Origin: Exiguobacterium sp. s122
GTDB lineage: Bacteria > Bacillota > Bacilli > Exiguobacteriales > Exiguobacteriaceae
DNA length: 64,000 nt
Direction of reading: 5' to 3'
NCBI RefSeq assembly: GCF_018618475.1
Contig: NZ_JACSMD010000001.1
Coordinates: forward strand, 434,001 to 498,000
The notes beneath the pieces were generated by a model. It was not told where the DNA came from. It did no database searches and saw nothing but the letters and a program-made list of their open reading frames with translations. This document shows positions 1-64,000 of the stretch, piece after piece (positions within the stretch are counted from its first letter, which is position 1; each line of letters begins with the position of its first letter). A program made the position numbers and the translations under genes.

Positions 1-1
1 C

Positions 2-1243
2 ATGAACGAAAACGCGTTCGTCGAACGCATTGATGAAGTCCGAAAGCAATCGTCCGATCGTCTCGGCTCACTAATCTATTTAAAGGTCGATAAGTTTCGT
101 GCCGTCGAGGATGCGCTCGGACTCGAAAAATCTGATACGCTCGTCAAAGAAGTGGCCGATCGCCTTCGGCAACACGTTGATAGAGCGATGCTAGCCCGCA
201 TCTCACAGTCAGGATTCATGGTGTGGACACCTTATGGGGATCGAATTAAAGCGTACGGAATTGCTGATTTGCTCGCAGAGACGGTGACACGAGAGGCATA
301 TAAAGTCGGAGAGTTAGATGTCGTCTTGACGATGAGCGCGTTCATCGCTATCGAAGACAAGACGTATTCGACGCTTGAGTTGATTCATGCCACGCGGCTC
401 GCTGAAAGTGGAAACGTCCAGCGTGGGGTCGTCTCGTTTTACGAACCGGAGATGGGGGAAAAAGCGGCCGCTGCATTGAAGCTAGAGATGAATTTAAGAA
501 AAGGAATTGCATTGAACGAATTTACGCTATTCTATCAACCGAAAATCGATGCGGCGACTGGACAGTTAAACGGGTTTGAAGGATTGATGCGCTGGGTGCA
601 CCCTGAAAAGGGGCTCATCCCGCCACTTGATTTCATCCCACTAGCAGAATCAACGGGAATCATCATCGCGCTCGAAGAACAGATGCTTGCCATCGCCTGC
701 AAACAGTTGAAAGCTTGGCATGATGCCGGGCGAACATATCGGCTTGCCCTTAACTTGTCGGCCCGTCACTTCTTGTCAGACGGGGTCGTTGAGAAGTTGA
801 CGAAGATCGTCAAAGAGATCGGCGTCTGTCCGAACTACTTGACGTTTGAGATTACGGAAAGTGTCGGCATGGAGAATCAACAACATGTGATCGAGCGATT
901 CGTTGATTTTCGAAACGTCGGATTCTCCATTTCGATTGACGATTTCGGTACCGGGTTCTCGGCGTTCGTTTATTTGAAACACTATCCGATTCAAGAAATC
1001 AAAATTGATCGTCAGTTCATTCAAGCGACCGAAAGCGATCCGACAGGAAACGTCATCGTCCAGTCGATTATTGAATTAGCTAAAGGGTTGAAACTCAGAA
1101 CGGTTTGCGAAGGAATTGAGACCGAGAGCCAACGCGAGACACTAAAGGCACTCGGTTGCGATGAGATGCAAGGCTACTTGTTCTCGCGTCCGCTTCCGAT
1201 TGAGGAGCTCGAAACGTGGATTGAGGCTTATGAAACGACATGA
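2..1243 (+). CDS. GGDEF-EAL cyclic-di-GMP phosphodiesterase, 5' end outside window
   Basis: The C-terminal ~250 residues form an EAL domain that hydrolyses cyclic di-GMP. The signature reads EGL instead of EAL, but the metal and catalytic residues appear kept: N in LALNLS, E in EITES, the DD of DDFGTG, K in KIDRQF, E in CEGIET and Q in MQGYLF. The first ~150 residues look like a GGDEF fold without the GGDEF signature, so a cyclase activity is unlikely. The ATG at base 2 falls where GGDEF domains normally read 'TGLPNR', so the real protein very probably begins upstream with more domains. The gene ends inside a palindromic terminator. Family assignment is firm; the start is not. Confidence 0.88.
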   Translation: MNENAFVERIDEVRKQSSDRLGSLIYLKVDKFRAVEDALGLEKSDTLVKEVADRLRQHVDRAMLARISQSGFMVWTPYGDRIKAYGIADLLAETVTREAYKVGELDVVLTMSAFIAIEDKTYSTLELIHATRLAESGNVQRGVVSFYEPEMGEKAAAALKLEMNLRKGIALNEFTLFYQPKIDAATGQLNGFEGLMRWVHPEKGLIPPLDFIPLAESTGIIIALEEQMLAIACKQLKAWHDAGRTYRLALNLSARHFLSDGVVEKLTKIVKEIGVCPNYLTFEITESVGMENQQHVIERFVDFRNVGFSISIDDFGTGFSAFVYLKHYPIQEIKIDRQFIQATESDPTGNVIVQSIIELAKGLKLRTVCEGIETESQRETLKALGCDEMQGYLFSRPLPIEELETWIEAYETT

Positions 1244-1268
1244 AAGGGTTCGCCGCGGCGAACCCTTT
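1243..1268 (+). terminator. Palindromic terminator after the EAL gene
   Basis: A perfect 26-bp palindrome with half AAAGGGTTCGCCG begins at the stop codon. It ends in only three T, so it is a weak intrinsic terminator. Its core recurs at 1439-1468. Confidence 0.6.
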
Positions 1269-1438
1269 CCTCATGAAGTCTATTCTAGTTTCGACAGGGT
1301 ACTACATTCTTCAATTCTATGAGCGAGAATTTTATACCGAGACGGGCGGGACCATTTCGATAAAGTATGCCTCGTTCTTAGGGTTTTATTTTGATGTAAC
1401 GGATGACGAGGAAAATAGAAAAACATCTCTTCCAAGAT

Positions 1439-1468
1439 AAAACAGGTTCGCCGCGGCGAACCTGTTTT
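1439..1468. terminator. Bidirectional terminator downstream of the histidine kinase gene
   Basis: A perfect 30-bp palindrome with half AAAACAGGTTCGCCG, with A and T runs at its ends. It lies 9 bp from the end of the minus-strand kinase gene. It shares an 18-bp core with the palindrome at 1243-1268. Confidence 0.75.
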
Positions 1469-1476
1469 ATGTCTGC

Positions 1477-2859
1477 TTATTTTTTATCGTGGGGCAAGTT
1501 GATATGAATTGATGTACCAGTAGCTACTTCACTCGTCACGTCGACCGTTCCACCATGCGCTTCGATGATGTCGCGTGAGATGGCCATGCCAAGGCCACTG
1601 CCAATCGTATCATCCGTGTTCGTCCCGCGGTAATACCGTTCAAAGATATACGGCAAGTCCTGATCATTGATTCCTTGGCCGTCATCTGAAATCGTGATTG
1701 TCGATCCGCTGACGGCGACTTTAACGTGTACCGTCTCATCGTTATGCACGAGCGCATTATAGAGGAAGTTCAACAGTGCCCGTTTCATGAAGTGATGGTC
1801 GAGCGCCACCGTTGCGGCGTCATGGCTTGTAAATTCGAGCGAGCGGTCCGCGAAGCGCGGGTCATTCAACACGTCGATGACGAGTTCACGAACGAACCGT
1901 TCGAGACCGGCGTCTACTTTCTCGAGCGGGAAGTCTCCGTGCTGTAGCCGCATCGTCAAATTGAAGTCGTCGAGCAATTCTTTCATGTACCGCGCTTTCC
2001 GTTCGATGACGGCCGCATATTGGCGACGTTCCGTCTCGTTGACGTCCGTGTCGTCAAGCAACTCGGCGTAGCCTTGAATCGAGGCGAGCGGGGTCTTTAA
2101 GTCATGTGAGACGTTACTCATCCATTCTTTGCGTCGGATTTCGAGCTGTTCGCGCTCCCGCTCATACGTCTTGAGCGTTTTCGAGACGTCGTTCAAGTTC
2201 GCGAACACAGGACGATAGATGCCAGGTCGCTTCGGCTCGACGGTCGAGAAGTCACGTGCCTTTAGCTGGGCGATTCGTTCCGTCAGGCGATAAACAGGAC
2301 GGGTCAAGCGTGAACTGAACGCAAGACCGATCAGCGCGGCGACGGCAAGGTCGACGATCAGTAAAATCAGACCGGCTTTCGATAAATACGCGAGCACCGA
2401 TTGCGGATCAATCATCGTGACGAGCCGGCCTTCCGTCGCTTCCGGGAAGGCGACGAGATAGCTATACGACTCAAAGCCACCGACGAAGTAGAGTGTCAGG
2501 TCATCGTCTTTATACTTATAGATATGAATCAATTCGAGCGGCGTGTACGCGTCGGGTACTGTTTCCGGGGCGAACGCGTCCGTCACGACGTTTCCGGATT
2601 CGTCGAGGACTTGTAGCCAGGCGTTGTTTCGTTCAAGTGCCTCGAGTCCTGCCTCGGATACGACCGGACTTCCGTTCTCAAGCGTCATGTACTGATTGAA
2701 CGTGCGGGTGAACGTCTCGCCGGAATTGCTTTCGACGTCATCGAGCCCGGTCCGGTCATTAACGAGCAGACCGAAGAGGATGGCGAGATTTAAGATGATC
2801 ACGGTCGCAACAATGAGGAGGATGGACACGAGATAGCGTCCAGTCAGATTCCATTTCAT
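1477..2859 (-). CDS. Membrane sensor histidine kinase with extracellular domain
   Basis: A 460-residue kinase. Two membrane helices (about 10-33 and 162-182) bracket an extracellular domain of ~125 residues. These are followed by HAMP (about 183-235), HisKA with phospho-acceptor H252 in SNVSHDLKTP, and HATPase_c with the G boxes SDDGQG and GSGLGMA. An AGGAGG-type site precedes the ATG. It lies 12 bp after the response regulator gene, so the two form an operon. It faces a BceAB/YxdLM-type transporter. Kinases of that class normally lack an extracellular domain and sense through the transporter; this one is built like PhoR or ResE kinases. It probably phosphorylates the adjacent regulator; the ligand is unknown. 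Confidence 0.92.
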   Translation of the reverse strand: MKWNLTGRYLVSILLIVATVIILNLAILFGLLVNDRTGLDDVESNSGETFTRTFNQYMTLENGSPVVSEAGLEALERNNAWLQVLDESGNVVTDAFAPETVPDAYTPLELIHIYKYKDDDLTLYFVGGFESYSYLVAFPEATEGRLVTMIDPQSVLAYLSKAGLILLIVDLAVAALIGLAFSSRLTRPVYRLTERIAQLKARDFSTVEPKRPGIYRPVFANLNDVSKTLKTYEREREQLEIRRKEWMSNVSHDLKTPLASIQGYAELLDDTDVNETERRQYAAVIERKARYMKELLDDFNLTMRLQHGDFPLEKVDAGLERFVRELVIDVLNDPRFADRSLEFTSHDAATVALDHHFMKRALLNFLYNALVHNDETVHVKVAVSGSTITISDDGQGINDQDLPYIFERYYRGTNTDDTIGSGLGMAISRDIIEAHGGTVDVTSEVATGTSIHINLPHDKK

Positions 2860-2871
2860 GATGCTGCCTCC

Positions 2872-3558
2872 TCACACATGAAACCGATAGCCGAGTCCTT
2901 TCACTGTCACGATGTACGTGGGACGTGAAGGGTCCGGTTCGATTTTCTCACGGAGTCGGCGCATGTGTACCATGACTGTATTGTCCGACCCATAAAACGC
3001 CTCACCCCAGACACGGGTGAACAACGTCTCTTTACTGAGAATTTGATTAGGGTGGCGAAGAAAACAAGCGAGGAGTCCGACTTCTTTTGCCGTCAGTTCG
3101 AGCCGATTGTCGTGAAGATATACCTCGTTCTCGTCCGCCGTCATCCGGAACGGGCCGACGTGGATGTCCGTTTGCGTCGGTGCGTCATACATCGATACCC
3201 GTCGGAGCTGCGCCTTGATTCGAAAAGCGACTTCTTTTGGACTGAACGGTTTCGTGATGTAGTCATCGCCACCGATAGCGAGTCCGAGAATTTTATCGAC
3301 TTCATCGGATTTCGCAGACAAGAATAAAATCGGGATGTTTGACGTCGTTCGGATGTGACGGCATAAGTCATAGCCTTCCCCGTCCGGCAACATGACATCC
3401 AAGATGGCGATGTGTGGTTGAAACGAGTGGAACAAATGGATGCCCTCTTTTACCGTGTGCGCCGTTTTGATATGGGTGAATCCTTCTTTTTCAAGTGCTT
3501 TTTGAATAAGTGTACATAAGTCTTTCTCGTCATCGACGATTAAGATGCGTGGTTCCAT
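2872..3558 (-). CDS. OmpR/PhoB-family response regulator
   Basis: A 228-residue regulator. The N-terminal receiver domain has phospho-acceptor D54 in AILDVMLPDG and the conserved K in ITKPFS. The C-terminal winged-helix DNA-binding domain ends with the usual GYRF segment. The start is the ATG at 3558 because AGAGGTGA sits just before it; a longer in-frame start lacks such a site. It is the first gene of a two-gene operon with the kinase and is divergent from the ABC transporter operon. It resembles the YxdJ position in the Bacillus yxdJKLM-yxeA locus. Likely targets are the phased TAAGG repeats in the divergent intergenic region (3589-3626). Confidence 0.92.
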   Translation of the reverse strand: MEPRILIVDDEKDLCTLIQKALEKEGFTHIKTAHTVKEGIHLFHSFQPHIAILDVMLPDGEGYDLCRHIRTTSNIPILFLSAKSDEVDKILGLAIGGDDYITKPFSPKEVAFRIKAQLRRVSMYDAPTQTDIHVGPFRMTADENEVYLHDNRLELTAKEVGLLACFLRHPNQILSKETLFTRVWGEAFYGSDNTVMVHMRRLREKIEPDPSRPTYIVTVKGLGYRFHV

Positions 3559-3588
3559 AAAATCACCTCTCGAACAAATCATACCATT

Positions 3589-3626
3589 TAAGGTTTTTGT
3601 AAGGTACGCGTGATTTTCAGTTAAGG
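3589..3626. promoter_or_regulatory. Phased TAAGG repeats, candidate response-regulator operator
   Basis: TAAGG occurs at 3589, 3600 and 3622, that is 11 and 22 bp apart, on one face of the helix. The repeats sit between the divergent regulator and transporter genes. OmpR-family regulators bind such direct repeats; assigning them to the adjacent regulator is inference. Confidence 0.5.
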
Positions 3627-3665
3627 TAGCCCCTGTAACGTAGTCATTAGAAAGAGGTGCTACTT

Positions 3666-4424
3666 ATGGAATCATTATTACACGTTAACCACATTGAAAA
3701 AATTTACGGGAAAGGGGAGGCAACGTTCAAAGCGCTCGATGACGTCTCCTTCACGATTGATCATGGCGAGTTTGTCGGCATTATGGGACCGTCGGGCGCC
3801 GGAAAGTCAACGCTCTTGAACGTGCTGGCGACGATTGACACCCCGACGCACGGAGACATTTTCGTCGAAGGCGAAAACATCGCGAAGCTCAATGAAGAGG
3901 CGCTATCGGACTTCCGGCGCGACCATCTCGGCTTCATCTTCCAAGACTATAACTTGCTCGACTCGTTGACGGTGCGTGAGAACATCTTATTGCCCCTCGC
4001 CGTTTCGAAGACGCCAATCGAACAGACACGACAACTGGTGGATACGCTCGCCCATCGATTCGGTCTGACGAACATTCTCGACCAATATCCATATCAAATC
4101 TCAGGCGGACAAAAACAACGAACGGCTGTCTGCCGTGCACTCATCTCGAACCCAAAACTGATCTTTGCTGATGAGCCGACAGGTGCGCTCGACTCGAAGT
4201 CGGCGACCGATTTGCTTGAAACGCTCGCGGGTCTGAACGAAGCGGAAACGACCATCATGATGGTGACGCACGACGCATATGCAGCCAGCTTTTGTCGACG
4301 CGTGCTTTATATTCAGGACGGACGTTTGTCGAAAGAATTGATTCGTGGCGCGACGTCGCGTGACGCGTTCTATGAAGCGATTTTGGAAGAGTTAAAAGGG
4401 GGCGCGGCACATGACGCTCTTTGA
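3666..4424 (+). CDS. ABC transporter ATPase, BceA/YxdL type
   Basis: ATP-binding subunit (252 residues) of a peptide-antibiotic resistance ABC transporter. Walker A is GPSGAGKST (about 41-49), the signature is ISGGQKQR, Walker B is LIFADEPTG, and the switch histidine is in MMVTHD. The start is the ATG at 3666, spaced 7 bp from AGAAAGAGG; a GTG at 3657 overlaps that site. The 3' end overlaps the permease gene by 14 bp, so the two are translationally coupled. The locus order (regulator and kinase divergent, ATPase, permease, YxeA) matches yxdJKLM-yxeA of B. subtilis, which is known to respond to the cationic peptide LL-37. Substrate here is unknown. Confidence 0.93.
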   Translation: MESLLHVNHIEKIYGKGEATFKALDDVSFTIDHGEFVGIMGPSGAGKSTLLNVLATIDTPTHGDIFVEGENIAKLNEEALSDFRRDHLGFIFQDYNLLDSLTVRENILLPLAVSKTPIEQTRQLVDTLAHRFGLTNILDQYPYQISGGQKQRTAVCRALISNPKLIFADEPTGALDSKSATDLLETLAGLNEAETTIMMVTHDAYAASFCRRVLYIQDGRLSKELIRGATSRDAFYEAILEELKGGAAHDAL

Positions 4425-6237
4425 TTTAGCAAAAAAGAACGTCGTCCGCAATTTGTCGCGTTACGCACTCTATGTCGGAACGACCATCTTCTCGATCATC
4501 ATTTACTTCACGTTTGCGACGCTCAAACATAGTGGCGAGATCAGTGCCTTAGCGGAGACGTCCAAACAGATCGGTGGATTGATGAACGCTTCAACATTTA
4601 TCCTGCTCCTTTTTGTCGCACTCTTTATCGCTTATTCGAACGCCTTCTTTTTAAAAGGGAGAAAACGTGAAGTCGGACTCTACTCGCTACTTGGCGTTCG
4701 CAAGAAACAGATTGGGCAACTGCTCTTGTTCGAGAACCTTGTCATCGGCGCTGTCTCTCTCATGATTGGCATTGGCCTTGGTGTGCTCGGGGCGAATGCG
4801 CTGTTACAAGTGCTCCTTCGGCTGATGAACAGCGACTTGGCAATCGGGTTTACGTTCTCCCAATCGGCGTTCATTGAGACCTTCGTCGTTTTCCTTGGCA
4901 TTTTCTTGTTCACGTCGTTTCAAGGATACCGCGTCATCTATCGTTTCAATTTGATTGAGCTGTTCCATGCCGATCAAAAAGGCGAAGACATGCCAAGAGC
5001 GAACGTGTTCGCGGCGATGGGCGGCGTGCTGACACTTGGTATCGCGTATTGGCTCGCGCTTCAGGATTTGACCTCACCCATTTGGCGTGTCTTAAGCCTT
5101 GCGATGCCGCTCGTCATTATCGGACTGACAGTCATCGGTTCAGCGCTACTATTCCATAGTGTCCTCATCTTTATCCTCGGACGCATCAAAGCAAATGAAG
5201 CATGGTCATGGCGGCGATTGAACCTGTTAACGACATCACAACTCTTATACCGGATTCGGGGGAACGCCAAGACGCTCACGCTTATCAGTATCATCAGCGC
5301 GACGGCAATCACGGCTGGTGGCGCCATCTTTAGTCTTTACTACTATGCTGAAGAAAACGTCACATCCTTTACCCCATACACGTTCGCTTGGGAAGGGGAC
5401 GCACAGCCGATTGATGCGGAAGTCCTTGCCGAAGCGAGTGTGTTGAAAAAGACGGTCCGTATCCCAGATGAGTACGAGGAACGTGAGTATGGGGTCATCA
5501 AAGAATCGACGTATCGAGAGCTCGTCAAAGGACTTGACTGGGACGAACCGAACGCTCTTGACGGGAAAGAAGTCCGGCTTATCGATCCGTTCTATGATGA
5601 ACGTTTCAATGAGGAAGTGCATCAAGTCGTAGTAGACGGCACGACGTACCCCGTCAAAGAACACGTCGAAAAGACACCATTGAATGTCATGACGTTTGGC
5701 GGCATTTTCCTCGTCACACGAGATGACGTCTATGAAGAAATCGAAAGTGATGCCATTTCCTATCACGTTGTAAAAGTAGCCGACTATAAAGACCAAGCCA
5801 CTTTATCAGATGCGTTGTCGACACAACCGCAGTTCTCGAGTGCGACGGATTTATACCGTGACACGATGGCCGTCAACGGAGCACTCCTGTTCGTCGGTAG
5901 TTTCCTCGGACTTGTCTTTCTTGTTGCGACCGGAAGTATCATTTACTTCAAAACGATGACGGAGGTAGAAGAGGATCGAGCGAAATACACGGTGTTGCGG
6001 AAAGTCGGAATTTCAAAACGTGATATGAAACAGACGATCCGACATCAAGTCGCCGTCGTCTTCTTGGCACCCTATCTGCTTGGTTTATTGCACGCGAGCG
6101 TCGCATTAATCGCATTTTCACGACTATTCGCAATGAACTTTACTGTACCGGTTATCGTTTGGATGGCCGTCTACTCAACAATTTATGCACTCTACTATGG
6201 GCTGACGGTCCGTCGGTTCACAAAATCTGTATTGTAA
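4411..6237 (+). CDS. ABC transporter permease, BceB/YxdM type
   Basis: A 608-residue membrane protein with about ten predicted membrane segments: one near the N-terminus, a FtsX-like group, a large extracellular domain of ~190 residues (about 315-500) and three C-terminal helices. The large domain between helices is the hallmark of BceB-type permeases, which recognise peptide antibiotics or their lipid complexes. The motif KRKEVGLYSLLGV after helix 2 is typical of the FtsX/BceB superfamily. It is coupled to the ATPase gene by overlap and followed after 13 bp by the yxeA-like gene. In known systems the permease also signals to the kinase; whether that holds with this kinase type is open. Confidence 0.93.
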   Translation: MTLFDLAKKNVVRNLSRYALYVGTTIFSIIIYFTFATLKHSGEISALAETSKQIGGLMNASTFILLLFVALFIAYSNAFFLKGRKREVGLYSLLGVRKKQIGQLLLFENLVIGAVSLMIGIGLGVLGANALLQVLLRLMNSDLAIGFTFSQSAFIETFVVFLGIFLFTSFQGYRVIYRFNLIELFHADQKGEDMPRANVFAAMGGVLTLGIAYWLALQDLTSPIWRVLSLAMPLVIIGLTVIGSALLFHSVLIFILGRIKANEAWSWRRLNLLTTSQLLYRIRGNAKTLTLISIISATAITAGGAIFSLYYYAEENVTSFTPYTFAWEGDAQPIDAEVLAEASVLKKTVRIPDEYEEREYGVIKESTYRELVKGLDWDEPNALDGKEVRLIDPFYDERFNEEVHQVVVDGTTYPVKEHVEKTPLNVMTFGGIFLVTRDDVYEEIESDAISYHVVKVADYKDQATLSDALSTQPQFSSATDLYRDTMAVNGALLFVGSFLGLVFLVATGSIIYFKTMTEVEEDRAKYTVLRKVGISKRDMKQTIRHQVAVVFLAPYLLGLLHASVALIAFSRLFAMNFTVPVIVWMAVYSTIYALYYGLTVRRFTKSVL

Positions 6238-6250
6238 GGAGAAGATTAAA

Positions 6251-6592
6251 ATGAAAAAGATGATAGGTTATTTACTTGCCTTCGTCCTCGTGACAGTCGG
6301 GTTAATCAACGTGGACTGGAACCGGCTCGGGAAAGAGAACGTGTACCTCCAAGTCAGCGAAGCGACCGACGTTGAAGAAACAACGCTTGACTCTGGGGAA
6401 GTCATACGCCGTTACGTGTATGAGACAGAAGCGTATACGGCAGAAGGTGAGGCACAACGTGTCACATTTAGTGCTGCGAAGGCGTTACGCGAAGGGGCAT
6501 TCTTGATGCTCTACATGAAAGACGACGCCGTGACGTCGTACGATGAGATTGAAATGTCAGACATGCCGAAAGCGGTGCAGAATAAAATGTGA
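6251..6592 (+). CDS. yxeA: YxeA family (DUF1093) exported protein
   Basis: A 113-residue protein with one N-terminal hydrophobic segment (signal peptide or anchor) followed by a small beta-rich domain. The pattern ETEAYTAEGEAQRVTFSA and LREGAFLMLYMK matches the YxeA/DUF1093 family. It is the last gene of the transporter operon, in the same position as yxeA in B. subtilis. The molecular role is not established in the family. The symbol is given by family and context. Confidence 0.82.
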   Translation: MKKMIGYLLAFVLVTVGLINVDWNRLGKENVYLQVSEATDVEETTLDSGEVIRRYVYETEAYTAEGEAQRVTFSAAKALREGAFLMLYMKDDAVTSYDEIEMSDMPKAVQNKM

Positions 6593-6605
6593 GACATATA
6601 TGAAT

Positions 6606-6646
6606 AAAGACCGCCTTTCCTGCTTGTGTCAGGGAGGGCGGTCTTT
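6606..6646. terminator. Bidirectional terminator between yxeA and the MerR-like gene
   Basis: Inverted repeat AAAGACCGCC / GGCGGTCTTT. It serves the transporter operon and the converging regulator gene. Confidence 0.8.
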
Positions 6647-6647
6647 C

Positions 6648-7088
6648 TCATGATTGCGATTGTTCGTTTGCGAGTTCGAGTTGGAGTATGTAGGATAATT
6701 CGTTGTGGGCCAATTGCGAGAAGTTCGTTTTTTTGACGTGCGTCCGTGGCCGGAGTCCGCATTCCAATGCGATGTCGACGATTGTCCGAATCTGATTTTC
6801 TGAATAATACCGTTTGCGTCCGATTGTGAACGGAGTTGGCGGCAAGATGCCATCGGTCTCCCATTTAATCAACTGTTGCTGGCTGCGAGGGATGCCGGCA
6901 ATCTGGAACGCCCGGCTCAATTCTTTGAGCGGGTAGACGTTCAAATGCTGATTGTTTAGCTGGTACAGTTTCCCATGTTCAGGTCGGTACGTATCCCATT
7001 CGGTCGCGCGAAATGTCAGGTCGGTGTGGTCGAAGTCGAGTTGAGCGGAAGGAATAAAGGGGTTAAGTGCAACATCTAAGCTGTCCAT
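6648..7088 (-). CDS. MerR-like helix-turn-helix protein, function unknown
   Basis: A 146-residue protein. Residues ~50-120 read like a winged helix of the MerR/HTH_17 kind (YPLKELSRAFQIAGI, then QLIKWETDGILPPTP, a wing with RKRYYSE, then a helix). The first 50 residues and the short C-terminal helix match no effector domain I recognise, so it is not a classic metal or drug sensor. AAGGAGATA sits before the ATG. A 9-bp motif AGTACCCTA lies 60 bp upstream and again 102 bp further, which could be its operator. It may control itself or the small-gene cluster starting at 7409. Confidence 0.65.
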   Translation of the reverse strand: MDSLDVALNPFIPSAQLDFDHTDLTFRATEWDTYRPEHGKLYQLNNQHLNVYPLKELSRAFQIAGIPRSQQQLIKWETDGILPPTPFTIGRKRYYSENQIRTIVDIALECGLRPRTHVKKTNFSQLAHNELSYILQLELANEQSQS

Positions 7089-7408
7089 TTAAGGTATCTC
7101 CTTCTTCAAGTCAAACGGGTCATTACTAAAAATGCCCTCTCTCGTATAGTACCCTATTTTCAAGCAATTAACTGTAAGTTTTTTGAAAGTGGGGAAATAA
7201 AACGTTAGGACTATTGAATGATTTTTAGCATGTGTTTGACGCTCTTTACAGTACCCTAAAAGGGACAATAACTCAAGTTTAAAGCCATTTTGGATAAAAT
7301 GAACTAATATTCAGAATAAATAGTTCGATAGTCCTTGAATCACAAAAACAAATGAATTGAGCAAACTTCTACCATCTTTGGTTAATAGGGGCGAAGGAGG
7401 TGAGACAT
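7089..7408. promoter_or_regulatory. AT-rich divergent intergenic region with repeated motifs
   Basis: About 320 bp without a supported gene. It holds AGTACCCTA at 7148-7156 and 7250-7258 in the same orientation, and an inverted pair AGGACTAT (7209-7216) / ATAGTCCT (7327-7334). It must carry the promoters for the MerR-like gene and for the small-gene cluster, but I see no strong sigma-A pair. Confidence 0.4.
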
Positions 7409-7621
7409 ATGGCAGTTTACCGAGAATACGCAAGCATCTTTTATCTCGACACGAAACGAGTCGTAGACGGGAAAGAGAAACGACAACTCGTTCGGTTCGG
7501 CCCGCTCGGCGCTCGGATGGAGACCGCGGAAATCAAGCAGTTCGGTGATTTCTTGACGCGACTCTTGTCCGTCGACTCGGCTACGTACGTCGTGTCCCGT
7601 GAGTTCCACGTGACGGTCTAA
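7409..7621 (+). CDS. Small DUF1659-like protein, copy 1
   Basis: A 70-residue protein, start ATG at 7409, set by AAGGAGGTGA 6 bp upstream. It ends YVVSREFHVTV and has a central RFGPLGARMET. It aligns with the 70-residue protein at 7861-8073 (RFGPIRAALT, LAVVREYNLV), so the two are paralogues. Length and pattern fit the DUF1659 family of uncharacterised Firmicute proteins, often found beside DUF2922 and YvrJ. No signal peptide or membrane segment. Function unknown. Confidence 0.72.
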   Translation: MAVYREYASIFYLDTKRVVDGKEKRQLVRFGPLGARMETAEIKQFGDFLTRLLSVDSATYVVSREFHVTV

Positions 7622-7637
7622 ATTGGAGGAATTCTCT

Positions 7638-7697
7638 ATGCGCATCCCCCCTCGTCCCGCCGCCGGCAACCGGCACGATGAGCAGGTAGTCACATGA
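7638..7697 (+). CDS. 19-residue ORF coupled to yvrJ
   Basis: A 19-codon ORF (starts MRIPPRPAAG) preceded by GGAGGA at proper spacing. Its stop overlaps the start of the YvrJ gene in ATGA form. The YvrJ start lacks a good ribosome binding site, so this mini-ORF may bring ribosomes to it. Whether the peptide itself matters is unknown. Confidence 0.4.
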   Translation: MRIPPRPAAGNRHDEQVVT

Positions 7698-7834
7698 GCT
7701 GGCCCGAACTCATCTCGAACCTTGGATTTCCAATCGTCGTCTCGCTTTATCTGCTACACCGGATTGAGACGCGGCTTGAGCGCATGATTCAGCTACTCGA
7801 GCGCTTGGACTCCACTTACCCTTCTGAATCGTAA
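7694..7834 (+). CDS. yvrJ: YvrJ family small membrane protein
   Basis: A 46-residue protein beginning MSWPELISNLGFPIVVSLYL, one membrane helix followed by a charged helix (RIETRLERMIQLLERLD). This matches the YvrJ family of very short membrane proteins in Bacillales. It lies between two DUF1659-like genes. The start overlaps the stop of a 19-codon ORF. Function is unknown in the family; size and helix pattern resemble holin-like or membrane-scaffold peptides, but that is only a guess. Confidence 0.8.
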   Translation: MSWPELISNLGFPIVVSLYLLHRIETRLERMIQLLERLDSTYPSES

Positions 7835-7860
7835 TCATCCCCCGAAAGGAGCCATCCCCC

Positions 7861-8073
7861 ATGGCACAGCTATCAGAAAAGAAAGCGACGCTCGTCTTAA
7901 CGACGCATCACAATTTAGAAAGCTTGAAACCGACGAAAAAAGCGCAACGGTTCGGTCCCATTCGTGCAGCGCTCACGGCGAATCAAGCCGAGTCGTTTGG
8001 TCACCTCATGCTTGAGCTGATCGTACAAGAAGATTTCACACTCGCCGTCGTCCGCGAATACAACCTCGTCTAA
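7861..8073 (+). CDS. Small DUF1659-like protein, copy 2
   Basis: A 70-residue paralogue of the protein at 7409-7621, sharing the RFGP core and the VxREY end. An AAAGGAG site precedes the ATG. It lies 26 bp after yvrJ and 28 bp before the DUF2922 gene, so all are probably one transcript. Function unknown. Confidence 0.75.
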   Translation: MAQLSEKKATLVLTTHHNLESLKPTKKAQRFGPIRAALTANQAESFGHLMLELIVQEDFTLAVVREYNLV

Positions 8074-8101
8074 TCACCCATTTTAAGGAGGAGAATGAAT
8101 C

Positions 8102-8314
8102 ATGACTGAAACAAAACTCGAAATCGCCTTTTTGGACACGTTTAACAAAGTGACGCGCTTCCGTTTGAACAACGTGAAGCAACCCGTCGACCCGATGCAA
8201 GTGAAGGCCCTTGCCGACTTCATGGTCGCGAACGATCCACTCGCTAAAAACGTCGTCAAATGGACCGAAATCAAATTGATTGAAGGCTCGACGACCGTAT
8301 TGAACGTACAATAA
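8102..8314 (+). CDS. DUF2922 family small protein
   Basis: A 70-residue protein (LEIAFLDTFNKVTRFRLNNVK, then QVKALADFMVAND, then KWTEIKLIEGSTTVLNV). The pattern matches DUF2922, whose members usually sit beside DUF1659 genes. AAGGAGGAG precedes the ATG. It is the last gene of the cluster and is followed by a terminator. Function unknown. Confidence 0.8.
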   Translation: MTETKLEIAFLDTFNKVTRFRLNNVKQPVDPMQVKALADFMVANDPLAKNVVKWTEIKLIEGSTTVLNVQ

Positions 8315-8320
8315 TCGTTT

Positions 8321-8353
8321 AAAAGATGGCTGCTTGTTCAGTCATCTTTTTTT
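8321..8353 (+). terminator. Terminator after the YvrJ/DUF2922 cluster
   Basis: Stem AAAAGATGGCTG / CAGTCATCTTTT with one mismatch, then a T run. Confidence 0.85.
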
Positions 8354-8371
8354 AATGTTGGTCAATCATCT

Positions 8372-8398
8372 TCAAAGTATTCTGAAAATGGTCGATAA
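8372..8398 (+). promoter_or_regulatory. Sigma-D-like promoter of the first chemoreceptor gene
   Basis: TCAAAG, 14 bp, TCGATAA resembles the sigma-D (motility) consensus TAAA-N15-GCCGATAA. A chemotaxis gene under sigma-D is expected in Bacillales. Confidence 0.55.
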
Positions 8399-8434
8399 AG
8401 GAAGAAACGTTGGTTTGGAGAGGGGAGTACATAG

Positions 8435-10276
8435 ATGAAAAGAAAAATGAATGGATCGGTCATGGTGCAATGGCTGAAGCGTCGTTTCAGTCAAAAGCCG
8501 ACATTCCGCTTACCCCGGTTGAAATGGCGGGTCAAGGCGCGGCAACGTCAAACAGAAGCGAAAGGGAAAGGGCTCACGATCCGTGAGAAGTTATGGGGCC
8601 TTGTCATTCTGTCGCTTCTCATGGTGATTGGGGTCGGCGGCTATTCGCTGTTCTCCATGAACGACGCGAACAAACAAGCCGGCGAAATTGTCGACGTGTG
8701 GAACCGTGGACTCGATTATGCGCATGAGTTAAACACGCTCGCTGCGAACTATCGAGCACTTGAGCTCGAACATATCGTCACGGAAGACGCGGCAGGAAAA
8801 GAAGAACTCATGACACAAATGCAAGACATCCGGACGCGCATTAATGAAATCGCCCCGAAATACGAGGCGACGGTGACGAGCGCGACGGACAGAGAGCTGT
8901 TCGATTATTTCGCACGTCAGTGGGAAATGTATCAGCGAGTGTCCGACAACATGCTCATCTTCAGTACGTCCGGCAATAACGGCATGGCGCGCTCTTACTA
9001 TGACGCTCAGTCACGAGCGACGTATGACAACTTTACCCAACGGTTGACGGCGCTCGTCGCCTATAACTCGGAAGGGTCACAGCGCGTCGGGGCCGACATG
9101 GAACGAGAGTTCAACCAATCGCTCATCGCCCTCATCGCTGTGACGATCGGAGCAGTCGCGCTTCTTCTCTTCCTTGGCTTGAGCCTGCTTCGCTCCATTA
9201 TCCGTCCGATGCGGACGCTACAGAAGAAGTTCGATGAGCTGGCCACACAAGGCGGGGACTTGACGATGTCGATTCCGGTCACGTCAAACGATGAAATCGC
9301 CCAAGTGAGCCGGTCGTTCAACACGTTCATCGCCTCGCTTCGTGACATTATGATTGACGTCGATAAGACGGCGACCGTCGTCCTCGCCTCATCAAAAGAA
9401 GTCGCGGCCGAAGTGACGCAGCTTAGCCGCTATATGGAAGAGACGTCGGGGACGGTCGAAGAATTGACCGCCGGCATGGAAGAAACGGCTGCTTCCTCAC
9501 AAGAGATGAGCGCGTCAACGACCGAGATGGGGAGCTCGATCGATTCGATTGTCGATCTATCGAACGATAGTGCCGAGACGGCGCAACACGTCGAAGAGCG
9601 CGCGCATGCGCTACGTAAGCAGGCCATTCAATCGAAAGCAGAGGCGAACGCCATTATCGAGGCGAAGCGGCTTGAACTTGACGAGGCGATTCGTGGTGCG
9701 AAATCGGTTGAAGAGATTCGTGTCTTGACGACAGCGATTCTCGCCATCGCTGACCAGACGAACTTACTCGCCTTGAACGCCTCGATCGAGGCAGCACGGG
9801 CCGGAGAGGCCGGACGCGGGTTTGCCGTCGTCGCTTCCGAGATTCGAAAGCTCGCCGAGAACTCGCGTCAAACGGTGAACGAGATTCGAGACGTGTCACA
9901 CACGGTTATCGACTCGGTCGAACGACTCAACATGAGCTCGGCTGATATGCTGGCGTTCCTCGATACGACGGTCTTGTCCGACTATGACCGACTCGAGGAG
10001 TCGGCAACACAATACGAGGCGGACGCAACGGTCTTCGGAGAAACGGCGAAGACGTTCGAATCGAACGCGATGCAGTTGCGCCAAACGACCGACACGATTC
10101 TCGGTGTCATTCAAGAAGTCGCGACGACCGTGACGGAAGGGGCGGACGGGACACAGTCCATCTCGGAGAAAATCCAACTTTCCGTCGAACGGTTCAGTGA
10201 CGTTCAAGGACGGATGGCTGAAACAGAACGACAAGCAATCGAACTCGCGAACCGCGTATCGCAGTTCAAACTATAA
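8435..10276 (+). CDS. Methyl-accepting chemotaxis protein
   Basis: A 613-residue chemoreceptor. It has an unusually long basic cytoplasmic N-terminus of ~50 residues, TM1 (about 53-72), a four-helix-bundle sensor (4HB_MCP type), TM2 (about 230-250), HAMP, and the signalling coiled coil with its hairpin tip ([20 protein letters not shown]). Methylation-type EE pairs ([11 protein letters not shown]) flank the hairpin. No C-terminal CheR-binding pentapeptide. GAGAGGGGAG precedes the ATG. It is followed by its own terminator and then a second receptor gene. The ligand is unknown. Confidence 0.95.
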
Positions 10277-10284
10277 CGGGAAGG

Positions 10285-10313
10285 CCGCAACGGATGAGCG
10301 TTGCGGTTTTTTT
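10285..10313 (+). terminator. Terminator after the first chemoreceptor gene
   Basis: Perfect stem CCGCAACG / CGTTGCGG followed by seven T. Confidence 0.93.
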
Positions 10314-10380
10314 GTGTCGATTTTGAGACTTGGAAAATCAAAATATAGGTCAATTCCACAAAAAATTTAGGTAGAGATTG

Positions 10381-10405
10381 GAAAAGTATGTACAACATCC
10401 GATAA
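10381..10405 (+). promoter_or_regulatory. Sigma-D-like promoter of the second chemoreceptor gene
   Basis: GAAAAG then CCGATAA after about 12 bp; the minus-10 matches the sigma-D consensus well, the minus-35 only partly. Confidence 0.5.
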
Positions 10406-10466
10406 AACCCATGTAGTTCCAAAAAAAGAGAAACAGAGGTGGGAGAGGACTAGATCCTCGAATGAC

Positions 10467-12170
10467 ATGAAACGATTGAACACATTCTCGTTAACACAAA
10501 AATTGTTTAGTGCCATCGGTTTGATTCTTCTCATCGTGGCCATCGGCATGGGGTATACGTTATGGACCCTTCACAATGTGACGAGTCAATATGAAGCCAT
10601 GATTGCCGAAGACGTCATGAAGATGAAAGCGGCAGACGACTTATCGCTCGGGATGGTCCGTCAGGCGTACGGCGTCCGCGGATACGTCCTCGTCCAAAAT
10701 GACGAGCGACGGGAACAAATCACACAAGGCGGAGCCGAAAAGAAGGCGGCCATCGAGTCCCTCATCACATTGGCAAAGAGCGATGCGGAACGGACCGAGT
10801 ATGAAAGTCTATTGTCGTATGCGACAGGATATGACGAATTGGCAACTCAAGCCGTGACGGCCGTTGATAATCAAGATCAGGAAGCGATTGATCGCCTCAC
10901 GCTTCGTCTCATGCCGAACGTGACGAAATCCATTTCGGAAACAGGCGAAGCGTTACAAGCCGAAACGGAAGCAGATATGCTCGCCAAGCAAGTGGAACTG
11001 GAAAAGTTAGGTGGCAAAGCGGTCCTTTATACGTCAGCCATCGCGTTTCTCATTCTCTTCCTCACGCTTGGAGCTGGATACGTTTTGAAACAGATGGTCA
11101 CGATACCGCTCCGATTACTCGCCAAAGAAGTAGACGTTGTCGCAGCGGGGGATTTGACCCGTGACAATCTCGACGCCTTGACGCGTGACGAAATTGGTCA
11201 GCTCATCGTCGGCTTCAACGGTATGAAACATAACCTCCGCGAGTTGATTGACGAAGTGAGCCGAAACGCCCAGGAAATCACGGCTCAGTCAGAAGAACTG
11301 TACGCGAGCACCGAAGAGATGTCGTCGCAGACGGAAGAAACGACGCGGATGATCGATCGAGTCGTCGAGGAGACGGTCGCACAAGCGCGAGAGGCGACGG
11401 GCAGTGCGAAAGCAGTCGCCGCAGCGGATGAGGGGGTCGACCAAATCGCCCGTTCCATCGGCACAATCAGTGAAGACGTCTCGACTAGCTTGAAGCTCGC
11501 CGAAGACGGCGGGGAGACGATTCAAAAAGCGAAACAAGAAGTGCTCGCCCTTGAGACCGAGACGCGACTGACAGGCGAGTCGATCGCGACGTTGAAACAA
11601 CAGTCGGACGAGATCGCGATGATCACCGAGGTCATCCAATCGATCACCGACCAGACGAACCTCCTTGCCCTGAACGCTGCGATTGAAGCAGCGCGTGCCG
11701 GCGAACAAGGAAAAGGCTTCGCCGTCGTCGCAGAAGAAGTCCGAAAGCTCGCCGAACAATCGAAACAGTCGGCTGCCAAAATCGCCGGCTTGATCGAATC
11801 GATTCAAGTCCAGTCGAATGCGGTACTGACGCGTCACGAGATGAGCGCGAAGCGGGTCGAAGTGAACACCCGATTGCTCGAACAAGCGACGCAAGCGTTC
11901 AGTCAAATCGTTCAGCAGCTCCAGACGTCGGTCGAGAACACGCTCCACATTCGTAAGGCGTCGAGCGAGATTGCTTTGACGACGAAACAAGTCGCGACGG
12001 CCGCGCTCGGGATTGCGAGTGAGAGCGAACAGATGGCGACGACGATGCGGAACGTCGGGGAGACGAGTGACTCCCAGCTCGCGATGATTCAAGAGTTGAA
12101 CGGGGTCGCCGAATCACTCGGCAACATGACGGGAGATCTCCAGACGTTGATTGGCAAGTTCAATACGTGA
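10467..12170 (+). CDS. Methyl-accepting chemotaxis protein
   Basis: A 567-residue chemoreceptor: TM1 (about 12-32), helical sensor of ~150 residues, TM2 (about 188-210), HAMP (about 212-264), and signalling domain with hairpin tip [20 protein letters not shown]. The nearest purine-rich site (GGGAGAGGA, 10441-10449) is ~17 bp from the ATG, farther than usual, and lies in a small hairpin GAGGA/TCCTC, so translation may be modulated. No other in-frame start has a better site. Ligand unknown. Confidence 0.94.
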
Positions 12171-12172
12171 TG

Positions 12173-12196
12173 AAAGCCGTCTTCGGACGGCTTTTT
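12173..12196 (+). terminator. Terminator after the second chemoreceptor gene
   Basis: Perfect stem AAAGCCGTC / GACGGCTTT with a TTCG tetraloop and a T run. Confidence 0.95.
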
Positions 12197-12275
12197 ATAC
12201 GTCCAAAGGATTCATCGATGCGTGTTTCGGGAATTGCCGAAAAGAATGCATTCTTAGAAGAAAAGGGGAAATGAT

Positions 12276-13025
12276 ATGAAGTATACGGTCATCACAGGTG
12301 CAAGTTCGGGAATCGGTTACGAAGCGGCAAAACGACTCGCGAAAGAAGGAAAGTCGCTCGTGCTCGTGGCGCGTCGTACCGATGAGCTCGAGAAGCTACG
12401 CAAAGAAATCAAGTCCATCTCACCGGATAGTGACGTCATCTTGAAGACGAACGACCTCTCGTATAGTGAGAACGTGTACGCGTTGTACGAGTCGCTCGCC
12501 GATCTCGACATCGAGACGTGGATCAACAACGCCGGGTTCGGGGACTCGAACTTCGTGAAAGACGCCGAAGTCGGGAAGATGGAGAACATGGTGAGACTAA
12601 ACGTCGAGGCACTCACGGTACTGTCAAACTTGTACGTCCGCGACTATCATGACGTCGAAGGGGCGACGCTCGTGAACGTCGCATCGGTCGTCGGCTATCA
12701 CATCGCCAAAAAAGGTGTCACGTATAGCGCAACGAAATTCTATGTCAGCGCGTATTCAGAGGGGCTTGCCCGTGAGTTGATGAACAACGGCGACAAGCTA
12801 CGGGTGAAGGTGCTCGCGCCGGCGGCGACTGAGACCGGGTTCGCGAGCCGTGCCCGGGAAGAGGAAAACTTCGATTATAGTCAAAACGTCGAGAAATATC
12901 ATACGGCCGAGGAGATGGCTGGTTTCTTGATGGAGCTACTCGAGAGCGACGAAGTCGTAGGCATCGTCAATCATGAGGATTACTCGTTCGAGCTGCGTGG
13001 ACCGATTCATCCGTTTATGAAGTAA
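12276..13025 (+). CDS. Short-chain dehydrogenase/reductase (SDR)
   Basis: A 249-residue classical SDR. The NAD(P)-binding motif is TGASSGIG at residue 7, the stabilising motif is NNAG, and the active site has Ser in VNVASVVG and YxxxK in YSATK. An R-R pair after beta-2 (VARRTDE) suggests preference for NADP. Substrate cannot be read from the sequence. It is a single gene with its own terminator. Confidence 0.92.
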   Translation: MKYTVITGASSGIGYEAAKRLAKEGKSLVLVARRTDELEKLRKEIKSISPDSDVILKTNDLSYSENVYALYESLADLDIETWINNAGFGDSNFVKDAEVGKMENMVRLNVEALTVLSNLYVRDYHDVEGATLVNVASVVGYHIAKKGVTYSATKFYVSAYSEGLARELMNNGDKLRVKVLAPAATETGFASRAREEENFDYSQNVEKYHTAEEMAGFLMELLESDEVVGIVNHEDYSFELRGPIHPFMK

Positions 13026-13045
13026 GCGAACATGAATCAATTTGT

Positions 13046-13077
13046 AAGGTACTTCGTTACTGCGAAGTGCCTTTTTT
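13046..13077 (+). terminator. Terminator after the SDR gene
   Basis: Stem AAGGTACTTCG / CGAAGTGCCTT with one mismatch, then a T run. Confidence 0.9.
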
Positions 13078-13229
13078 GTGTTGAGTAATTACCGTTTGTG
13101 AGAAGCTCGAGGTTGAATAAAAGAGTAATCAAATCTTAAGGAACGCATTTCCATTTCGCACGAAGAAAAAAACTTTTTGTCTGTTGCTTTTTTTATAATA
13201 TGACTGAATTGAGGAGAGGAGGAAAATGT

Positions 13230-14561
13230 ATGAAACGTTGGCTTAGTATCGCGTTAATAATCGTAATATTTTTAAATGGCTTTTCACATCCGGTCGATGC
13301 ATCTCAAAAGCTAACCGTTACTCCTAAAACGGTTACATTGATGGCAAGTACTTCGAAAGTTGTAAAAGCTACTGCGTCTGGCGTGAAGAAACCTGTTTAT
13401 ATATGGAAGTCTCTAAATCCTAAAGTGGCGACCGTTGTGAATGGAAAAATCACAGGCAAGTCTGCCGGTAAAACAACCGTAACAGTTACCGTAAAAGGAA
13501 CGAAACTTAAACAAAATGTTGCGGTGACAGTTACAAAACGAAAATATAACGCAACTGATCTATTCAAAATGGCGAATCCATCTGTAGCGTTAATTGAGAT
13601 GCTAAACGATCGAGGACAAGTCGTTTCTTCAGGAAGTGGATTTGTCGTCAATAAGGGCGAGGTCGTGACAAATTTCCACGTGCTTCAAGGGGAAGAGAAC
13701 GTGGAAGCAAAAGTTTCCTTCGCAAATGGCTCATTCATTCGCACAAACATAATTAAACGATACGATGAGACGTTAGATTTGGCTGTTCTCGATATTTCGC
13801 AAATTACGCCCGCCCCGCCAATCTTAAAAATGAACGGAACGAGAGTGTCGACGGGAGAGAAAATTTACGCATTAGGCAGCCCACGTGGGGTTAGCAACAC
13901 GATTACGGAAGGAATGATTAGTAACAACAGTGTCGTGCTAGATGGTTTTGAATATTATCAGTTTAACGCGAGTACGACTTATGGAAATTCAGGAGGTCCG
14001 CTTTTAAATGTGTATGGTGAAGTGGTGGGCGTGGTTACCTGGATGTTTGAAAACTCTCAAAACATGAATTACGCTGTTCCGGTTCGTCAACTGGGATTAC
14101 TCGACGCACGTCGAACGGCATTGATAGAAGACGTTCAAGTTCCAACCCTCCCTATTCCGGCTGGAAAAGGAGATACGTATGAAGAAGAACCAAACGGTGA
14201 GTGGATGAAGTCTGACATTATCCGTTTTGCCGATGGTTATATTCGCGGAAAGACATCGAACCTTGACGATGTTGATATTTATGTTTTTAACGTGGAAAGA
14301 AGGACGAAGTTAGACTTTTTTGGTGCATTTGGGGATGCACGAATTTCTCCATATTTCGCATTTGGAATTTTTGATTTAAATGAAGAACCCCTTGCATTTA
14401 GTGATCCGTTCGTTTCTACAAGCGGAAATGGGGTCACATATCAAACTTTGCAAATGACGGTTAATCCGGGAATCTACTTTTTAGTAGTCTTTCCGGTTAG
14501 TGGCTTACCTAGAACTGCTTACATGAATAAGGACTATCTGATTATGCATAAATTCCAGTAA
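13230..14561 (+). CDS. Secreted trypsin-like serine protease with Ig-like and C-terminal beta domains
   Basis: A 443-residue exported protein. Signal peptide (about 1-26), a Big_2-type Ig-like domain (about 27-105, WKSLNPKVATVVNGKITGKSA pattern cut by linker), and an HtrA/DegP-like chymotrypsin fold with triad H150 (TNFHVL), D183 (LDLAVL) and S253 (GNSGGPL). The last ~110 residues resemble a pre-peptidase C-terminal (PPC) domain. The start is the ATG at 13230 behind GAGAGGAGG; an in-frame ATG at 13200 has no such site. Base composition is clearly more AT-rich than the genes on either side, which may mean recent acquisition. No PDZ domain, so it is not HtrA itself. Confidence 0.9.
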   Translation: MKRWLSIALIIVIFLNGFSHPVDASQKLTVTPKTVTLMASTSKVVKATASGVKKPVYIWKSLNPKVATVVNGKITGKSAGKTTVTVTVKGTKLKQNVAVTVTKRKYNATDLFKMANPSVALIEMLNDRGQVVSSGSGFVVNKGEVVTNFHVLQGEENVEAKVSFANGSFIRTNIIKRYDETLDLAVLDISQITPAPPILKMNGTRVSTGEKIYALGSPRGVSNTITEGMISNNSVVLDGFEYYQFNASTTYGNSGGPLLNVYGEVVGVVTWMFENSQNMNYAVPVRQLGLLDARRTALIEDVQVPTLPIPAGKGDTYEEEPNGEWMKSDIIRFADGYIRGKTSNLDDVDIYVFNVERRTKLDFFGAFGDARISPYFAFGIFDLNEEPLAFSDPFVSTSGNGVTYQTLQMTVNPGIYFLVVFPVSGLPRTAYMNKDYLIMHKFQ

Positions 14562-14562
14562 G

Positions 14563-14598
14563 AAACAACCCGCCCCCATAAGGAAGGCGGGTTTGTTT
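14563..14598. terminator. Bidirectional terminator
   Basis: Stem CCCGCC / GGCGGG extended by A and T tracts, between the protease gene and the converging TPR gene. Confidence 0.85.
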
Positions 14599-14599
14599 A

Positions 14600-15478
14600 T
14601 TAACGAATCGACCAATCCGCATAGCCACCCGTCACGCGATGCGTGAGCCGGTGGTACCAGTAACGGAGACGAAGGCGATAGACGTAAGATTTAGACGTAT
14701 TCGGCAAGATGACGTTATTGACATATTCGGCGAACATGGCGCGGAACATTTGGTCTTCGCTGTCATCATACGTTGCACTCCACATCCCGTGTTCTTCGAC
14801 CTCCATCAACATGCGAATCGTCTCATCGTCGAGCTGATCATTTTCGGGATTTTGTTGCACGAGCATGCCGACACGATGGCTACAAATCGAGGCGTAGAGC
14901 GAATGTGCGTGTGGATTACGTGGGTTAGCGTTCAAGTAACCGATGGCTGCCTTCATTAACTCATCGTTCATTTCGAGCGGAATCTCATCGAACACTTGGA
15001 AGAACTCAAGCAACATCGGCACGGTCTCTTCATTAAAGCCGGCGAGACGGACATAATGCATCAAATGGAGCGCCGCTTCCCCGTAAAATTTACGGTGGAA
15101 ATAATGGATGGCGATGGCACGTTGCGTCATCGGGACGTTCGGATAGCGCTCGATGGCGCGCAAGTAGTGCTGTTCGGCTTCAAACGTGAAGCCGGAATCT
15201 TCGCTCAAAGCACCGAGAAGGCAAGGGATGATGTAGTGATCACCAAGTGAACTTGCCGCGTCGAGCACTTGTTTCGCCTGGTCGAACTCGCCTTCACGGA
15301 TGAGCGGATAAGCGCGCATGGCCGGGAAGAAGGGGTCGGCAGGAAATAGGGATTCGCCGCGGGCGACGAGCGTCTCAATCGCCTGGGCGTTATAGTCCTC
15401 CATCAACTCTTCAAGGAGCATCATCTCGAGGAACGTCCGTTGAAATTCTGGGGTGTGTACATCGATGGTGTGTTTCAT
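14600..15478 (-). CDS. TPR-like helical repeat protein, function unknown
   Basis: A 292-residue soluble, all-helical protein with tetratricopeptide-like repeats between about 35 and 215 (for example EAEQHYLRAIERYPNVPM). No signal peptide and no catalytic motif. GGAGGGAC precedes the ATG. It is likely a protein-interaction scaffold; the partner is unknown. It stands alone between two other transcription units. Confidence 0.72.
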   Translation of the reverse strand: MKHTIDVHTPEFQRTFLEMMLLEELMEDYNAQAIETLVARGESLFPADPFFPAMRAYPLIREGEFDQAKQVLDAASSLGDHYIIPCLLGALSEDSGFTFEAEQHYLRAIERYPNVPMTQRAIAIHYFHRKFYGEAALHLMHYVRLAGFNEETVPMLLEFFQVFDEIPLEMNDELMKAAIGYLNANPRNPHAHSLYASICSHRVGMLVQQNPENDQLDDETIRMLMEVEEHGMWSATYDDSEDQMFRAMFAEYVNNVILPNTSKSYVYRLRLRYWYHRLTHRVTGGYADWSIR

Positions 15479-15603
15479 AAAAGTCCCTCCGTGCGTGTGT
15501 CATTGTTGCTTTATTATACAAGTGAATCGGCTTTCCGAGTAGAGTTTTTTCAATAAATGGGAAAAGAAAAGTATGGACTCGCTACAAGAAGGAGGAAGTG
15601 GAG

Positions 15604-15828
15604 ATGGCCATCTTTACAGGGTATATTGTCGATCGTGAGGAAAGGAAGATTCGGGTCGCCAACGTGATGGAAGCCGAGCCGTTTGACGGGATTGTCTTTC
15701 ACTTGGCAGAGGGATTTGAGCATGAGCCACCACTCGTCATTGGGCAACACGTCCGGGTCGAGCATGACGAGAAAATGACGCGCTCGTTGCCGCCTCAGGC
15801 GACGGCGCACCGAATTGATGTGCTATGA
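15604..15828 (+). CDS. Small DUF3221-like protein
   Basis: A 74-residue beta-rich protein (FTGYIVDREERKIRVANV, then IGQHVRVEHD). The pattern GYIvd...k.rilV and ...vGq.V.V resembles DUF3221, but unlike secreted family members it has no signal peptide. The start is the ATG at 15604 spaced 8 bp from AGGAGG; a GTG six bases upstream is too close. It is followed after 18 bp by a small membrane protein gene. Confidence 0.55.
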   Translation: MAIFTGYIVDREERKIRVANVMEAEPFDGIVFHLAEGFEHEPPLVIGQHVRVEHDEKMTRSLPPQATAHRIDVL

Positions 15829-15846
15829 TGAGATTGAGGTGAGGGT

Positions 15847-16011
15847 ATGGGAAAGGGAAATATCATTTGGCTCGGTGCGGTCATCGGCTTTAGCGCCTTG
15901 CTCGTCTGGTTATTGCAGGACGTCATGCCGTTTTGGATGTTGTCGATCATCCTGTTGCTACTCGGCGGATTGCTTGGCAATATGCAACGAAAATTCAACA
16001 AAGACACGTGA
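15847..16011 (+). CDS. 54-residue membrane protein
   Basis: A 54-codon ORF beginning MGKGNIIWLGAVIGFSALLV. It encodes two membrane helices separated by QDVMPF and a basic tail (MQRKFNKDT). GAGGTGAGG lies just upstream of the ATG. It ends directly before a bidirectional terminator. I do not recognise the family. Confidence 0.7.
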   Translation: MGKGNIIWLGAVIGFSALLVWLLQDVMPFWMLSIILLLLGGLLGNMQRKFNKDT

Positions 16012-16012
16012 A

Positions 16013-16047
16013 AAAGCACGTCTTCCGTTATTCGGAAGGCGTGCTTT
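16013..16047. terminator. Bidirectional terminator overlapping the end of the converging gene
   Basis: Stem AAAGCACG-CTTCC / GGAAG-CGTGCTTT. The right arm encodes the last residues of the minus-strand gene ending at 16028. Confidence 0.88.
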
Positions 16048-17254
16048 CTTCGTCGGCAGGCTCATCGGACGATGCCGCTGGGTCTTCTTTCGGCTTGTCT
16101 TCGTTCGGTTTATTCTCTTTTGCTGGTAGTTCTTCCTTCGGTTTGTCGGTTGGTTTATTGTCTTGCTTCTTCACCGGCTTTTCGGTATCAGCTGCCGGTT
16201 TTTCCGGCTCGACCGGTTCGGCCGGTTCGGTCACTGGCGTTTCTGGTTCAGCCGGAGGTTCCGTCACAGGGGGCTCTGCCGGTTCGGTCACGGGTTCTTC
16301 TGGTGTAGCGGGTTCAGCCGGCACTTCTTCTTCCGGAGGTGGTGTCACTTCTGCGGGTTCTTCGACAGGCGGTGCCGGTTCGACCGGTTCAGCCGGTGCT
16401 TCTGGTTCGGGTGGTACCTCTGGCGCCGGCGCCGGTTCTTCAGCAGGAGCAGGGGTCGGATCTGGTGCAGGCGGTGCTTCTGTTACGGGCGCGTCTTTTG
16501 GTAGCGGTGAAATGGGTGCGACCGGTGCGAGTTCAGCGGTCGGCGGTGCCGGCGTGTCCGATTCGAGGAACGACTGGACGTCTTCCTGGAACAAGACGAC
16601 CGGTAATGTCATTTCACGCAAGTGAATCGCAAGGACGCGTCCGTTCTCGGTCAGGAGTGGGCTCCCAATCGCGTAACGCGGCAAGTCGAAATTCCGTGAA
16701 TAGCCAGTCTCATTGAACGTGACCGTTCCTGTGAGACGGTCTTTTGGCGTCATCGTCAAAAGCGCCTCGTCGTTTGCGGCAATCGCTTGGGTGAACGAGA
16801 ACGGAGTAAGATCGACTTGTTCGATGCGGATGACGGCGATGGCGTCGTTTCGACCGACGACCGTGCCCGCCATCTCTTTTCCGTCATGTTCTATGACGAT
16901 GTCCGTCAAGCCGGCCACGTTCGAGGCGGCCGTCAAGACGTCTTGCGGGCTGATGAGAAAACCGGTCCCGTTACTGACCGTAAACACGCTGTCTTGCAAC
17001 GCGTCAAGGTCAGCAGGGTTTGCTGCATCTGCCGAGACGGTGTCATCCGTTACGTTGAGTCGGACTTTGTCCGCTAAGGAATCGGCCGAGCGCGAGCTAT
17101 CTTTTAAATAAGCGTTCGTCACAACGGCAATGAATGCAATAAGAGCAATGGCCAATGGGGCGATGAACCAGCGATAGCGACGTGAGCGGTGACCACATGT
17201 CGGACAAGCGGTCGTTCGCGAGCGGGTTTTCGTTCCGCATTTCGGGCAGGTCAC
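16028..17254 (-). CDS. Zinc-ribbon, membrane-anchored pseudo-protease with Pro/Glu-rich tail
   Basis: A 408-residue protein. The N-terminus has a zinc ribbon CPKCG...CPTCG (residues 3-20), then one membrane helix (about 28-48). The next ~170 residues look like a trypsin-type fold (GTGFLISPQDVLTAASNVAG) but the catalytic His is replaced and the GNSGGPL loop reads AIGSPLL, so it is probably inactive. The last ~160 residues are a Pro/Glu/Ala/Thr-rich, low-complexity tail. The start is a GTG at 17254 (VTCPKCG) behind GAAGGTG. It would place the ribbon in the cytoplasm and the rest outside. Function unknown; a wall-spanning sensor or scaffold is possible. Confidence 0.78.
   Translation of the reverse strand: MTCPKCGTKTRSRTTACPTCGHRSRRYRWFIAPLAIALIAFIAVVTNAYLKDSSRSADSLADKVRLNVTDDTVSADAANPADLDALQDSVFTVSNGTGFLISPQDVLTAASNVAGLTDIVIEHDGKEMAGTVVGRNDAIAVIRIEQVDLTPFSFTQAIAANDEALLTMTPKDRLTGTVTFNETGYSRNFDLPRYAIGSPLLTENGRVLAIHLREMTLPVVLFQEDVQSFLESDTPAPPTAELAPVAPISPLPKDAPVTEAPPAPDPTPAPAEEPAPAPEVPPEPEAPAEPVEPAPPVEEPAEVTPPPEEEVPAEPATPEEPVTEPAEPPVTEPPAEPETPVTEPAEPVEPEKPAADTEKPVKKQDNKPTDKPKEELPAKENKPNEDKPKEDPAASSDEPADEESTPSE
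16070..16560 (-). repeat. Low-complexity Pro/Glu-rich coding repeat
   Basis: Short degenerate units encoding EP, PAEP and PEEP steps repeat through the tail of the zinc-ribbon protein. Such tracts change length easily by slippage and usually span the cell wall. Confidence 0.7.
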
Positions 17255-17340
17255 GAGGAAGGCACCTTCTTTCTCTAAAACATAAGATGTATGCCTATTC
17301 CTCAAATACTCGGGGGGTAAACAATAATTTGAAGGGTGTC

Positions 17341-18252
17341 TTATTCTGCCCAACGGTTGTCATGGGTGAATGACACGGTCAGCCATTTCTCATACGGTAA
17401 GAAGGCGAGCGCGTCGAACAACTGTTGCCGAATCTTGTCCTGGTCGGCGATCGTGTCGTACGGGTAGTCGCGTGGGACGACGAGGTCGATTTCAAGGAAC
17501 AAGACGTTACCGGACTTCGTCGTGCGGACATACGTCTTGTCGACGTCGAACTGATGGGCGACTTGTAGCACGGTCAAGCGGATTTGATTGCTGTAAGGCG
17601 TGCCCGTGTCCATGTCGATCAGTTCTTTGATGGCCGTCCACATCTCGATGAGCGGGGTGCGGACGAGCCAAAGGGCGCTCAAGATGAGCATGACCGGGTC
17701 GATGTAAGGGGCGACGGCCTCGAACGAGAGCCAGACGAGCACTTGGGCGATGAGATACCCGATGAGACCGCTGACAGTGAGTAGCGTATCGAGCCGCCAC
17801 TGTACGACTTCCGCCGTGACGAGTCCAGAGCTCGCTTTCATCTTGAAGCTGTTCAAATAGCGGTAGATGCTATACGAGATGCCGGTGCTGACGGCGAGGT
17901 AGACGAGGGCACCCCCAAGGACGAGGTCGTTTCCACCAGAGCGAATATCCTCGATTGCCCCGAGAACGGCATTGATGATCACGAATAAGAGCACGCCGTA
18001 TTGGAACAAGATGATGAACGGTTCAATCGTGCTCTTGCCAAACGGGAAGCGTTTATCAGCCGTCAACATGAATAGGCCGGCCCGAAGCGAAATCCAGCTC
18101 ATGATGACGCTTAAAAAGGAATAGACCCCGTCAAACAAGATGAACGACGAGGATAGCCAAAGACCGACGAGAATGCCGGCGATGGCGAAGAAGAGCGAGG
18201 CGAAAACGGAGACGCGTAAGACAAAGCGCTCGAGTTTTGGATCTTTTGGCAT
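17341..18252 (-). CDS. Cation diffusion facilitator (CDF)-like membrane protein with altered metal site
   Basis: A 303-residue protein with six membrane helices and a C-terminal cytoplasmic domain (about 205-303), the CDF layout. The usual metal-binding pairs are changed: helix 2 reads FDGVYSF where H/D-xxx-D is expected, and helix 5 reads VVQWRLD, keeping only the final Asp. It may therefore carry another cation or have lost zinc transport. Single gene with a GGAGGCAT-type ribosome site. Confidence 0.82.
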   Translation of the reverse strand: MPKDPKLERFVLRVSVFASLFFAIAGILVGLWLSSSFILFDGVYSFLSVIMSWISLRAGLFMLTADKRFPFGKSTIEPFIILFQYGVLLFVIINAVLGAIEDIRSGGNDLVLGGALVYLAVSTGISYSIYRYLNSFKMKASSGLVTAEVVQWRLDTLLTVSGLIGYLIAQVLVWLSFEAVAPYIDPVMLILSALWLVRTPLIEMWTAIKELIDMDTGTPYSNQIRLTVLQVAHQFDVDKTYVRTTKSGNVLFLEIDLVVPRDYPYDTIADQDKIRQQLFDALAFLPYEKWLTVSFTHDNRWAE

Positions 18253-18345
18253 AGAGATGCCTCCTTCACTAAAATCACCATCCTATTCCCGGTTTCAGAT
18301 GAAGCTATGTATGGTAAACTTTTGAAAAATAGAGGGGGAATCAGG

Positions 18346-18906
18346 ATGAAATTTGTGATTTTGTTCGGCCCGCAAGCCGTCGGCAAGATGACGGTCGGGC
18401 AAGAGTTAGCGAAAGAAACGGGGTTGAAACTGTTTCATAACCATATGACAATTGACCTCGTTAGCCCCTTTTTTAGTTATGGGACGAAAGAGGGGCGTCG
18501 AATCGTCGAACTGTTCCGAGAAGAACTGTTCGAGTCGGTTGCGAAAAGCGACTTGCCGGGCATGATTTTCACGTTCGTCTGGGCGTTCGATATGGAAGAG
18601 GACTGGGCATACGTGCGACACGTGACGACGATTTTCGAGTCGCGCGGGGCTGACATTTATTACGTCGAACTCGAGGCGGACATCGAGGAACGGCTCATCC
18701 GGAACACGACCGAGAATCGGCTCATACATAAGCCGACGAAGCGGGACATCGCCTGGTCGGAAGGGGAGCTGAAGCAGACGGCGACGATGTACCGTTTGAA
18801 TTCGCGGGACGGGGAATTCGACGTCGACAACTATTTACGGATCGACAACACGCATCTCAACGCGGAGACCGTCGCGGCGCGCATCAAACAACATTTCCAG
18901 CTATGA
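18346..18906 (+). CDS. Small P-loop ATPase/kinase-like protein
   Basis: A 186-residue protein with an N-terminal P-loop GPQAVGKMTVG and a conserved FHNHMTIDL segment. These features are typical of a group of small AAA_33/shikimate-kinase-like proteins with GKMT in place of GKST. The rest (FDVDNYLRIDNT near the end) fits a nucleoside/shikimate-kinase fold. The start is the ATG at 18346 preceded by AGAGGGGG. Substrate unknown. Confidence 0.78.
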   Translation: MKFVILFGPQAVGKMTVGQELAKETGLKLFHNHMTIDLVSPFFSYGTKEGRRIVELFREELFESVAKSDLPGMIFTFVWAFDMEEDWAYVRHVTTIFESRGADIYYVELEADIEERLIRNTTENRLIHKPTKRDIAWSEGELKQTATMYRLNSRDGEFDVDNYLRIDNTHLNAETVAARIKQHFQL

Positions 18907-18941
18907 CAAAAGCGAGCCCCTTCCCTGGGACTCACTTTTGT
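18906..18941. terminator. Terminator after the P-loop gene
   Basis: Stem ACAAAAG-GAG-CCC / GGG-CTC-CTTTTGT with two mismatches; A/T ends allow it to work both ways. Confidence 0.75.
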
Positions 18942-18998
18942 TATGCCCGCTAATCAAGAAAACATCGAGGGCAGTCGCTGGATTGAATGTTGTATTGA

Positions 18999-19522
18999 TT
19001 AGCCTGGTGTATGAAGCGCTTCGATTTGCTCTTTCCATGTTTTATAACGATCAGCATGAATCGTGATTAACTTTCAAAGAGCTCTGCCTTCTCCTCTTTC
19101 GTAAGACCGCTGAAAAACTTTTTATGAACTTTCAATCGTTTTTCTTTGATTGGTAAAATTTTTTCAAACCATGTGACTGCCATTGGGGTATGTTCTGGTT
19201 AAGCGTTAATTGTATTTAAAAATTGCTCATATTCTTCAATAAGCTCTTCAGTGAGGGAAGAGGTGTCTATACCTCGACTTACATAGTCCGCCTCGGCAAG
19301 TTCTCTTGCCGTGATAGCCGGTGAGATTGTTTTAACGACCCCATACTCAGACGGCATTCTTTTCTCATCTAAAGAAACAAAATAGTAAATGTAGTTAGGT
19401 AAGCGAAACAATCTTTTTTTTGTATCTGTTGGCTGTGCGACATAAAGCCATACAACTTTTTCGGCATAACAATTCCAATCAGGTTCATGTATGGCGATAA
19501 GCATTTTGTCATACGTTTTCAC
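18999..19522 (-). pseudogene. Decayed gene of unknown family (in-frame stop plus frameshift)
   Basis: The intact part (19199-19522) encodes 107 residues from MKTYDKMLIAIHEPDWN to FLNTINA. Directly after its TAA the same frame continues with sense codons (PEHTPMAVTWFEKILPIKEK and on to KAELFES) to a stop at 19067. A different frame then reads KLITIHADRYKTWKEQIEAL to a stop at 18999. These pieces look like one ancestral protein of ~170 residues broken by a nonsense change at 19199-19201 and a frameshift near 19070. The truncated 107-residue product could still be made. Family not recognised. Sequencing error is an alternative explanation. Confidence 0.65.
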
Positions 19523-19605
19523 GGGGCACCTCTGAGAAATTGTTTATTTTATCATTTTTAGTATAAAAGATATGATGAGAAGTAACTAGAGAAAGGCGGG
19601 ATAGG

Positions 19606-19827
19606 ATGTTGTTCAAAAAGAAAGCAGAAGTAGATGTAGAAGGTACGAAGCGATTCGTTGTGAAGCTGACAGAGCAGTTACCGGAACTCGGACAAGTAAC
19701 GATTCTCGTCGACACCGCGACTGGCGTCAACTACATTCAAACGTGGGTCGGCACGAGCGGCGGAATCACACCCTTGGTTGATGCGAACGGTGATGTCGTC
19801 GTCGATGAGCTGTCACGACTGACATGA
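19606..19827 (+). CDS. Small DUF6440-like protein
   Basis: A 73-residue protein with the pattern KRFVVKLTEQL, then ILVDTATGVNYIQTW and GGITPLVDANGDVV, as in the DUF6440 family of uncharacterised small beta proteins. First gene of a compact five-gene run to 22197; its stop overlaps the next start (ATGA). Function unknown. Confidence 0.7.
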   Translation: MLFKKKAEVDVEGTKRFVVKLTEQLPELGQVTILVDTATGVNYIQTWVGTSGGITPLVDANGDVVVDELSRLT

Positions 19828-20360
19828 AGCAACTCGAAACGAATCGGCTCGTCTTGCGTTCCGTCACGCCAGCCGATGCCGCAAGCGTCTTATCTTATCT
19901 ATGTAAACCGGAAGTTGTGGCGCATATGGGGCTTGAACCGTTCGCGACGTTAGACGATGCGTTAGAGGAGATTGCCTGGTACGATTCGATTTTGAAGGAC
20001 GGGACTGGTTTCCGGTTCGGGATCACCATTAAAGGCCAGGACGTCGTCATCGGCAGTTGCGGGTTATTGAATCGTTCTGAGAAGCACCATCGGGCCGAAA
20101 TCGGGTTTGAACTAAGTCCGGATTATTGGGGGAAAGGCATTGCCGGGGAAGCGCTCGAAGCCGTCGTCGCATACGGCTTTCGTGAGCTTCGCCTCATGCG
20201 GATTGAAGCGCTCGTTGAACCAGAAAATCACGCGTCGATGCAACTACTCGAACGACACGGCTTCTTGCAAGAGGGGTTGCTTCGAAGTTATGAGTTTACG
20301 CGCGGTAAGTTTGATGACTTGTATATGTATTCGCGATTAAATGACAGAAAGGGTCGATGA
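19824..20360 (+). CDS. GNAT N-acetyltransferase, RimJ/RimL type
   Basis: A 178-residue acetyltransferase. It starts TNRLVLRSVTPADAASV, has the acetyl-CoA loop in LSPDYWGKGIAGEAL and the typical VEPENHASMQLLERHGF. This is the GNAT_3 pattern of enzymes that acetylate N-terminal alanine/serine of ribosomal proteins or small amines. Coupled to the upstream gene by overlap and 3 bp from the fetA-like gene. Substrate not predictable. Confidence 0.9.
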   Translation: MKQLETNRLVLRSVTPADAASVLSYLCKPEVVAHMGLEPFATLDDALEEIAWYDSILKDGTGFRFGITIKGQDVVIGSCGLLNRSEKHHRAEIGFELSPDYWGKGIAGEALEAVVAYGFRELRLMRIEALVEPENHASMQLLERHGFLQEGLLRSYEFTRGKFDDLYMYSRLNDRKGR

Positions 20361-20363
20361 ACG

Positions 20364-21068
20364 ATGCAGATCATCGAGTTTAATGGCGTCAGTCACGGGG
20401 ACATTTTACATAACGTGACGGGCTACTTCCGGGAAGGGCGTATCACGACGTTCGTCGGTCCGAGCGGGGCAGGGAAGACGACGTGTTTGAAACACATCAA
20501 CGGACTGCTGTCTCCGGATTCGGGCGAGGTGTATTTCAAGGGAGAAAACATTCAAGAGCTCGACATCATCGCGCTCCGTAAAAATATCGGCATGGCGTTT
20601 CAAAGTGCACCGATGATTGACGGAACGGTGTATGACAATTTGAACTTACCGAAATCGATTTTCGGGGAGACGCTCGACCGGGATCAGGCGGTCACGCTGT
20701 TACGCGATGTCGACTTGACGGGAGAGATGCTTGATAAGCCCGTCAAGACGCTGTCGGGCGGGGAACGGAGCCGGGTCGCCATCGCTCGGACGCTCGTCAA
20801 CGAGCCGGACGTGCTCTTGTTAGATGAGATTACGGCGAGTCTCGACTATCGGACGGTGAAAGAGATTGAACGGCTTATTGTCCGCCTCCAACGCGAATAT
20901 GGGGTGACCGTCATTTGGATCACGCATGACTTAGATCAAGCGCGTCGTGTCAGTGACGACATGTGGTTTTTACGGAACGGCGAATTGATTGAGTTCGGGG
21001 ACGCCTCGTTCATCGATGAGTCGGACAATCCGATGATCGGGCGGTTCGTGAGGGGGGAAGAGCTATGA
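20364..21068 (+). CDS. fetA: ABC transporter ATPase, FetA/YjkB type
   Basis: A 234-residue ATPase with Walker A GPSGAGKTT, signature LSGGERSR, Walker B VLLLDEITASLD and switch WITHDLDQA. Walker B followed by 'ITASLD' and the UPF0014 partner downstream (4-bp overlap) are features of FetAB, an exporter that lowers intracellular iron and helps against peroxide stress in E. coli. The Bacillus counterpart is YjkB. Symbol by pairing. Confidence 0.85.
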   Translation: MQIIEFNGVSHGDILHNVTGYFREGRITTFVGPSGAGKTTCLKHINGLLSPDSGEVYFKGENIQELDIIALRKNIGMAFQSAPMIDGTVYDNLNLPKSIFGETLDRDQAVTLLRDVDLTGEMLDKPVKTLSGGERSRVAIARTLVNEPDVLLLDEITASLDYRTVKEIERLIVRLQREYGVTVIWITHDLDQARRVSDDMWFLRNGELIEFGDASFIDESDNPMIGRFVRGEEL

Positions 21069-21838
21069 CGTTCGTTGAATTGATGACGTCACTCATTTTT
21101 GTGGCGATTCCGCTCGGACTGGCGCTTTATCTCAAGCTCGGACTCGAAAGTGACATCGTCATCGCGACAGTGCGTTCCATCATCCAACTGTTGGTGATCG
21201 GCTACATCTTGACGTTCGTCTTCGAGAGCGACAACCCGGTGTTCATGCTGCTGATGATCCTTCTCATGATCGGGGCGGCGACGCAGAATATTATCAAAAA
21301 AGGGGACGGCATCCCGGGCATCACGTGGATGATCGTCCTCACGCTCGTCACGGTCGAGGCGTTGACGATGGGGCTCATGCTTGGACTCGGGATCATCCCG
21401 TTCGAGCCGGACAAAGTCATCCCGATCAGCGGCATGGTCATCGGCAACTGTATGGTGTTGTCGCTTCTGTTCTTGAACAAGTTCAAAGACGAGGTCGAGC
21501 GGAGCGACGAGGTGATCGAGCTCGTCTTGTCGATGGGCGGGGCGCCGAAGACGGCGATCGACCGGAGCTTGAAGAACGCCATCCGCACGAGCATGATTCC
21601 GACCGTCGAGGCGCAAAAGACGATGGGGCTCGTGCAGCTTCCAGGCATGATGAGTGGTCTCATCATCGGCGGAGCTGACCCGATGGAAGCGGTGCTCTAT
21701 CAGCTTCTGATCTTGTTCCTCATTTTGACGACGGCGACGATTTCAGCCGTCATGGTCGGGTACTTGGCGTATCCGCGTTTATTCAATGAGAAATTACAGT
21801 TTGTCGGATTGACCGTTCGGAAAGGGGAGACGACATGA
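21065..21838 (+). CDS. fetB: Membrane subunit FetB (UPF0014), metal export
   Basis: A 257-residue protein with about seven membrane helices and the UPF0014 signatures ISGMVIGNCM, then the RSLKNAIRTSMIPTVEAQK segment (cut here by its length) and PGMMSGLIIGGADPMEA. It overlaps fetA by 4 bp. Homologue of E. coli FetB and B. subtilis YjkA. It forms the exporter channel with the preceding ATPase; iron is the likely substrate by family. Confidence 0.9.
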   Translation: MTFVELMTSLIFVAIPLGLALYLKLGLESDIVIATVRSIIQLLVIGYILTFVFESDNPVFMLLMILLMIGAATQNIIKKGDGIPGITWMIVLTLVTVEALTMGLMLGLGIIPFEPDKVIPISGMVIGNCMVLSLLFLNKFKDEVERSDEVIELVLSMGGAPKTAIDRSLKNAIRTSMIPTVEAQKTMGLVQLPGMMSGLIIGGADPMEAVLYQLLILFLILTTATISAVMVGYLAYPRLFNEKLQFVGLTVRKGETT

Positions 21839-22197
21839 TCACAGGCATCCATCACGTGCAAATCACGATTCCGAAAGGGGCGGAAACGCAGGCCCGTGCC
21901 TTTTATTGCGGGGTACTTGAATTAAAAGAAATCAAGAAGCCGAACTCGCTTCAAGGGCGCGGCGGATTTTGGCTTCAAGTCGGTGACCAAAGCGTCCATG
22001 TTGGCGCAGAGGATGGCGTCGACCGACTTCAAACGAAAGCCCACGTCGCCTATGCCGTTACGGACTTGGCGGAATGGAACGTGAGACTTGAAGCGGAAGG
22101 GATTGAGCGCATCGCAGGCATCCCGATTCCCGGCTTTGACCGGTTCGAGTTCCGGGACCCGTTCGGCAATCGTGTCGAGATGATTCAGGCGATATAA
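21835..22197 (+). CDS. VOC superfamily (glyoxalase/bleomycin-resistance fold) protein
   Basis: A 120-residue single-module VOC protein beginning ITGIHHVQITIPKG and ending FRDPFGNRVEMIQAI. Candidate metal ligands are the His of HHVQ, the His of SVHVG, and Glu of RVEM. Last gene of the five-gene operon, overlapping fetB by 4 bp. Reaction unknown; family members act as lyases, dioxygenases or drug-binding proteins. Confidence 0.85.
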   Translation: MITGIHHVQITIPKGAETQARAFYCGVLELKEIKKPNSLQGRGGFWLQVGDQSVHVGAEDGVDRLQTKAHVAYAVTDLAEWNVRLEAEGIERIAGIPIPGFDRFEFRDPFGNRVEMIQAI

Positions 22198-22229
22198 AAA
22201 AGGGAGCACCCAACATGGGTGCTCCTTTT
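22198..22229. terminator. Terminator after the fetAB operon
   Basis: Perfect stem AAAAGGGAGCACCC / GGGTGCTCCTTTT, usable from both sides. Confidence 0.93.
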
Positions 22230-22232
22230 GTT

Positions 22233-22574
22233 TTACGGGATGGGCGTCCCTTGATGAAACTTCATCTTCCACGTTCCATCAATCCGGACCCAAATCGAAC
22301 TACGAAGTGCGTTCGTTCCGGTCGTATGGTTCTCGGTCCGATACGTGGCGAGCACGACATCTTCCCGAATGACGTCAAGATGAAAATCAGACAGCGAGAC
22401 GTCGATGTCGCCGAGGTCCATCGTATTCGTGTCCTCTTCTTTGTAGAGGAGGCGTCCGGAGCTGCCGATCTCAAAGAAATCTTCCGTCAACAGCTCCCTT
22501 AACCGCTCCGGTGACGAACGGACTTCTGACGTCAACAACAACCGTTCCTTCTCTTCGATCAATGGTGCGAGCAT
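22233..22574 (-). CDS. DUF4440/NTF2-like small protein
   Basis: A 113-residue protein with the cone-like NTF2 fold pattern: LLLTSEVRSSPERLRELLTED near the start, FFEIGSSGRLLYKEED, then a C-terminal WVRIDGTWKMKFHQGTPIP. Typical of DUF4440 (SnoaL-like) proteins. AAAGGAGTG precedes the ATG. Function unknown. Confidence 0.8.
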   Translation of the reverse strand: MLAPLIEEKERLLLTSEVRSSPERLRELLTEDFFEIGSSGRLLYKEEDTNTMDLGDIDVSLSDFHLDVIREDVVLATYRTENHTTGTNALRSSIWVRIDGTWKMKFHQGTPIP

Positions 22575-22596
22575 CGTGTCACTCCTTTCTGGACGG

Positions 22597-22932
22597 TCAA
22601 CCGTGTACCGTATTCGTTTTCCCGAAATTCATGACGATGACACCGAGCACGATGACGATGAGTCCGATACTGTTCAATGTCGACAACACTTCGCCGTAGA
22701 CGAACACGCCGATCAGCCCCGTCGCGACCGTGCCGAGACCGGCCCAGACGCTGTAGGCGATGCTGAGCGGGATCGTCTTCAAGACGATGCCCATGAGCGT
22801 GAACGAGACGGCGAAACTTGCGAGCAGAATCATGCTCGGAACGAGTTGTGTGAACCCGTCCGACAGCTTCAACATCGAGGTCCCGAGCACCTCGAACGCG
22901 ATCGAGAACAGTAAGAATATATATCCTTTCAT
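22597..22932 (-). CDS. SMR-family efflux transporter subunit
   Basis: A 111-residue protein with four membrane helices. The essential Glu of SMR transporters is in FSIAFEVLGTSMLKLS (residue ~13), and AYSVWAGLGT is the conserved helix 3 motif. The start is the ATG at 22932, 7 bp after AGGAGG. It lies 11 bp after a second SMR gene, and both are downstream of a TetR gene. Such pairs form hetero-dimeric drug or guanidinium-type exporters (EbrAB, YkkCD). Confidence 0.92.
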   Translation of the reverse strand: MKGYIFLLFSIAFEVLGTSMLKLSDGFTQLVPSMILLASFAVSFTLMGIVLKTIPLSIAYSVWAGLGTVATGLIGVFVYGEVLSTLNSIGLIVIVLGVIVMNFGKTNTVHG

Positions 22933-22943
22933 CCATGTCCCTC

Positions 22944-23252
22944 CTATACTTTCATCAACACGAGCCCGACGATGACGAGCCCGATGCCGGCGACGGTCTG
23001 TTTGCGGACTTGCTCGTTGAAGACGAGGAAGCCGATGAGCGCCGTCGCGGCCGTGCCGACCCCGCTCCAAAACGCATAGGCGAAGCTGAGCGGGATCGAC
23101 AGGAGGGCGAGCGACAGCAAATAAAACGCCGTCACATAGCCGAGCGCGACCCCAAGAATCGGGAGACGGTTCGACGACGTCGCGTTGAGCTTGAGCATGC
23201 TCGAGCCGAACACTTCGGAGACGATCGCTCCGGCAAGATAGAGGAAGCCCAT
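22944..23252 (-). CDS. SMR-family efflux transporter, partner subunit
   Basis: A 102-residue four-helix protein with the conserved Glu in AIVSEVFGSSMLKL and the helix 3 motif AYAFWSGVGT. The likely start is the ATG at 23252, one base after the TetR stop, so translation is coupled to the regulator. It pairs with the SMR gene at 22597. Substrate unknown. Confidence 0.92.
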   Translation of the reverse strand: MGFLYLAGAIVSEVFGSSMLKLNATSSNRLPILGVALGYVTAFYLLSLALLSIPLSFAYAFWSGVGTAATALIGFLVFNEQVRKQTVAGIGLVIVGLVLMKV

Positions 23253-23253
23253 C

Positions 23254-23775
23254 TTAGCCACCTGCCTGTTCGAGCGCGTCACACTTCTGACGGAGGAGGC
23301 GGGCGGCCTCGTCTTTGAAGGCGTCGCTATAGCCGTACGTCAACGCGAACCAGAAGCCGTCGCACAACAGCCGGAGTTCGAGCACGCGCGGGTCGGCCCC
23401 ATCGGCGAGAAAGCGTTCATCCCATCGGCGCGCCGCCTCGTTCCAGAGCTCACCGCTCGCGTCTTCTTGTGACGAGATGAAAACGGCGCTCAGACCGATT
23501 CGTGCCGCGTCCATATAGTCGAGTGTCGCCTGAGCGTAAGCTCGTGTGAACGGGTACGGTCCGTCCGTCATATGATGATGGATCCGTGTCTCGAACTCGG
23601 TGATGGCGAGCTCGTTCATTTGGCGGAGCAAATTGTCTTTCGTCTCGAAGTGGTAGAGCACACCGGCTTTCGTGATGCCGACACGTGCGGCGAGCCGCTC
23701 GAGCGATAACTGTTGGATGCCGTCCTCCCGAATCATATGGGCGGCCGTCTCGAGGAGTAATTGTTTTTTGTTCAT
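23254..23775 (-). CDS. TetR-family transcriptional repressor
   Basis: About 173 residues. The N-terminal HTH reads QQLSLERLAARVGITKAGVLYHF (given here as a long family signature split by function: helix 2-3, residues ~22-45). The C-terminal ligand domain is not specific. The ATG at 23775 has the best spacing to GAGG; ATG or GTG codons 3-9 bases upstream are possible. It probably represses its own operon with the two SMR transporters through the palindrome at 23792-23815. Confidence 0.9.
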   Translation of the reverse strand: MNKKQLLLETAAHMIREDGIQQLSLERLAARVGITKAGVLYHFETKDNLLRQMNELAITEFETRIHHHMTDGPYPFTRAYAQATLDYMDAARIGLSAVFISSQEDASGELWNEAARRWDERFLADGADPRVLELRLLCDGFWFALTYGYSDAFKDEAARLLRQKCDALEQAGG

Positions 23776-23791
23776 CATGTTCACCTCATTT

Positions 23792-23815
23792 ACTTTACTG
23801 AACGGTCAGTAAAGT
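23792..23815. promoter_or_regulatory. TetR operator palindrome
   Basis: Arms ACTTTACTGA and TCAGTAAAGT separated by ACGG, perfect over 20 of 24 bp. It begins 17 bp upstream of the repressor start codon. This is the usual size and place for a TetR-family autoregulatory site. Confidence 0.82.
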
Positions 23816-23989
23816 GAATGTATCAATTTCCGTACAAAGTGTCGAGAAAAGGAGGTCTTATTTTCATTAGCTGGGATGTAAATATCATTTTGTCGTTATA
23901 AGGTAAGAAAAATATTTCCAATCTTTTTTTGACAATTTGGCATTGCGCATCCTTTTTTTGTTTGATATGCTTCTCAATGAAAACGACAA

Positions 23990-24004
23990 TGATAATCATT
24001 ATCA
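23990..24004. promoter_or_regulatory. Fur box of the siderophore operon
   Basis: TGATAATCATTATCA matches the Bacillus 7-1-7 Fur consensus TGATAATNATTATCA exactly. It lies 105 bp upstream of the siderophore-binding protein gene, so the operon should be induced by iron starvation. Confidence 0.93.
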
Positions 24005-24109
24005 ATGAGAAGGCGTCTACAAAGAGAGTTATACATAAAACAGAAACAGTGGACACGTTCGAGTTGAGATGATGGTCATTCAAACGAGATACATAAGGAG
24101 ATGAACGGA

Positions 24110-25108
24110 ATGGGGAAATTAAAAGTATCACTCATGTTGACGGTACTGATTTTTGTACTTGCCGCATGCGGCGGGACGACAGAGAAAGAACCAAACGAAG
24201 TTGAAGGTGCGGAGGCACCGAAAACGGTTGAAATCACAGATGCGCACGGTACGATCGAGGTACCGATCAACCCGGAGAAAGTCGTCGCGCTCGATAACCG
24301 AACGTTCGAGACGCTCGCGGCATGGGACATCGAACTCGCTGCGGCACCAATCGGGTTGTTGCCGGCCGAATCGCCATACGCGAAAAATGGCGACATCGCT
24401 GACGTCGGGATGCACTTTGAACCGAACCTAGAGGCGATTGCCGGCGTCGATCCAGACGTCGTCATCGTCGGACAACGCTTCGCCGACTACTACGAAGACA
24501 TTAAGAAACTCGTACCGAACGCGGCCGTGATCGACTTGTACATCGACATCCCGGAAGATGCGGGCACACCAGGTGAGATTTTGGTCAAAGGGTTGACGGA
24601 CACGACGCTCACGCTCGGAAAGATCTTCGACAAGAACGAAGAAGCGGCACAGCTCGTCGCAGACTTCGACGAGTCGATCGAAGGCGTGAAATCGGCCTAT
24701 AACGCAGAAGACACAATCATGTCGGTTATCGTCTCAGGCGGAGACATCGGGTTCTCGGCACCGAATACGGGCCGCGTCTACGGACCGATGTATGATATTT
24801 TCGGCTGGACACCGGCACTAGAAGTCGAAAAGACGACAGGTGACCATCAAGGCGATGAAGTATCGGTCGAAGCAATCGCCGAAAGCAACCCAGACTGGCT
24901 CTTCGTCTTGGACCGTGATGCATCGCTTCAAAGTGAAGAAGGTGCCGTACCGGCGGCGGACGTCATCACTAACGCACCGGCGCTTCAAAAAACAACAGCC
25001 GTGAAAGAAAAGAAGATCGTCTATGCACCGAACGACACATACTTGAATGAGTCGATTCAAACGTACGCTGAAATGTTCAACGATATCGCGGCTGCGCTTG
25101 CGAAGTAA
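24110..25108 (+). CDS. Siderophore-binding lipoprotein, YclQ/FatB type
   Basis: A 332-residue class III solute-binding protein. The lipobox LAAC puts the lipid-anchored Cys at residue 20. Motifs PEKVVALDNRTFETLAAW and LEAIAGVDPDVVIVGQR are typical of ferric-siderophore binding proteins of the YclQ/CeuE group, which bind petrobactin or other catecholates. The start is the ATG at 24110, 9 bp after AAGGAG; an ATG at 24101 abuts that site. First gene of the Fur-controlled operon. It delivers the siderophore to the two permeases downstream. Confidence 0.92.
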   Translation: MGKLKVSLMLTVLIFVLAACGGTTEKEPNEVEGAEAPKTVEITDAHGTIEVPINPEKVVALDNRTFETLAAWDIELAAAPIGLLPAESPYAKNGDIADVGMHFEPNLEAIAGVDPDVVIVGQRFADYYEDIKKLVPNAAVIDLYIDIPEDAGTPGEILVKGLTDTTLTLGKIFDKNEEAAQLVADFDESIEGVKSAYNAEDTIMSVIVSGGDIGFSAPNTGRVYGPMYDIFGWTPALEVEKTTGDHQGDEVSVEAIAESNPDWLFVLDRDASLQSEEGAVPAADVITNAPALQKTTAVKEKKIVYAPNDTYLNESIQTYAEMFNDIAAALAK

Positions 25109-25119
25109 GGAGTGCTGTC

Positions 25120-26115
25120 GTGCATACACCACTAAATCGGGCTGAGACAATGTCTCAGCCCTCCTTTTCTACCATATGGACGAAGTCGTTTCTCTTCGCG
25201 ACGCTCGTCGTCTTACTACTCGCAGTCTTATCGCTCTTTACGGGCGTGTATGATCTTCGTGCCGACTTCGACATGTTTTGGATCACGCGGGTGCCGCGTA
25301 CGGTCGCCCTCATGTTGACGGGGGCCGCGATGGCGATGTCGGGGCTCGTCATGCAGCTCATCACGCAAAACCGGCTCGTCGAACCGACGACGACGGGGAC
25401 GCTCGAATGGGCCGGGCTCGGGCTGTTGACTGTATACTTACTCGTCCCGGCTCCGACGCTCGTGATGCGGATGACGGGAGCAATCGTCTTCTCGTTTGTC
25501 GGGACGATGGTGTTCTTTTGGTTTTTGCGTTCGGTCAAGCTCCGCTCGTCGTTGATCGTCCCGATTATCGGGCTCATGCTCGGCGCCGTCATCTCGGCCG
25601 TCTCCACGTTTCTCGGTCTCTTCTTTCGAATGAGCCAGACACTTGAAGGTTGGTTCGTCGGCTCATTCGCCTCGGTTCAGGTCGGGCGCTATGAGTACTT
25701 GTGGCTCATCCTCATCGCGACGGTGCTCATCTTCTTGCTTGCGAACCGGTTGACGCTCGCGGGACTTGGGGAAGACGTCGCAACGAGCCTCGGGGTGAAC
25801 TACAACCAGCTCATGATGATGGCGACCGGACTCATCGCCCTCTCGGTCGGGGTTGTCGCGACAGTCATTGGCAATTTACCGTTCCTCGGCTTAATTGTCC
25901 CGAACCTCGTCTCGATGTTTCGAGGAGACGACTTACGGAGTAACTTGCCTTGGGTGTGCGTCATGGGGATGGGGGCGATTCTCGTCTGTGATTTGATTTC
26001 GCGGACGATCATCGCACCGTTCGAACTTCCGGTCTCCCTCATTCTTGGGACGGTCGGCGCGTTCGTCTTCATCGGAATCTTACTAAAACAACGGAAGCGG
26101 GGAGGGGTTCGATGA
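25120..26115 (+). CDS. FecCD-family siderophore permease, first subunit
   Basis: A 331-residue membrane protein, YclN type, with about nine helices and the FecCD motif RVPRTVALMLTGAAMAMSG (residues ~49-67). The start is the GTG at 25120, placed 7-8 bp from AAGGAG. A strong hairpin covers codons 7-14 (25139-25161). An alternative ATG at 25150 lies in the loop of that hairpin and has no ribosome site. The 3' end overlaps the second permease by 4 bp. Confidence 0.92.
   Translation: MHTPLNRAETMSQPSFSTIWTKSFLFATLVVLLLAVLSLFTGVYDLRADFDMFWITRVPRTVALMLTGAAMAMSGLVMQLITQNRLVEPTTTGTLEWAGLGLLTVYLLVPAPTLVMRMTGAIVFSFVGTMVFFWFLRSVKLRSSLIVPIIGLMLGAVISAVSTFLGLFFRMSQTLEGWFVGSFASVQVGRYEYLWLILIATVLIFLLANRLTLAGLGEDVATSLGVNYNQLMMMATGLIALSVGVVATVIGNLPFLGLIVPNLVSMFRGDDLRSNLPWVCVMGMGAILVCDLISRTIIAPFELPVSLILGTVGAFVFIGILLKQRKRGGVR
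25139..25161 (+). promoter_or_regulatory. Attenuator-like hairpin inside the first permease gene
   Basis: Perfect 10-bp stem GGGCTGAGAC / GTCTCAGCCC with an AAT loop, followed by TCCTTTTCT. It resembles a leaky terminator just after the binding-protein gene and would lower expression of the membrane subunits relative to the binding protein. Confidence 0.6.
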
Positions 26116-27173
26116 GTACGGTCATCGAGAAAGAAGGATATGAAGTGGACGTCCGTCTGCTTCAAGAAAAGGAGCGGAGTGCGTCGGCGTTCCGTTCGAG
26201 ACGAGAGGAGCGGCGCTATTGGCTCTTCCTCGCCGCCTTCATCATCGGTGGCGTGTTCTGTGCGCTCGGGTTGTTGCTTTACAATAACCCGGTCGCCCTC
26301 GACTCACCATCATTTTGGCCGGTCGTCGAGCGGCGCGTCGTCGCCGTCACGACGATGGCGATCGCGGCACTTTGTCAGAGCCTGGCGACCGTCGCCTTCC
26401 ATTCCGTGACGAACAACCGGATTATCACGCCATCACTCCTCGGGTATGACGCCCTCTATTCGACGATTCAGACGAGTATGATTTTCTTCTTCGGGGCTGG
26501 TGCCTTAGTCGGCTTCACTGGGACGGGGGCGTTCTTGACGCAGGTCGGGCTGATGGTGCTCATGAGCCTCCTGTTGTATGGCTGGTTGTTATCGGGGAAA
26601 TACGCCAACCTACAGCTCATGCTACTCGTCGGGATTATCATCGGGACCGGACTCAACTCGGTGTCGACGTTCATGCGCCGCATGCTCGCGCCGTCCGACT
26701 TTGATATCTTACAGGCACGGTTGTTCGGTTCGGTGACGAATGCGGACGCGGCCTACTTTCCGATCGTCATCCCGATCGTGATTGTCGTCGGGGTGTTATT
26801 GTACGCGTTCTCGAACCGACTCAATCTCGTCGCACTCGGGAAAGACGTGGCGACGTCGTTCGGCGTGGACCACCGAATGAGCGTCATCTATACGCTCATT
26901 CTCATCTCCCTTCTCATGTCAGTGTCGACGGCACTCATCGGACCGCTCACGTTCTTCGGCTTCTTGGTCGCGACGCTCAGCTACCAGGTCGCCTCGACGT
27001 ATGACCACAAATACGTCTTCCCGATGGCGTTCGCGCTCGGCTTCTTCGTTTTGACGAGCGCCTACTTCTTCATGTACCACATCTTCAATACGCCAAGTGT
27101 CGTCTCCGTCATCATCGAACTGTTCGGCGGCATCATTTTCTTGGCAGTCATTCTTAAGCGGAGGTCCTTATGA
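26112..27173 (+). CDS. FecCD-family siderophore permease, second subunit
   Basis: A 353-residue protein of YclO type with about nine helices after a charged cytoplasmic N-terminus of ~35 residues. It has the conserved RRVVAVTTMAIAALCQSLA region and helix 9 motif NTPSVVSVIIELFGGI. Overlaps both neighbours by 4 bp. Forms the heterodimeric channel with the preceding permease. Confidence 0.92.
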   Translation: MSTVIEKEGYEVDVRLLQEKERSASAFRSRREERRYWLFLAAFIIGGVFCALGLLLYNNPVALDSPSFWPVVERRVVAVTTMAIAALCQSLATVAFHSVTNNRIITPSLLGYDALYSTIQTSMIFFFGAGALVGFTGTGAFLTQVGLMVLMSLLLYGWLLSGKYANLQLMLLVGIIIGTGLNSVSTFMRRMLAPSDFDILQARLFGSVTNADAAYFPIVIPIVIVVGVLLYAFSNRLNLVALGKDVATSFGVDHRMSVIYTLILISLLMSVSTALIGPLTFFGFLVATLSYQVASTYDHKYVFPMAFALGFFVLTSAYFFMYHIFNTPSVVSVIIELFGGIIFLAVILKRRSL

Positions 27174-27922
27174 TTCAACTCGAACAAGTGAAAAAATCGT
27201 ACGCAGATCACGTCCACATCGGACCGATCGACCTTGATATCCCGAAGGCGGGGTTCACGTCGCTCATTGGTCCGAACGGGGCCGGGAAGTCGACGACGCT
27301 CATGATGATCGGTCGTCTGCTCCATTTAGATGAAGGCCAAATTCAAGTTGCCGGCATGGACGTGTCGAGCACGAAGTCGAAAGACTTGGCGAAAATCATC
27401 ACGATTCTCCGGCAAGAGAATCATTTCGTGACGCGCCTGACCGTGCGTCAACTCGCCGGCTTCGGTCGCTTCCCGTACTCGAAGGGACGGCTGACGAAAG
27501 AAGATGAGGCGATTATCTCGAAATACATCGACTTTCTTGATTTGACGCATCTCGAGCACCGTTACCTCGACGAGCTGTCGGGTGGTCAGCGCCAACGGGC
27601 GTATGTTGCGATGGTGCTCTGTCAGGAGACGGAATACGTGCTCCTCGACGAACCGCTCAACAATTTAGACATCGCCCGCTCGGTACAGATGATGGAATAC
27701 TTACGGCACGTCGCCGACGAGTTCGGTCGGACGATCGTCACCGTGCTCCACGATATCAACTTCGCGGCGAAATACTCGGACCGCATCTGTGCGATGAAAG
27801 ACGGACAAATTGCCGCGTTCGGGACGGTCGACGAGATTATGAACGGGGACATCCTGTCCAACATCTTCGAGACGAAGCTCGAGGTCATCCAAGGCCCGTA
27901 CGGACCGATTGCGGTCTACTAA
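27170..27922 (+). CDS. Siderophore ABC transporter ATPase, YclP type
   Basis: A 250-residue ATPase: Walker A GPNGAGKST, Q-loop LRQENHF, signature LSGGQRQRAYVAM, Walker B EYVLLDEPLNNLD, switch His in VLHDINFA. Order binding protein-permease-permease-ATPase matches catecholate uptake loci such as Bacillus yclNOPQ, with the binding protein first here. Overlaps the second permease by 4 bp. Confidence 0.93.
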   Translation: MIQLEQVKKSYADHVHIGPIDLDIPKAGFTSLIGPNGAGKSTTLMMIGRLLHLDEGQIQVAGMDVSSTKSKDLAKIITILRQENHFVTRLTVRQLAGFGRFPYSKGRLTKEDEAIISKYIDFLDLTHLEHRYLDELSGGQRQRAYVAMVLCQETEYVLLDEPLNNLDIARSVQMMEYLRHVADEFGRTIVTVLHDINFAAKYSDRICAMKDGQIAAFGTVDEIMNGDILSNIFETKLEVIQGPYGPIAVY

Positions 27923-27945
27923 TCATATAGAAGGAAGTGACGACG

Positions 27946-28668
27946 ATGCAGATTTACTGGACACCAATTTTAGATGTCGTAAAAGAAGCGGCTGATACAT
28001 ATACGTTCCGACTCGAACGGCCGGACGGCTTCACGTGGGAGGAAGGGGCGCACACGCATTTCGCGCTCGAAGGGTTCAATAAAGAGGAGCGACCGAACCG
28101 GAGTCTGATTCGCCACATGTCGATCTCGACGTTACCGCGAGAAGGCGTGATTGGCATCACGACACGTATTAAAGAAGAATGTTCCGAGTTCAAGTCGATT
28201 CTCCGGAAAATGACGCTCGGTGAGAACGTTGCCATCTTCAAGACGCATTCGAACGTGCCGTTGAAGCGCGTCGGGAAGAACGTTTACTTGTTGTCGGCGG
28301 GTGTCGGGCTCGCGACGTTCCGTCCGCTCGTCCTCGACTATTTGACGGATGGGGAAGGGGTGCCGCACCTCCATTCGTTAAACGTCGACTCGTCGGCGAA
28401 CTATCTATTTCAAGATGTCTTCACATCAACCGAGAAGTTCACAGCCGCGTTCGTCGATAGCCGCACTCGCTACCATGAAACGGTCAAGACGCTCGCACAG
28501 GATTTGGACGGACTATATTATGTCGTCGGGAGCGATGATTTCTTGCGTGAGACGATTGCGTCGTTGCGTGAGCAGGGAATTGCGCGCGAACAGATCGTAC
28601 TCGATAAGCATGATGTTCAGCTGGATGCGTTTTTTACCGAAAGAGACGAAAACGTGATTTCTTCTTAA
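27946..28668 (+). CDS. Flavin-dependent ferric-siderophore reductase-like protein
   Basis: A 240-residue ferredoxin-NADP reductase-type protein. The flavin-binding beta barrel has RHMSISTLP (the RxYS-type motif), and the NAD(P) domain has LLSAGVGLATFRPLVL. No heme, 2Fe-2S cysteines or membrane segment. The start is the ATG at 27946 behind AGAAGGA. It lies 23 bp after the ATPase in the Fur-controlled operon. The likely role is NAD(P)H-driven reduction of imported ferric siderophore to release iron. The exact family (SIP or FNR) is uncertain. Confidence 0.82.
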   Translation: MQIYWTPILDVVKEAADTYTFRLERPDGFTWEEGAHTHFALEGFNKEERPNRSLIRHMSISTLPREGVIGITTRIKEECSEFKSILRKMTLGENVAIFKTHSNVPLKRVGKNVYLLSAGVGLATFRPLVLDYLTDGEGVPHLHSLNVDSSANYLFQDVFTSTEKFTAAFVDSRTRYHETVKTLAQDLDGLYYVVGSDDFLRETIASLREQGIAREQIVLDKHDVQLDAFFTERDENVISS

Positions 28669-28701
28669 TTCAGAAAATCAGATCTGGGTAATCTAGCGCA
28701 A

Positions 28702-28747
28702 AAAAGGGATCGGATTCATTCAACACAGAATGAGTCCGATCCCTTTT
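28702..28747. terminator. Bidirectional terminator after the siderophore operon
   Basis: Long stem AAAAGGGATCGGA and TCATTC paired with GAATGA and TCCGATCCCTTTT, with one mismatch. Confidence 0.93.
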
Positions 28748-28773
28748 CGTGTCCCAAGGACGTCAGATGCGCC

Positions 28774-29214
28774 TCAGAACGTGAACTCGATGCCTTTCGA
28801 GGTGAGCCAAGCAATCAACACGCCATACCCGAAGATGCTGATGGCTGAATAGATGAGGAGGGTGGAGCGCCTCATCCCAATGGAATGGCCAATCACACCG
28901 ACGACCCATGACCCGAGTAAGGGTGTGATGAGGAGAATCGACCAGCTACCATGCTCGCGCATCAAATGACTGAATCGGTGCTTCTCTAGGCGATCGAGCC
29001 AGCCGCTCAGACGTTTGAAACGATGGAGCCAATCATAGAAATAGGCGAGGAGAGGAACCGGTAAAAAGTTCCCGAATCCGGCCCAAAGCACCGCAGAGAC
29101 ATGATCGAGACCGAGTAACATCGTACTCGGGATAGCCAAGTAGATTTCGAACATAGGGAAGAATCCCATAAACCACGCAGTTGCAGACAGACTGATGTAT
29201 TCAAACAGATTCAT
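28774..29214 (-). CDS. Small multidrug export family membrane protein (COG2426)
   Basis: A 146-residue protein with four membrane helices. The motif GFFPMFEIYLAIPS at the end of helix 1 is characteristic of the 'putative small multi-drug export' family (COG2426); the central basic helix (RFKRLSGWLDRLEKHR) is cytoplasmic. AAGGAGAACC precedes the ATG. Drug export has not been firmly shown for the family. Confidence 0.82.
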   Translation of the reverse strand: MNLFEYISLSATAWFMGFFPMFEIYLAIPSTMLLGLDHVSAVLWAGFGNFLPVPLLAYFYDWLHRFKRLSGWLDRLEKHRFSHLMREHGSWSILLITPLLGSWVVGVIGHSIGMRRSTLLIYSAISIFGYGVLIAWLTSKGIEFTF

Positions 29215-29512
29215 GTTGGTTCTCCTTAGTCTTCAGCATATTGTGAATAAACAGAAGTAGAAAGTTAATACGGTTTTATTTACATGGTAAGCTAGTTATA
29301 GACAAGTCAATGAACACTCATTTCATTTAGTTTACTTAACTTAACTATATCGTCACTTAAAATGAATTGCAAGGCTGAAAGGTTCTCATCGATAGGTCGA
29401 ATCTTTCTTCTGATGTGATATGCGAAAACGCATCTCCGATTTCTTCGAAGACGCGCTCGATGGATCGATTCATCTTTTTTTAATCACGTTGTAGGAATAG
29501 ACGGATGCTCCG
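29215..29512. other. AT-rich intergenic region with a 38-codon ORF
   Basis: No strong gene. On the minus strand 29357-29473 an ORF of 38 codons begins MNRSIERVFEEIGDAFSHIT and reads like real protein, but has no ribosome binding site. It may be a relic gene end downstream of trpG. A run of T at 29476-29482 gives no clear stem. Confidence 0.3.
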
Positions 29513-30088
29513 TCAGACCGCGGACACATGCCCCGGTCTTTTCGCGCACCTCTCAACGAACCGCTCGAACACATCCCGTCCTTCGGGCGTCCCGATTGAT
29601 TCAGGGTGGAACTGGACGCCATATGTCGGATGGTCAGGATGCTCGAGCGCCATAATGACACCGTCTTCTGTGCGAGCGGTGACGGGAAGTTTCGTCTCTT
29701 GGACGATGAGCGAGTGATAGCGCATGACGTCGAGCGATTCTCCATCAAACAAGACGGACGAGCTCGTCAAAATGCGCGACATCTTCCCGTGCATGACTTG
29801 ATTTGCTCGGCCGACCGTCCCGCCGAACGCCTCGGCGATGACTTGATGGCCGAGACAGATACCGAGTATGGGAATCACGCCGGAGAGCTCCCGGACGACA
29901 TCGAGCGAGATACCAGCGTCACGCGGGCCGCCGGGGCCAGGGGAGATGATGATCCCGGATGGATTGAGGTCCCGAATCGCCTCGACCGAGAGTTCATCGT
30001 TCCGGACGACGATGACGTCACTGAACCGGGCGACGTCTTGATAAACGTTATACGTGAACGAGTCGTAGTTGTCGATGAGTAGAATCAT
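29513..30088 (-). CDS. trpG: Anthranilate synthase glutamine amidotransferase subunit
   Basis: A 191-residue class I glutamine amidotransferase. The oxyanion and nucleophile motifs are SPGPGGPRD and GICLGHQVIAEAFGG (Cys ~79), and the His-Glu pair is in FHPESIGTPEG. It provides ammonia from glutamine to TrpE. The start overlaps the trpE stop by 4 bp. In many Bacillales one such subunit also serves PabB for folate; its pairing with TrpE here favours tryptophan synthesis. Confidence 0.92.
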   Translation of the reverse strand: MILLIDNYDSFTYNVYQDVARFSDVIVVRNDELSVEAIRDLNPSGIIISPGPGGPRDAGISLDVVRELSGVIPILGICLGHQVIAEAFGGTVGRANQVMHGKMSRILTSSSVLFDGESLDVMRYHSLIVQETKLPVTARTEDGVIMALEHPDHPTYGVQFHPESIGTPEGRDVFERFVERCAKRPGHVSAV

Positions 30089-31416
30089 GCGAACACCTCC
30101 AGAAGGGATTTGGCCTTATGCAGCGTCTCTTCATATTCCGACACGGGGTTGGAGTCATAGACGATCCCAGCGCCGGCTTGCACATGGGCCGTGTCGCCTT
30201 GCACGATCATCGTCCGAATGGCGAGCGCGAAGTCGAAGCCGCCCCGGACGTCGAGATACCCGACCGCCCCGGCGTACACTTCGCGTTTTACCGTCTCGAG
30301 CTCGTCAATGAGTTGCATCGCCCGAATCTTCGGTGCCCCGGAGACGGTGCCGGCCGGAAGACAGGCACGCAACGCGTCAATCGGATTCAAGTCGTCACGC
30401 AGCTCGCCTGCGACTTCAGAGACGAGGTGCATGACGTTTTTGAAGCGCTCGAGCTCGATTTGTTTCGGAATTGTGACGGTGCCGACCTTTGCGACGCGGC
30501 CGATATCGTTTCGCCCGAGGTCAAGTAGCATCCGGTGCTCGGCGAGTTCTTTCTCGTCGGCGAGGAGCGACTCGCCGTGACGAATGTCTTCCTCGACTGT
30601 CTTGCCGCGCGGGCGAGTACCGGCAATCGGGTTCGTCGTCACCCGGCTCCCGCTTACTTGGACGAGGCTCTCCGGGGAGGCACCGAGGACAATCGCTTCC
30701 CCGAGATCGATATAGAATAAGTACGGGCTCGGGTTCTGTTTCCGGAGCGTCCGGTAAAAGTGGAACGGGTCACCGGTGAACGTCGCGTCGATCCGTTGCG
30801 ACAAGACGAGTTGGAACACTTCGCCGGCGAGAATCGCTTCTTTCGCCTTCAAGACGCGTTCGATGAATTCCTCTTTCTCGGTCAAGATGCGCTCGCTCGT
30901 CCGAACGACCGGTTCGAGCGTGTGTGTCTGTGCCGTCTCGAGTTGGTGCTGAATCTCGTCGAGCCGCTCCATTGCGTTCGTCTCGCCGGTGTCGATCAAG
31001 ATGACCTGTTCCTCGAGGTGATCATACAAGACGATTGTCTCGTAGCGTTGGAACAACGCATCCGGCAAACCACGCGTCTCGCTCGGCGTATTCGGGATCG
31101 GTTCATAGACGCGCTGCATGTCATAACCGATATAGCCGATGGCACCACCGATGAAAGGGTACGGGACGTCCGGAACGTCACGGGTGATGAGCGCGGACAA
31201 ATGGGCGAGCGGGTCGTCCGTCTCAAGCGTTCCGTTTGCGTCCGAAACGCGCTTCCCGTCGACTCGTATCGTCTCGACCGGGTTCGCCGCGACAATCGAG
31301 TAGCGACCATGCTTGCCTTCGGCGCGGCTTTCGAGCAATACTTTTCGTTCACCTTCTAGACGGTGGAAAATAGCCACCGGTGTCAGTTCATCGCCATTGA
31401 TGATTCGTTGTTCCAT
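30085..31416 (-). CDS. trpE: Anthranilate synthase component I
   Basis: A 443-residue enzyme converting chorismate and ammonia to anthranilate. The N-terminal LLES at residues 27-30 is part of the tryptophan feedback site. The catalytic part has NPIAGTRPRG, LDLGRNDIGRVAKVGTV and PAGTVSGAPK. The Ala in 'PIAGTRPRG' indicates TrpE; PabB has Lys there. The start is the ATG at 31416 behind ATAAGGAGG. No other trp genes follow trpG. A tryptophan T-box (31986-32264) reads toward trpE, but a complete gene on the other strand lies between. Confidence 0.94.
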   Translation of the reverse strand: MEQRIINGDELTPVAIFHRLEGERKVLLESRAEGKHGRYSIVAANPVETIRVDGKRVSDANGTLETDDPLAHLSALITRDVPDVPYPFIGGAIGYIGYDMQRVYEPIPNTPSETRGLPDALFQRYETIVLYDHLEEQVILIDTGETNAMERLDEIQHQLETAQTHTLEPVVRTSERILTEKEEFIERVLKAKEAILAGEVFQLVLSQRIDATFTGDPFHFYRTLRKQNPSPYLFYIDLGEAIVLGASPESLVQVSGSRVTTNPIAGTRPRGKTVEEDIRHGESLLADEKELAEHRMLLDLGRNDIGRVAKVGTVTIPKQIELERFKNVMHLVSEVAGELRDDLNPIDALRACLPAGTVSGAPKIRAMQLIDELETVKREVYAGAVGYLDVRGGFDFALAIRTMIVQGDTAHVQAGAGIVYDSNPVSEYEETLHKAKSLLEVFA

Positions 31417-31436
31417 AAGATTGACCTCCTTATAAT
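31408..31436 (+). promoter_or_regulatory. Sigma-A promoter of the DUF3885-like gene
   Basis: TTGTTC, 17 bp, TATAAT. It covers the start codon and ribosome site of the divergent trpE. Confidence 0.65.
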
Positions 31437-31458
31437 GGATAAAGAAAGGGGAAAGCAC

Positions 31459-32016
31459 ATGCAAATTTTAAGACCAGACGAGTTCTCATGTGACCCGTTG
31501 ACACATCATATCGAGCTTGAAGAAGAATCATCACCTTACTTGAATTCGGACGTATTAAATCCGGCTTATTTTCAGTCGGTCGTGAAGAAGTCGCATGATC
31601 TGGTAGACGCCTTGTTCGAGGAAGGAGATCCTATCCTTCTCGTCTATCATGTATACGGTTCTCCGTTTCAACCGACATATCTGTCCCGATTCATTCGTAA
31701 TCGAGAGGCACGGTACAACACAACGTTGACACAGACAGCTTTGGGTGAAGAAGCAGTTTGGACAGCTACAGTCCCGATTCCAGACAAGAAACAGCTTCGA
31801 CTCCATTCGCTTTTAGAAGCGATTTGTCACCAAGACTTCCACTTCACGCCACGACTTTGTCGACGATGTGGCACGTGTCCTTCTGTACAACTCATTCATC
31901 GAACGAAAGGATACGTGTTATTTATTTATGATGACCGTGGCGCCTATATCCGTGGGACATCAATCGAACAACTTCAAGCCATCCAACAAAAAATCTCCTC
32001 GTCCTTCATGCCCTAA
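31459..32016 (+). CDS. DUF3885-like protein lying between trpE and its T-box
   Basis: A 185-residue soluble protein. The part around ILLVYHVYG, VWTATVPIP, and IYDDRGAYIRGTS follows the DUF3885 pattern (a conserved YDDRG near the C-terminus). It has four Cys (CRRCGTC around 145-151). The start is the ATG at 31459 behind GAAAGGGG. Its last codons form one arm of the T-box terminator, and transcripts from the T-box would be antisense to the whole gene. Function unknown. Confidence 0.75.
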   Translation: MQILRPDEFSCDPLTHHIELEEESSPYLNSDVLNPAYFQSVVKKSHDLVDALFEEGDPILLVYHVYGSPFQPTYLSRFIRNREARYNTTLTQTALGEEAVWTATVPIPDKKQLRLHSLLEAICHQDFHFTPRLCRRCGTCPSVQLIHRTKGYVLFIYDDRGAYIRGTSIEQLQAIQQKISSSFMP

Positions 32017-32264
32017 CGGACATGAAGGACGAGGAGATTCCCCGTGTTGCCACCTTCGTTGAGAGACGACACGTCTCCCCACTCATCGCGAACGATCATT
32101 CGCTGTCCTCGTTAACGGGAGGACCCGTCAGAGCCTACGTATCGGTCTGAACGCTCAAAAGCCCATTCATGCGGGCGACGTCACCGGTTCACATCGACCA
32201 CCGGCTTTCTGGAGACGCCACGTCCGCATTACTCTTCTTTCTCATCGCGAGTTCGTATGATGTT
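31986..32264 (-). ncRNA. Tryptophan T-box riboswitch
   Basis: Read on the minus strand. It has the stem I K-turn/AG-bulge segment GATGAGAAAGAAGAGTA (32228-32248 region), the distal loop segment with AGAAAGCCGGTGG and GAACCGG, and the specifier region GAATGGGCTTTTGAGC with specifier codon TGG (Trp) at 32163-32165. The T-box sequence GAAGGTGGCAACACGGG (32041-32057) pairs with uncharged tRNA. A terminator stem with perfect 19-bp arms (31992-32010 and 32021-32039) ends in a T run at 31986-31991. It should allow readthrough when tRNA-Trp is uncharged. Downstream lies, first, the antisense of the DUF3885-like gene and then trpE. Confidence 0.93.
31992..32039 (-). terminator. T-box terminator stem
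   Basis: Perfect 19-bp arms with T run on the minus strand only. The left arm is also the last seven codons of the plus-strand gene; on the plus strand there is no T run. Confidence 0.92.
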
Positions 32265-32270
32265 ATCGTC

Positions 32271-32299
32271 ACTTTACAGGTCAGAGGAGAACTTGTCAA
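32271..32299 (-). promoter_or_regulatory. Sigma-A promoter of the T-box transcript
   Basis: TTGACA (32294-32299), 17 bp, TAAAGT (32271-32276), giving a start near 32264, just before stem I. Confidence 0.75.
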
Positions 32300-32352
32300 T
32301 ACACAGACACACGAAAATCTTGAAATCGAGATGAAATCTTTTCGTAACATAA

Positions 32353-32383
32353 TTGAAACATTTTCTGTCATATCCCGTATACT
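32353..32383 (+). promoter_or_regulatory. Possible promoter of the subtilase gene
   Basis: TTGAAA, 19 bp, TATACT. The spacer is longer than ideal. Confidence 0.4.
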
Positions 32384-32428
32384 ATATCCAAGGTGATTCA
32401 CCTAATACTTGGAAAAGAGGGAAACAAG

Positions 32429-35113
32429 ATGAAACGAATGGTGCAACGGACTGTTGCGACATTGCTCGCGCTCCTACTCGTCGTCTCGCTCGTCCCACCG
32501 CGCATTCATGCCGATGCCGGTGCCGGGATGAAGCAGGCGACACGGCTTGAAGCCGGAAAAGCAGTCGCCTTTACGACAGGCGTCGAACCGGTCAATACAT
32601 ACTGGTTCAAGATGGAACGAAACGGTCCAAGTGACATGACCCATATGGAGATTGTCATGGAAGCAACGAAACTCGCTCAAATTTCGGTCTATCCGAGCGC
32701 GGAGATGGCCGCGAAGGACGAGACGTTCTATCTGTATCGCTCAAGCGCCTCGAAAGAGGACGGCAAGGCGACGGTTCACCTCCCGTATGCATGGGAAGGA
32801 CCATACTATGTGAAAGTCGAGTATATGCCGATGGAGACGCCGGACATGTACCCGCCGGAAGAAAGCTTCTCGCTTGAGGAAGAGGAAGATTCGGAAGAAC
32901 CACCAGGTGAGCCGGATATGTCCGAGTTCGCCTCAGACATCGAGCTCGTCTATAATCCGGTTAAACTACCCGTGAAGTATGAACAACAAGAAGGCGGCAT
33001 GTGTGCCGTCGAAACGATCTTTACGTCAGGAAACGACAAAAAGACGATGCTCGAGTTGATTCGTCGCGTCCAGACAGGTGTCCTCAACCAGTCGGAGGAA
33101 GGGCGTGAGCTCGCGGCACTCTACTACCGCGCTTCGCCATATCTCGTCAAAGCGGTCACGTTCGATAAAACGAAACGTCAAGCGGCCTATCAAGACCTCG
33201 TGACGTTAAAACCGCTCTTGACGGCACTCGTCGACCAGAAACAGCACACGGTATCAGCGAAAGAGGCGACCGCGATTAACCGTCTGCACGGACTCGTCAA
33301 CCAGAGCGTACCGGAAGGCTTGAAGGCGGATATCGCGACGGTCGCAGGGAACGTCGGCATGGATCAACTCGCGGGCACACCGCTCACGGACGTGTTCAAC
33401 CGCGTTGGCATCACAGTGAACGTCTCGGACGCGCCGCGTTATATCGTCAAATACAAGTCGTCACCGAGCCAATCGATTGGCAAGATGAACGCGCTACGTG
33501 ACGTCTCGGCCGAACGTCTCTCAATCGGGGCATCGGGTGACCACTTCGCCCTCGTCGACGTCGAGGCTGCCACGTCGAAGACGCAAGCATCCGCCCAGGC
33601 GATGTTGAATAACGACCCGAACGTCGAGTATATCGAGCCAATCGAGAAATACTCCGCGTTCATGGCCGACCCGACGTACAGCTATCAATGGTCGGTCAAC
33701 AGCCGCTCCATCTTGAAGCCGTTCGCGGATGCGGGCATCGGGCTCGACAAGTATGAGGCACTTAAACTGAAGGCCCGTACTGTCAAAGTCGCCGTACTCG
33801 ATACCGGGGTCGACCACCGACTCCTCGACTTGAAAGGAAAAGTCGATGTCGCGAACGGCAAAAACTTCGTCGACCCGAACGGGGAAGGCGATGCGATCGA
33901 TGATCACGGTCACGGTACACACGTCGCCGGCGTCATTGCAGCTACGCAAAACAACGGCACATCGATGCGCGGCATGATGCCGAACGTCTCAATCTTGCCG
34001 GTCAAAGTACTCGATTCATGGGGTTCTGGGGAAACGGACCAAATCGCACTCGGTATCAAGTACGCTGTTGATGCAGGGGCGAAAGTCATCAACATGAGTC
34101 TCGGGGGTTCAGAGAGCCGCACGATCGGTTACATGTTGAAGTATGCCCATGACCGCGGCGTCATCGTCGTCGCAGCAACAGGGAACGACGGGCAGTCACT
34201 CGTCTCGTATCCGGCCTCATCGAAGTATACGATCTCGGTCGGCGCGACGAACACGTTCGGTCTCGTCAGCGACTATTCAAACTTCGGCATTAACGTCGAC
34301 GTCGTAGCTCCGGGATCGAAAGTCGCGAGTCTCGTACCGGATGGTAACGTCGTCTATATGGACGGGACGAGCATGGCGACACCACACGTCGCCGCGACAG
34401 TTGCACTTCTCGTATCACAGCACCCACGGATGACGGTCGAAGGTGCTCGCTCAATCCTTCGCCGTTCGGCTGAACCACTCGCCTTCACAGGTGGCGACGC
34501 GCCAAAAGATCCGCGCATGTCTGATGGGATGCAGTACGTGCTCGACGAGTTAGAGACGCCGCTTCTCCCGTACTATGACGTCGTCAGCGGATACGGGAAA
34601 GTAAACGTTTATCGTGCCGAGTCGATGCTTCAAATCGCGCCGAAGCCTGGTCGCGTGTTCGACAACGCGCCAGTGTTCACGGTCGCCGCGAAACCAGGAA
34701 CGGTCGTCAACGTCTATAACGGAACAAAACGTATCGGTTGGGGAACGGCTCGAAACGGAAACGTGACGATGTCGCTCTCGCCACAAAAACCGGGCACCGT
34801 GCTCCGTGTGACGTATACGAACGGTTCGCTCTTCACAGGCGAGCGCATCACGGTCGCGAAAGGACTCCGTCCGAACGCACCGACTGTCACGGCACCTCGT
34901 GCGAACGCGAAACAAGTGTCCGGGAAAGCACAAGCCGGCATGACGGTCGTCGTCCGAGACGCGCAAAAACGCGTCATCGGCAAATCGAAAGTGACACTGA
35001 ATGGTACGTACACGGCGAAGACGCGCGCATTGAAAAAAGGTGAGCGCTTATCCGTCCATGTGGAAGATGTGACGAAAAAAGTCAGCAAGATCACGACGGT
35101 CATCGTCAAATAA
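32429..35113 (+). CDS. Secreted subtilisin-like serine protease with Ig-like C-terminus
   Basis: An 894-residue exported protease. Signal peptide (about 1-29); N-terminal ~300 residues of unknown structure with an acidic patch; an inhibitor I9-like propeptide (PRYIVKYKSSPSQ to NDPNVEYIEP, about 335-405); peptidase S8 domain with catalytic D ~457 (AVLDTGVD), H ~495 (HGHGTHVAG) and S ~648 (DGTSMATPHVA). The end carries two Ig-like modules (about 750-894) like those in the exported proteins at 39688 and 49408. No sortase or SLH anchor, so it is released or held by the N-terminal region. Start behind AGAGGGA. Confidence 0.94.
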   Translation: MKRMVQRTVATLLALLLVVSLVPPRIHADAGAGMKQATRLEAGKAVAFTTGVEPVNTYWFKMERNGPSDMTHMEIVMEATKLAQISVYPSAEMAAKDETFYLYRSSASKEDGKATVHLPYAWEGPYYVKVEYMPMETPDMYPPEESFSLEEEEDSEEPPGEPDMSEFASDIELVYNPVKLPVKYEQQEGGMCAVETIFTSGNDKKTMLELIRRVQTGVLNQSEEGRELAALYYRASPYLVKAVTFDKTKRQAAYQDLVTLKPLLTALVDQKQHTVSAKEATAINRLHGLVNQSVPEGLKADIATVAGNVGMDQLAGTPLTDVFNRVGITVNVSDAPRYIVKYKSSPSQSIGKMNALRDVSAERLSIGASGDHFALVDVEAATSKTQASAQAMLNNDPNVEYIEPIEKYSAFMADPTYSYQWSVNSRSILKPFADAGIGLDKYEALKLKARTVKVAVLDTGVDHRLLDLKGKVDVANGKNFVDPNGEGDAIDDHGHGTHVAGVIAATQNNGTSMRGMMPNVSILPVKVLDSWGSGETDQIALGIKYAVDAGAKVINMSLGGSESRTIGYMLKYAHDRGVIVVAATGNDGQSLVSYPASSKYTISVGATNTFGLVSDYSNFGINVDVVAPGSKVASLVPDGNVVYMDGTSMATPHVAATVALLVSQHPRMTVEGARSILRRSAEPLAFTGGDAPKDPRMSDGMQYVLDELETPLLPYYDVVSGYGKVNVYRAESMLQIAPKPGRVFDNAPVFTVAAKPGTVVNVYNGTKRIGWGTARNGNVTMSLSPQKPGTVLRVTYTNGSLFTGERITVAKGLRPNAPTVTAPRANAKQVSGKAQAGMTVVVRDAQKRVIGKSKVTLNGTYTAKTRALKKGERLSVHVEDVTKKVSKITTVIVK

Positions 35114-35146
35114 AAAATCGGTCCTCTCGCGAGGGCCGATTTTTTT
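35113..35146. terminator. Bidirectional terminator
   Basis: Stem AAAAATCGG-CCTC / GAGG-CCGATTTTT with one mismatch, between the subtilase and the converging DUF4956 gene. Confidence 0.92.
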
Positions 35147-35149
35147 ATG

Positions 35150-35842
35150 TTAGAAGATTTCCGTATTCAAATAGTTGACGGACACTTTCAAATTGCCATT
35201 CATCTTGCGGAGCTCGTCGATAATTTGCTTGTCTTTGACGCCGTCTTTGTTTTGGACGATATAGACGAGCTGGATCATCGTGCCGAGGTTCGTCGTCTCG
35301 ACCGAACGGAGCGCGTAATACTTGTAGTGCGCCGACAGCACCCCGTCAAACGCCGTCTCGTCATGCAAGTTCTCGGGCACCGTGATCGACAGCCGCTTCT
35401 TGTCCGAGCCGCCGCGACCGAAGTCGAACGTATACAAGAGGAGAATGATGACCGACAGCGACACGGTGAACAGGATGGCGAGTATGTAGAAGCCGAGGCC
35501 GCACGAGATGCCGGCCGCCATGCCGAAGAAGATGAAGGCGATGTCTTTCGGATCGCTCATCGCGCTCCGGAAGCGGATAATCGAGAACGCCCCGACGAGT
35601 CCGAAAGCGACGGCGACGTTGTTGCCGATGACGATCATAATGACCGATACGGTGACACCCATGATGATGATCGTCTGGACGAACGATTGCGAGTAGCGGG
35701 CGCCGGTATGGGTCCGTTTATACAAATAAGCGATGCAAAGCGTCAAGATGAAGCTGAGGAAGATGGCTGCGGCCGCCTCGAGCACGGTAAGGCGCGAGGT
35801 GACGTCGGCGAGCTGGCGTACTTCGTTAAAGAAAGCGGTCAT
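35150..35842 (-). CDS. DUF4956 membrane protein
   Basis: A 230-residue protein with four membrane helices (about 22-42, 58-78, 85-125) and a soluble C-terminal domain. The loop GAFSIIRFRSAMSDPKDIAF is the signature of DUF4956, which is regularly encoded beside VTC-domain and CotH genes. The start overlaps the VTC gene by 4 bp. Function unknown; a role in moving or sensing polyphosphate or phosphoryl groups at the membrane is inference from context. Confidence 0.9.
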   Translation of the reverse strand: MTAFFNEVRQLADVTSRLTVLEAAAAIFLSFILTLCIAYLYKRTHTGARYSQSFVQTIIIMGVTVSVIMIVIGNNVAVAFGLVGAFSIIRFRSAMSDPKDIAFIFFGMAAGISCGLGFYILAILFTVSLSVIILLLYTFDFGRGGSDKKRLSITVPENLHDETAFDGVLSAHYKYYALRSVETTNLGTMIQLVYIVQNKDGVKDKQIIDELRKMNGNLKVSVNYLNTEIF

Positions 35843-36579
35843 GACAAAATCCTACCTTCACTTAAGTTTTCGTGTTCCAACAATTCGACACTCGTACAGA
35901 ACTTCGAGACGCTCTGTTTGTTGCATTCGAGGTCCGACAAGATGCGGGCGAGCCAGAACGGGACGACTTCAGACACTTTCACTTCAAGGACGACGAGCCC
36001 GGGGTCGATAAAGTGAAGCCCTTCTGGCCCATGCTCGATTCGGAGGTCATCGTTTCGACACATGAGGTTATAGTCGAACGTGACGCGGAGGTCTTTCTCG
36101 AACGTCCCGGAGAACGCTTGACGGTCATAGCTGACGACCGTGTTCGGCACCAGGTCGTACAAGTGTTGGAAATGGAGCGCTTCTTTCAAAATCTGCGGGT
36201 TCGACGCCTCGACCGTCTCGAGCGGTTTATGCGGGTCGCGCAAAATGTCGTACGCCTGATGGAGTGGAAGAATCGACCGGCGCTTGTTGACGACGTTTTT
36301 GAACTTCTGCTTCACTTCGATGAACGAAGCGCTGCCGAGGTCGGCTTGGTCGTACACCCGGAGACGCAACTTTTGGCGGAACGGGAGCTTGTTGCGCGTC
36401 TCGTAATAGATCGACTTGTCGCTTGAGTCGAAATAGAGGCTAACGATGTTATATTTCCCTTCGGGGTTGCCGTACGTATCATAATGCATGTAGGGCATGA
36501 TGAGCTCACGGAGCTCAAGGTACTTGGCAAATGGGATTAAATACTTGATCTCGTATCGCTTAAATATCTCTTGGGCCAC
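35839..36579 (-). CDS. VTC-domain protein, polyphosphate polymerase-like
   Basis: A 246-residue soluble protein with the VTC/CYTH-like tunnel fold. The motifs are KRYEIKYLI near the start, SLYFDSSD, KLRLRVY, FIEVKQKF (KxRxR and ExK basic/acidic residues lining the tunnel), RRS and VVLEVKVSE. Eukaryotic Vtc4 makes polyphosphate from ATP with this domain; bacterial versions are presumed similar. The start is a GTG at 36579 behind AAGGAGAG. It is the first gene of a two-gene operon with DUF4956 and divergent from the CotH gene. Confidence 0.88.
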   Translation of the reverse strand: MAQEIFKRYEIKYLIPFAKYLELRELIMPYMHYDTYGNPEGKYNIVSLYFDSSDKSIYYETRNKLPFRQKLRLRVYDQADLGSASFIEVKQKFKNVVNKRRSILPLHQAYDILRDPHKPLETVEASNPQILKEALHFQHLYDLVPNTVVSYDRQAFSGTFEKDLRVTFDYNLMCRNDDLRIEHGPEGLHFIDPGLVVLEVKVSEVVPFWLARILSDLECNKQSVSKFCTSVELLEHENLSEGRILS

Positions 36580-36592
36580 GGTGTCTCTCCTT

Positions 36593-36629
36593 CGTTAGGG
36601 ATTGTTAAAAAATTGTTAAGGTGTGTTAG
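36593..36629. promoter_or_regulatory. TGTTAA repeats, candidate Pho box
   Basis: CGTTAG, TGTTAA, TGTTAA and TGTTAG begin at 36593, 36603, 36614 and 36624, spaced 10-11 bp; on the minus strand they read TTAACA. B. subtilis PhoP binds direct TTAACA-like repeats with 11-bp period. They lie between the VTC and CotH genes. Confidence 0.5.
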
Positions 36630-36634
36630 AATTT

Positions 36635-36663
36635 AAGTATACTGTTACAATACACGATTCGCA
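36635..36663 (-). promoter_or_regulatory. Promoter of the VTC-DUF4956 operon
   Basis: On the minus strand TTGCGA, 17 bp, TATACT. The TTAACA repeats lie just downstream of the predicted start. Confidence 0.5.
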
Positions 36664-36695
36664 AACGTACATAGACGTCGGGAGGCTCGTATTAT

Positions 36696-38984
36696 ATGAA
36701 GGTATTAAAAATTGGAATATTGGCCGCCGTACTCGCCGGCACGTGGGGCGGCATGTATTATCTCGCCGAAGAGAACGCGACGGCCGGGGCGGCGTTCGAG
36801 GCGGCGCTGGCTGAAGAGTTGAATATACCGGTCGGCTCGTTCAATCAGAACAAGGTCCGGGGCGTCACGTCACTCGATTTATCTGGCTACGACTTGACTG
36901 ATTTGAAAGGGCTCGAGCATTTTCAGTCGCTCGAGACGCTCAACTTGTCCGGCAACCGCCTGACCGATGTGTCCATGCTCGAGAGCCTCCGTCATTTGAA
37001 AGTGGTCGACTTGAGCTTCAACCGATTGACGGACGTGCCGGAACTTCCGGACACGCTCGAGACGCTCAATTTAGAAGGGAACGACGTGAGCGACCTCTCG
37101 TTCTTACCAGCGTCCGAGACGCTCACGATGCTCAATTTGCGAGATAACGACGTCACCTCGCTCGAGGCGCTCGAACGGACACCGAACGTGACGCACCTGA
37201 ACGTTCGCGGCAATGCCGTCACCTCCATCGAACCGCTCCGAGGATTGACGGCGCTCGTCGACGTCAACTTGCGCGATAACCGCATCGCGGACTTTTCTCC
37301 ACTCGAGCGTCTCGACATCTCGGAACGGCTGTACGTGACGGGGAACGCAACGCATGACTACTCGAGCCTAAGTGGCATCGCCGAGCGCGTCACAGACCGC
37401 GACTTCGAACAGTTGCCAGACCGGCCGGTGTTCTCGGTCGACAGCGGCATCATCGCCCCCGGCACATCGCTCTCACTCGAGGCGGCAGACGGGGCCGACA
37501 TCTTCTATACGATTGATGGGAGCGACCCGACACCGGAGTCGACTCGTTATACGGCGCCGATCACGCTCGACCCGACGCTCACCGCGAACAACGCGGTGCT
37601 CTCGAACAGTCGAACGGCGACGAACCGAGTTCCGCCGACGTTCGAACGAGGGGCGACCGAACGTGCCCTCGTCATCCGGGCGATGAGCGTAAAAGACGGG
37701 GCGACGAGCGCCCTTTCGACGCGGACGTATGTACTCGACGCGGACTTGTTCACGTCGAACCTTCCTGTTGTCTCGCTCACGACGGACGCGAAGAACTTGT
37801 TCGATGAACGTATCGGCATCTATACGCCGGGTGACGTACCGGACGGCCCGCTCGAGCTCGGGCGTGGCAACTTTTTCGAGACGGGACGGGAATGGGAGCG
37901 ACCGGCTTACGTCGATTACTTTGAAGGCGGGGAGCATGTCTTCGGCCAAGATATCGGTATCCGCATCCATGGCGGGTTCTCCCGCGGTCTCGCCCAGAAG
38001 AGCCTCCGCTTGTATGCACGGAGCGAATACGGACAGAGCCGGTTTTACCACCCGTTCTTCCCAGGGAACGACGAGACTGAGTTTAATCGCCTGCTCCTCA
38101 GGAACGCCGGCAACGACTGGCAAGGGGCGATGCTCCGGGACGCGTTCATGCAGGAGCTCCTCAGTGAGCGACCGCTTGACTTCCAAGACTATCAGCCGAC
38201 AATCGTCCTCGTGAACGGGGAGTATTGGGGACTTCATAACTTGCGGGAACTGTATTCCCCGGACTATTTCGAGATCAAATACGACATCGACGAGACCGAG
38301 CTTGCCATTCTCGAGGCGGACCAGGACATGCCGGACGGCTTCGTCATCGAGTCGGGGCGAGACGCAGATTTGATTCACTACCGGGAGATGGTCCGTTTCG
38401 CCGAGACGAGCGACTTGAACGCGCCCGAGGCGTTCGATGAGCTCGAGCGCAGGATGGACGTCGATAACTTCTTGGAGTACGTCGCTTACCAGGCGTTTTA
38501 CGGAAATCTCGACAGCATGTTCAACAACTACGTCGTCTGGCGCAAGGCGACGGATTTGACGGACGATGACGTGTACGGCCATGACGGGCGTTGGCGCTGG
38601 GTCGTCTTCGACCTCGATCAAGGCTTCGCCGGGCGCTTGCCGCTCGAGGAGAGCGTCAACTACGACATGTTCGCCTTCTTGACAGGGCTTGGACCGGAAC
38701 ATGCGCTCTTCCGCTCGCTCATGGCGAGTCAGGAAGGGCAGGAGCGGTTCCTCGCCATCTTTAACGAACTGCTCGCCGGACCGTTCACACCGGAGGCGAT
38801 GACATCAAAACTCGACGAGGTCGCGAGCACGATCGCCCCGGAGATGCCGCGGCAAATCGCACGGTGGGGGAACATCCCATCGGTCGACGCGTGGGAGGCC
38901 GAACTCGCTGAGATGCGTCAGTTCGCCGAGCGTCGTCCGGCCGTCGTCCGTGAACAATTGAATACCCGTTTCGGGATCGAATGA
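36696..38984 (+). CDS. Exported LRR-CotH kinase protein
   Basis: A 762-residue protein. N-terminal anchor or signal helix (about 5-25), about seven leucine-rich repeats (about 58-230, units like LETLNLSGNRLTDVSML), a chitobiase-C-like beta domain with IFYTIDGSDPTPEST (about 250-345), then a CotH kinase domain (about 360-690) with GIRIHGGFSRGLAQKSLRLY, LVNGEYWGLHNLRE and WVVFDLDQGFAG. CotH proteins are secreted protein kinases; B. subtilis CotH phosphorylates spore coat proteins. It is divergent from VTC/DUF4956, an association seen in many bacteria. Substrate and location here are unknown; there is no sign of sporulation genes nearby. Confidence 0.88.
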   Translation: MKVLKIGILAAVLAGTWGGMYYLAEENATAGAAFEAALAEELNIPVGSFNQNKVRGVTSLDLSGYDLTDLKGLEHFQSLETLNLSGNRLTDVSMLESLRHLKVVDLSFNRLTDVPELPDTLETLNLEGNDVSDLSFLPASETLTMLNLRDNDVTSLEALERTPNVTHLNVRGNAVTSIEPLRGLTALVDVNLRDNRIADFSPLERLDISERLYVTGNATHDYSSLSGIAERVTDRDFEQLPDRPVFSVDSGIIAPGTSLSLEAADGADIFYTIDGSDPTPESTRYTAPITLDPTLTANNAVLSNSRTATNRVPPTFERGATERALVIRAMSVKDGATSALSTRTYVLDADLFTSNLPVVSLTTDAKNLFDERIGIYTPGDVPDGPLELGRGNFFETGREWERPAYVDYFEGGEHVFGQDIGIRIHGGFSRGLAQKSLRLYARSEYGQSRFYHPFFPGNDETEFNRLLLRNAGNDWQGAMLRDAFMQELLSERPLDFQDYQPTIVLVNGEYWGLHNLRELYSPDYFEIKYDIDETELAILEADQDMPDGFVIESGRDADLIHYREMVRFAETSDLNAPEAFDELERRMDVDNFLEYVAYQAFYGNLDSMFNNYVVWRKATDLTDDDVYGHDGRWRWVVFDLDQGFAGRLPLEESVNYDMFAFLTGLGPEHALFRSLMASQEGQERFLAIFNELLAGPFTPEAMTSKLDEVASTIAPEMPRQIARWGNIPSVDAWEAELAEMRQFAERRPAVVREQLNTRFGIE

Positions 38985-38986
38985 GG

Positions 38987-39007
38987 AAGACCGGCTTAGC
39001 CGGTCTT
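38987..39007. terminator. Terminator after the CotH gene
   Basis: Perfect stem AAGACCGGC / GCCGGTCTT with a TTA loop; short T run. Confidence 0.8.
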
Positions 39008-39153
39008 TCGATTAGGTATAAGAATATGGACAGGCGGGTAAAGACGGGAAGATGATTCATCGTTCATTTTTGGGATAAATTGGGTTTCGGTGAGTCCGAA
39101 TGAAGTCGGTGCGAAGTTTGTGGTATGATGAACGCTGAAAGGAAGGTACATCT

Positions 39154-39528
39154 ATGGAAACATTAAATATGAAACAACTATCTGACGACCGAGCCACGTT
39201 CCAAACGGGCGGAGACCTGGAGGCGATGCGGGGCATTATGCATGATTCGTTTCGTTACGTGGACTCGAGCGGCCGTCAGTTCGATAAAGAAACGTTTTTA
39301 GACCAGTTCGTCGACCCGACTTCCGTCCAATGGATCGCACAGGAGACGGTCACGTTTGATGAGACGGTGAAAGGTGACCTCGCCATCGTCCAACTGCTCC
39401 TCGAGGAGCGCTTCATCCTTGGGACGAACGCATATGAAGGGCGCTTTTGGGCGCTCCACCTTTATGTAAAAGAAGGCGACACATGGCTCTGGCAAGGTGG
39501 CCAAGCCACGATGATTCATGAAGTATGA
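39154..39528 (+). CDS. DUF4440/NTF2-like small protein
   Basis: A 124-residue soluble protein: helical start (METLNMKQLSDDRATFQTGG), FRYVDSSGRQFDKETFLDQF, and C-terminal strands ending WLWQGGQATMIHEV. It fits the SnoaL/DUF4440 fold and resembles the protein at 22233-22574 in layout. AAAGGAAGG precedes the ATG. Function unknown. Confidence 0.8.
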   Translation: METLNMKQLSDDRATFQTGGDLEAMRGIMHDSFRYVDSSGRQFDKETFLDQFVDPTSVQWIAQETVTFDETVKGDLAIVQLLLEERFILGTNAYEGRFWALHLYVKEGDTWLWQGGQATMIHEV

Positions 39529-39530
39529 GC

Positions 39531-39565
39531 GACAGGCATCTCCTTATTTGGAGGTGTCTTTTTTT
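39531..39565 (+). terminator. Terminator after the DUF4440 gene
   Basis: Stem CATCTCC / GGAGGTG and a seven-T run. Confidence 0.85.
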
Positions 39566-39687
39566 ATGTCTTCCAAAGATGAAAATCATACTCATAATTT
39601 AGAAATTTATGTACCTTTTCTAAAAAAAAATCCCATATAATAAAGCTGTTGTCTATTGCTACATTATTTTAGGAGGAATTCATTCAA

Positions 39688-41121
39688 ATGAAACAACCGA
39701 AGTACTTATCTCTCTTCCTCGCCGGTACACTGGTCATCGGCGGCTTCAGCCCGGCATTCGTCGCAGCTGAAGGTAACACAGAAACGGTCGAGCCTGTCGA
39801 ACAGACGGAAACGACAGAAACAGTCGAACAGCCGGAAACGGGTGAAACGATTGAGACACCTGTCTCGACTGAAACGCAAGAGGAGACGACGCCAGAAGTC
39901 GCAGCAGATGTGACAGCACCGAACGCACCGGTCGTCTCGGCACCGCTTCATACGTCGACGACTCTTACGATTCAAGGTGAAGTCGGCGCGAAAGCGGAAA
40001 TCCTCATCGCTGGAAAGACGTACGAACGCGTCATCCGCACGAACGGGGAAGCAGTCTTCTCGATGTCACCGCAACCAGTCGGTCGCATCATCGACGTCCG
40101 TTTAGTCGACGCAAGTGGAAATGTGAGCGAAACGACACGTGTCATCGTCGCAGAAGACGCGTCGGCTCGTCCGGCAGCACCGGTCATCGGAAAAGTGGAT
40201 AACTCATCACGTGCGATTGAAGTGAAAGGGACGCCAGGTCTCGCGGTCACGGTCACAGTTGGTGGGAGCACGTTCAACGGTACGTTCGATGCGAACGGAA
40301 ACTATCGTCGCGTCATCGCGCTTCAAAAAGTAGGGACGGTCCTTACGGCACAAGCGAAGAAACCAAACGGTGCACTCAGTGTGCTCGTGAAGTCGACAGT
40401 CGTCGCAGACACGGTTGCACCAAACAAAGCGCGTTTGTCACAAGCGGTCACAACAGTATCGAACGGGATCGCCGGCACGGCCGAGCCGCTCGCGACAGTC
40501 ATCGTCACAATCGACGGGAAAGCATACACGGCCCCGGTCATGTCGACAGGTAAGTTCGTCTTGCCGATTCCGAAACAACCGCTCGGCAAGAAGATGTCAC
40601 TCGTCGTCCGTGACGGTGCTGGCAACCGCAGTGCTGCTGAAACGCTCACGGTACAACATGCGCTCTTTAACAACTTCCACCGCGTCAACTTTGATGGGTT
40701 CCGATTGACGCTTCATAAAGAAGTATTCGCAACAAACGGATGGGTTCGCTACAACGAGACGTTCGCGCCACTCTTCTTTGATCGTCCGTCGAAAGCGAAC
40801 ATGGCCTTTTTGTTGAACTACATCGCTGAAGACGGCGAGATGGTCGACTTCAAACGACTTCGCATTCGTGTCGGGAACGCGTCGTTCGTCCACACGATTG
40901 ACCCTTACGATGTCAGTTACGATGAATACGATGATGGCTCAGTGGAAGAAACGTACTTGTTCGAACCAGACGCGAAGATGATTGCGTTCATTAAACAACA
41001 CGTCCGTCCTGAGAACCGCATCGTCATCACGATCGAAGGATATGAGTACGACTATGAGTGGGCGCTCCTCGGTGGCGAGAAGCGTGCCTTCATCCAGTCG
41101 CTCCAGTACGCTGGGTATTAA
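39688..41121 (+). CDS. Exported protein with Ig-like repeats
   Basis: A 477-residue exported protein. Signal peptide (about 1-27), a Thr/Glu-rich linker (about 28-75), three Ig-like modules (about 78-155, 157-235, 240-320) with units such as GTAEPLATVIVTIDGKAYT, and a C-terminal beta-rich domain of ~150 residues I do not recognise. It lacks sortase, SLH and LysM signals. The Ig-like modules resemble those in the subtilase and the repeat protein at 49408. AGGAGG precedes the ATG. Likely a surface or matrix protein. Confidence 0.82.
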   Translation: MKQPKYLSLFLAGTLVIGGFSPAFVAAEGNTETVEPVEQTETTETVEQPETGETIETPVSTETQEETTPEVAADVTAPNAPVVSAPLHTSTTLTIQGEVGAKAEILIAGKTYERVIRTNGEAVFSMSPQPVGRIIDVRLVDASGNVSETTRVIVAEDASARPAAPVIGKVDNSSRAIEVKGTPGLAVTVTVGGSTFNGTFDANGNYRRVIALQKVGTVLTAQAKKPNGALSVLVKSTVVADTVAPNKARLSQAVTTVSNGIAGTAEPLATVIVTIDGKAYTAPVMSTGKFVLPIPKQPLGKKMSLVVRDGAGNRSAAETLTVQHALFNNFHRVNFDGFRLTLHKEVFATNGWVRYNETFAPLFFDRPSKANMAFLLNYIAEDGEMVDFKRLRIRVGNASFVHTIDPYDVSYDEYDDGSVEETYLFEPDAKMIAFIKQHVRPENRIVITIEGYEYDYEWALLGGEKRAFIQSLQYAGY

Positions 41122-41147
41122 TAATAGAAGAAAGTTGCAAGCGAGAG

Positions 41148-41179
41148 AGCTGTCGGCCACGTGCCGGCGGCTTTTTTTT
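41148..41179 (+). terminator. Terminator after the Ig-repeat gene
   Basis: GC-rich stem AGC-G-CGGC / GCCG-CGGCT with mismatches, then eight T. Confidence 0.85.
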
Positions 41180-41764
41180 GTGTCCGAGCACAACGAGATA
41201 GGGTCAAAAGGCATTCCATCAAATTTAAACTAGGCGATTTGATTCATTTTTAAAAGTTTGGTCAATGTAAAAATAAGGATGAAAAAATGGCTGTTTTTAT
41301 GCAAATCAAATTTTAAACATGGAAATTATACATTAATCCAAATAAAGGTATTTAATATCCTTTTAAAGGTATATAAATCATGAATTATTCACAAACGGCT
41401 TAAAATCGGCATTTTTCGACTCGTTTCGACATTTTAAAAAGAGGGAAATTGCTTATTGAATAATCTCCAAAGCTCCAAAATTTAAAATCATTCCCACTTT
41501 TGCGAAAAAAAACGCTTGTGCTAGTTGGAAGCGTTATGTATATTATGGATGTAAGGTTTTCCAAGTTCATACTTGGTAAATTGTTCAAGAGTCACATCTT
41601 GAAAAATACCTACTAGTTTCGGTGAAGCTCAAGACCTAAAGGATCAGGCTGGATAAGTCGTTCGGTTGAATGGCGTATACATATGGAATCGTTTAGTGGG
41701 GGGAGCGGAGCTTGCAAGCTGGTAGCGCAAAATCGCAACATACCAAAGGGAGGATTTACACAAG
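41180..41764 (+). promoter_or_regulatory. Long leader region of the S-layer-like gene
   Basis: About 585 bp with no gene; the first 330 bp are very AT-rich. A promoter TTGTGC (41516-41521), 17 bp, TATATT (41539-41544) predicts a 5' untranslated region of ~215 bases. That leader has two tight hairpins, CCAAG/CTTGG (41561-41576) and TTCAAGA/TCTTGAA (41584-41603), and a 12-bp palindrome AGCTTGCAAGCT (41709-41720). Long structured leaders often stabilise S-layer mRNAs. Confidence 0.6.
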
Positions 41765-44512
41765 ATGGCAAAGAAATCATTCAAGTTAGTCAAAGCGTCA
41801 GCAGCACTCGCTGTGACGGCAGCAGCCCTTACTCCAGTAATGGCAGCAGAAGCTTCAACTTCAGTAGTTGAGCTCAAAGCAGAAGTCGTACTCGGCGGCA
41901 AGTTCAAAGAGGCACTCGCTCTCAACGCACCAAAAGGCGTTACAATCACATGGGGCAAACACCTCGTAACAGCAATCAACAAGTGGCAAACAGTCACAGG
42001 TAAAGGTTCTGATGGCAAGACATACATCAAGAAACTTTACGCTCGTAACTACCCACTCTACGTTCTTGACCAAGACCTCGGCGAAGTCGAAGCTGGTTCT
42101 GAACTCGAAAAACCATCGATCCGCGTTATGTACCGTGACGGTAAAGTTTACACACAAGCTCCTGCAAACTTCACAATGAGCTCGAACTACAACACGAAGG
42201 ATGAAGGCAAGCAAGAAGTTCTCGTTTCATATAACCACAACGGTAACCGCATCACGAAGATGCTTACTTACACAGTTAAAAACACGAAGGTGGAAGTTGG
42301 AGAATTTAAAGCTGTAGCAGCAGACGCTCTTCAAGTTGAATTCAACAAAGAAGTTGATTTTTCAAAAGCTAAGTTTGAATTGAAGCGTGGAACAGTTGCT
42401 GTTAATGCTACAGTTGTTCCTTCTGCTGATAAAAAATCAGCTAAACTTGAACTTCCAAGCAAACTTTTCGAAGGTGACTACACGTTGACTGTCTCTGGCC
42501 TTACTGAAGCACCTGTTACAAAAACGGTGAAAGTTGAGAACGAAAAAGTTGGAGCTATTACTTTCTCTTCTACAACAGCACCGGTAGCATCTAATAAACT
42601 TTCGGCCAAAGTCAACTATAAAGTAGCTAACCAATACGGAGAAGATATTACATCTTCACCACTTGCTACTAGCATTCAGTGGACTGCATCAAATGGCGTG
42701 ACTGCAGAAGATGATAACAAAGGTGTTCTTACACTTTCATCAGCAACTGAATTGAAAAAGGGTGACTTGATTGCTGTGACAGGTATTAATGTGTCAACAA
42801 ACACAGTACTTTCACAAGCTATTACAATCGCTGACGTTGCTGTTGCAGATTCGCTTACATTCTCTAACATCTTCCATAAAGATGGTAAAGAGCTTACGGG
42901 ATCTACTCCAGGATCTGAATTCGCACTTCTTCTCAATGGTGTAGACCAGTATGGTAAAGCTCTCAATGAAGCGGAAGTAAACGAAGGATTTATCTTCACT
43001 TCTTCTAACCCAGCAGTTCTCAACGTTAATGGAGTAGTTGCTGGACTTGGAGCTGATAAAAAACAAACAGGTCTTCGTTTTACTGAAGGAGCTAACTACG
43101 CTAAAGGTGGAACAGTAATTGTTACAGCAATCTCGCGTTCGACTGGTAAAGTAGCTCAGTATCAAGTGAACGTTAAGGCTGCACCAGCAGTTGCTAAGTT
43201 CGATATTTCTGCACCAGCAGAACTCGTTGCAGCTAACGAAACAGTAGCAGTGCCATTCGTAGCTGTTGATCAGTTTGGGGCTCAAGTCACGAAATTTGAT
43301 GATCTTAACGGTAAAGTATCGTTCTCTTCAAATAAACTTAACCTAGTTAAAGGAAAAGACGGAGTAGCGGTACTTGAATACACAGCTGGAACAGCTGGAT
43401 TCGATGTTCAAGTTGCAACAGTTCCTGCTAGCGGACATGTTTCACAATTCCAAGTAGATGTTAAAGCTGCTGCATATGCTGCAACAATTGAGTCACTTAA
43501 AGACGTGAAAACAACATTAGCAGTTGGTGGCGAACAAGTCATCACTTACGAGAATATTGTAGCTAAAGATCAATATGGTCGTACGTTTGACTTGAAAGGT
43601 AAACTAGCCTCTGAAGGACTTTCGGTACGAGTGACTGAAGCGGATGCAGTTTCTGGAGCAGTATCTGCAGCTGGAACACTTACTTCAAACTCTACTTCTA
43701 TCACATTGTCTGGTGTGGCTAAAGGTTCTGAAGATGTAACGTTCTCACTTTATAACGGAAATGAAGTAGTAGCAACAAGTCCACTTAAAGTAAGCTTCAC
43801 AACAGTAGATAAATCTGCTTACAACTCGTTTGAGGTTGCTGAAGTGGGTACGCTTTATGCAGATGGACTAGCAGTTACTCATACTCAAGATCTTAAAGTT
43901 TATGGTGTGAAAGCAGATGGTTCTAAAGTTCTTCTCCCTGCTTCGTACTACACTGTCATTACCGATAACAAATTGAACCATGCTAACGGTAAATTGAACT
44001 CAGCAATTGCTACGAACGACGGTGTGTTTACTAATGCCGATACAACTACTTCTACAGTTACGATTGTAATTGATGGAGAAAAAGAACCTTCAACTATTAC
44101 AAAAAATGTAACGATTTCGAAAGTTGCTCCAAAAGCTGAGAAAATTGAATTTGTTAAAGATTCAGTGGTTGATGGTGTAGCTAAATTTGATGCTAATGAA
44201 CTTGCTGGAAATAATGATGCTACAACATTGAAATCTATCTTGAAAGTTACTGATCAATATGGCGTAGAACTTTCTGTAATCGAGCCTGTATTGACGGTTA
44301 CAAACCTAGTAGATAACTCGATTCCGAAAACGGATCTTCGTGTAGTTTCGAATGGTTCAGTAAACCTTGATATTCAGAATGCAGCTGCGACTGATACTTT
44401 CATTGTAACTTACCTTCTTAACGGAAAAACTGTTACTGTAAAAGGTCTTGTGACTGGAGTTGTAACACCACCATCTGAGGATGCGCCAGAAGATGCACCT
44501 GAAGCACCGTAA
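41765..44512 (+). CDS. S-layer-like surface protein without SLH domains
   Basis: A 915-residue exported protein. Signal peptide cleaved after AEA (about residue 30). Residues ~32-175 form a module (ELKAEVVLGGKFKEALAL to KMLTYTVKN) that is also found at the N-terminus of the 5'-nucleotidase at 53962. The rest is a chain of beta-rich, Ig-like domains rich in Val, Thr, Ala and Lys, ending in an acidic tail EDAPEDAPEAP. No SLH, LysM or LPXTG signal. Strong promoter, long leader, strong terminator and low Cys content fit an abundant S-layer protein. Codons in the first ~540 bases are C/G-ended; the middle is clearly more AT-rich, suggesting a mosaic or fast-evolving exposed part. Confidence 0.75.
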   Translation: MAKKSFKLVKASAALAVTAAALTPVMAAEASTSVVELKAEVVLGGKFKEALALNAPKGVTITWGKHLVTAINKWQTVTGKGSDGKTYIKKLYARNYPLYVLDQDLGEVEAGSELEKPSIRVMYRDGKVYTQAPANFTMSSNYNTKDEGKQEVLVSYNHNGNRITKMLTYTVKNTKVEVGEFKAVAADALQVEFNKEVDFSKAKFELKRGTVAVNATVVPSADKKSAKLELPSKLFEGDYTLTVSGLTEAPVTKTVKVENEKVGAITFSSTTAPVASNKLSAKVNYKVANQYGEDITSSPLATSIQWTASNGVTAEDDNKGVLTLSSATELKKGDLIAVTGINVSTNTVLSQAITIADVAVADSLTFSNIFHKDGKELTGSTPGSEFALLLNGVDQYGKALNEAEVNEGFIFTSSNPAVLNVNGVVAGLGADKKQTGLRFTEGANYAKGGTVIVTAISRSTGKVAQYQVNVKAAPAVAKFDISAPAELVAANETVAVPFVAVDQFGAQVTKFDDLNGKVSFSSNKLNLVKGKDGVAVLEYTAGTAGFDVQVATVPASGHVSQFQVDVKAAAYAATIESLKDVKTTLAVGGEQVITYENIVAKDQYGRTFDLKGKLASEGLSVRVTEADAVSGAVSAAGTLTSNSTSITLSGVAKGSEDVTFSLYNGNEVVATSPLKVSFTTVDKSAYNSFEVAEVGTLYADGLAVTHTQDLKVYGVKADGSKVLLPASYYTVITDNKLNHANGKLNSAIATNDGVFTNADTTTSTVTIVIDGEKEPSTITKNVTISKVAPKAEKIEFVKDSVVDGVAKFDANELAGNNDATTLKSILKVTDQYGVELSVIEPVLTVTNLVDNSIPKTDLRVVSNGSVNLDIQNAAATDTFIVTYLLNGKTVTVKGLVTGVVTPPSEDAPEDAPEAP

Positions 44513-44578
44513 GTTTAATAACAGTTGACCCTCCCTTAGGGTTAAATAGAGCAAAGTCTTTAGACGGAGCCATCTTGT

Positions 44579-44613
44579 AAACCCGGTAGTGCCTAAGCAC
44601 TACCGGGTTTTCT
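44579..44613 (+). terminator. Strong terminator after the S-layer-like gene
   Basis: Perfect 14-bp stem AAACCCGGTAGTGC / GCACTACCGGGTTT with a CTAA loop. A smaller hairpin ACCCT/AGGGT sits at 44527-44541. Confidence 0.95.
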
Positions 44614-45257
44614 ATACCTTACACTACAGTTTTTAAAATTAAGGCTGATACTTCGTGCCTCCAATAATCTCATGAGTATATATACTAATTTGGAGCTAAC
44701 TCAGTGAAGCATTCTCTTTTGCAGAACTCGAGCAGGAGGATGGTTGATTTTCAAAGTGGCCGAAGTTCTTTCTGAAATAGTAGTCGCTATCTTGAACGTG
44801 TTTCGCGTGAAGATGTTTCGTTCCGTATGAATCCCAAGTTCGCATGAGGTCGTTGTTCATCTATATTATTGCTGGGCAAATATATGGCTCTTGCGACTGA
44901 AGACGGCGATGTCGACTTTCAGATAAGTCTCTGTTTTCAAACGTTTATATTCGGTAGGGCGGCTGTGGTTCTTAGCAATTTCTCGTCTAAATGTTTGTAG
45001 AACGAAAGTTATGTGATTCTTTCGAGGTTCTATTCCCCACTTTTTTTGGTAATCAAAGCGATATCATTTTTCTCGTGCAGGACTTTTAAAGAATTAGCTA
45101 TACTAACTAAAGCTGTTTCAGGTTCGTGTTTTAAAAAAGATAATGAAAAAAATTAATAGCTAACAAAAATAAGAAATCTATTTCCATATAAAAGAAAATC
45201 ATCATTATATTTGAATGCATTTTGAATAAAATGAGTATATATCGAGGAGGAATGCAC
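44614..45257. other. Gene-free region, possibly decayed coding DNA
   Basis: About 640 bp with no intact gene. On the minus strand short open stretches read like protein fragments (for example MNNDLMRTWDSYGTKHLHAK and TEYKRLKTETYLKVDIAVFS), interrupted by stops and frame changes. I cannot name the source; a degraded mobile element or cargo gene is possible. The last 100 bp are very AT-rich and should hold the promoter of the next gene. Confidence 0.35.
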
Positions 45258-46106
45258 ATGTTAAACACATCATTAAAAAAAGACGCTATCCGTAAACTAG
45301 AGCAAGAGATTGCGCTTCATAAGAGAATTGGTGAACGAACGACTACTGAGGCTGTAAAATTACATGAAACACGGAAGAATTCAGTCGTTGTCATTGATAG
45401 TATTGAAAACTATATCAATCAATTGGCGAACACACCAAAAGAGTTTGATCGGAACTTTAAAGAAGTAAAAATCAACCTTTCTAGTTTCAAAGTACTCAGT
45501 GATATCCAATATGATGAGGAAATGATGATAAAGATTGCGGGCGGTGGCACGGCTGCCGGTGTTGCTGCTGGCGTTGCGACAGCGGCCTTGGCTCCTACTG
45601 CGGCTATGGCGATTGCGACTACGTTTGGAACTGCCTCTACAGGAGCAGCGATTTCGGGGCTATCAGGTGTGGCAGCAACAAACGCAGCACTGGCTTGGTT
45701 GGGTGGAGGTGCCCTTGCAGCAGGTGGGGGAGGTATGGCTGGGGGCTCGGCTCTACTCGCTCTTGCCGGTCCGATTGGATGGGGTATTGGAGCAGCTACT
45801 TTGCTGACAGGTGGGATTTTTGCGAACAAAAAGAACAAGGAAGCTGCAGTGAAGGCTGATGAAGAACGTTTTAAAATATCAATCGAAAGACGTAAATTGG
45901 ATGCGGCCCGATTAGAGATTACTCGCTTGCAAGAGTTGACCACAAATCTTTCAAACGATCTTTATATGATGTTCCATCGCTTTTTACAAGGAGCAACGCA
46001 TATTACGTCATATAATGAATTCTCGTATGAGCAGAAAAGTGAGTTGATTGCTATCGTGAACAACACACAAAGTCTTTCGAAACTCTTTATGAAAGAAGTA
46101 GGGTAA
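45258..46106 (+). CDS. Glycine/alanine-rich membrane-active protein, unknown (cassette gene 1)
   Basis: A 282-residue protein. N-terminal ~95 residues are helical and charged (KLEQEIALHKRIGERTTTEA), the centre (about 97-190) is a long hydrophobic Gly/Ala stretch with repeated GxxxG steps (GGGTAAGVAAGVATAALAP), and the last ~90 residues are helical (EERFKISIERRKLDAARLEI). It has no signal peptide. The start is the ATG at 45258 spaced from GAGGAGG; an earlier ATG lacks such a site. Only 3 bp separate it from the next gene, so the two work together. The layout resembles pore-forming or membrane-inserting effectors, but I recognise no family. Confidence 0.6.
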   Translation: MLNTSLKKDAIRKLEQEIALHKRIGERTTTEAVKLHETRKNSVVVIDSIENYINQLANTPKEFDRNFKEVKINLSSFKVLSDIQYDEEMMIKIAGGGTAAGVAAGVATAALAPTAAMAIATTFGTASTGAAISGLSGVAATNAALAWLGGGALAAGGGGMAGGSALLALAGPIGWGIGAATLLTGGIFANKKNKEAAVKADEERFKISIERRKLDAARLEITRLQELTTNLSNDLYMMFHRFLQGATHITSYNEFSYEQKSELIAIVNNTQSLSKLFMKEVG

Positions 46107-46109
46107 TAC

Positions 46110-47597
46110 ATGGAGCGCATCTTTAAAGATCAGTTTATCGCTGCAGGTGTTGATGGCCTTAATACAATCAAACAACAACGCATCGACCAACAGATCATGG
46201 AAGTGATTCGCACTCAGTTCGAAGCCCATCGTATTCAAAATCAGAACTTTGAGAGCGCACTTTCCCATCTCGCCACAATGAGAGAGTTTCTCTCTGCTCC
46301 TGAAAATATTTTAGGCACAATCCGTACGAAGCATGGAGAAGTCGCAGAGCATTTAGAAGTGGGTATTCGTAACGCGAAGAATGTGCTAAATGGATTTAAA
46401 GAAGTTGGGACGTTCGAGGGAGTCGGCCGGATGGCACCTGAGGATTTTCTTTTAAATGGAGTTAAATTTCAATCAAAATTTATTAACGGTACAAATAATA
46501 CGTTGAGCCATGTTTTTAGTCATTTTAAAACTTATCAAGATGACTCGATTCAATATATGATTCCGAAAGATCAATTCTCCATCATTGAGCAGATTCGTAA
46601 CGGAGAGATTCCAGATTCACTGTCGGGAAAATCTGTTCGGGCGATCCTTAGTAAAATCACTCAACTAGAAACAGCTTCAGGTAAATCGTTCAACGATTTA
46701 GTGAAGCCTTCGATTTCTGATTATGGAGACGTACAACTAGGAAAAGTGTTTGAAACCGTTTCAAAACATCAAGATGATTTGATTGATCAAAACCATAAGT
46801 TAAAACGGGAGATTGACCAAAAAGCCAAGGTGGATAAGCAAACAGCTCAGGCTGCGCGGGGCCCATCTTTAAGTGAAGGTGTGAAAGTCGCTGGCGGAGC
46901 CGCTGTCGTGTCTGCTGCGATTACTACTCTTAGTGGCGTTTATTCGAAAGTGAAGTCTGGGAAGAAATTAGAAGATTTCGATGCGGATGATTGGAAAGAA
47001 CTCGGGTTAGAGGGTGCGAAATCCGGTGGTAAAGCGTTTGTATCCGCTGGTTCAATCTATGCATTGACGAACTTAACCGCATTGTCGGCACCGTTCGCAG
47101 GTGCTGTGACCACTGCGGCTATCGGAGTCGGGATGTTAGTTAATCGCTATATGGATGGAAAAATTGATGCAGACGAGGTTGTAACCGAAGGACAAGTTCT
47201 TTGTTTCGAAGCCGGTGTTGCTGCAATCGGAGCGGTCGTTGGACAAGCGCTCATTCCGGTACCCGTAGTCGGAGCCATCCTTGGTACTGTGGCAACTAGC
47301 CTGATTTGGCAGTTCACGAAAGGTAAACTTGGGGAACGCGAAGAAGAGCTCAAGAAAGTGCTCGATACGTACTTCGATCAGTTATCAAAAAAGGCAGATG
47401 AAGCCTATCGTGCCGTCATTCAACAGATAAATGAAAAATACGCACGATTCCACTCATTAGTGGATGCAGCATTTGATTTTGAGATGAATGCGGCTACTTT
47501 GGCGGCTGCATCAATTGAGTTAGCTAAGGAAATCGGAGTAGAGTCAAAGAAAATTATTCATAACCATGATGAATTGGATGCATTCTTCTTATCTTAA
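46110..47597 (+). CDS. Large helical protein with glycine-zipper segments, unknown (cassette gene 2)
   Basis: A 495-residue protein. Residues 1-255 are soluble and helical with a coiled-coil stretch (DQNHKLKREIDQKAKVDKQT). Two or three hydrophobic Gly/Ala segments follow (about 255-280, 310-345, 365-405; for example AAIGAVVGQALIPVPVVGAI). A charged helical tail with a Glu/Lys-rich stretch ends the protein. No signal peptide or enzyme motif. It shares the soluble-helix / glycine-zipper / helix plan with the preceding gene. It is flanked by a gene-free region on one side and a recombinase gene on the other. Function unknown; defence, toxin-like or membrane-remodelling roles are only guesses. 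Confidence 0.6.
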   Translation: MERIFKDQFIAAGVDGLNTIKQQRIDQQIMEVIRTQFEAHRIQNQNFESALSHLATMREFLSAPENILGTIRTKHGEVAEHLEVGIRNAKNVLNGFKEVGTFEGVGRMAPEDFLLNGVKFQSKFINGTNNTLSHVFSHFKTYQDDSIQYMIPKDQFSIIEQIRNGEIPDSLSGKSVRAILSKITQLETASGKSFNDLVKPSISDYGDVQLGKVFETVSKHQDDLIDQNHKLKREIDQKAKVDKQTAQAARGPSLSEGVKVAGGAAVVSAAITTLSGVYSKVKSGKKLEDFDADDWKELGLEGAKSGGKAFVSAGSIYALTNLTALSAPFAGAVTTAAIGVGMLVNRYMDGKIDADEVVTEGQVLCFEAGVAAIGAVVGQALIPVPVVGAILGTVATSLIWQFTKGKLGEREEELKKVLDTYFDQLSKKADEAYRAVIQQINEKYARFHSLVDAAFDFEMNAATLAAASIELAKEIGVESKKIIHNHDELDAFFLS

Positions 47598-47675
47598 GGC
47601 GCTCTAAATCAAAATCTACGTTAGCAGTCGGGCTAAGGAATCTCTAATTTTGATATAGGGTTTCTAGATAGGAGG

Positions 47676-47706
47676 AAGGGTCACCACGTCATTCGTGGCG
47701 ACCCTT
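47676..47706. terminator. Bidirectional terminator
   Basis: Stem AAGGGTC-CCACG / CGTGG-GACCCTT with one mismatch, between the cassette and the converging recombinase gene. Confidence 0.85.
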
Positions 47707-47709
47707 CTT

Positions 47710-48573
47710 TCAATCCAGATTCATCCGATTCACTGCGTTCCGTAGATGGTTCTCTTTCACCCGGATGTATCGTCTCGTCGTCTTCGGTTCGGCGTGGCCG
47801 AGAAGTTCGGACAATGTCGTCTCCATGACGCCTTGGTCGTAGAGATGTGTCGTGAAGGCGTGGCGCAATGTGTGCGACGTGATCTCGTAGCCGAGTACTG
47901 CAGCCGACGCCTCAGTCAAATGTCGATTGATCGTCGTCTTACAGATGACGCCACCACGGCGGGACGGGAAGACGTAAGGGGACGGACCATGACGCCGCTC
48001 CTCTTCCATATATGTCCGCATCACCTCATAGATAATGTCGTTCAACGGCACCGTCCTCGATTTGCCGGCTTTCGACTCATGGACGTGAACGCGGCGTCGC
48101 TCCAAATCGAGCGCCTCTGTTGTCAACAGTCGGACCTCGTTGATGCGCATGCCTGTATGAAGCTGGAACGTCAAGAATGTTTGATAGAGCGGGACGTCGA
48201 TCGCCTCGATAATCGAGAGGATCATCCCGGGTGTCGGAACGTCAGAAGGGAGCCGCTCTTTCACTTTCACCCGTAAGCGAAGGAACGGGTTATGTGCCGT
48301 CAAGTGCTCGGTCATCGCCCAGTCATACAGGCCGCGAAGCGCGCTCAAGTAGTTGTTGATGGTCACGGGCTGACAATTGTTCGCGCGGAGCGAGTCCACA
48401 TACGGCATGACGTCCTGCCTCGTCTTGAACGCATCGAGCCGAGCGTCCTCACCCATGATGGATAAGAACCGGTCAAACTTGTACTTTGCATGGTCAATCG
48501 TGTTTTGTGCCTTTCCGGTCGCGCGTAAGTAATGGAGGTGTCGCTTGACCGCCTCGTCGATTCGAATGCTCAT
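47710..48573 (-). CDS. Xer-like tyrosine recombinase
   Basis: A 287-residue tyrosine recombinase with a SAM-like N-terminal core-binding domain (about 5-90) and a catalytic domain. The active site is complete: R143 (TGMRINEV), K168 (ESKAGKSR), H234 and R237 (HTLRH), H260 (LLGHAEP) and Y269 (RRYIRV). Size and sequence fit XerC/XerD-type enzymes rather than phage integrases, which are longer. The start is the ATG at 48573, 8 bp from AGGAG; an ATG six bases upstream abuts the site. It follows a sigma-like gene, and a pair of inverted candidate recombination sites lies beyond it (49074-49216). Confidence 0.92.
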   Translation of the reverse strand: MSIRIDEAVKRHLHYLRATGKAQNTIDHAKYKFDRFLSIMGEDARLDAFKTRQDVMPYVDSLRANNCQPVTINNYLSALRGLYDWAMTEHLTAHNPFLRLRVKVKERLPSDVPTPGMILSIIEAIDVPLYQTFLTFQLHTGMRINEVRLLTTEALDLERRRVHVHESKAGKSRTVPLNDIIYEVMRTYMEEERRHGPSPYVFPSRRGGVICKTTINRHLTEASAAVLGYEITSHTLRHAFTTHLYDQGVMETTLSELLGHAEPKTTRRYIRVKENHLRNAVNRMNLD

Positions 48574-48585
48574 CGCCATCTCTCC

Positions 48586-49026
48586 TTAATGAGTGTCTTC
48601 ACGGAGCATCCGGTACAGTTCGGCCCGGTATGCCCGAAGCCGGCTCGGTGAATAGCCGAGCGTGTCCTCGGTGCCGCAAAGCATATGGCAGAGTAACGCG
48701 TAATGACGGGGTGGTAAACTGTTTTCTTGGTCGGAGAGCCATAGTTGAAACGGGAGCGGGGACTGTCCCGTCTCCGGGAGATGCTCGCACGCGACCTCGT
48801 GGACGAGCGTCTTTTTTTGTTTGGCGCGGTGATTCAAAATCGCGCCGCGGATACGGATGAAACAATACGTCTTCGAGAGCGTCTTCTCGTCGAGCAGGGC
48901 ACGCCATAGGGCGATGCGTCCGGCTTGGGCGCAGTCGTCCAGCTCGTTCGGGTGAATGTGGAGCGTCCGGATGACGTAATGGATCATCGGTTCCCAGTCG
49001 TTCAGTTGTTCGTCAAAGTCTCGCAT
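48586..49026 (-). CDS. Small sigma-factor-like protein
   Basis: A 146-residue protein. Residues ~12-70 resemble sigma-70 region 2 (MIHYVIRTLHIHPNELDDCAQAG followed by RIALWRALL and a region 2.4-like CFIRIRGAILNHRA). The end (SPSRLRAYRAELYRML) could be a reduced region 4. It has several Cys/His and may be a sigma factor or a derived DNA-binding protein. It is 12 bp upstream of the recombinase gene, with which it forms an operon. No strong ribosome site is visible at its ATG. Its promoter must lie in or beyond the inverted-repeat segment. Confidence 0.55.
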   Translation of the reverse strand: MRDFDEQLNDWEPMIHYVIRTLHIHPNELDDCAQAGRIALWRALLDEKTLSKTYCFIRIRGAILNHRAKQKKTLVHEVACEHLPETGQSPLPFQLWLSDQENSLPPRHYALLCHMLCGTEDTLGYSPSRLRAYRAELYRMLREDTH

Positions 49027-49073
49027 CGTTCGCTACTTTCTCGCGCGCGTTCGGTTTTCCTAGGTGAATCCAG

Positions 49074-49088
49074 CATAATGGTTGTTAT
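49074..49088 (+). other. Candidate recombination site, left
   Basis: CATAATGGTTGTTAT, one arm of a perfect 15-bp inverted repeat with 49202-49216. With flanks it reads GCATAA-TGGTTG-TTATGC: 6-bp mirrored arms around a 6-bp core, the layout of Xer/dif-type crossover sites. Confidence 0.5.
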
Positions 49089-49201
49089 GCGGTTTTCGCA
49101 CCTCGCCATCCCTGTCACTACGTCATAGGAAGCATTATGTATAACGTCACGTCAATAAGAAACAAGCGCTAAGCGTTGTTTCGCCTAACCCCCATTTCTC
49201 T

Positions 49202-49216
49202 ATAACAACCATTATG
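49202..49216 (-). other. Candidate recombination site, right
   Basis: ATAACAACCATTATG, exact reverse complement of 49074-49088; its reverse strand reads CCATAA-TGGTTG-TTATAG with flanks. Confidence 0.5.
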
Positions 49217-49407
49217 GGAGCAAGCCTCTTAGAAATCGGTTCGAGTGCGAGATGTAGTCGTTTGCACGTAAGAGAGGTGTCGATTTTTGTCTAACGATTC
49301 CACTCGGAAAATCAGAAAACAATTCCCATCATGCTGAAAATGACCATTTCTTTTCATTGGTTTCCTCATACACTGGGAGAAGTGAACATGAAAGGATGGG
49401 ATTTAAC

Positions 49408-50769
49408 ATGAAACAGTGGATGAAAGGACTGCTTGCGTTCACATTGGTCGTAGCGAGTCTGACTCCGGTCGTGGCGAAAGCGTCGACAGTCGGAATGGTT
49501 GTTAACGGTGTCGTCAAAGGAGAGATTACGGACGGGCAAGATGAATATGTGTATGCATTGAACGTGCCGGAGGCTGGGCGGCTCACGTTAGACATCACAT
49601 CATCTGTCGAGGATTATGCCCGTTATCAATTATCGGATCAGTACAATCAGATGTTGTTGGACGAAAATATTAGTGGCCAATTGAATACACCGGGTCGAGC
49701 GAAGTATGTATTCGATGTGGAGCCGGGAACTTATCAGATGAGTGTGTATGACACGTATGGGGACGGGGACCGAGGTAAGTTTGAAATCGTCTCAAGCTTC
49801 AAAAAAGCGGCAACGCATGATGTCGAACCGAACGACGGTACCGCGCAAGCACAACCTCTCCCGTTCGGACGAACGACGCGCGGTTTCTTGTCGCTCCAAG
49901 ATAGTCTAGACGTCTATAAAGTCGTACTACCGAGTGCGGGCCGCTTCTCGCTCAACGTCAAGAGTTTCGTGGACGGTGCGGCGCGCGTGACACTGTCCGA
50001 TTCTTACAACCGAGACGTCTTTAGCGAAAATATATCAGGCGCCTACAACAATCCCGGGGTATACACAAATGGTGTCGACTTGGAGGCGGGAACATATTAT
50101 TTAGGAGTCGAAGATCGATATGGGGACGGAGATACCGGGGTTTATGAAGTGCGTACGACGTTCACTAAAGCTGGTAACACGGAGCGAGAGCCGAACAATG
50201 GCACGACAGAAGCGATGCCGCTTCCGTTCTATCAAAAAATAACCGGCTTCTTGTCGTGGAACGACACGGAAGACTACTATAAAATCGTTGTCCCAAAGAG
50301 CTCGGTCATCACGTTGGACTTAACGTCGTATGTATCGAGCCAGGCCAACGTCGTATTGCAAGATGCGAACAACCAGTACTTAATCCATGAATCCGTGACG
50401 GGACGTGAGAACTCGCCTGGTCGGTTCGTGCAGCGCATCGCCTTGAACCGTGGAACGTATTACGTTAGCGTATTTGACTCTTATGGAGATGGTGACACAG
50501 GCAAATATCAGCTCCTCGTTAAAGCGAGCCACTTGCTCCCAGAGCTCGTCGTCAATAAGGTGACGACACGTTCCACGAAAGTGAGTGGAAAGACGGAGAA
50601 AAACGCTTCGGTCGTGCTCACCATCGGAAACAAATCGTACACACGAAAGGCTGACGCGAAAGGGAATTATTCGTTCAACATGAGTAAGAAAAAAGCAGGC
50701 GCGACGCTTACCGTGACGGCTAAAAACAAATATGGATCTACTGTGAAGCGGGTCAACGTAACGAAGTGA
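49408..50769 (+). CDS. Exported protein with three PPC-like repeats and Ig-like end
   Basis: A 453-residue exported protein. Signal peptide (about 1-26, cleaved near VAKAS). Three ~120-residue beta domains follow, each ending in a YGDGD(T/R)G loop that could bind calcium; the second and third open with EPNDGT / EPNNGT. They resemble pre-peptidase C-terminal (PPC) domains. The last ~75 residues are an Ig-like module (KVSGKTEKNASVVLTIGNKS) as in the proteins at 32429 and 39688. The start is the ATG at 49408; upstream in-frame ATGs lack a ribosome site. It has no enzyme domain and no wall anchor. It lies directly beyond the candidate invertible segment. Confidence 0.82.
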   Translation: MKQWMKGLLAFTLVVASLTPVVAKASTVGMVVNGVVKGEITDGQDEYVYALNVPEAGRLTLDITSSVEDYARYQLSDQYNQMLLDENISGQLNTPGRAKYVFDVEPGTYQMSVYDTYGDGDRGKFEIVSSFKKAATHDVEPNDGTAQAQPLPFGRTTRGFLSLQDSLDVYKVVLPSAGRFSLNVKSFVDGAARVTLSDSYNRDVFSENISGAYNNPGVYTNGVDLEAGTYYLGVEDRYGDGDTGVYEVRTTFTKAGNTEREPNNGTTEAMPLPFYQKITGFLSWNDTEDYYKIVVPKSSVITLDLTSYVSSQANVVLQDANNQYLIHESVTGRENSPGRFVQRIALNRGTYYVSVFDSYGDGDTGKYQLLVKASHLLPELVVNKVTTRSTKVSGKTEKNASVVLTIGNKSYTRKADAKGNYSFNMSKKKAGATLTVTAKNKYGSTVKRVNVTK

Positions 50770-50792
50770 TATGTCTCGATTCATATAAATAG

Positions 50793-50831
50793 AAGGCGAT
50801 TTCTTGCATGTTAGCGAGAGATCGCTTTTTT
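50793..50831 (+). terminator. Terminator after the PPC-repeat gene
   Basis: Stem GGCGAT-TCT-GC / GC-AGA-ATCGC with mismatches, then six T. Confidence 0.85.
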
Positions 50832-50912
50832 GATAGAGGGAGTCATCAATGGAAAATGAAACTCACTTGATTAGAAGCGCTCCCCCGGACTTTGTACGTG
50901 ACGGTCCGTTAA

Positions 50913-50948
50913 AAAACGCTTGTCCGAATCATTTCGGACAAGCGTTTT
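50913..50948. terminator. Strong bidirectional terminator
   Basis: Perfect 16-bp stem AAAACGCTTGTCCGAA / TTCGGACAAGCGTTTT. It lies downstream of the small Cys-rich gene and as a second stop after the PPC-repeat gene. Confidence 0.92.
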
Positions 50949-50983
50949 GAATATAGGGAGAGGTATACGTAACACCTCGTAAG

Positions 50984-51259
50984 TTAGTTAATGACCATAA
51001 CGGCTAAACAAGACGTCGCTGCTTTTAAGCAGTCTCGTTGCGAGTCGTATGTTTCTTTCATGTTCGGGAACCACTTCCAAAGCGACGTGGAGTCGAACGA
51101 GTCGAGCTCTTGAAACGGTTCGGCCAGCTTTGCGTGACTATGGACACGTAATGTGAAAGTGAACTCACATGAAGTCGACTGGTGCAAGTCAATCTCGGCG
51201 AGCCGTTCTAAATTACGTTTATACGTGAAGCGTTCCGAGCAAGGCGAACAAGGACACAT
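50984..51259 (-). CDS. Small Cys-rich protein, unknown
   Basis: A 91-residue soluble protein starting MCPCSPCSERFTYKRNLERL. The CPCxPC cluster plus later Cys may bind a metal. No membrane segment. The start is the ATG at 51259, set by AAAGAGGTG. Single gene between two terminators or gene-free stretches. Family not recognised. Confidence 0.6.
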   Translation of the reverse strand: MCPCSPCSERFTYKRNLERLAEIDLHQSTSCEFTFTLRVHSHAKLAEPFQELDSFDSTSLWKWFPNMKETYDSQRDCLKAATSCLAVMVIN

Positions 51260-51401
51260 AATTGCACCTCTTTCTATCAGTTTCTTCCACATAAGTATAC
51301 AATTTCATCCAATCCATGTCGCTTTATTTTTTCGTTTTTAGGTAAAAATATTGAAGGAATTAACTAAAGATATTTTTTGAATTCCAAATTCATTCATCTA
51401 T

Positions 51402-51542
51402 ATGAGTTCGACGAAATAACAAGCCACGGAGCTAGCAGAACAAATCGAACAAACGAACGAAGTCCTGCGTTAGCATATACAATGGACCCGACTCTTTCAA
51501 CTCGTCAAGATAAAATCTAAAAAACGCTTCCCTTCATTTTGA
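51402..51542 (+). pseudogene. Possible gene remnant
   Basis: One reading frame gives MSSTK, stop, QATELAEQIEQTNEVLR, stop, HIQWTRLFQLVKIKSKKRFP, stop. The middle parts look like helical protein and share one frame across two stop codons, which suggests a decayed short gene. Source unknown; the rest of 51260-51597 shows only AT-rich promoter-like DNA. Confidence 0.3.
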
Positions 51543-51597
51543 AAAACTTTCCTTATTTCCATGTTATGATGGTAAAAAAAGATAAATGGGGTATTTG

Positions 51598-53724
51598 ATG
51601 AATGCATTTATGAAAGGGACGCTGCTAACGACGGCGCTCGTTTTAACAACGTCATCGGTCGGCGCAGAAGCGAGCACCCGTCCATTCTTCACAGAAGTCG
51701 GAAAAAACACAATCGTCTATCGGCTCATGCCGGATAAGTCGATGAAACCGATCGCTACACTCACACCGAACAAACGCTATGACGTCGTCGGTGTATCGGG
51801 AAGCTACTATCAAGTCGAGGTCGACGGGCGCCGGACGTACGGCTTAAAACGGGACATCCCGCTCAAGACGACGATGCTCACGAAAGCCGTCGTCGCCGAC
51901 AGCCAATATGACCGCCTGCTCCACAATTACACAGCCCGCTCGGTGAAGCGCGAAGTGCCGTACTATTATGGCTTCTTGACGGAGGCACAAGCTGTCTCCC
52001 AAGCCGAATCGGCCTTGAACGGCAGCTGGCGGCTCGGGGCGGCACCAGGACGTCAAGCCGTTCCGGACATCGCCACGTTCGACTGGGAGCGCGACATTAA
52101 AGTCGGCGACTCGACGTCGTTCATGTTCCAAGCGCAGTACTGGATGGTGTTGAACCAAGTGACGATGGCGTATCACTATACGAAAGACATCAAATATTTG
52201 GCGTATGGAAAGCAACTCATCGAGGGCTGGGTGAAACAATATCCGACCGCGCAATACAAGCGCTATCCGAACGCCTATCACCAACAAGGGACGGCCATCC
52301 GCACGTTCCACTTAATCAACTTCTGGAACCAATACAAGCGCTCGAAGTTGAACAATGACGCCGCGTTCAGCGCGCTCGTGCTACGGGCCGTCGAAGGGCA
52401 CGGCGACGTCTTGTCGACGCCGTCGTTCTATCGCCCACGCCATAACCACGGCATCTTCCAAGACATGGCGCTCACCGATATCGCCGAGACGTTCCCGGAA
52501 CTCGAGCGTTCGGCTGAGTGGCGCGAGCTCGCGGCCGCGCGTCTGACGGAGCAGCTCAACCATTCGCTCAGCCCGGACAACGTCCATCTCGAACACTCAC
52601 CGGGGTATCAAGTGTACACATATGAGATGCTGTACCGGTTCAACCGTTGGATCGAGGCGAACGGCTTCACGACGTCACCACGCTTGGAGGCGGTCGAACA
52701 GATGCCGGAGACGCTCGTCCCGCTCATCAAGCCGAATCGGACGTTGCCGCTCTTTGGTGACACGACGGGAGAGCCTCGCACGGCGTCGATGATTTCGACG
52801 ATGCGCGACTATCCGCATTTATTGTTCGCCGTGACGGGCGGGAAGGAAGGCGTCCGCCCAGTCGAGCGGACGAAACAGCTCCATACGCAATACGCCGTCC
52901 TGCGCGAGCATTGGGGAGAAACGAAACCGTTCGCGGACGCGGTCTCGCTTATGATGACGGCCGGTTTCCATAACACGGCCCACAAGCATCAGGACGATTT
53001 GAGCATCGACTTGTACGGCTACGGGCGCGACTTTATCGTCGAGACAGGACGCTTCGGCTACACGAACTTGCCGGAACGAAATCAAGCGGTGCATGTCAAC
53101 GCTCATAACACGATCAACACGGGTACGCGCCAGCTGACACTGCACGCGAGTACACTTGGGAAGAGCGGCATCCAGTCGGTCGAAGAGGCGGACGGGTTAC
53201 AGCGGGCGACAGGCTTCAGCGAACTGATGGGACAAGGCATCCATCATACGCGCAGTATCGCCCATGACCAGGCTGGTACCGTGCTCGTCGCCGACACGGT
53301 GCGCTCGGACGCACGTGCCTCGTTCACACAGCGGTTTCACCTCGGCGTCGGCTTAGAGCCGGTCGAGGAGAAGGACGGTGAGACGCTGTTCCGTGACAAG
53401 GAAGGGCGTACGCTCCAAGTCATCCAGTTGCCGATCGCTTCGGTCGGAGTCATGCGGCTCGAGCCGAGCTTCGTCGCCTATCGCGACTTTGAGTGGACGC
53501 CGCGCCACCAAGTCGTCTCGACGAAGACGGGGGCGGGCACGTCGTTCGTGACGTTGTTCCACATGTCGAAATCAAATACGCGCGTGACGTTCTCACACGT
53601 GACTGAGACGGAATCGACATACGTCGTATCGTACTCGTTATCGGACGGTCGTTCGCGGACGATGGAGATGCCAAAAGGCGAAATCGATGTACCGGAAGAA
53701 GAAACTGAAGGCATAGAAGGATAA
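51598..53724 (+). CDS. Secreted heparinase II/III-like polysaccharide lyase
   Basis: A 708-residue exported protein. Signal peptide (about 1-25), an SH3-like segment (about 28-90, TPNKRYDVVGVSGSYYQVEV), an alpha/alpha toroid domain with PRHNHGIFQDMALTDIA, and a C-terminal beta-sandwich (heparinase II/III domain) with AGFHNTAHKHQDDLSIDLYG, the metal- and substrate-binding motif of PL12/PL15/PL17-type lyases. It should cleave uronic-acid-containing polysaccharide by beta-elimination. The start is the ATG at 51598 after ATGGGG; the earlier ATG has no site. It may process the cell's own glycan made by the cluster at 56-64 kb, or degrade foreign glycan. Confidence 0.88.
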   Translation: MNAFMKGTLLTTALVLTTSSVGAEASTRPFFTEVGKNTIVYRLMPDKSMKPIATLTPNKRYDVVGVSGSYYQVEVDGRRTYGLKRDIPLKTTMLTKAVVADSQYDRLLHNYTARSVKREVPYYYGFLTEAQAVSQAESALNGSWRLGAAPGRQAVPDIATFDWERDIKVGDSTSFMFQAQYWMVLNQVTMAYHYTKDIKYLAYGKQLIEGWVKQYPTAQYKRYPNAYHQQGTAIRTFHLINFWNQYKRSKLNNDAAFSALVLRAVEGHGDVLSTPSFYRPRHNHGIFQDMALTDIAETFPELERSAEWRELAAARLTEQLNHSLSPDNVHLEHSPGYQVYTYEMLYRFNRWIEANGFTTSPRLEAVEQMPETLVPLIKPNRTLPLFGDTTGEPRTASMISTMRDYPHLLFAVTGGKEGVRPVERTKQLHTQYAVLREHWGETKPFADAVSLMMTAGFHNTAHKHQDDLSIDLYGYGRDFIVETGRFGYTNLPERNQAVHVNAHNTINTGTRQLTLHASTLGKSGIQSVEEADGLQRATGFSELMGQGIHHTRSIAHDQAGTVLVADTVRSDARASFTQRFHLGVGLEPVEEKDGETLFRDKEGRTLQVIQLPIASVGVMRLEPSFVAYRDFEWTPRHQVVSTKTGAGTSFVTLFHMSKSNTRVTFSHVTETESTYVVSYSLSDGRSRTMEMPKGEIDVPEEETEGIEG

Positions 53725-53729
53725 ATCGG

Positions 53730-53760
53730 AAAGAGGATGCCATTCGGCGTCCTCTTTTTT
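53730..53760 (+). terminator. Terminator after the heparinase-like gene
   Basis: Stem AAAGAGGA-GCC / GGC-TCCTCTTT with one mismatch and a T run. Confidence 0.92.
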
Positions 53761-53801
53761 CAAAATCCGAAAGAAATCACGAAATATTTACAGAAAAGTA
53801 A

Positions 53802-53830
53802 TTGTGTTATTTTATGAGATTGCGTATCTT
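53802..53830 (+). promoter_or_regulatory. Promoter of the 5'-nucleotidase gene
   Basis: TTGTGT, 17 bp, TATCTT, predicting a leader of ~125 bases. Confidence 0.5.
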
Positions 53831-53961
53831 TAAAGATGAAGTCTGTACGGATTTTGTAATCGCTTCCATTGGCTTGATGTCAGACATCTGGCAGTAGAAG
53901 TGAAATCGCGGGTATGACTTCGTTTCGGTCGACATATACATACTAAAGGAGGAACAATTGC

Positions 53962-56025
53962 ATGTTGAATTCGAAAACACGCAAGTTTTATCAAGGGATG
54001 CTCGCGGCAACGCTCACGGCATCGGTGATCGCCCCTGCGGTCGTGACAGAGGCAGCCCCGGCTAAACAAACGATCAAGTTGAAGGCAGCTTTCGTCGAGA
54101 ATGGGGATCTTGACGCGGCACTCGACAAGACATACCAAGGCAACAAAATCTACTGGTACAAATCAACCGTCGACATGGATAAGCTCGGTACATATCAAAC
54201 GGTAAAAGGGTACATCAAGTGGAAGAATCAGCATTTCGAGAAAAAAGTGCGCGTTATCAACTATCCGAAAGCGATCATCGCACCGAAGGGTGAGTGGACG
54301 TTCAAACACGGTGAGAAGTTGACGGGCCAACTCAACACGCTCCAAGTCCAATTCGTCGATCGCGTCCTCCGTCAACCGGTCCAGTGGACGAACTTGTCGA
54401 CAGACAAGATCGGCAAGTTCACGGCGACGGCGTCGTACACGCATAAAGGCCGTACGGTCACGCTCGACGTTCCTTACGAAGTGAAAGGGTACGAGCTCTC
54501 GTTCATGCACACGAATGACACGCACGCTTCACTCGACTTCGCACCGAACCGTGCTGCAGCTGTCAAAGAACTCCGTGCACAAAATCCAAATCGTCTTTTA
54601 GTCGACGCGGGTGACGTCTTCTCAGGGTCACTTTACTTCAACGAGTTCAAAGGACAAGTCGATCTCAAACTCATGAACTACATGAAGTACGACATGATGG
54701 TGCCAGGTAACCACGAATTTGACCTCGGTACAGAGACAGGCCATAAAGAGTTTGCCCAATTCGTCCGTTACGCGAACTTCCCGTTCGTCAGCTCAAACGT
54801 CGATTACTCAAGCGACCAATACATGAAGTCACTCTTCCGTGACGAGATTGCGACGAAGCCATACAATGGCCGTTTGTATGAAGGCATCATCCAAGAAGTC
54901 GATGGCAAGAAAGTCGGGTTCTTCGGTTTGACGACAGAAGACACAGCGAACATCGCGAGCCCTGGCCCGATTCAGTTCCAAAACTACATTGAAGAGGCGA
55001 AAAAAGCCGTCAAGGCGTTCGAAGACATGGGCGTCGACCAAATCGTCGCGGTCACACACATCGGTTACGATGACAACCCGGCCATTGACAACGACCTCGA
55101 GCTCGCGAAGCACGTCGACGGCATCGACGTCATCATCGGTGGCCACTCGCATACACGTCTTGATCAGCCGGTGCTCATCACAGAAGGCGAAAACCCGACG
55201 GTCATCGTCCAAGCGTATCAATATGGTGACTTCCTCGGCACGCTCGACCTCGTGTTCGACAAAGACGGCAAAGTCGTCTCACAAGCTGGTAAGTTGATCG
55301 ACGTGAAGACATACGCGCCAGACCCAGGGGCAGCTCGTCTCCTCGCACCGTTCGCAGCTGAGATCGACGCCATTAAAAACCAAGAAATTGGCGCTTCAAC
55401 GACTACTGTGTTCGAAAACTTACGTGATTCGGGCGACGTGACGAAGCCGAGCGTTCGAAAAAACGAGACGGCTCTCGGAAACTTGATCACAGACGGCATG
55501 CTTGATCGTGCGAAACAAGCCGACCCACAAGTCGTCGCAGCGATTCAAAACGCGGGCGGTATCCGTGCAGCGATCAACGCTGGCCCAATCACGACAGGTG
55601 AAGTCCTCACAACGCTTCCATTTGGTAACACACTTGCGGTCATGACGCTTCAAGGTAGCGAGCTCCTCGCGGCGCTCGAGCGTAGCGTGAGCGTCTATCC
55701 AATCGAGAGCGGCGGCTTCCTTCACATGTCTGGTATGAAACTCGAGTTCGACAGCTCGAAACCGGCGAACAGCCGTGTCGTCAAGGCACAGGTGCTCCAA
55801 GGTGGAACGTATGTCGATATCGATCCATCTGCAACATATAAGATTGCGACAAACTTCTTCGCAGCAAAAGGTGGGGACAACTACCTCGAGTTCAAGAAGG
55901 CTTACGAAGAAGGACGCGTCAACGACCTCGGTCTCATCGACTGGGAAATCATGCGCGACTATCTCGTAAAACTTGGCGAAGTCACACCGACGGTCGAAGG
56001 CCGCGTGGTCGACGTCAAACAATGA
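53962..56025 (+). CDS. Secreted 5'-nucleotidase/UshA-like phosphoesterase with S-layer-type N-terminal module
   Basis: A 687-residue exported enzyme. Signal peptide (about 1-32). Residues ~33-175 form a module (IKLKAAFVENGDLDAALDK to VPYEVKG) homologous to the N-terminus of the S-layer-like protein at 41765. The metallophosphatase domain follows with HTNDTHAS, DAGDVFSG, PGNHEFD and GGHSHT binding two metals. A 5'-nucleotidase C-terminal domain (about 480-660) has NAGGIRAAI and GGDNYLEF. It should release phosphate from extracellular nucleotides. AAAGGAGGAAC precedes the ATG. The N-terminal module is not part of standard 5'-nucleotidases and probably holds the enzyme at the cell surface. Confidence 0.93.
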   Translation: MLNSKTRKFYQGMLAATLTASVIAPAVVTEAAPAKQTIKLKAAFVENGDLDAALDKTYQGNKIYWYKSTVDMDKLGTYQTVKGYIKWKNQHFEKKVRVINYPKAIIAPKGEWTFKHGEKLTGQLNTLQVQFVDRVLRQPVQWTNLSTDKIGKFTATASYTHKGRTVTLDVPYEVKGYELSFMHTNDTHASLDFAPNRAAAVKELRAQNPNRLLVDAGDVFSGSLYFNEFKGQVDLKLMNYMKYDMMVPGNHEFDLGTETGHKEFAQFVRYANFPFVSSNVDYSSDQYMKSLFRDEIATKPYNGRLYEGIIQEVDGKKVGFFGLTTEDTANIASPGPIQFQNYIEEAKKAVKAFEDMGVDQIVAVTHIGYDDNPAIDNDLELAKHVDGIDVIIGGHSHTRLDQPVLITEGENPTVIVQAYQYGDFLGTLDLVFDKDGKVVSQAGKLIDVKTYAPDPGAARLLAPFAAEIDAIKNQEIGASTTTVFENLRDSGDVTKPSVRKNETALGNLITDGMLDRAKQADPQVVAAIQNAGGIRAAINAGPITTGEVLTTLPFGNTLAVMTLQGSELLAALERSVSVYPIESGGFLHMSGMKLEFDSSKPANSRVVKAQVLQGGTYVDIDPSATYKIATNFFAAKGGDNYLEFKKAYEEGRVNDLGLIDWEIMRDYLVKLGEVTPTVEGRVVDVKQ

Positions 56026-56032
56026 TCGGAAC

Positions 56033-56058
56033 AGGACATCTTCGGGTGTCCTTTTTTT
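56033..56058 (+). terminator. Terminator after the 5'-nucleotidase gene
   Basis: Stem AGGACA-C / G-TGTCCT with a TTCG loop and seven T. Confidence 0.92.
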
Positions 56059-56201
56059 CTGTCTTCGATTTGTCATCCAGATGATTTTGCCTTTTGAATT
56101 GTGCGTTTGCTATAATCAATGGGTGTCGAAACGAGATGTTTCAAATAAGAAGGCATCGGCTAAAGAGAAAACGATGCCATTATGAATTTGGAGGAACCCC
56201 C

Positions 56202-59200
56202 ATGAGTTGGAAACGTAAAGTGAAACGTGGTGTCTATTTAGGCATGCAGCGCGGCAAACGAATCGGCCGTCGGTTGATGAAAGGGACGAAGACGCAAGTA
56301 CAGACGAGACAATTCGTCGAAGTCGTCCCGTCTTGGCATGCCCGGACGTCTGCAAACTATGAAGTGGACGGCGCGGCGCTCGTTTCTACGATGGCCGAGA
56401 AACAATTTTTGACGTACGGGGAGCGTGCCTCGTCATTCCGCTCGGTGCCGGGCCAGGACTCGTTCCAGCTCAACCCGTCGATTCGCGAGTTTGACGCGAG
56501 CCTGAACGTCGAGAAGAGCGGTGACATCGATGTCACGCTTCTCGTCATGATGTATAACGATCAAGAGCGGACGCGCGTCGTCCGTGTCGGGGACGGTGTC
56601 CGGACGACAGTCACGCTCCGTGACGACGAGACAAAAACTCGTTTTGTCATTCAGACGCAAGGGAAAGGACGCGTCTTGATTCAGTCGCTCCTCATCGACG
56701 GACAACCGCTTTGGAACGTCGAAGGAATGAGCAGCGCCGTTGCCGACGCCGACTTCGATACGATGATTGAACTCAATGCCGAGTCACTCGAACTGATCTC
56801 TCCGCTCAATCGCATCGTCGCGGTCGACGGCAACACGATCACGGTGACAGGGCAAGGCAGCCAGTATGAGCATTACGGCGTTCTTGAATCAGCACTCCCA
56901 CACGTCGACACCGAACGCGGCATCGACTTCCCGCTCGCCGATATGGACGACTATGTCTATCGCTTTTACTTAAAAGGAGACGCGACCGAGATGGCGAAAG
57001 CGACGCTCTTCGTCGCGACGTACGCGCACGGGGAACGTGACCAGCTCATCGAGGTGCCTCTCGGCTTCAGTAACGTCATGAGTCTCACGCCGAGCCACGA
57101 GTCGGTCCGCTACTTCGTTCGCTTCCACGGGAATGGGACGATCTCGGACTTGAAGCTCGGTGTCATCCGTGAGAACAGCGTCCGCCGTACGGAGACGTTC
57201 GATCTCGACCCGACGTTCTGGACGATTCCGACGCCAGAGTCGATCAAGTTGAAACAAGACCCGAACGGACTCCGTCTTGTCCTTGATGTCGAGCCGGATG
57301 TACGCCGTTACGTATCATATATGGAGACGAACAACCGTTTCACGGTACTCCCGAAAGAGAAACCGTACACGGTCCGCCCGAACCACCGCTACCGCGTGAC
57401 AGTCGACGGCGAACTCGGGGAGAACACAGGTGTCGTCCTCTACATCATCTCGTACTCGCTCACGGAGCGCTTGTCGATGCAGCAAGTCCAGCTCGGCAGC
57501 GAGAAGATTTTTGAGTTCGGGAAAGACGTGCGCTATCTTCGTTTCGCCCTCCGTGTCGACGGGCAAGGGGAGACGCTCGTCACGAACATCCGTGTCAGCG
57601 AGGAAATCATCACCGACCGGACACAAGTGCCGGAGTGGGTTGACCCACGTGAGGCACGTCTTTTCGAAGCGAAGCCACGTGAGTTGCACGAGATGAAAGT
57701 CGCAGCCATCTTCGATGAGTTCACGACCGCATCGTATCGCCCGGAATGTGAGTTGATCACGTTCTCGCCGGACGACTGGCCGGCCGTCCTCGCCGACCGC
57801 CAGCCTGACTTCCTCATGGTCGAGTCTGCCTGGAAAGGAAACGACAAGACGTGGGAGAAAAAGATTGTCAAATATGGCACGAACACATGGGAAGAGCTTG
57901 ACGCCCTCCTCGAGTGGTGCCGCTTGAATAACGTGCCGACCGTGTTCTGGAACAAAGAGGACCCGATTCACTACGAGCGTTTCATCGAGACGGCGAAACG
58001 GTTCGACTTCGTCTACACGACGGATGCGAACATTCTCGACAATTATAAAGAAGATTGTGGACACGACCGGGTCGGCGCGTTGCCGTTCGCGGCGCAGCCG
58101 AAAGAACATAACCCGATTCGTCTCCCGGGGACGCGTGAACCGTACGCTTCCTTCGCCGGCTCGTATTACTCGAACCGCCACGAGTCACGCCGGATTGACA
58201 TGGACCGTCTGTTCGCGGCAGCCGACAAGTATGGCCTCGTCATCTACGACCGCAACTATGAGATGAACCAGCGTGGCGAGACGGACCAGCTTCAATTCCC
58301 GGAGCAGTTCCGTAAATCGATCCGTGGGAGCTTGAAATACAACCAAATCGCGAAGGCGTACAAAGGCTTCAAAGTCATGCTGAACGTCAACTCGGTGAAC
58401 GACTCACCGACGATGTTCTCACGTCGTGTTTTCGAAGGACTCGCCTGTGCGACGCCGGTCGTCAGCACGCGCTCCATCGGCGTCAAACAGATGCTCGGCG
58501 ACTACGTCTTCTTAGATGAAGGCGACGAGATGCTCGAAGAGACGTTCCGTAAACTGTTGACAGACGATAGCTTCTATGAGGATGTCGCGATGGGCGGTAT
58601 GCGCCACGTGCTTAAATATCACACATACACGCAACGCCTCGCCCAAATCGTCGGGGCGATCGGTCTGCCCTATCGAGTCGACCACCCGGAAGTCGCGCTC
58701 GTCGCGTTCGTCCGTTCGGCGGACGAGATGAACCGCGCCGTCGAGACGTTCCGCGCGCAAGACTATGAGCATAAACACCTCGTCGTCTTCCTCGACAAGT
58801 TTGAAGGCCACCTCGACTTGTACGAGGCATATAACACAGAAGACGTGTCGACGTTCATGCTCAGCTACTTGCCGCAATATAACGCCTTGTCTGAGATTTT
58901 GGACGGCTTCGACTGGATGGCGTTCATCCGCCCGAGTGACTATTATGGGCCGTCTTACGTGTCAGATTATATGCTCGCGACACGTTACGCCGATTCGAAC
59001 ATCTTAACGAAAGAAGACTACTTTACGTGGGACGACAAGCTTGAGAAGGTCGATTCGGACGGGACGTACCGTTACGTCTTCGACGCGACGCCGTCGCGCT
59101 CGATCATGAAACCGGACGTACTCCGCTTCTATAGCGTGGCGGAGGCGCTCGATGTGTTGAAACAAGACGCGACACTGAAAGAACTCGCCCAGTCCGGAGA

Positions 59201-59285
59201 ACGCATCTTCAGTACGGACCCGTATCAATATGTAAAAGCAGGGAGCGATATGCCGCAAGCAGTCGCTCAGGAGGTACAACTATGA
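56202..59285 (+). CDS. Large CgeB-like glycosyltransferase with N-terminal beta modules
   Basis: A 1027-residue cytoplasmic protein. Residues ~45-500 hold three or four ~110-residue beta modules of one type (pattern L-x-V-xx-Y...R...V...RF-xx-R-xx-G-x-G). A CgeB/DUF3880-type GT-B glycosyltransferase region (about 510-840) has DFLMVESAWKG, PTVFWNKEDPIHYERF and the sugar-nucleotide side motif TMFSRRVFEGLACATPVVST. The last ~180 residues (VALVAFVRSADEMNRAV, then MAFIRPSDYYGPSYVSDYM) look like a GT2/GT-A fold. The start is the ATG at 56202 after TGGAGGA. It overlaps the next glycosyltransferase gene by 4 bp. Likely role is assembly of a surface polysaccharide or glycoprotein glycan. Confidence 0.83.
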   Translation: MSWKRKVKRGVYLGMQRGKRIGRRLMKGTKTQVQTRQFVEVVPSWHARTSANYEVDGAALVSTMAEKQFLTYGERASSFRSVPGQDSFQLNPSIREFDASLNVEKSGDIDVTLLVMMYNDQERTRVVRVGDGVRTTVTLRDDETKTRFVIQTQGKGRVLIQSLLIDGQPLWNVEGMSSAVADADFDTMIELNAESLELISPLNRIVAVDGNTITVTGQGSQYEHYGVLESALPHVDTERGIDFPLADMDDYVYRFYLKGDATEMAKATLFVATYAHGERDQLIEVPLGFSNVMSLTPSHESVRYFVRFHGNGTISDLKLGVIRENSVRRTETFDLDPTFWTIPTPESIKLKQDPNGLRLVLDVEPDVRRYVSYMETNNRFTVLPKEKPYTVRPNHRYRVTVDGELGENTGVVLYIISYSLTERLSMQQVQLGSEKIFEFGKDVRYLRFALRVDGQGETLVTNIRVSEEIITDRTQVPEWVDPREARLFEAKPRELHEMKVAAIFDEFTTASYRPECELITFSPDDWPAVLADRQPDFLMVESAWKGNDKTWEKKIVKYGTNTWEELDALLEWCRLNNVPTVFWNKEDPIHYERFIETAKRFDFVYTTDANILDNYKEDCGHDRVGALPFAAQPKEHNPIRLPGTREPYASFAGSYYSNRHESRRIDMDRLFAAADKYGLVIYDRNYEMNQRGETDQLQFPEQFRKSIRGSLKYNQIAKAYKGFKVMLNVNSVNDSPTMFSRRVFEGLACATPVVSTRSIGVKQMLGDYVFLDEGDEMLEETFRKLLTDDSFYEDVAMGGMRHVLKYHTYTQRLAQIVGAIGLPYRVDHPEVALVAFVRSADEMNRAVETFRAQDYEHKHLVVFLDKFEGHLDLYEAYNTEDVSTFMLSYLPQYNALSEILDGFDWMAFIRPSDYYGPSYVSDYMLATRYADSNILTKEDYFTWDDKLEKVDSDGTYRYVFDATPSRSIMKPDVLRFYSVAEALDVLKQDATLKELAQSGERIFSTDPYQYVKAGSDMPQAVAQEVQL

Positions 59286-61441
59286 CGACACCACTTCGCG
59301 TCCTCGTCTACGGGGACGTCAACTTGAACTTGATCGACGGGTCGGCCATCTGGCTGACGTCCGTCGTCTCGATGTTGAATCAAGATCCGTCCATCAAAGT
59401 CGATGTGCTCTTGAAACGCTCGATTACGAAGCCTGAAGTGACAGCCGGTATCCGTGAGTTGCCAAACGTCCGCTTCATCGACGTGTTCACTGACGCGTCT
59501 TATCAAGACGCACCATATGTCGAGCGTGGCGTGCTTCAAGCCGACGAGGCAGCAGCGCTTATCGATACGCTGATGACGAAGGAGAAGTATGATCTCGCTT
59601 TCGTCCGTGGCTTCCAGCTCGCGTACGACTTGTCTCAATATGAACAGACGATGGCAAAGACGTGGACATATATCACAGATTTCACGCACGACCATACACA
59701 AGCTTCTGAAGAAGAGCTTGCCCGGCTGAAGCAAATTGCGTCACGCTCGGCGCGCATGCTCTGTCAGACCGAGGCGATGAAGACGTATTTCGAGTCGTTC
59801 TTGCCGACGGACCGTCCGTTCCTCATCTTAAACCCGATGATCCCGAACGTGAAAGACGCCATGCCGACATTCACGAAACCGAACGATCGTCTCGTCTACA
59901 CGGGGAAATTCGCGCCACTCTGGTATTCGACAGAGATTCTCGATGCGTTCGCGAAACTTCGTGCCGATTATCCGGCCGAGCTACATGTGGCTGGCGACAA
60001 GTTCAACCAAGACCCGAATAACCCGAATTTCAAGCAAGACATCCTTGCCCGCTTAAAAGCAGACGATGGATTGACATGGCTCAAAGGCATTCCGCGCGCC
60101 GATGTCGAGACGCTCATCGAATCGAGTGCCATCGGCGTCTCATGGCGCCATCCGGAGCTTGACGCCTCGCTCGAACTGTCGACGAAGTTGCTCGAGTACG
60201 GTTCACTCGGGAAACCGGTCCTCTTGAACCGGAACCCGATGCACGAACTCATCCTCGGCCCGGATTACCCGCTTTACGTCAATTCAGAACAAGAGTTCAT
60301 CGAGAAGGCGAAGCTCGCCTTGACCGATGAGGCCGTTTACCGCGACGCGGCAACGCGGCTTTACGAGATGGCGCAGTACTACACGTTCACGAACACGTAC
60401 AAACGCCTCCGTGACGAGCTTTGGTCGATGAAGAAAATCAACCTTCTGTTTGCCGGGCATGACTTCAAGTTCCTGCGTCTTTTCATGGATTATTTCGAGC
60501 GCCATCCGCGCTTTAACGTGTTGATTGACGAGTGGGAAGGACACAAGATTCATGACGTCAATCACAGTAAGGCGTGTCTCGAGCAAGCCGATATCATCTT
60601 CTGTGAGTGGGGTCTCGGTAACGCCGTCTGGTACTCGCACCATAAGAAGCCGCACCAGACGATGATCGTCCGAATTCACCGTCAAGAGAAAGAGACGCCT
60701 TTCCCGCGCGAGTACAATCTGCACAACATCGACCGCATCATCCTCGTATCGCCCTATATGCTCGAAGAGATGTACCGTCTGTTCCGCATTCCGCGCCACA
60801 AGATGACGATGATTTATAACGCCGTCGATGGGACGCGCCTCGTGCAACCGAAACAGCTCGACGACTTGACGTTCCACCTCGGCATGATCGGGGTCAACCC
60901 GAAGCTGAAACGGCTCGACCTCGCGCTCGATATGCTTGAGACGTTGCGGAAAGAAGACACGCGCTACAAGCTGTTCATCAAAGGGCATCACCCGAACGAG
61001 ATCTATTGGATCAACAAACGGGAAGACGAGCGTGCTTATTACGATCGTTTGCTCGAACGGCTCGAGGAACCGGCATTTAAGGACAGTGTCGTCTTTGACG
61101 GCCACGGAGACGACGTACCGGAGTGGTTGACGAAAATCGGATTCGTCTTGTCGACGAGTGACCTTGAGAGCTTCCACCTCGCACCGGCCGAGGCGATGAC
61201 GTCGGGCACGTACCCGATTATCCGCCACTGGATAGGCAGCGAGACGATTTACCCGGACGACGTGTTGATGGAGAACGTTTTAGACGGCGTCGACATCATT
61301 CAATCGTTCCAAGGGGAGTCTGAGAAGTTGCTCGCGGCGACCGAACACTTGATGGCATACGCGCATCATCATTTCGCCATCGAGACGCTCGCACCGAAGC
61401 TTGAACAACTCATCTTGACCGAAATGAATCGAAAACAATGA
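59282..61441 (+). CDS. Tandem GT4-like glycosyltransferase
   Basis: A 719-residue protein with two GT-B glycosyltransferase halves. Residues ~5-385 form the first (PLRVLVYGDVNLNLIDGSAI at the start, FTKPNDRLVYTGKFAPLWYS in the C-terminal Rossmann part), residues ~386-719 the second (NLLFAGHDFKFLRLFMDYFE, AVDGTRLVQPKQ, and the E-x7-E motif in DLESFHLAPAEAMTSGT). Such double enzymes add two sugars or polymerise. The start overlaps the CgeB-like gene by 4 bp. A terminator-like hairpin follows. Confidence 0.88.
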   Translation: MTTPLRVLVYGDVNLNLIDGSAIWLTSVVSMLNQDPSIKVDVLLKRSITKPEVTAGIRELPNVRFIDVFTDASYQDAPYVERGVLQADEAAALIDTLMTKEKYDLAFVRGFQLAYDLSQYEQTMAKTWTYITDFTHDHTQASEEELARLKQIASRSARMLCQTEAMKTYFESFLPTDRPFLILNPMIPNVKDAMPTFTKPNDRLVYTGKFAPLWYSTEILDAFAKLRADYPAELHVAGDKFNQDPNNPNFKQDILARLKADDGLTWLKGIPRADVETLIESSAIGVSWRHPELDASLELSTKLLEYGSLGKPVLLNRNPMHELILGPDYPLYVNSEQEFIEKAKLALTDEAVYRDAATRLYEMAQYYTFTNTYKRLRDELWSMKKINLLFAGHDFKFLRLFMDYFERHPRFNVLIDEWEGHKIHDVNHSKACLEQADIIFCEWGLGNAVWYSHHKKPHQTMIVRIHRQEKETPFPREYNLHNIDRIILVSPYMLEEMYRLFRIPRHKMTMIYNAVDGTRLVQPKQLDDLTFHLGMIGVNPKLKRLDLALDMLETLRKEDTRYKLFIKGHHPNEIYWINKREDERAYYDRLLERLEEPAFKDSVVFDGHGDDVPEWLTKIGFVLSTSDLESFHLAPAEAMTSGTYPIIRHWIGSETIYPDDVLMENVLDGVDIIQSFQGESEKLLAATEHLMAYAHHHFAIETLAPKLEQLILTEMNRKQ

Positions 61442-61472
61442 GCAAGCCCGGGCTTCCGGGTTTGCTCGTTTT
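61440..61472 (+). terminator. Terminator-like hairpin inside the glycan cluster
   Basis: Stem GAGCAAGCCCGG / CCGGGTTTGCTC with a GCTT loop and TTTT. The next gene follows within 25 bp, so it may act as partial terminator. Confidence 0.75.
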
Positions 61473-61495
61473 ATCATACTTTGAGGAGATATATT

Positions 61496-63460
61496 ATGAG
61501 CCAGTTTATGTATGAAGCGAAGACGCATACGCTCGATTTCGAACGTCGGGACGGATTGACACACGTCGTCTCCGAGACGCCGCTCGATGTGCGTCTCGGC
61601 CACTACGACCCGTCACGCGAGGAGCCGAACGGGATGAACATCGCCTTGCGCCTCGATCACGTCTTTACGGTCGAGGTTCCGTTCAACAATCTGCTCCCGG
61701 TCTATTACACGGAAGACGAGGTCGTCGTCGGGACGTCGCTCGTCGACGTGGCAGACAAGGCGGGCAAGTCGACGGAGCAATCCGAAGCGGTCATTCAAAT
61801 GCGCCACATCGGCCACGTCTTCGGACGAAATACGCGTATCGAAGGCGTCAAACGTCTCGCTGCCGGTGAACGGCTCGTCGTACGCGACGGGCATGTGACG
61901 GTCGAGACATGGGACGAATTGCCACGCGGGACATCTAAACTCCGTGACGACTTCACCGTCACGTGGCTCACGGCACTACGAAACGCTGTAGCCGTACCGA
62001 TGACAGCTGTGAACATCCCATTCGCTGGGAGTGCGCTCGACGTGTTGCTCGCGAAACTTTACCTCGAAGCCGGGAAAGACGTGACGCTTCACGTTCCGGA
62101 TGAGGAAGGAAACGAGGCGACGCTCGCCCGTGAACTACTCCCAGAAGCGAAACGAGAAGTCGTCCCGGCACCAGCGGATACGCTGACGCTCTCGCTCAGC
62201 CAACGTCTCGCCACGTCGTTCGAGGCGACAGAAGGCAACTTGTCCGCCTATGAGAGTATCCCGACCGGACGTGACGTCAATCACACTTACGTCGAGGTCG
62301 GCAAGCACGGGTCGGACTGGCTATATGGCAAGCACGTGTTCTTGAAAGACAACATGGATGAACACGAGGCGAAACAACAGCTGTCACGTAAAGCAATCCG
62401 CCCATTTGAAGGATTCGGAGAGGATGAACGCGAACAAGTCGAGGCAATGCTCAATCACTTGTTCGAAGAAGAGGCGGATCGCGATTGGAGCGGCCGGCTC
62501 GAGGCGGCCTGGTTCCATTTGAAGGTCGAACATTTTCACGCGTATGCCCGTCATGGCTTTTTGCGCGAGATGACGATTCTCCAGCCGCTCTTTGACCGGG
62601 ACGTCCTTCGCCACATCATCGAGGCGCCGTATGAGACCCGTCGTCAAGGGCAGCTCGTCAAACTCGCCCTTGATGCGTTGTTCGGCGAGAAGCCTCTTCA
62701 TTTCGTCAAAGAGTCGTTCGCATGGAGCGACTCACCGCTCCTTCCGACAATCGTGCCGGCGCCACTCAACTGGCGACTCATGCTCGATCACGTCGCGCCA
62801 GAACAAGTGAAGGAGGTAAACACACGACTCGGTGTCGAACAGAGCGTAAGTGAACGCTTCAAACCGAGTGACGCCCCGGAACACGGGTACGTCTCGCTTT
62901 GGAACGAGTGGACGGCCCGCAATTGGACCGTTCGGTTGGACGGGTCCGAGATTGAGCCGGAGACGGTCGAATTGACCGTGCCGGAAGCACATAAGCCGCG
63001 TTCGGTTACAATCAAGCCGTTCATCTATCATTACTTCGTCCCGTTCAACGCTGACTTGTTCACGTTGACGGAAGAACAGTTCGTCGCCCATCTCGAAGTG
63101 GCGCCATTGAACGGGGAGAACGGCTATTTGCAACTGTTCAATCAGAGCTTCAGCGCGGTCCCTTCGACCGAGTTCCAAAAAGACGCGATGCTCGGCAGTG
63201 CGCCGTACATCGACCTCGATGGCACGATTGAGCTGTTGTCTGAAGACGTGACACCGATTGAGCTGTACATCATGCAATACGATGCGAAGAAGAATTTGAA
63301 AAAGACGGCGTTCAGCCATGAGCTCCGGCCAGGCGTCAACACAATTCGTCACCGCATTCCAAAAGAAGTTGAGGCAAAGTTCATCAAGTTAGCGTTCAAA
63401 TTCCAAAACGACCAACACACCGTCCGGATTAAGATGGGGTCGTGGGTCATAGAAAGCTGA
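61496..63460 (+). CDS. Asparagine-synthetase-like pseudoenzyme with C-terminal beta module
   Basis: A 654-residue protein. Residues ~40-140 resemble the later half of the AsnB glutaminase domain (DEVVVGTSLVDVADKAGKS, then GRNTRIEGVKRLAAGERLVV), but the N-terminal nucleophile Cys2 is absent. The ATP-pyrophosphatase loop, normally SGGLDSS, reads AGSALDV, so ATP activation is probably lost. Residues ~500-654 form a beta module like those in the CgeB-like protein (IELYIMQYDAKKNLK to FIKLAFKFQND). The start is the ATG at 61496 after GAGGAG. AsnB-like proteins in glycan clusters can amidate uronic acids; this one more likely has a structural or regulatory role. Confidence 0.7.
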   Translation: MSQFMYEAKTHTLDFERRDGLTHVVSETPLDVRLGHYDPSREEPNGMNIALRLDHVFTVEVPFNNLLPVYYTEDEVVVGTSLVDVADKAGKSTEQSEAVIQMRHIGHVFGRNTRIEGVKRLAAGERLVVRDGHVTVETWDELPRGTSKLRDDFTVTWLTALRNAVAVPMTAVNIPFAGSALDVLLAKLYLEAGKDVTLHVPDEEGNEATLARELLPEAKREVVPAPADTLTLSLSQRLATSFEATEGNLSAYESIPTGRDVNHTYVEVGKHGSDWLYGKHVFLKDNMDEHEAKQQLSRKAIRPFEGFGEDEREQVEAMLNHLFEEEADRDWSGRLEAAWFHLKVEHFHAYARHGFLREMTILQPLFDRDVLRHIIEAPYETRRQGQLVKLALDALFGEKPLHFVKESFAWSDSPLLPTIVPAPLNWRLMLDHVAPEQVKEVNTRLGVEQSVSERFKPSDAPEHGYVSLWNEWTARNWTVRLDGSEIEPETVELTVPEAHKPRSVTIKPFIYHYFVPFNADLFTLTEEQFVAHLEVAPLNGENGYLQLFNQSFSAVPSTEFQKDAMLGSAPYIDLDGTIELLSEDVTPIELYIMQYDAKKNLKKTAFSHELRPGVNTIRHRIPKEVEAKFIKLAFKFQNDQHTVRIKMGSWVIES

Positions 63461-63470
63461 GGAAATCGTC

Positions 63471-63824
63471 ATGGATCGTCAACAAGTTGAGTATGTCGAA
63501 CGTGAGAATGCATTTTTACGGGAACAACTGCAAGCTTTGACCGACCAGATTGAAGCGGTGAAACAAGACGTGCTCGAAGAGGGTGCGAAACATATCCGCG
63601 GGAAAGAAAACACAATCCAAAAGATGAAAGAGCTCGAGCGGGACGTCCGCCAGGCGAAAGCGAATGCTGACAAGTGGCGGAAAGAAGTTGCAAGCGAGAA
63701 AGAAAAGCGCGAAGCAATTGAAGCGGAAGTGAAACGTCTCACCCAAATCATCGAACGGGCGAAAGCAATCCCCGTCGCCGGGAAGCTCGTCGCGAAAATC
63801 GAGCGGGAAGGTCAATCGTCATGA
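63471..63824 (+). CDS. Coiled-coil protein of the glycan cluster
   Basis: A 117-residue protein, almost entirely coiled coil (about 5-95, from EYVERENAFLREQLQALTDQ onward), with a short C-terminal amphipathic end (IPVAGKLVAKIE). TGAGGA precedes the ATG. It lies 10 bp after the AsnB-like gene and overlaps the next glycosyltransferase by 4 bp. Probably a scaffold or oligomerisation partner of the glycosyltransferases, perhaps a chain-length ruler; function not shown. Confidence 0.75.
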   Translation: MDRQQVEYVERENAFLREQLQALTDQIEAVKQDVLEEGAKHIRGKENTIQKMKELERDVRQAKANADKWRKEVASEKEKREAIEAEVKRLTQIIERAKAIPVAGKLVAKIEREGQSS

Positions 63825-64000
63825 ACGGGTACGAAGAAGAATTGACGACGATTCAAACCGAGAAGAGGGCGTGGGCACGCACCGTCGAGGAACGGTTTCA
63901 ACCGTTACGACTTCCTGTATGTTTAGAAGGACCGACCGCGCGCGGTGTCAGTGTCATCGTCGCCTCGCACGAATCGGTGGAGCATCTACAGACGTGCCTC
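63821..64000 (+). CDS. Glycosyltransferase family 2, 3' end outside window
   Basis: The first 60 codons of an ORF starting MNGYEEELTTIQTEKRAWAR. The segment GVSVIVASHESVEHLQTCL matches the start of a GT2 (GT-A fold) catalytic domain. The start overlaps the coiled-coil gene by 4 bp. The rest lies beyond the window. Confidence 0.7.
   Translation, partial: MNGYEEELTTIQTEKRAWARTVEERFQPLRLPVCLEGPTARGVSVIVASHESVEHLQTCL

Follow-up and report, generated by a model that had tools for sequence, protein, structure and literature searches.

The trpEG locus and its leader

The window, a stretch of 64,000 nucleotides from Exiguobacterium sp. s122, encodes trpE and trpG on its minus strand. A tryptophan T-box leader reads toward them on the same strand, and a plus-strand gene of the DUF3885 family lies between the leader and the genes (Table 1). 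A preliminary description of this DNA had claimed a complete minus-strand T-box directed at trpE, with promoter, TGG specifier, T-box motif and terminator with T run, and had proposed an Rfam covariance search as a check. That search bears the claim out, matching RF00230 over the full length of the model at 32254-32022 with 117.5 bits against a gathering score of 93. The specifier, TGG for Trp, fits the regulated genes trpEG. T-box leaders act by termination when the cognate tRNA is charged and by formation of an antiterminator when it is uncharged. The two structures are mutually exclusive here (terminator, -39.5 kcal/mol; antiterminator, -11.6 kcal/mol), with the CTCCTCGTCCTTC arm common to both. 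The terminator, with its T run, was described correctly apart from its length: the stem, at 32037-31994 and followed by TTTTTT, has 20 pairs rather than the 19 first counted. A match to the Rfam family mir-255 at 31984-32045, which scored below the gathering score of that family, corresponds to the terminator hairpin and was discarded.

Table 1. Features of the trpEG locus in window coordinates; the named loci (n=14) come from a contig scan with the trpE alignment
Feature	Position	Strand	Basis
trpG, glutamine amidotransferase component, overlapping the trpE stop	29513..30088	-	open reading frame; adjoins trpE in 14 of 14 named loci
trpE, anthranilate synthase component I, 443 aa	30085..31416	-	orthologue in 19 of 19 genomes; Shine-Dalgarno (SD) sequence AAGGAGG
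Putative DUF3885 promoter, TTGTTC-17-TATAAT; -35 within trpE start codons, -10 opposite trpE SD	31408..31436	+	conserved with the insert
DUF3885 gene, 185 aa, head-to-head with trpE; entire length antisense to predicted readthrough RNA	31459..32016	+	PF13021; dN/dS
Intrinsic terminator, 20-bp stem and T6, common to the last codons and stop of DUF3885	31986..32039	-	terminator scan, folding
T-box leader, tryptophan (RF00230)	32022..32254	-	117.5 bits, E 2.4e-25
T-box motif GAAGGTGGCAACACGG, 5' side of the antiterminator	32042..32057	-	Rfam alignment and folding
TGG (Trp) specifier codon in its loop, preceded by TGAA	32163..32165	-	Rfam alignment
T-box promoter, TTGACA-17-TAAAGT	32271..32299	-	TTGACA-17-TAAAGT in 18 of 19 congeners, TACAGT in one

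About 570 nt separate the T run from the trpE ATG. The plus-strand gene within this spacing had been called intact and DUF3885-like, and both the spacing and the gene hold up: it scores 79.9 bits with Pfam model PF13021 (DUF3885; cut-off 23), over profile positions 31-182 of 189. The start codons of DUF3885 and trpE lie about 42 nt apart. At each of the 18 remaining T-boxes in the genome, a same-strand gene follows 2-67 nt past the Rfam end, except at the leading member of a tandem pair, where the interval is 303 nt, and no opposite-strand open reading frame lies between the T-box and its gene. The trp pathway is split in this genome, with a trpD-like gene at a separate locus (L099, G000:C1:120293-120800) preceded by two tandem T-boxes, both with TGG specifiers.

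Distribution across the genus

The locus was compared across 19 Exiguobacterium genomes, that of the window (G000) among them. Every genome has trpE, and every trpE has a T-box above the gathering score upstream. In 12 genomes the T-box adjoins trpE, with 80-89 nt from motif to ATG. In the other seven (G000, G007, G009, G010, G012, G015 and G016), an opposite-strand DUF3885 gene occupies the same site and the distance is 615-652 nt. Because the same gene order recurs in seven of 19 genomes, the layout is not a matter of chance. The seven fall into three trpE lineages. The nearest relatives of the window by trpE (G004, G005 and G018; 95-96% identical) have no insert and a T-box that adjoins trpE; the sequence TTTTTTATTTTAAGGAGG of G005 and G018 corresponds in the window to TTTTTTG, then the insert, then TTATAAGGAGG. 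Whether the T-box directly abuts trpE in related genomes had been posed as a question at the outset, and for these sister species, as for the rest of the 12, the answer is yes.

In the sister genus, all 11 sampled loci (L121-L131) have tandem T-boxes, the second of which adjoins trpE. From these loci and the insert-free close relatives of the window, the insert-free arrangement is probably the ancestral one. The two genera also differ in the number of T-boxes before trpE, with one in the window's genus and two in tandem in the sister genus. The arrangement seen in the window probably arose by insertion at one site, between the terminator and the trpE SD, within the genus, followed by spread or by repeated loss.

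The history of the insert is patchy: when mapped onto the rpoB, trpE and T-box trees, it calls for no fewer than 4-5 changes. Between lineages the DUF3885 copies are about 55% identical, with synonymous sites saturated or nearly so; for trpE, identity to the window copy is 86-87%. An old insertion that was repeatedly lost, or old alleles exchanged by recombination, would fit these comparisons better than a single recent event. In G007 (L028), trpE clusters with that of G010, but the other sequence type is seen in its T-box and terminator; this mismatch suggests recombination at the locus.

The inner gene and the function of the leader

Six of the seven DUF3885 copies are intact, and among intact copies dN/dS, where computable, is 0.14-0.27. 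Judged by these values, the inner gene is real and under purifying selection. The remaining copy, in G010 (Exiguobacterium sp. J17977; L109 2441-2957), is interrupted near codon 150, with matches continuing in another frame, and is a decaying copy. Together with the patchy occurrence of the insert, this broken copy suggests that the inner gene is dispensable. One disrupted copy in seven might also be expected if the reading frame were no gene at all and the T-box an ordinary one with a long leader, but the Pfam score, the dN/dS values, and an SD sequence and TATAAT element tied to the presence of the insert leave that reading hardly credible.

The preliminary description had also given the inner gene a promoter of its own. 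We place a candidate at TTGTTC-17-TATAAT; the form TTGTTN-17-TATAAT occurs in six of the seven insert genomes, while TATAAT is found there in none of the 12 insert-free genomes (Fisher p 0.00026, a value that ignores shared descent). At the other end of the gene, the stop codon TAA of the window copy sits in the terminator loop, so that the 3' arm of the terminator consists of the gene's last codons, as had been claimed. All six intact copies end within the T-box terminator, the others with TGA in the 5' arm. The T-box lies at the 3' end of DUF3885 and antisense to it, which is the layout of an antisense-acting riboswitch. On the DUF3885 strand, a scan of the window turned up no intrinsic terminator, and the transcript of that gene therefore probably continues antisense to the T-box. 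Plus-strand transcription through 32016-32430 could cross the T-box and reach an S8-type protease gene at 32429.

Relatives at least 50% identical to the window DUF3885 were found only at the trpE/T-box site. A scan of genome contigs with the DUF3885 protein as query returned nothing, and none of 16 other DUF3885 loci has a T-box. A fold model (pLDDT 78, built from 4 sequences) gave no Foldseek matches with E below 0.001 and VIA Z no higher than 4.4, and so was uninformative as to function; the best E value of a PDB sequence search was no lower than 0.08. The insert was also considered as phage cargo and rejected; there were no phage matches, and plasmid matches occurred only at 25-29% identity.

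T-box scores show no difference between genomes with the insert (mean 117.0 bits) and those without (117.4 bits). All seven insert genomes keep the antiterminator pairing and the T6 tract, and the terminator stem was computed in five of them and read in the other two; terminator energies for G010, G015, G017 and G008 were left unused because T6 in the loop ends the computed stem early. In three insert-bearing genomes, G012, G016 and G009, promoter and T-box differ by 0.4-1.1%, as against 19-20% at fourfold sites of trpE. The insert-free pair G001 and G002 has a similarly low ratio of T-box to fourfold change. The slow change of the T-box could come in part from recombination, but dS of the adjacent DUF3885 gene is 0.17-0.23 in the three insert-bearing genomes.

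A T-box so well maintained must be of use, and trpE comes next on its strand; readthrough would then have to cross all of DUF3885. We infer firmly, from the genome comparison, that trpEG remains the target of the T-box despite the intervening gene, and the original suggestion of readthrough to trpEG, antisense to that gene, gains backing from the strong selection on the T-box in insert-bearing genomes, the lack of a promoter above chance in the insert, and the insert-free sisters. In the window scan, the T-box terminator was followed by no further intrinsic terminator on its strand before trpE. An alternative, in which trpEG is transcribed from a promoter inside DUF3885 with T-box control lost, could draw on weak promoter-like sites on the trpE strand such as GTCACA-18-TAAAAT at 31494-31465; yet in all seven insert genomes every candidate falls below the 95% level of shuffled sequences in a scan with an approximate, hand-set weight matrix. 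The candidates also differ in sequence and are mostly not co-located between lineages, and T-box decay is absent in seven of seven. We regard such uncoupling as unlikely. Less likely still is a T-box whose main role is now to regulate DUF3885 by antisense RNA while trpE depends on something else. Its location and direction relative to the 3' end of that gene do match those of antisense-acting riboswitches (PMC9943018), but this reading requires a trpE promoter that the scan of the insert did not find, and the same T-box adjoins trpE in the 12 insert-free congeners, as it does in the 11 genomes sampled from the sister genus.

In the predicted readthrough RNA (window 31420-31465), CCCCTTT, the complement of the DUF3885 SD, lies just 5' of the trpE SD AAGGAGG. 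Pairing of the two is weak but possible in all seven insert genomes (-3.8 to -5.2 kcal/mol for the last 50 nt), and in local folding the unpaired fraction of the trpE SD, 0.15-0.42 in insert genomes, is lower than in most insert-free genomes.

Predicted antisense readthrough and its relation to known systems

The reading we favor, and consider probable, is a noncontiguous operon under T-box control in which DUF3885 would be crossed antisense and to some degree opposed. RNA polymerase that starts at the T-box promoter would halt at the terminator as long as tRNA-Trp is charged. Once the tRNA is uncharged, the antiterminator would form, and transcription would run on to trpEG through about 570 nt in which all of DUF3885, together with its promoter, lies on the opposite strand. 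Because the overlap takes in the whole gene and its promoter, each readthrough event would oppose DUF3885, whether by polymerase collision, by promoter occlusion, or by cleavage of duplex RNA by RNase III, for which the genome has a gene. DUF3885 transcription running back across the T-box may in turn dampen the T-box. Counting against this reading, together with the weak SD pairing, is Rho, which the genome also encodes; the untranslated stretch of about 570 nt is a likely Rho target, which could shorten the antisense transcript. In seven of 19 genomes an opposite-strand gene falls within the span of the predicted transcript, as in noncontiguous operons. The layout also fits an excludon, in which a long antisense RNA that serves one gene represses its divergent neighbor, often one of opposing function; here the predicted RNA would cover DUF3885 and serve trpEG. 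Silencing of DUF3885 by readthrough is plausible.

Readthrough could also reach trpEG through a DUF3885 gene that sits harmlessly between terminator and ribosome binding site and is not meaningfully regulated, a serious contender to which we give somewhat less than an even chance. The insert is patchy (seven of 19), one copy is broken, and the 16 other DUF3885 loci, none with a T-box, offer no conserved link between DUF3885 and Trp genes; a comparable transposase case is termed spurious in PMC9943018. This reading must contend, however, with selection that maintains DUF3885, with the finding of relatives at least 50% identical only at the T-box/trpE site, and with full-length antisense and a shared promoter region that make some interference hard to avoid. 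A stronger form of regulation, which we offer as speculation, is a tRNA-gated double-negative switch: Trp starvation would turn trpEG on and silence DUF3885 through antisense transcription of its full length, DUF3885 transcription over the T-box would restrain trpEG, and the layout, in which the T-box terminator forms the 3' end of the silenced coding sequence, would have behaved as a single exchangeable locus, acquired or swapped on several occasions. A tolerated insertion accounts for the patchy distribution just as well as a selected switch does.

Only a handful of noncontiguous operons and riboswitch-gated antisense RNAs have been worked out so far. Here uncharged tRNA-Trp is a defined signal that should set whether DUF3885 is crossed antisense, and species pairs that differ in the presence of the inner gene at one site form a natural experiment. 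Such pairs allow one to ask if a chromosomal gene is regulated by antisense readthrough or simply tolerates it. They also raise the question of how well a biosynthetic operon can be driven by a T-box when about 570 nt of untranslated antisense RNA must first be made and the bacterium has Rho. The effect should be easy to test because close relatives lack the inner gene.

The general kind is already known, both as antisense-acting riboswitches (PMC9943018) and as noncontiguous operons (PMC7154746), and this prior description reduces the novelty that can be claimed. A search of the open literature, including the main text of PMC9943018, found nothing that unites a T-box with a noncontiguous operon. 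The novelty lies in a case that recurs, is conserved and comes with natural controls lacking the insert. The canonical Trp T-box of Bacillota, at trp genes and trpS, is identical in kind in its leader, specifier, promoter, terminator and target, but there the target lies within tens of nucleotides of the terminator. Noncontiguous operons were described from Staphylococcus aureus and proposed to be widespread (PMC7154746). In the menE-menC-MW1733-ytkD-MW1731 operon of that species, as here, an opposite gene lies inside the transcript and is fully overlapped, and reciprocal interference is expected; here, however, the inner gene stands between a tRNA-sensing leader and the first gene, the overlap would depend on the charging of tRNA-Trp, and co-transcription is a prediction.

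In the survey of PMC9943018, 107 T-boxes are antisense against 15,851 sense. Antisense-acting riboswitches (SAM at ubiG-mccBA in Clostridium acetobutylicum, B12 at pocR in Listeria) resemble this locus in that a terminator-type switch sits at the 3' end of a gene on the other strand and governs RNA antisense to it. The Exiguobacterium locus differs from them in keeping its original sense target beyond the opposite gene, and several species show the states before and after. The same survey (Fig 3A) gives the case of Bacillus thuringiensis YBT-1518, where a transposase lies between a T-box and a tryptophan transporter and is called a chance insertion. There too an opposite-strand gene has entered between a T-box and its canonical target, and relatives keep the canonical form. 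That case, however, was reported as a mobile element in a single genome, whereas in Exiguobacterium a gene under selection, with no sign of a mobile element, occupies one site in seven species-level genomes.
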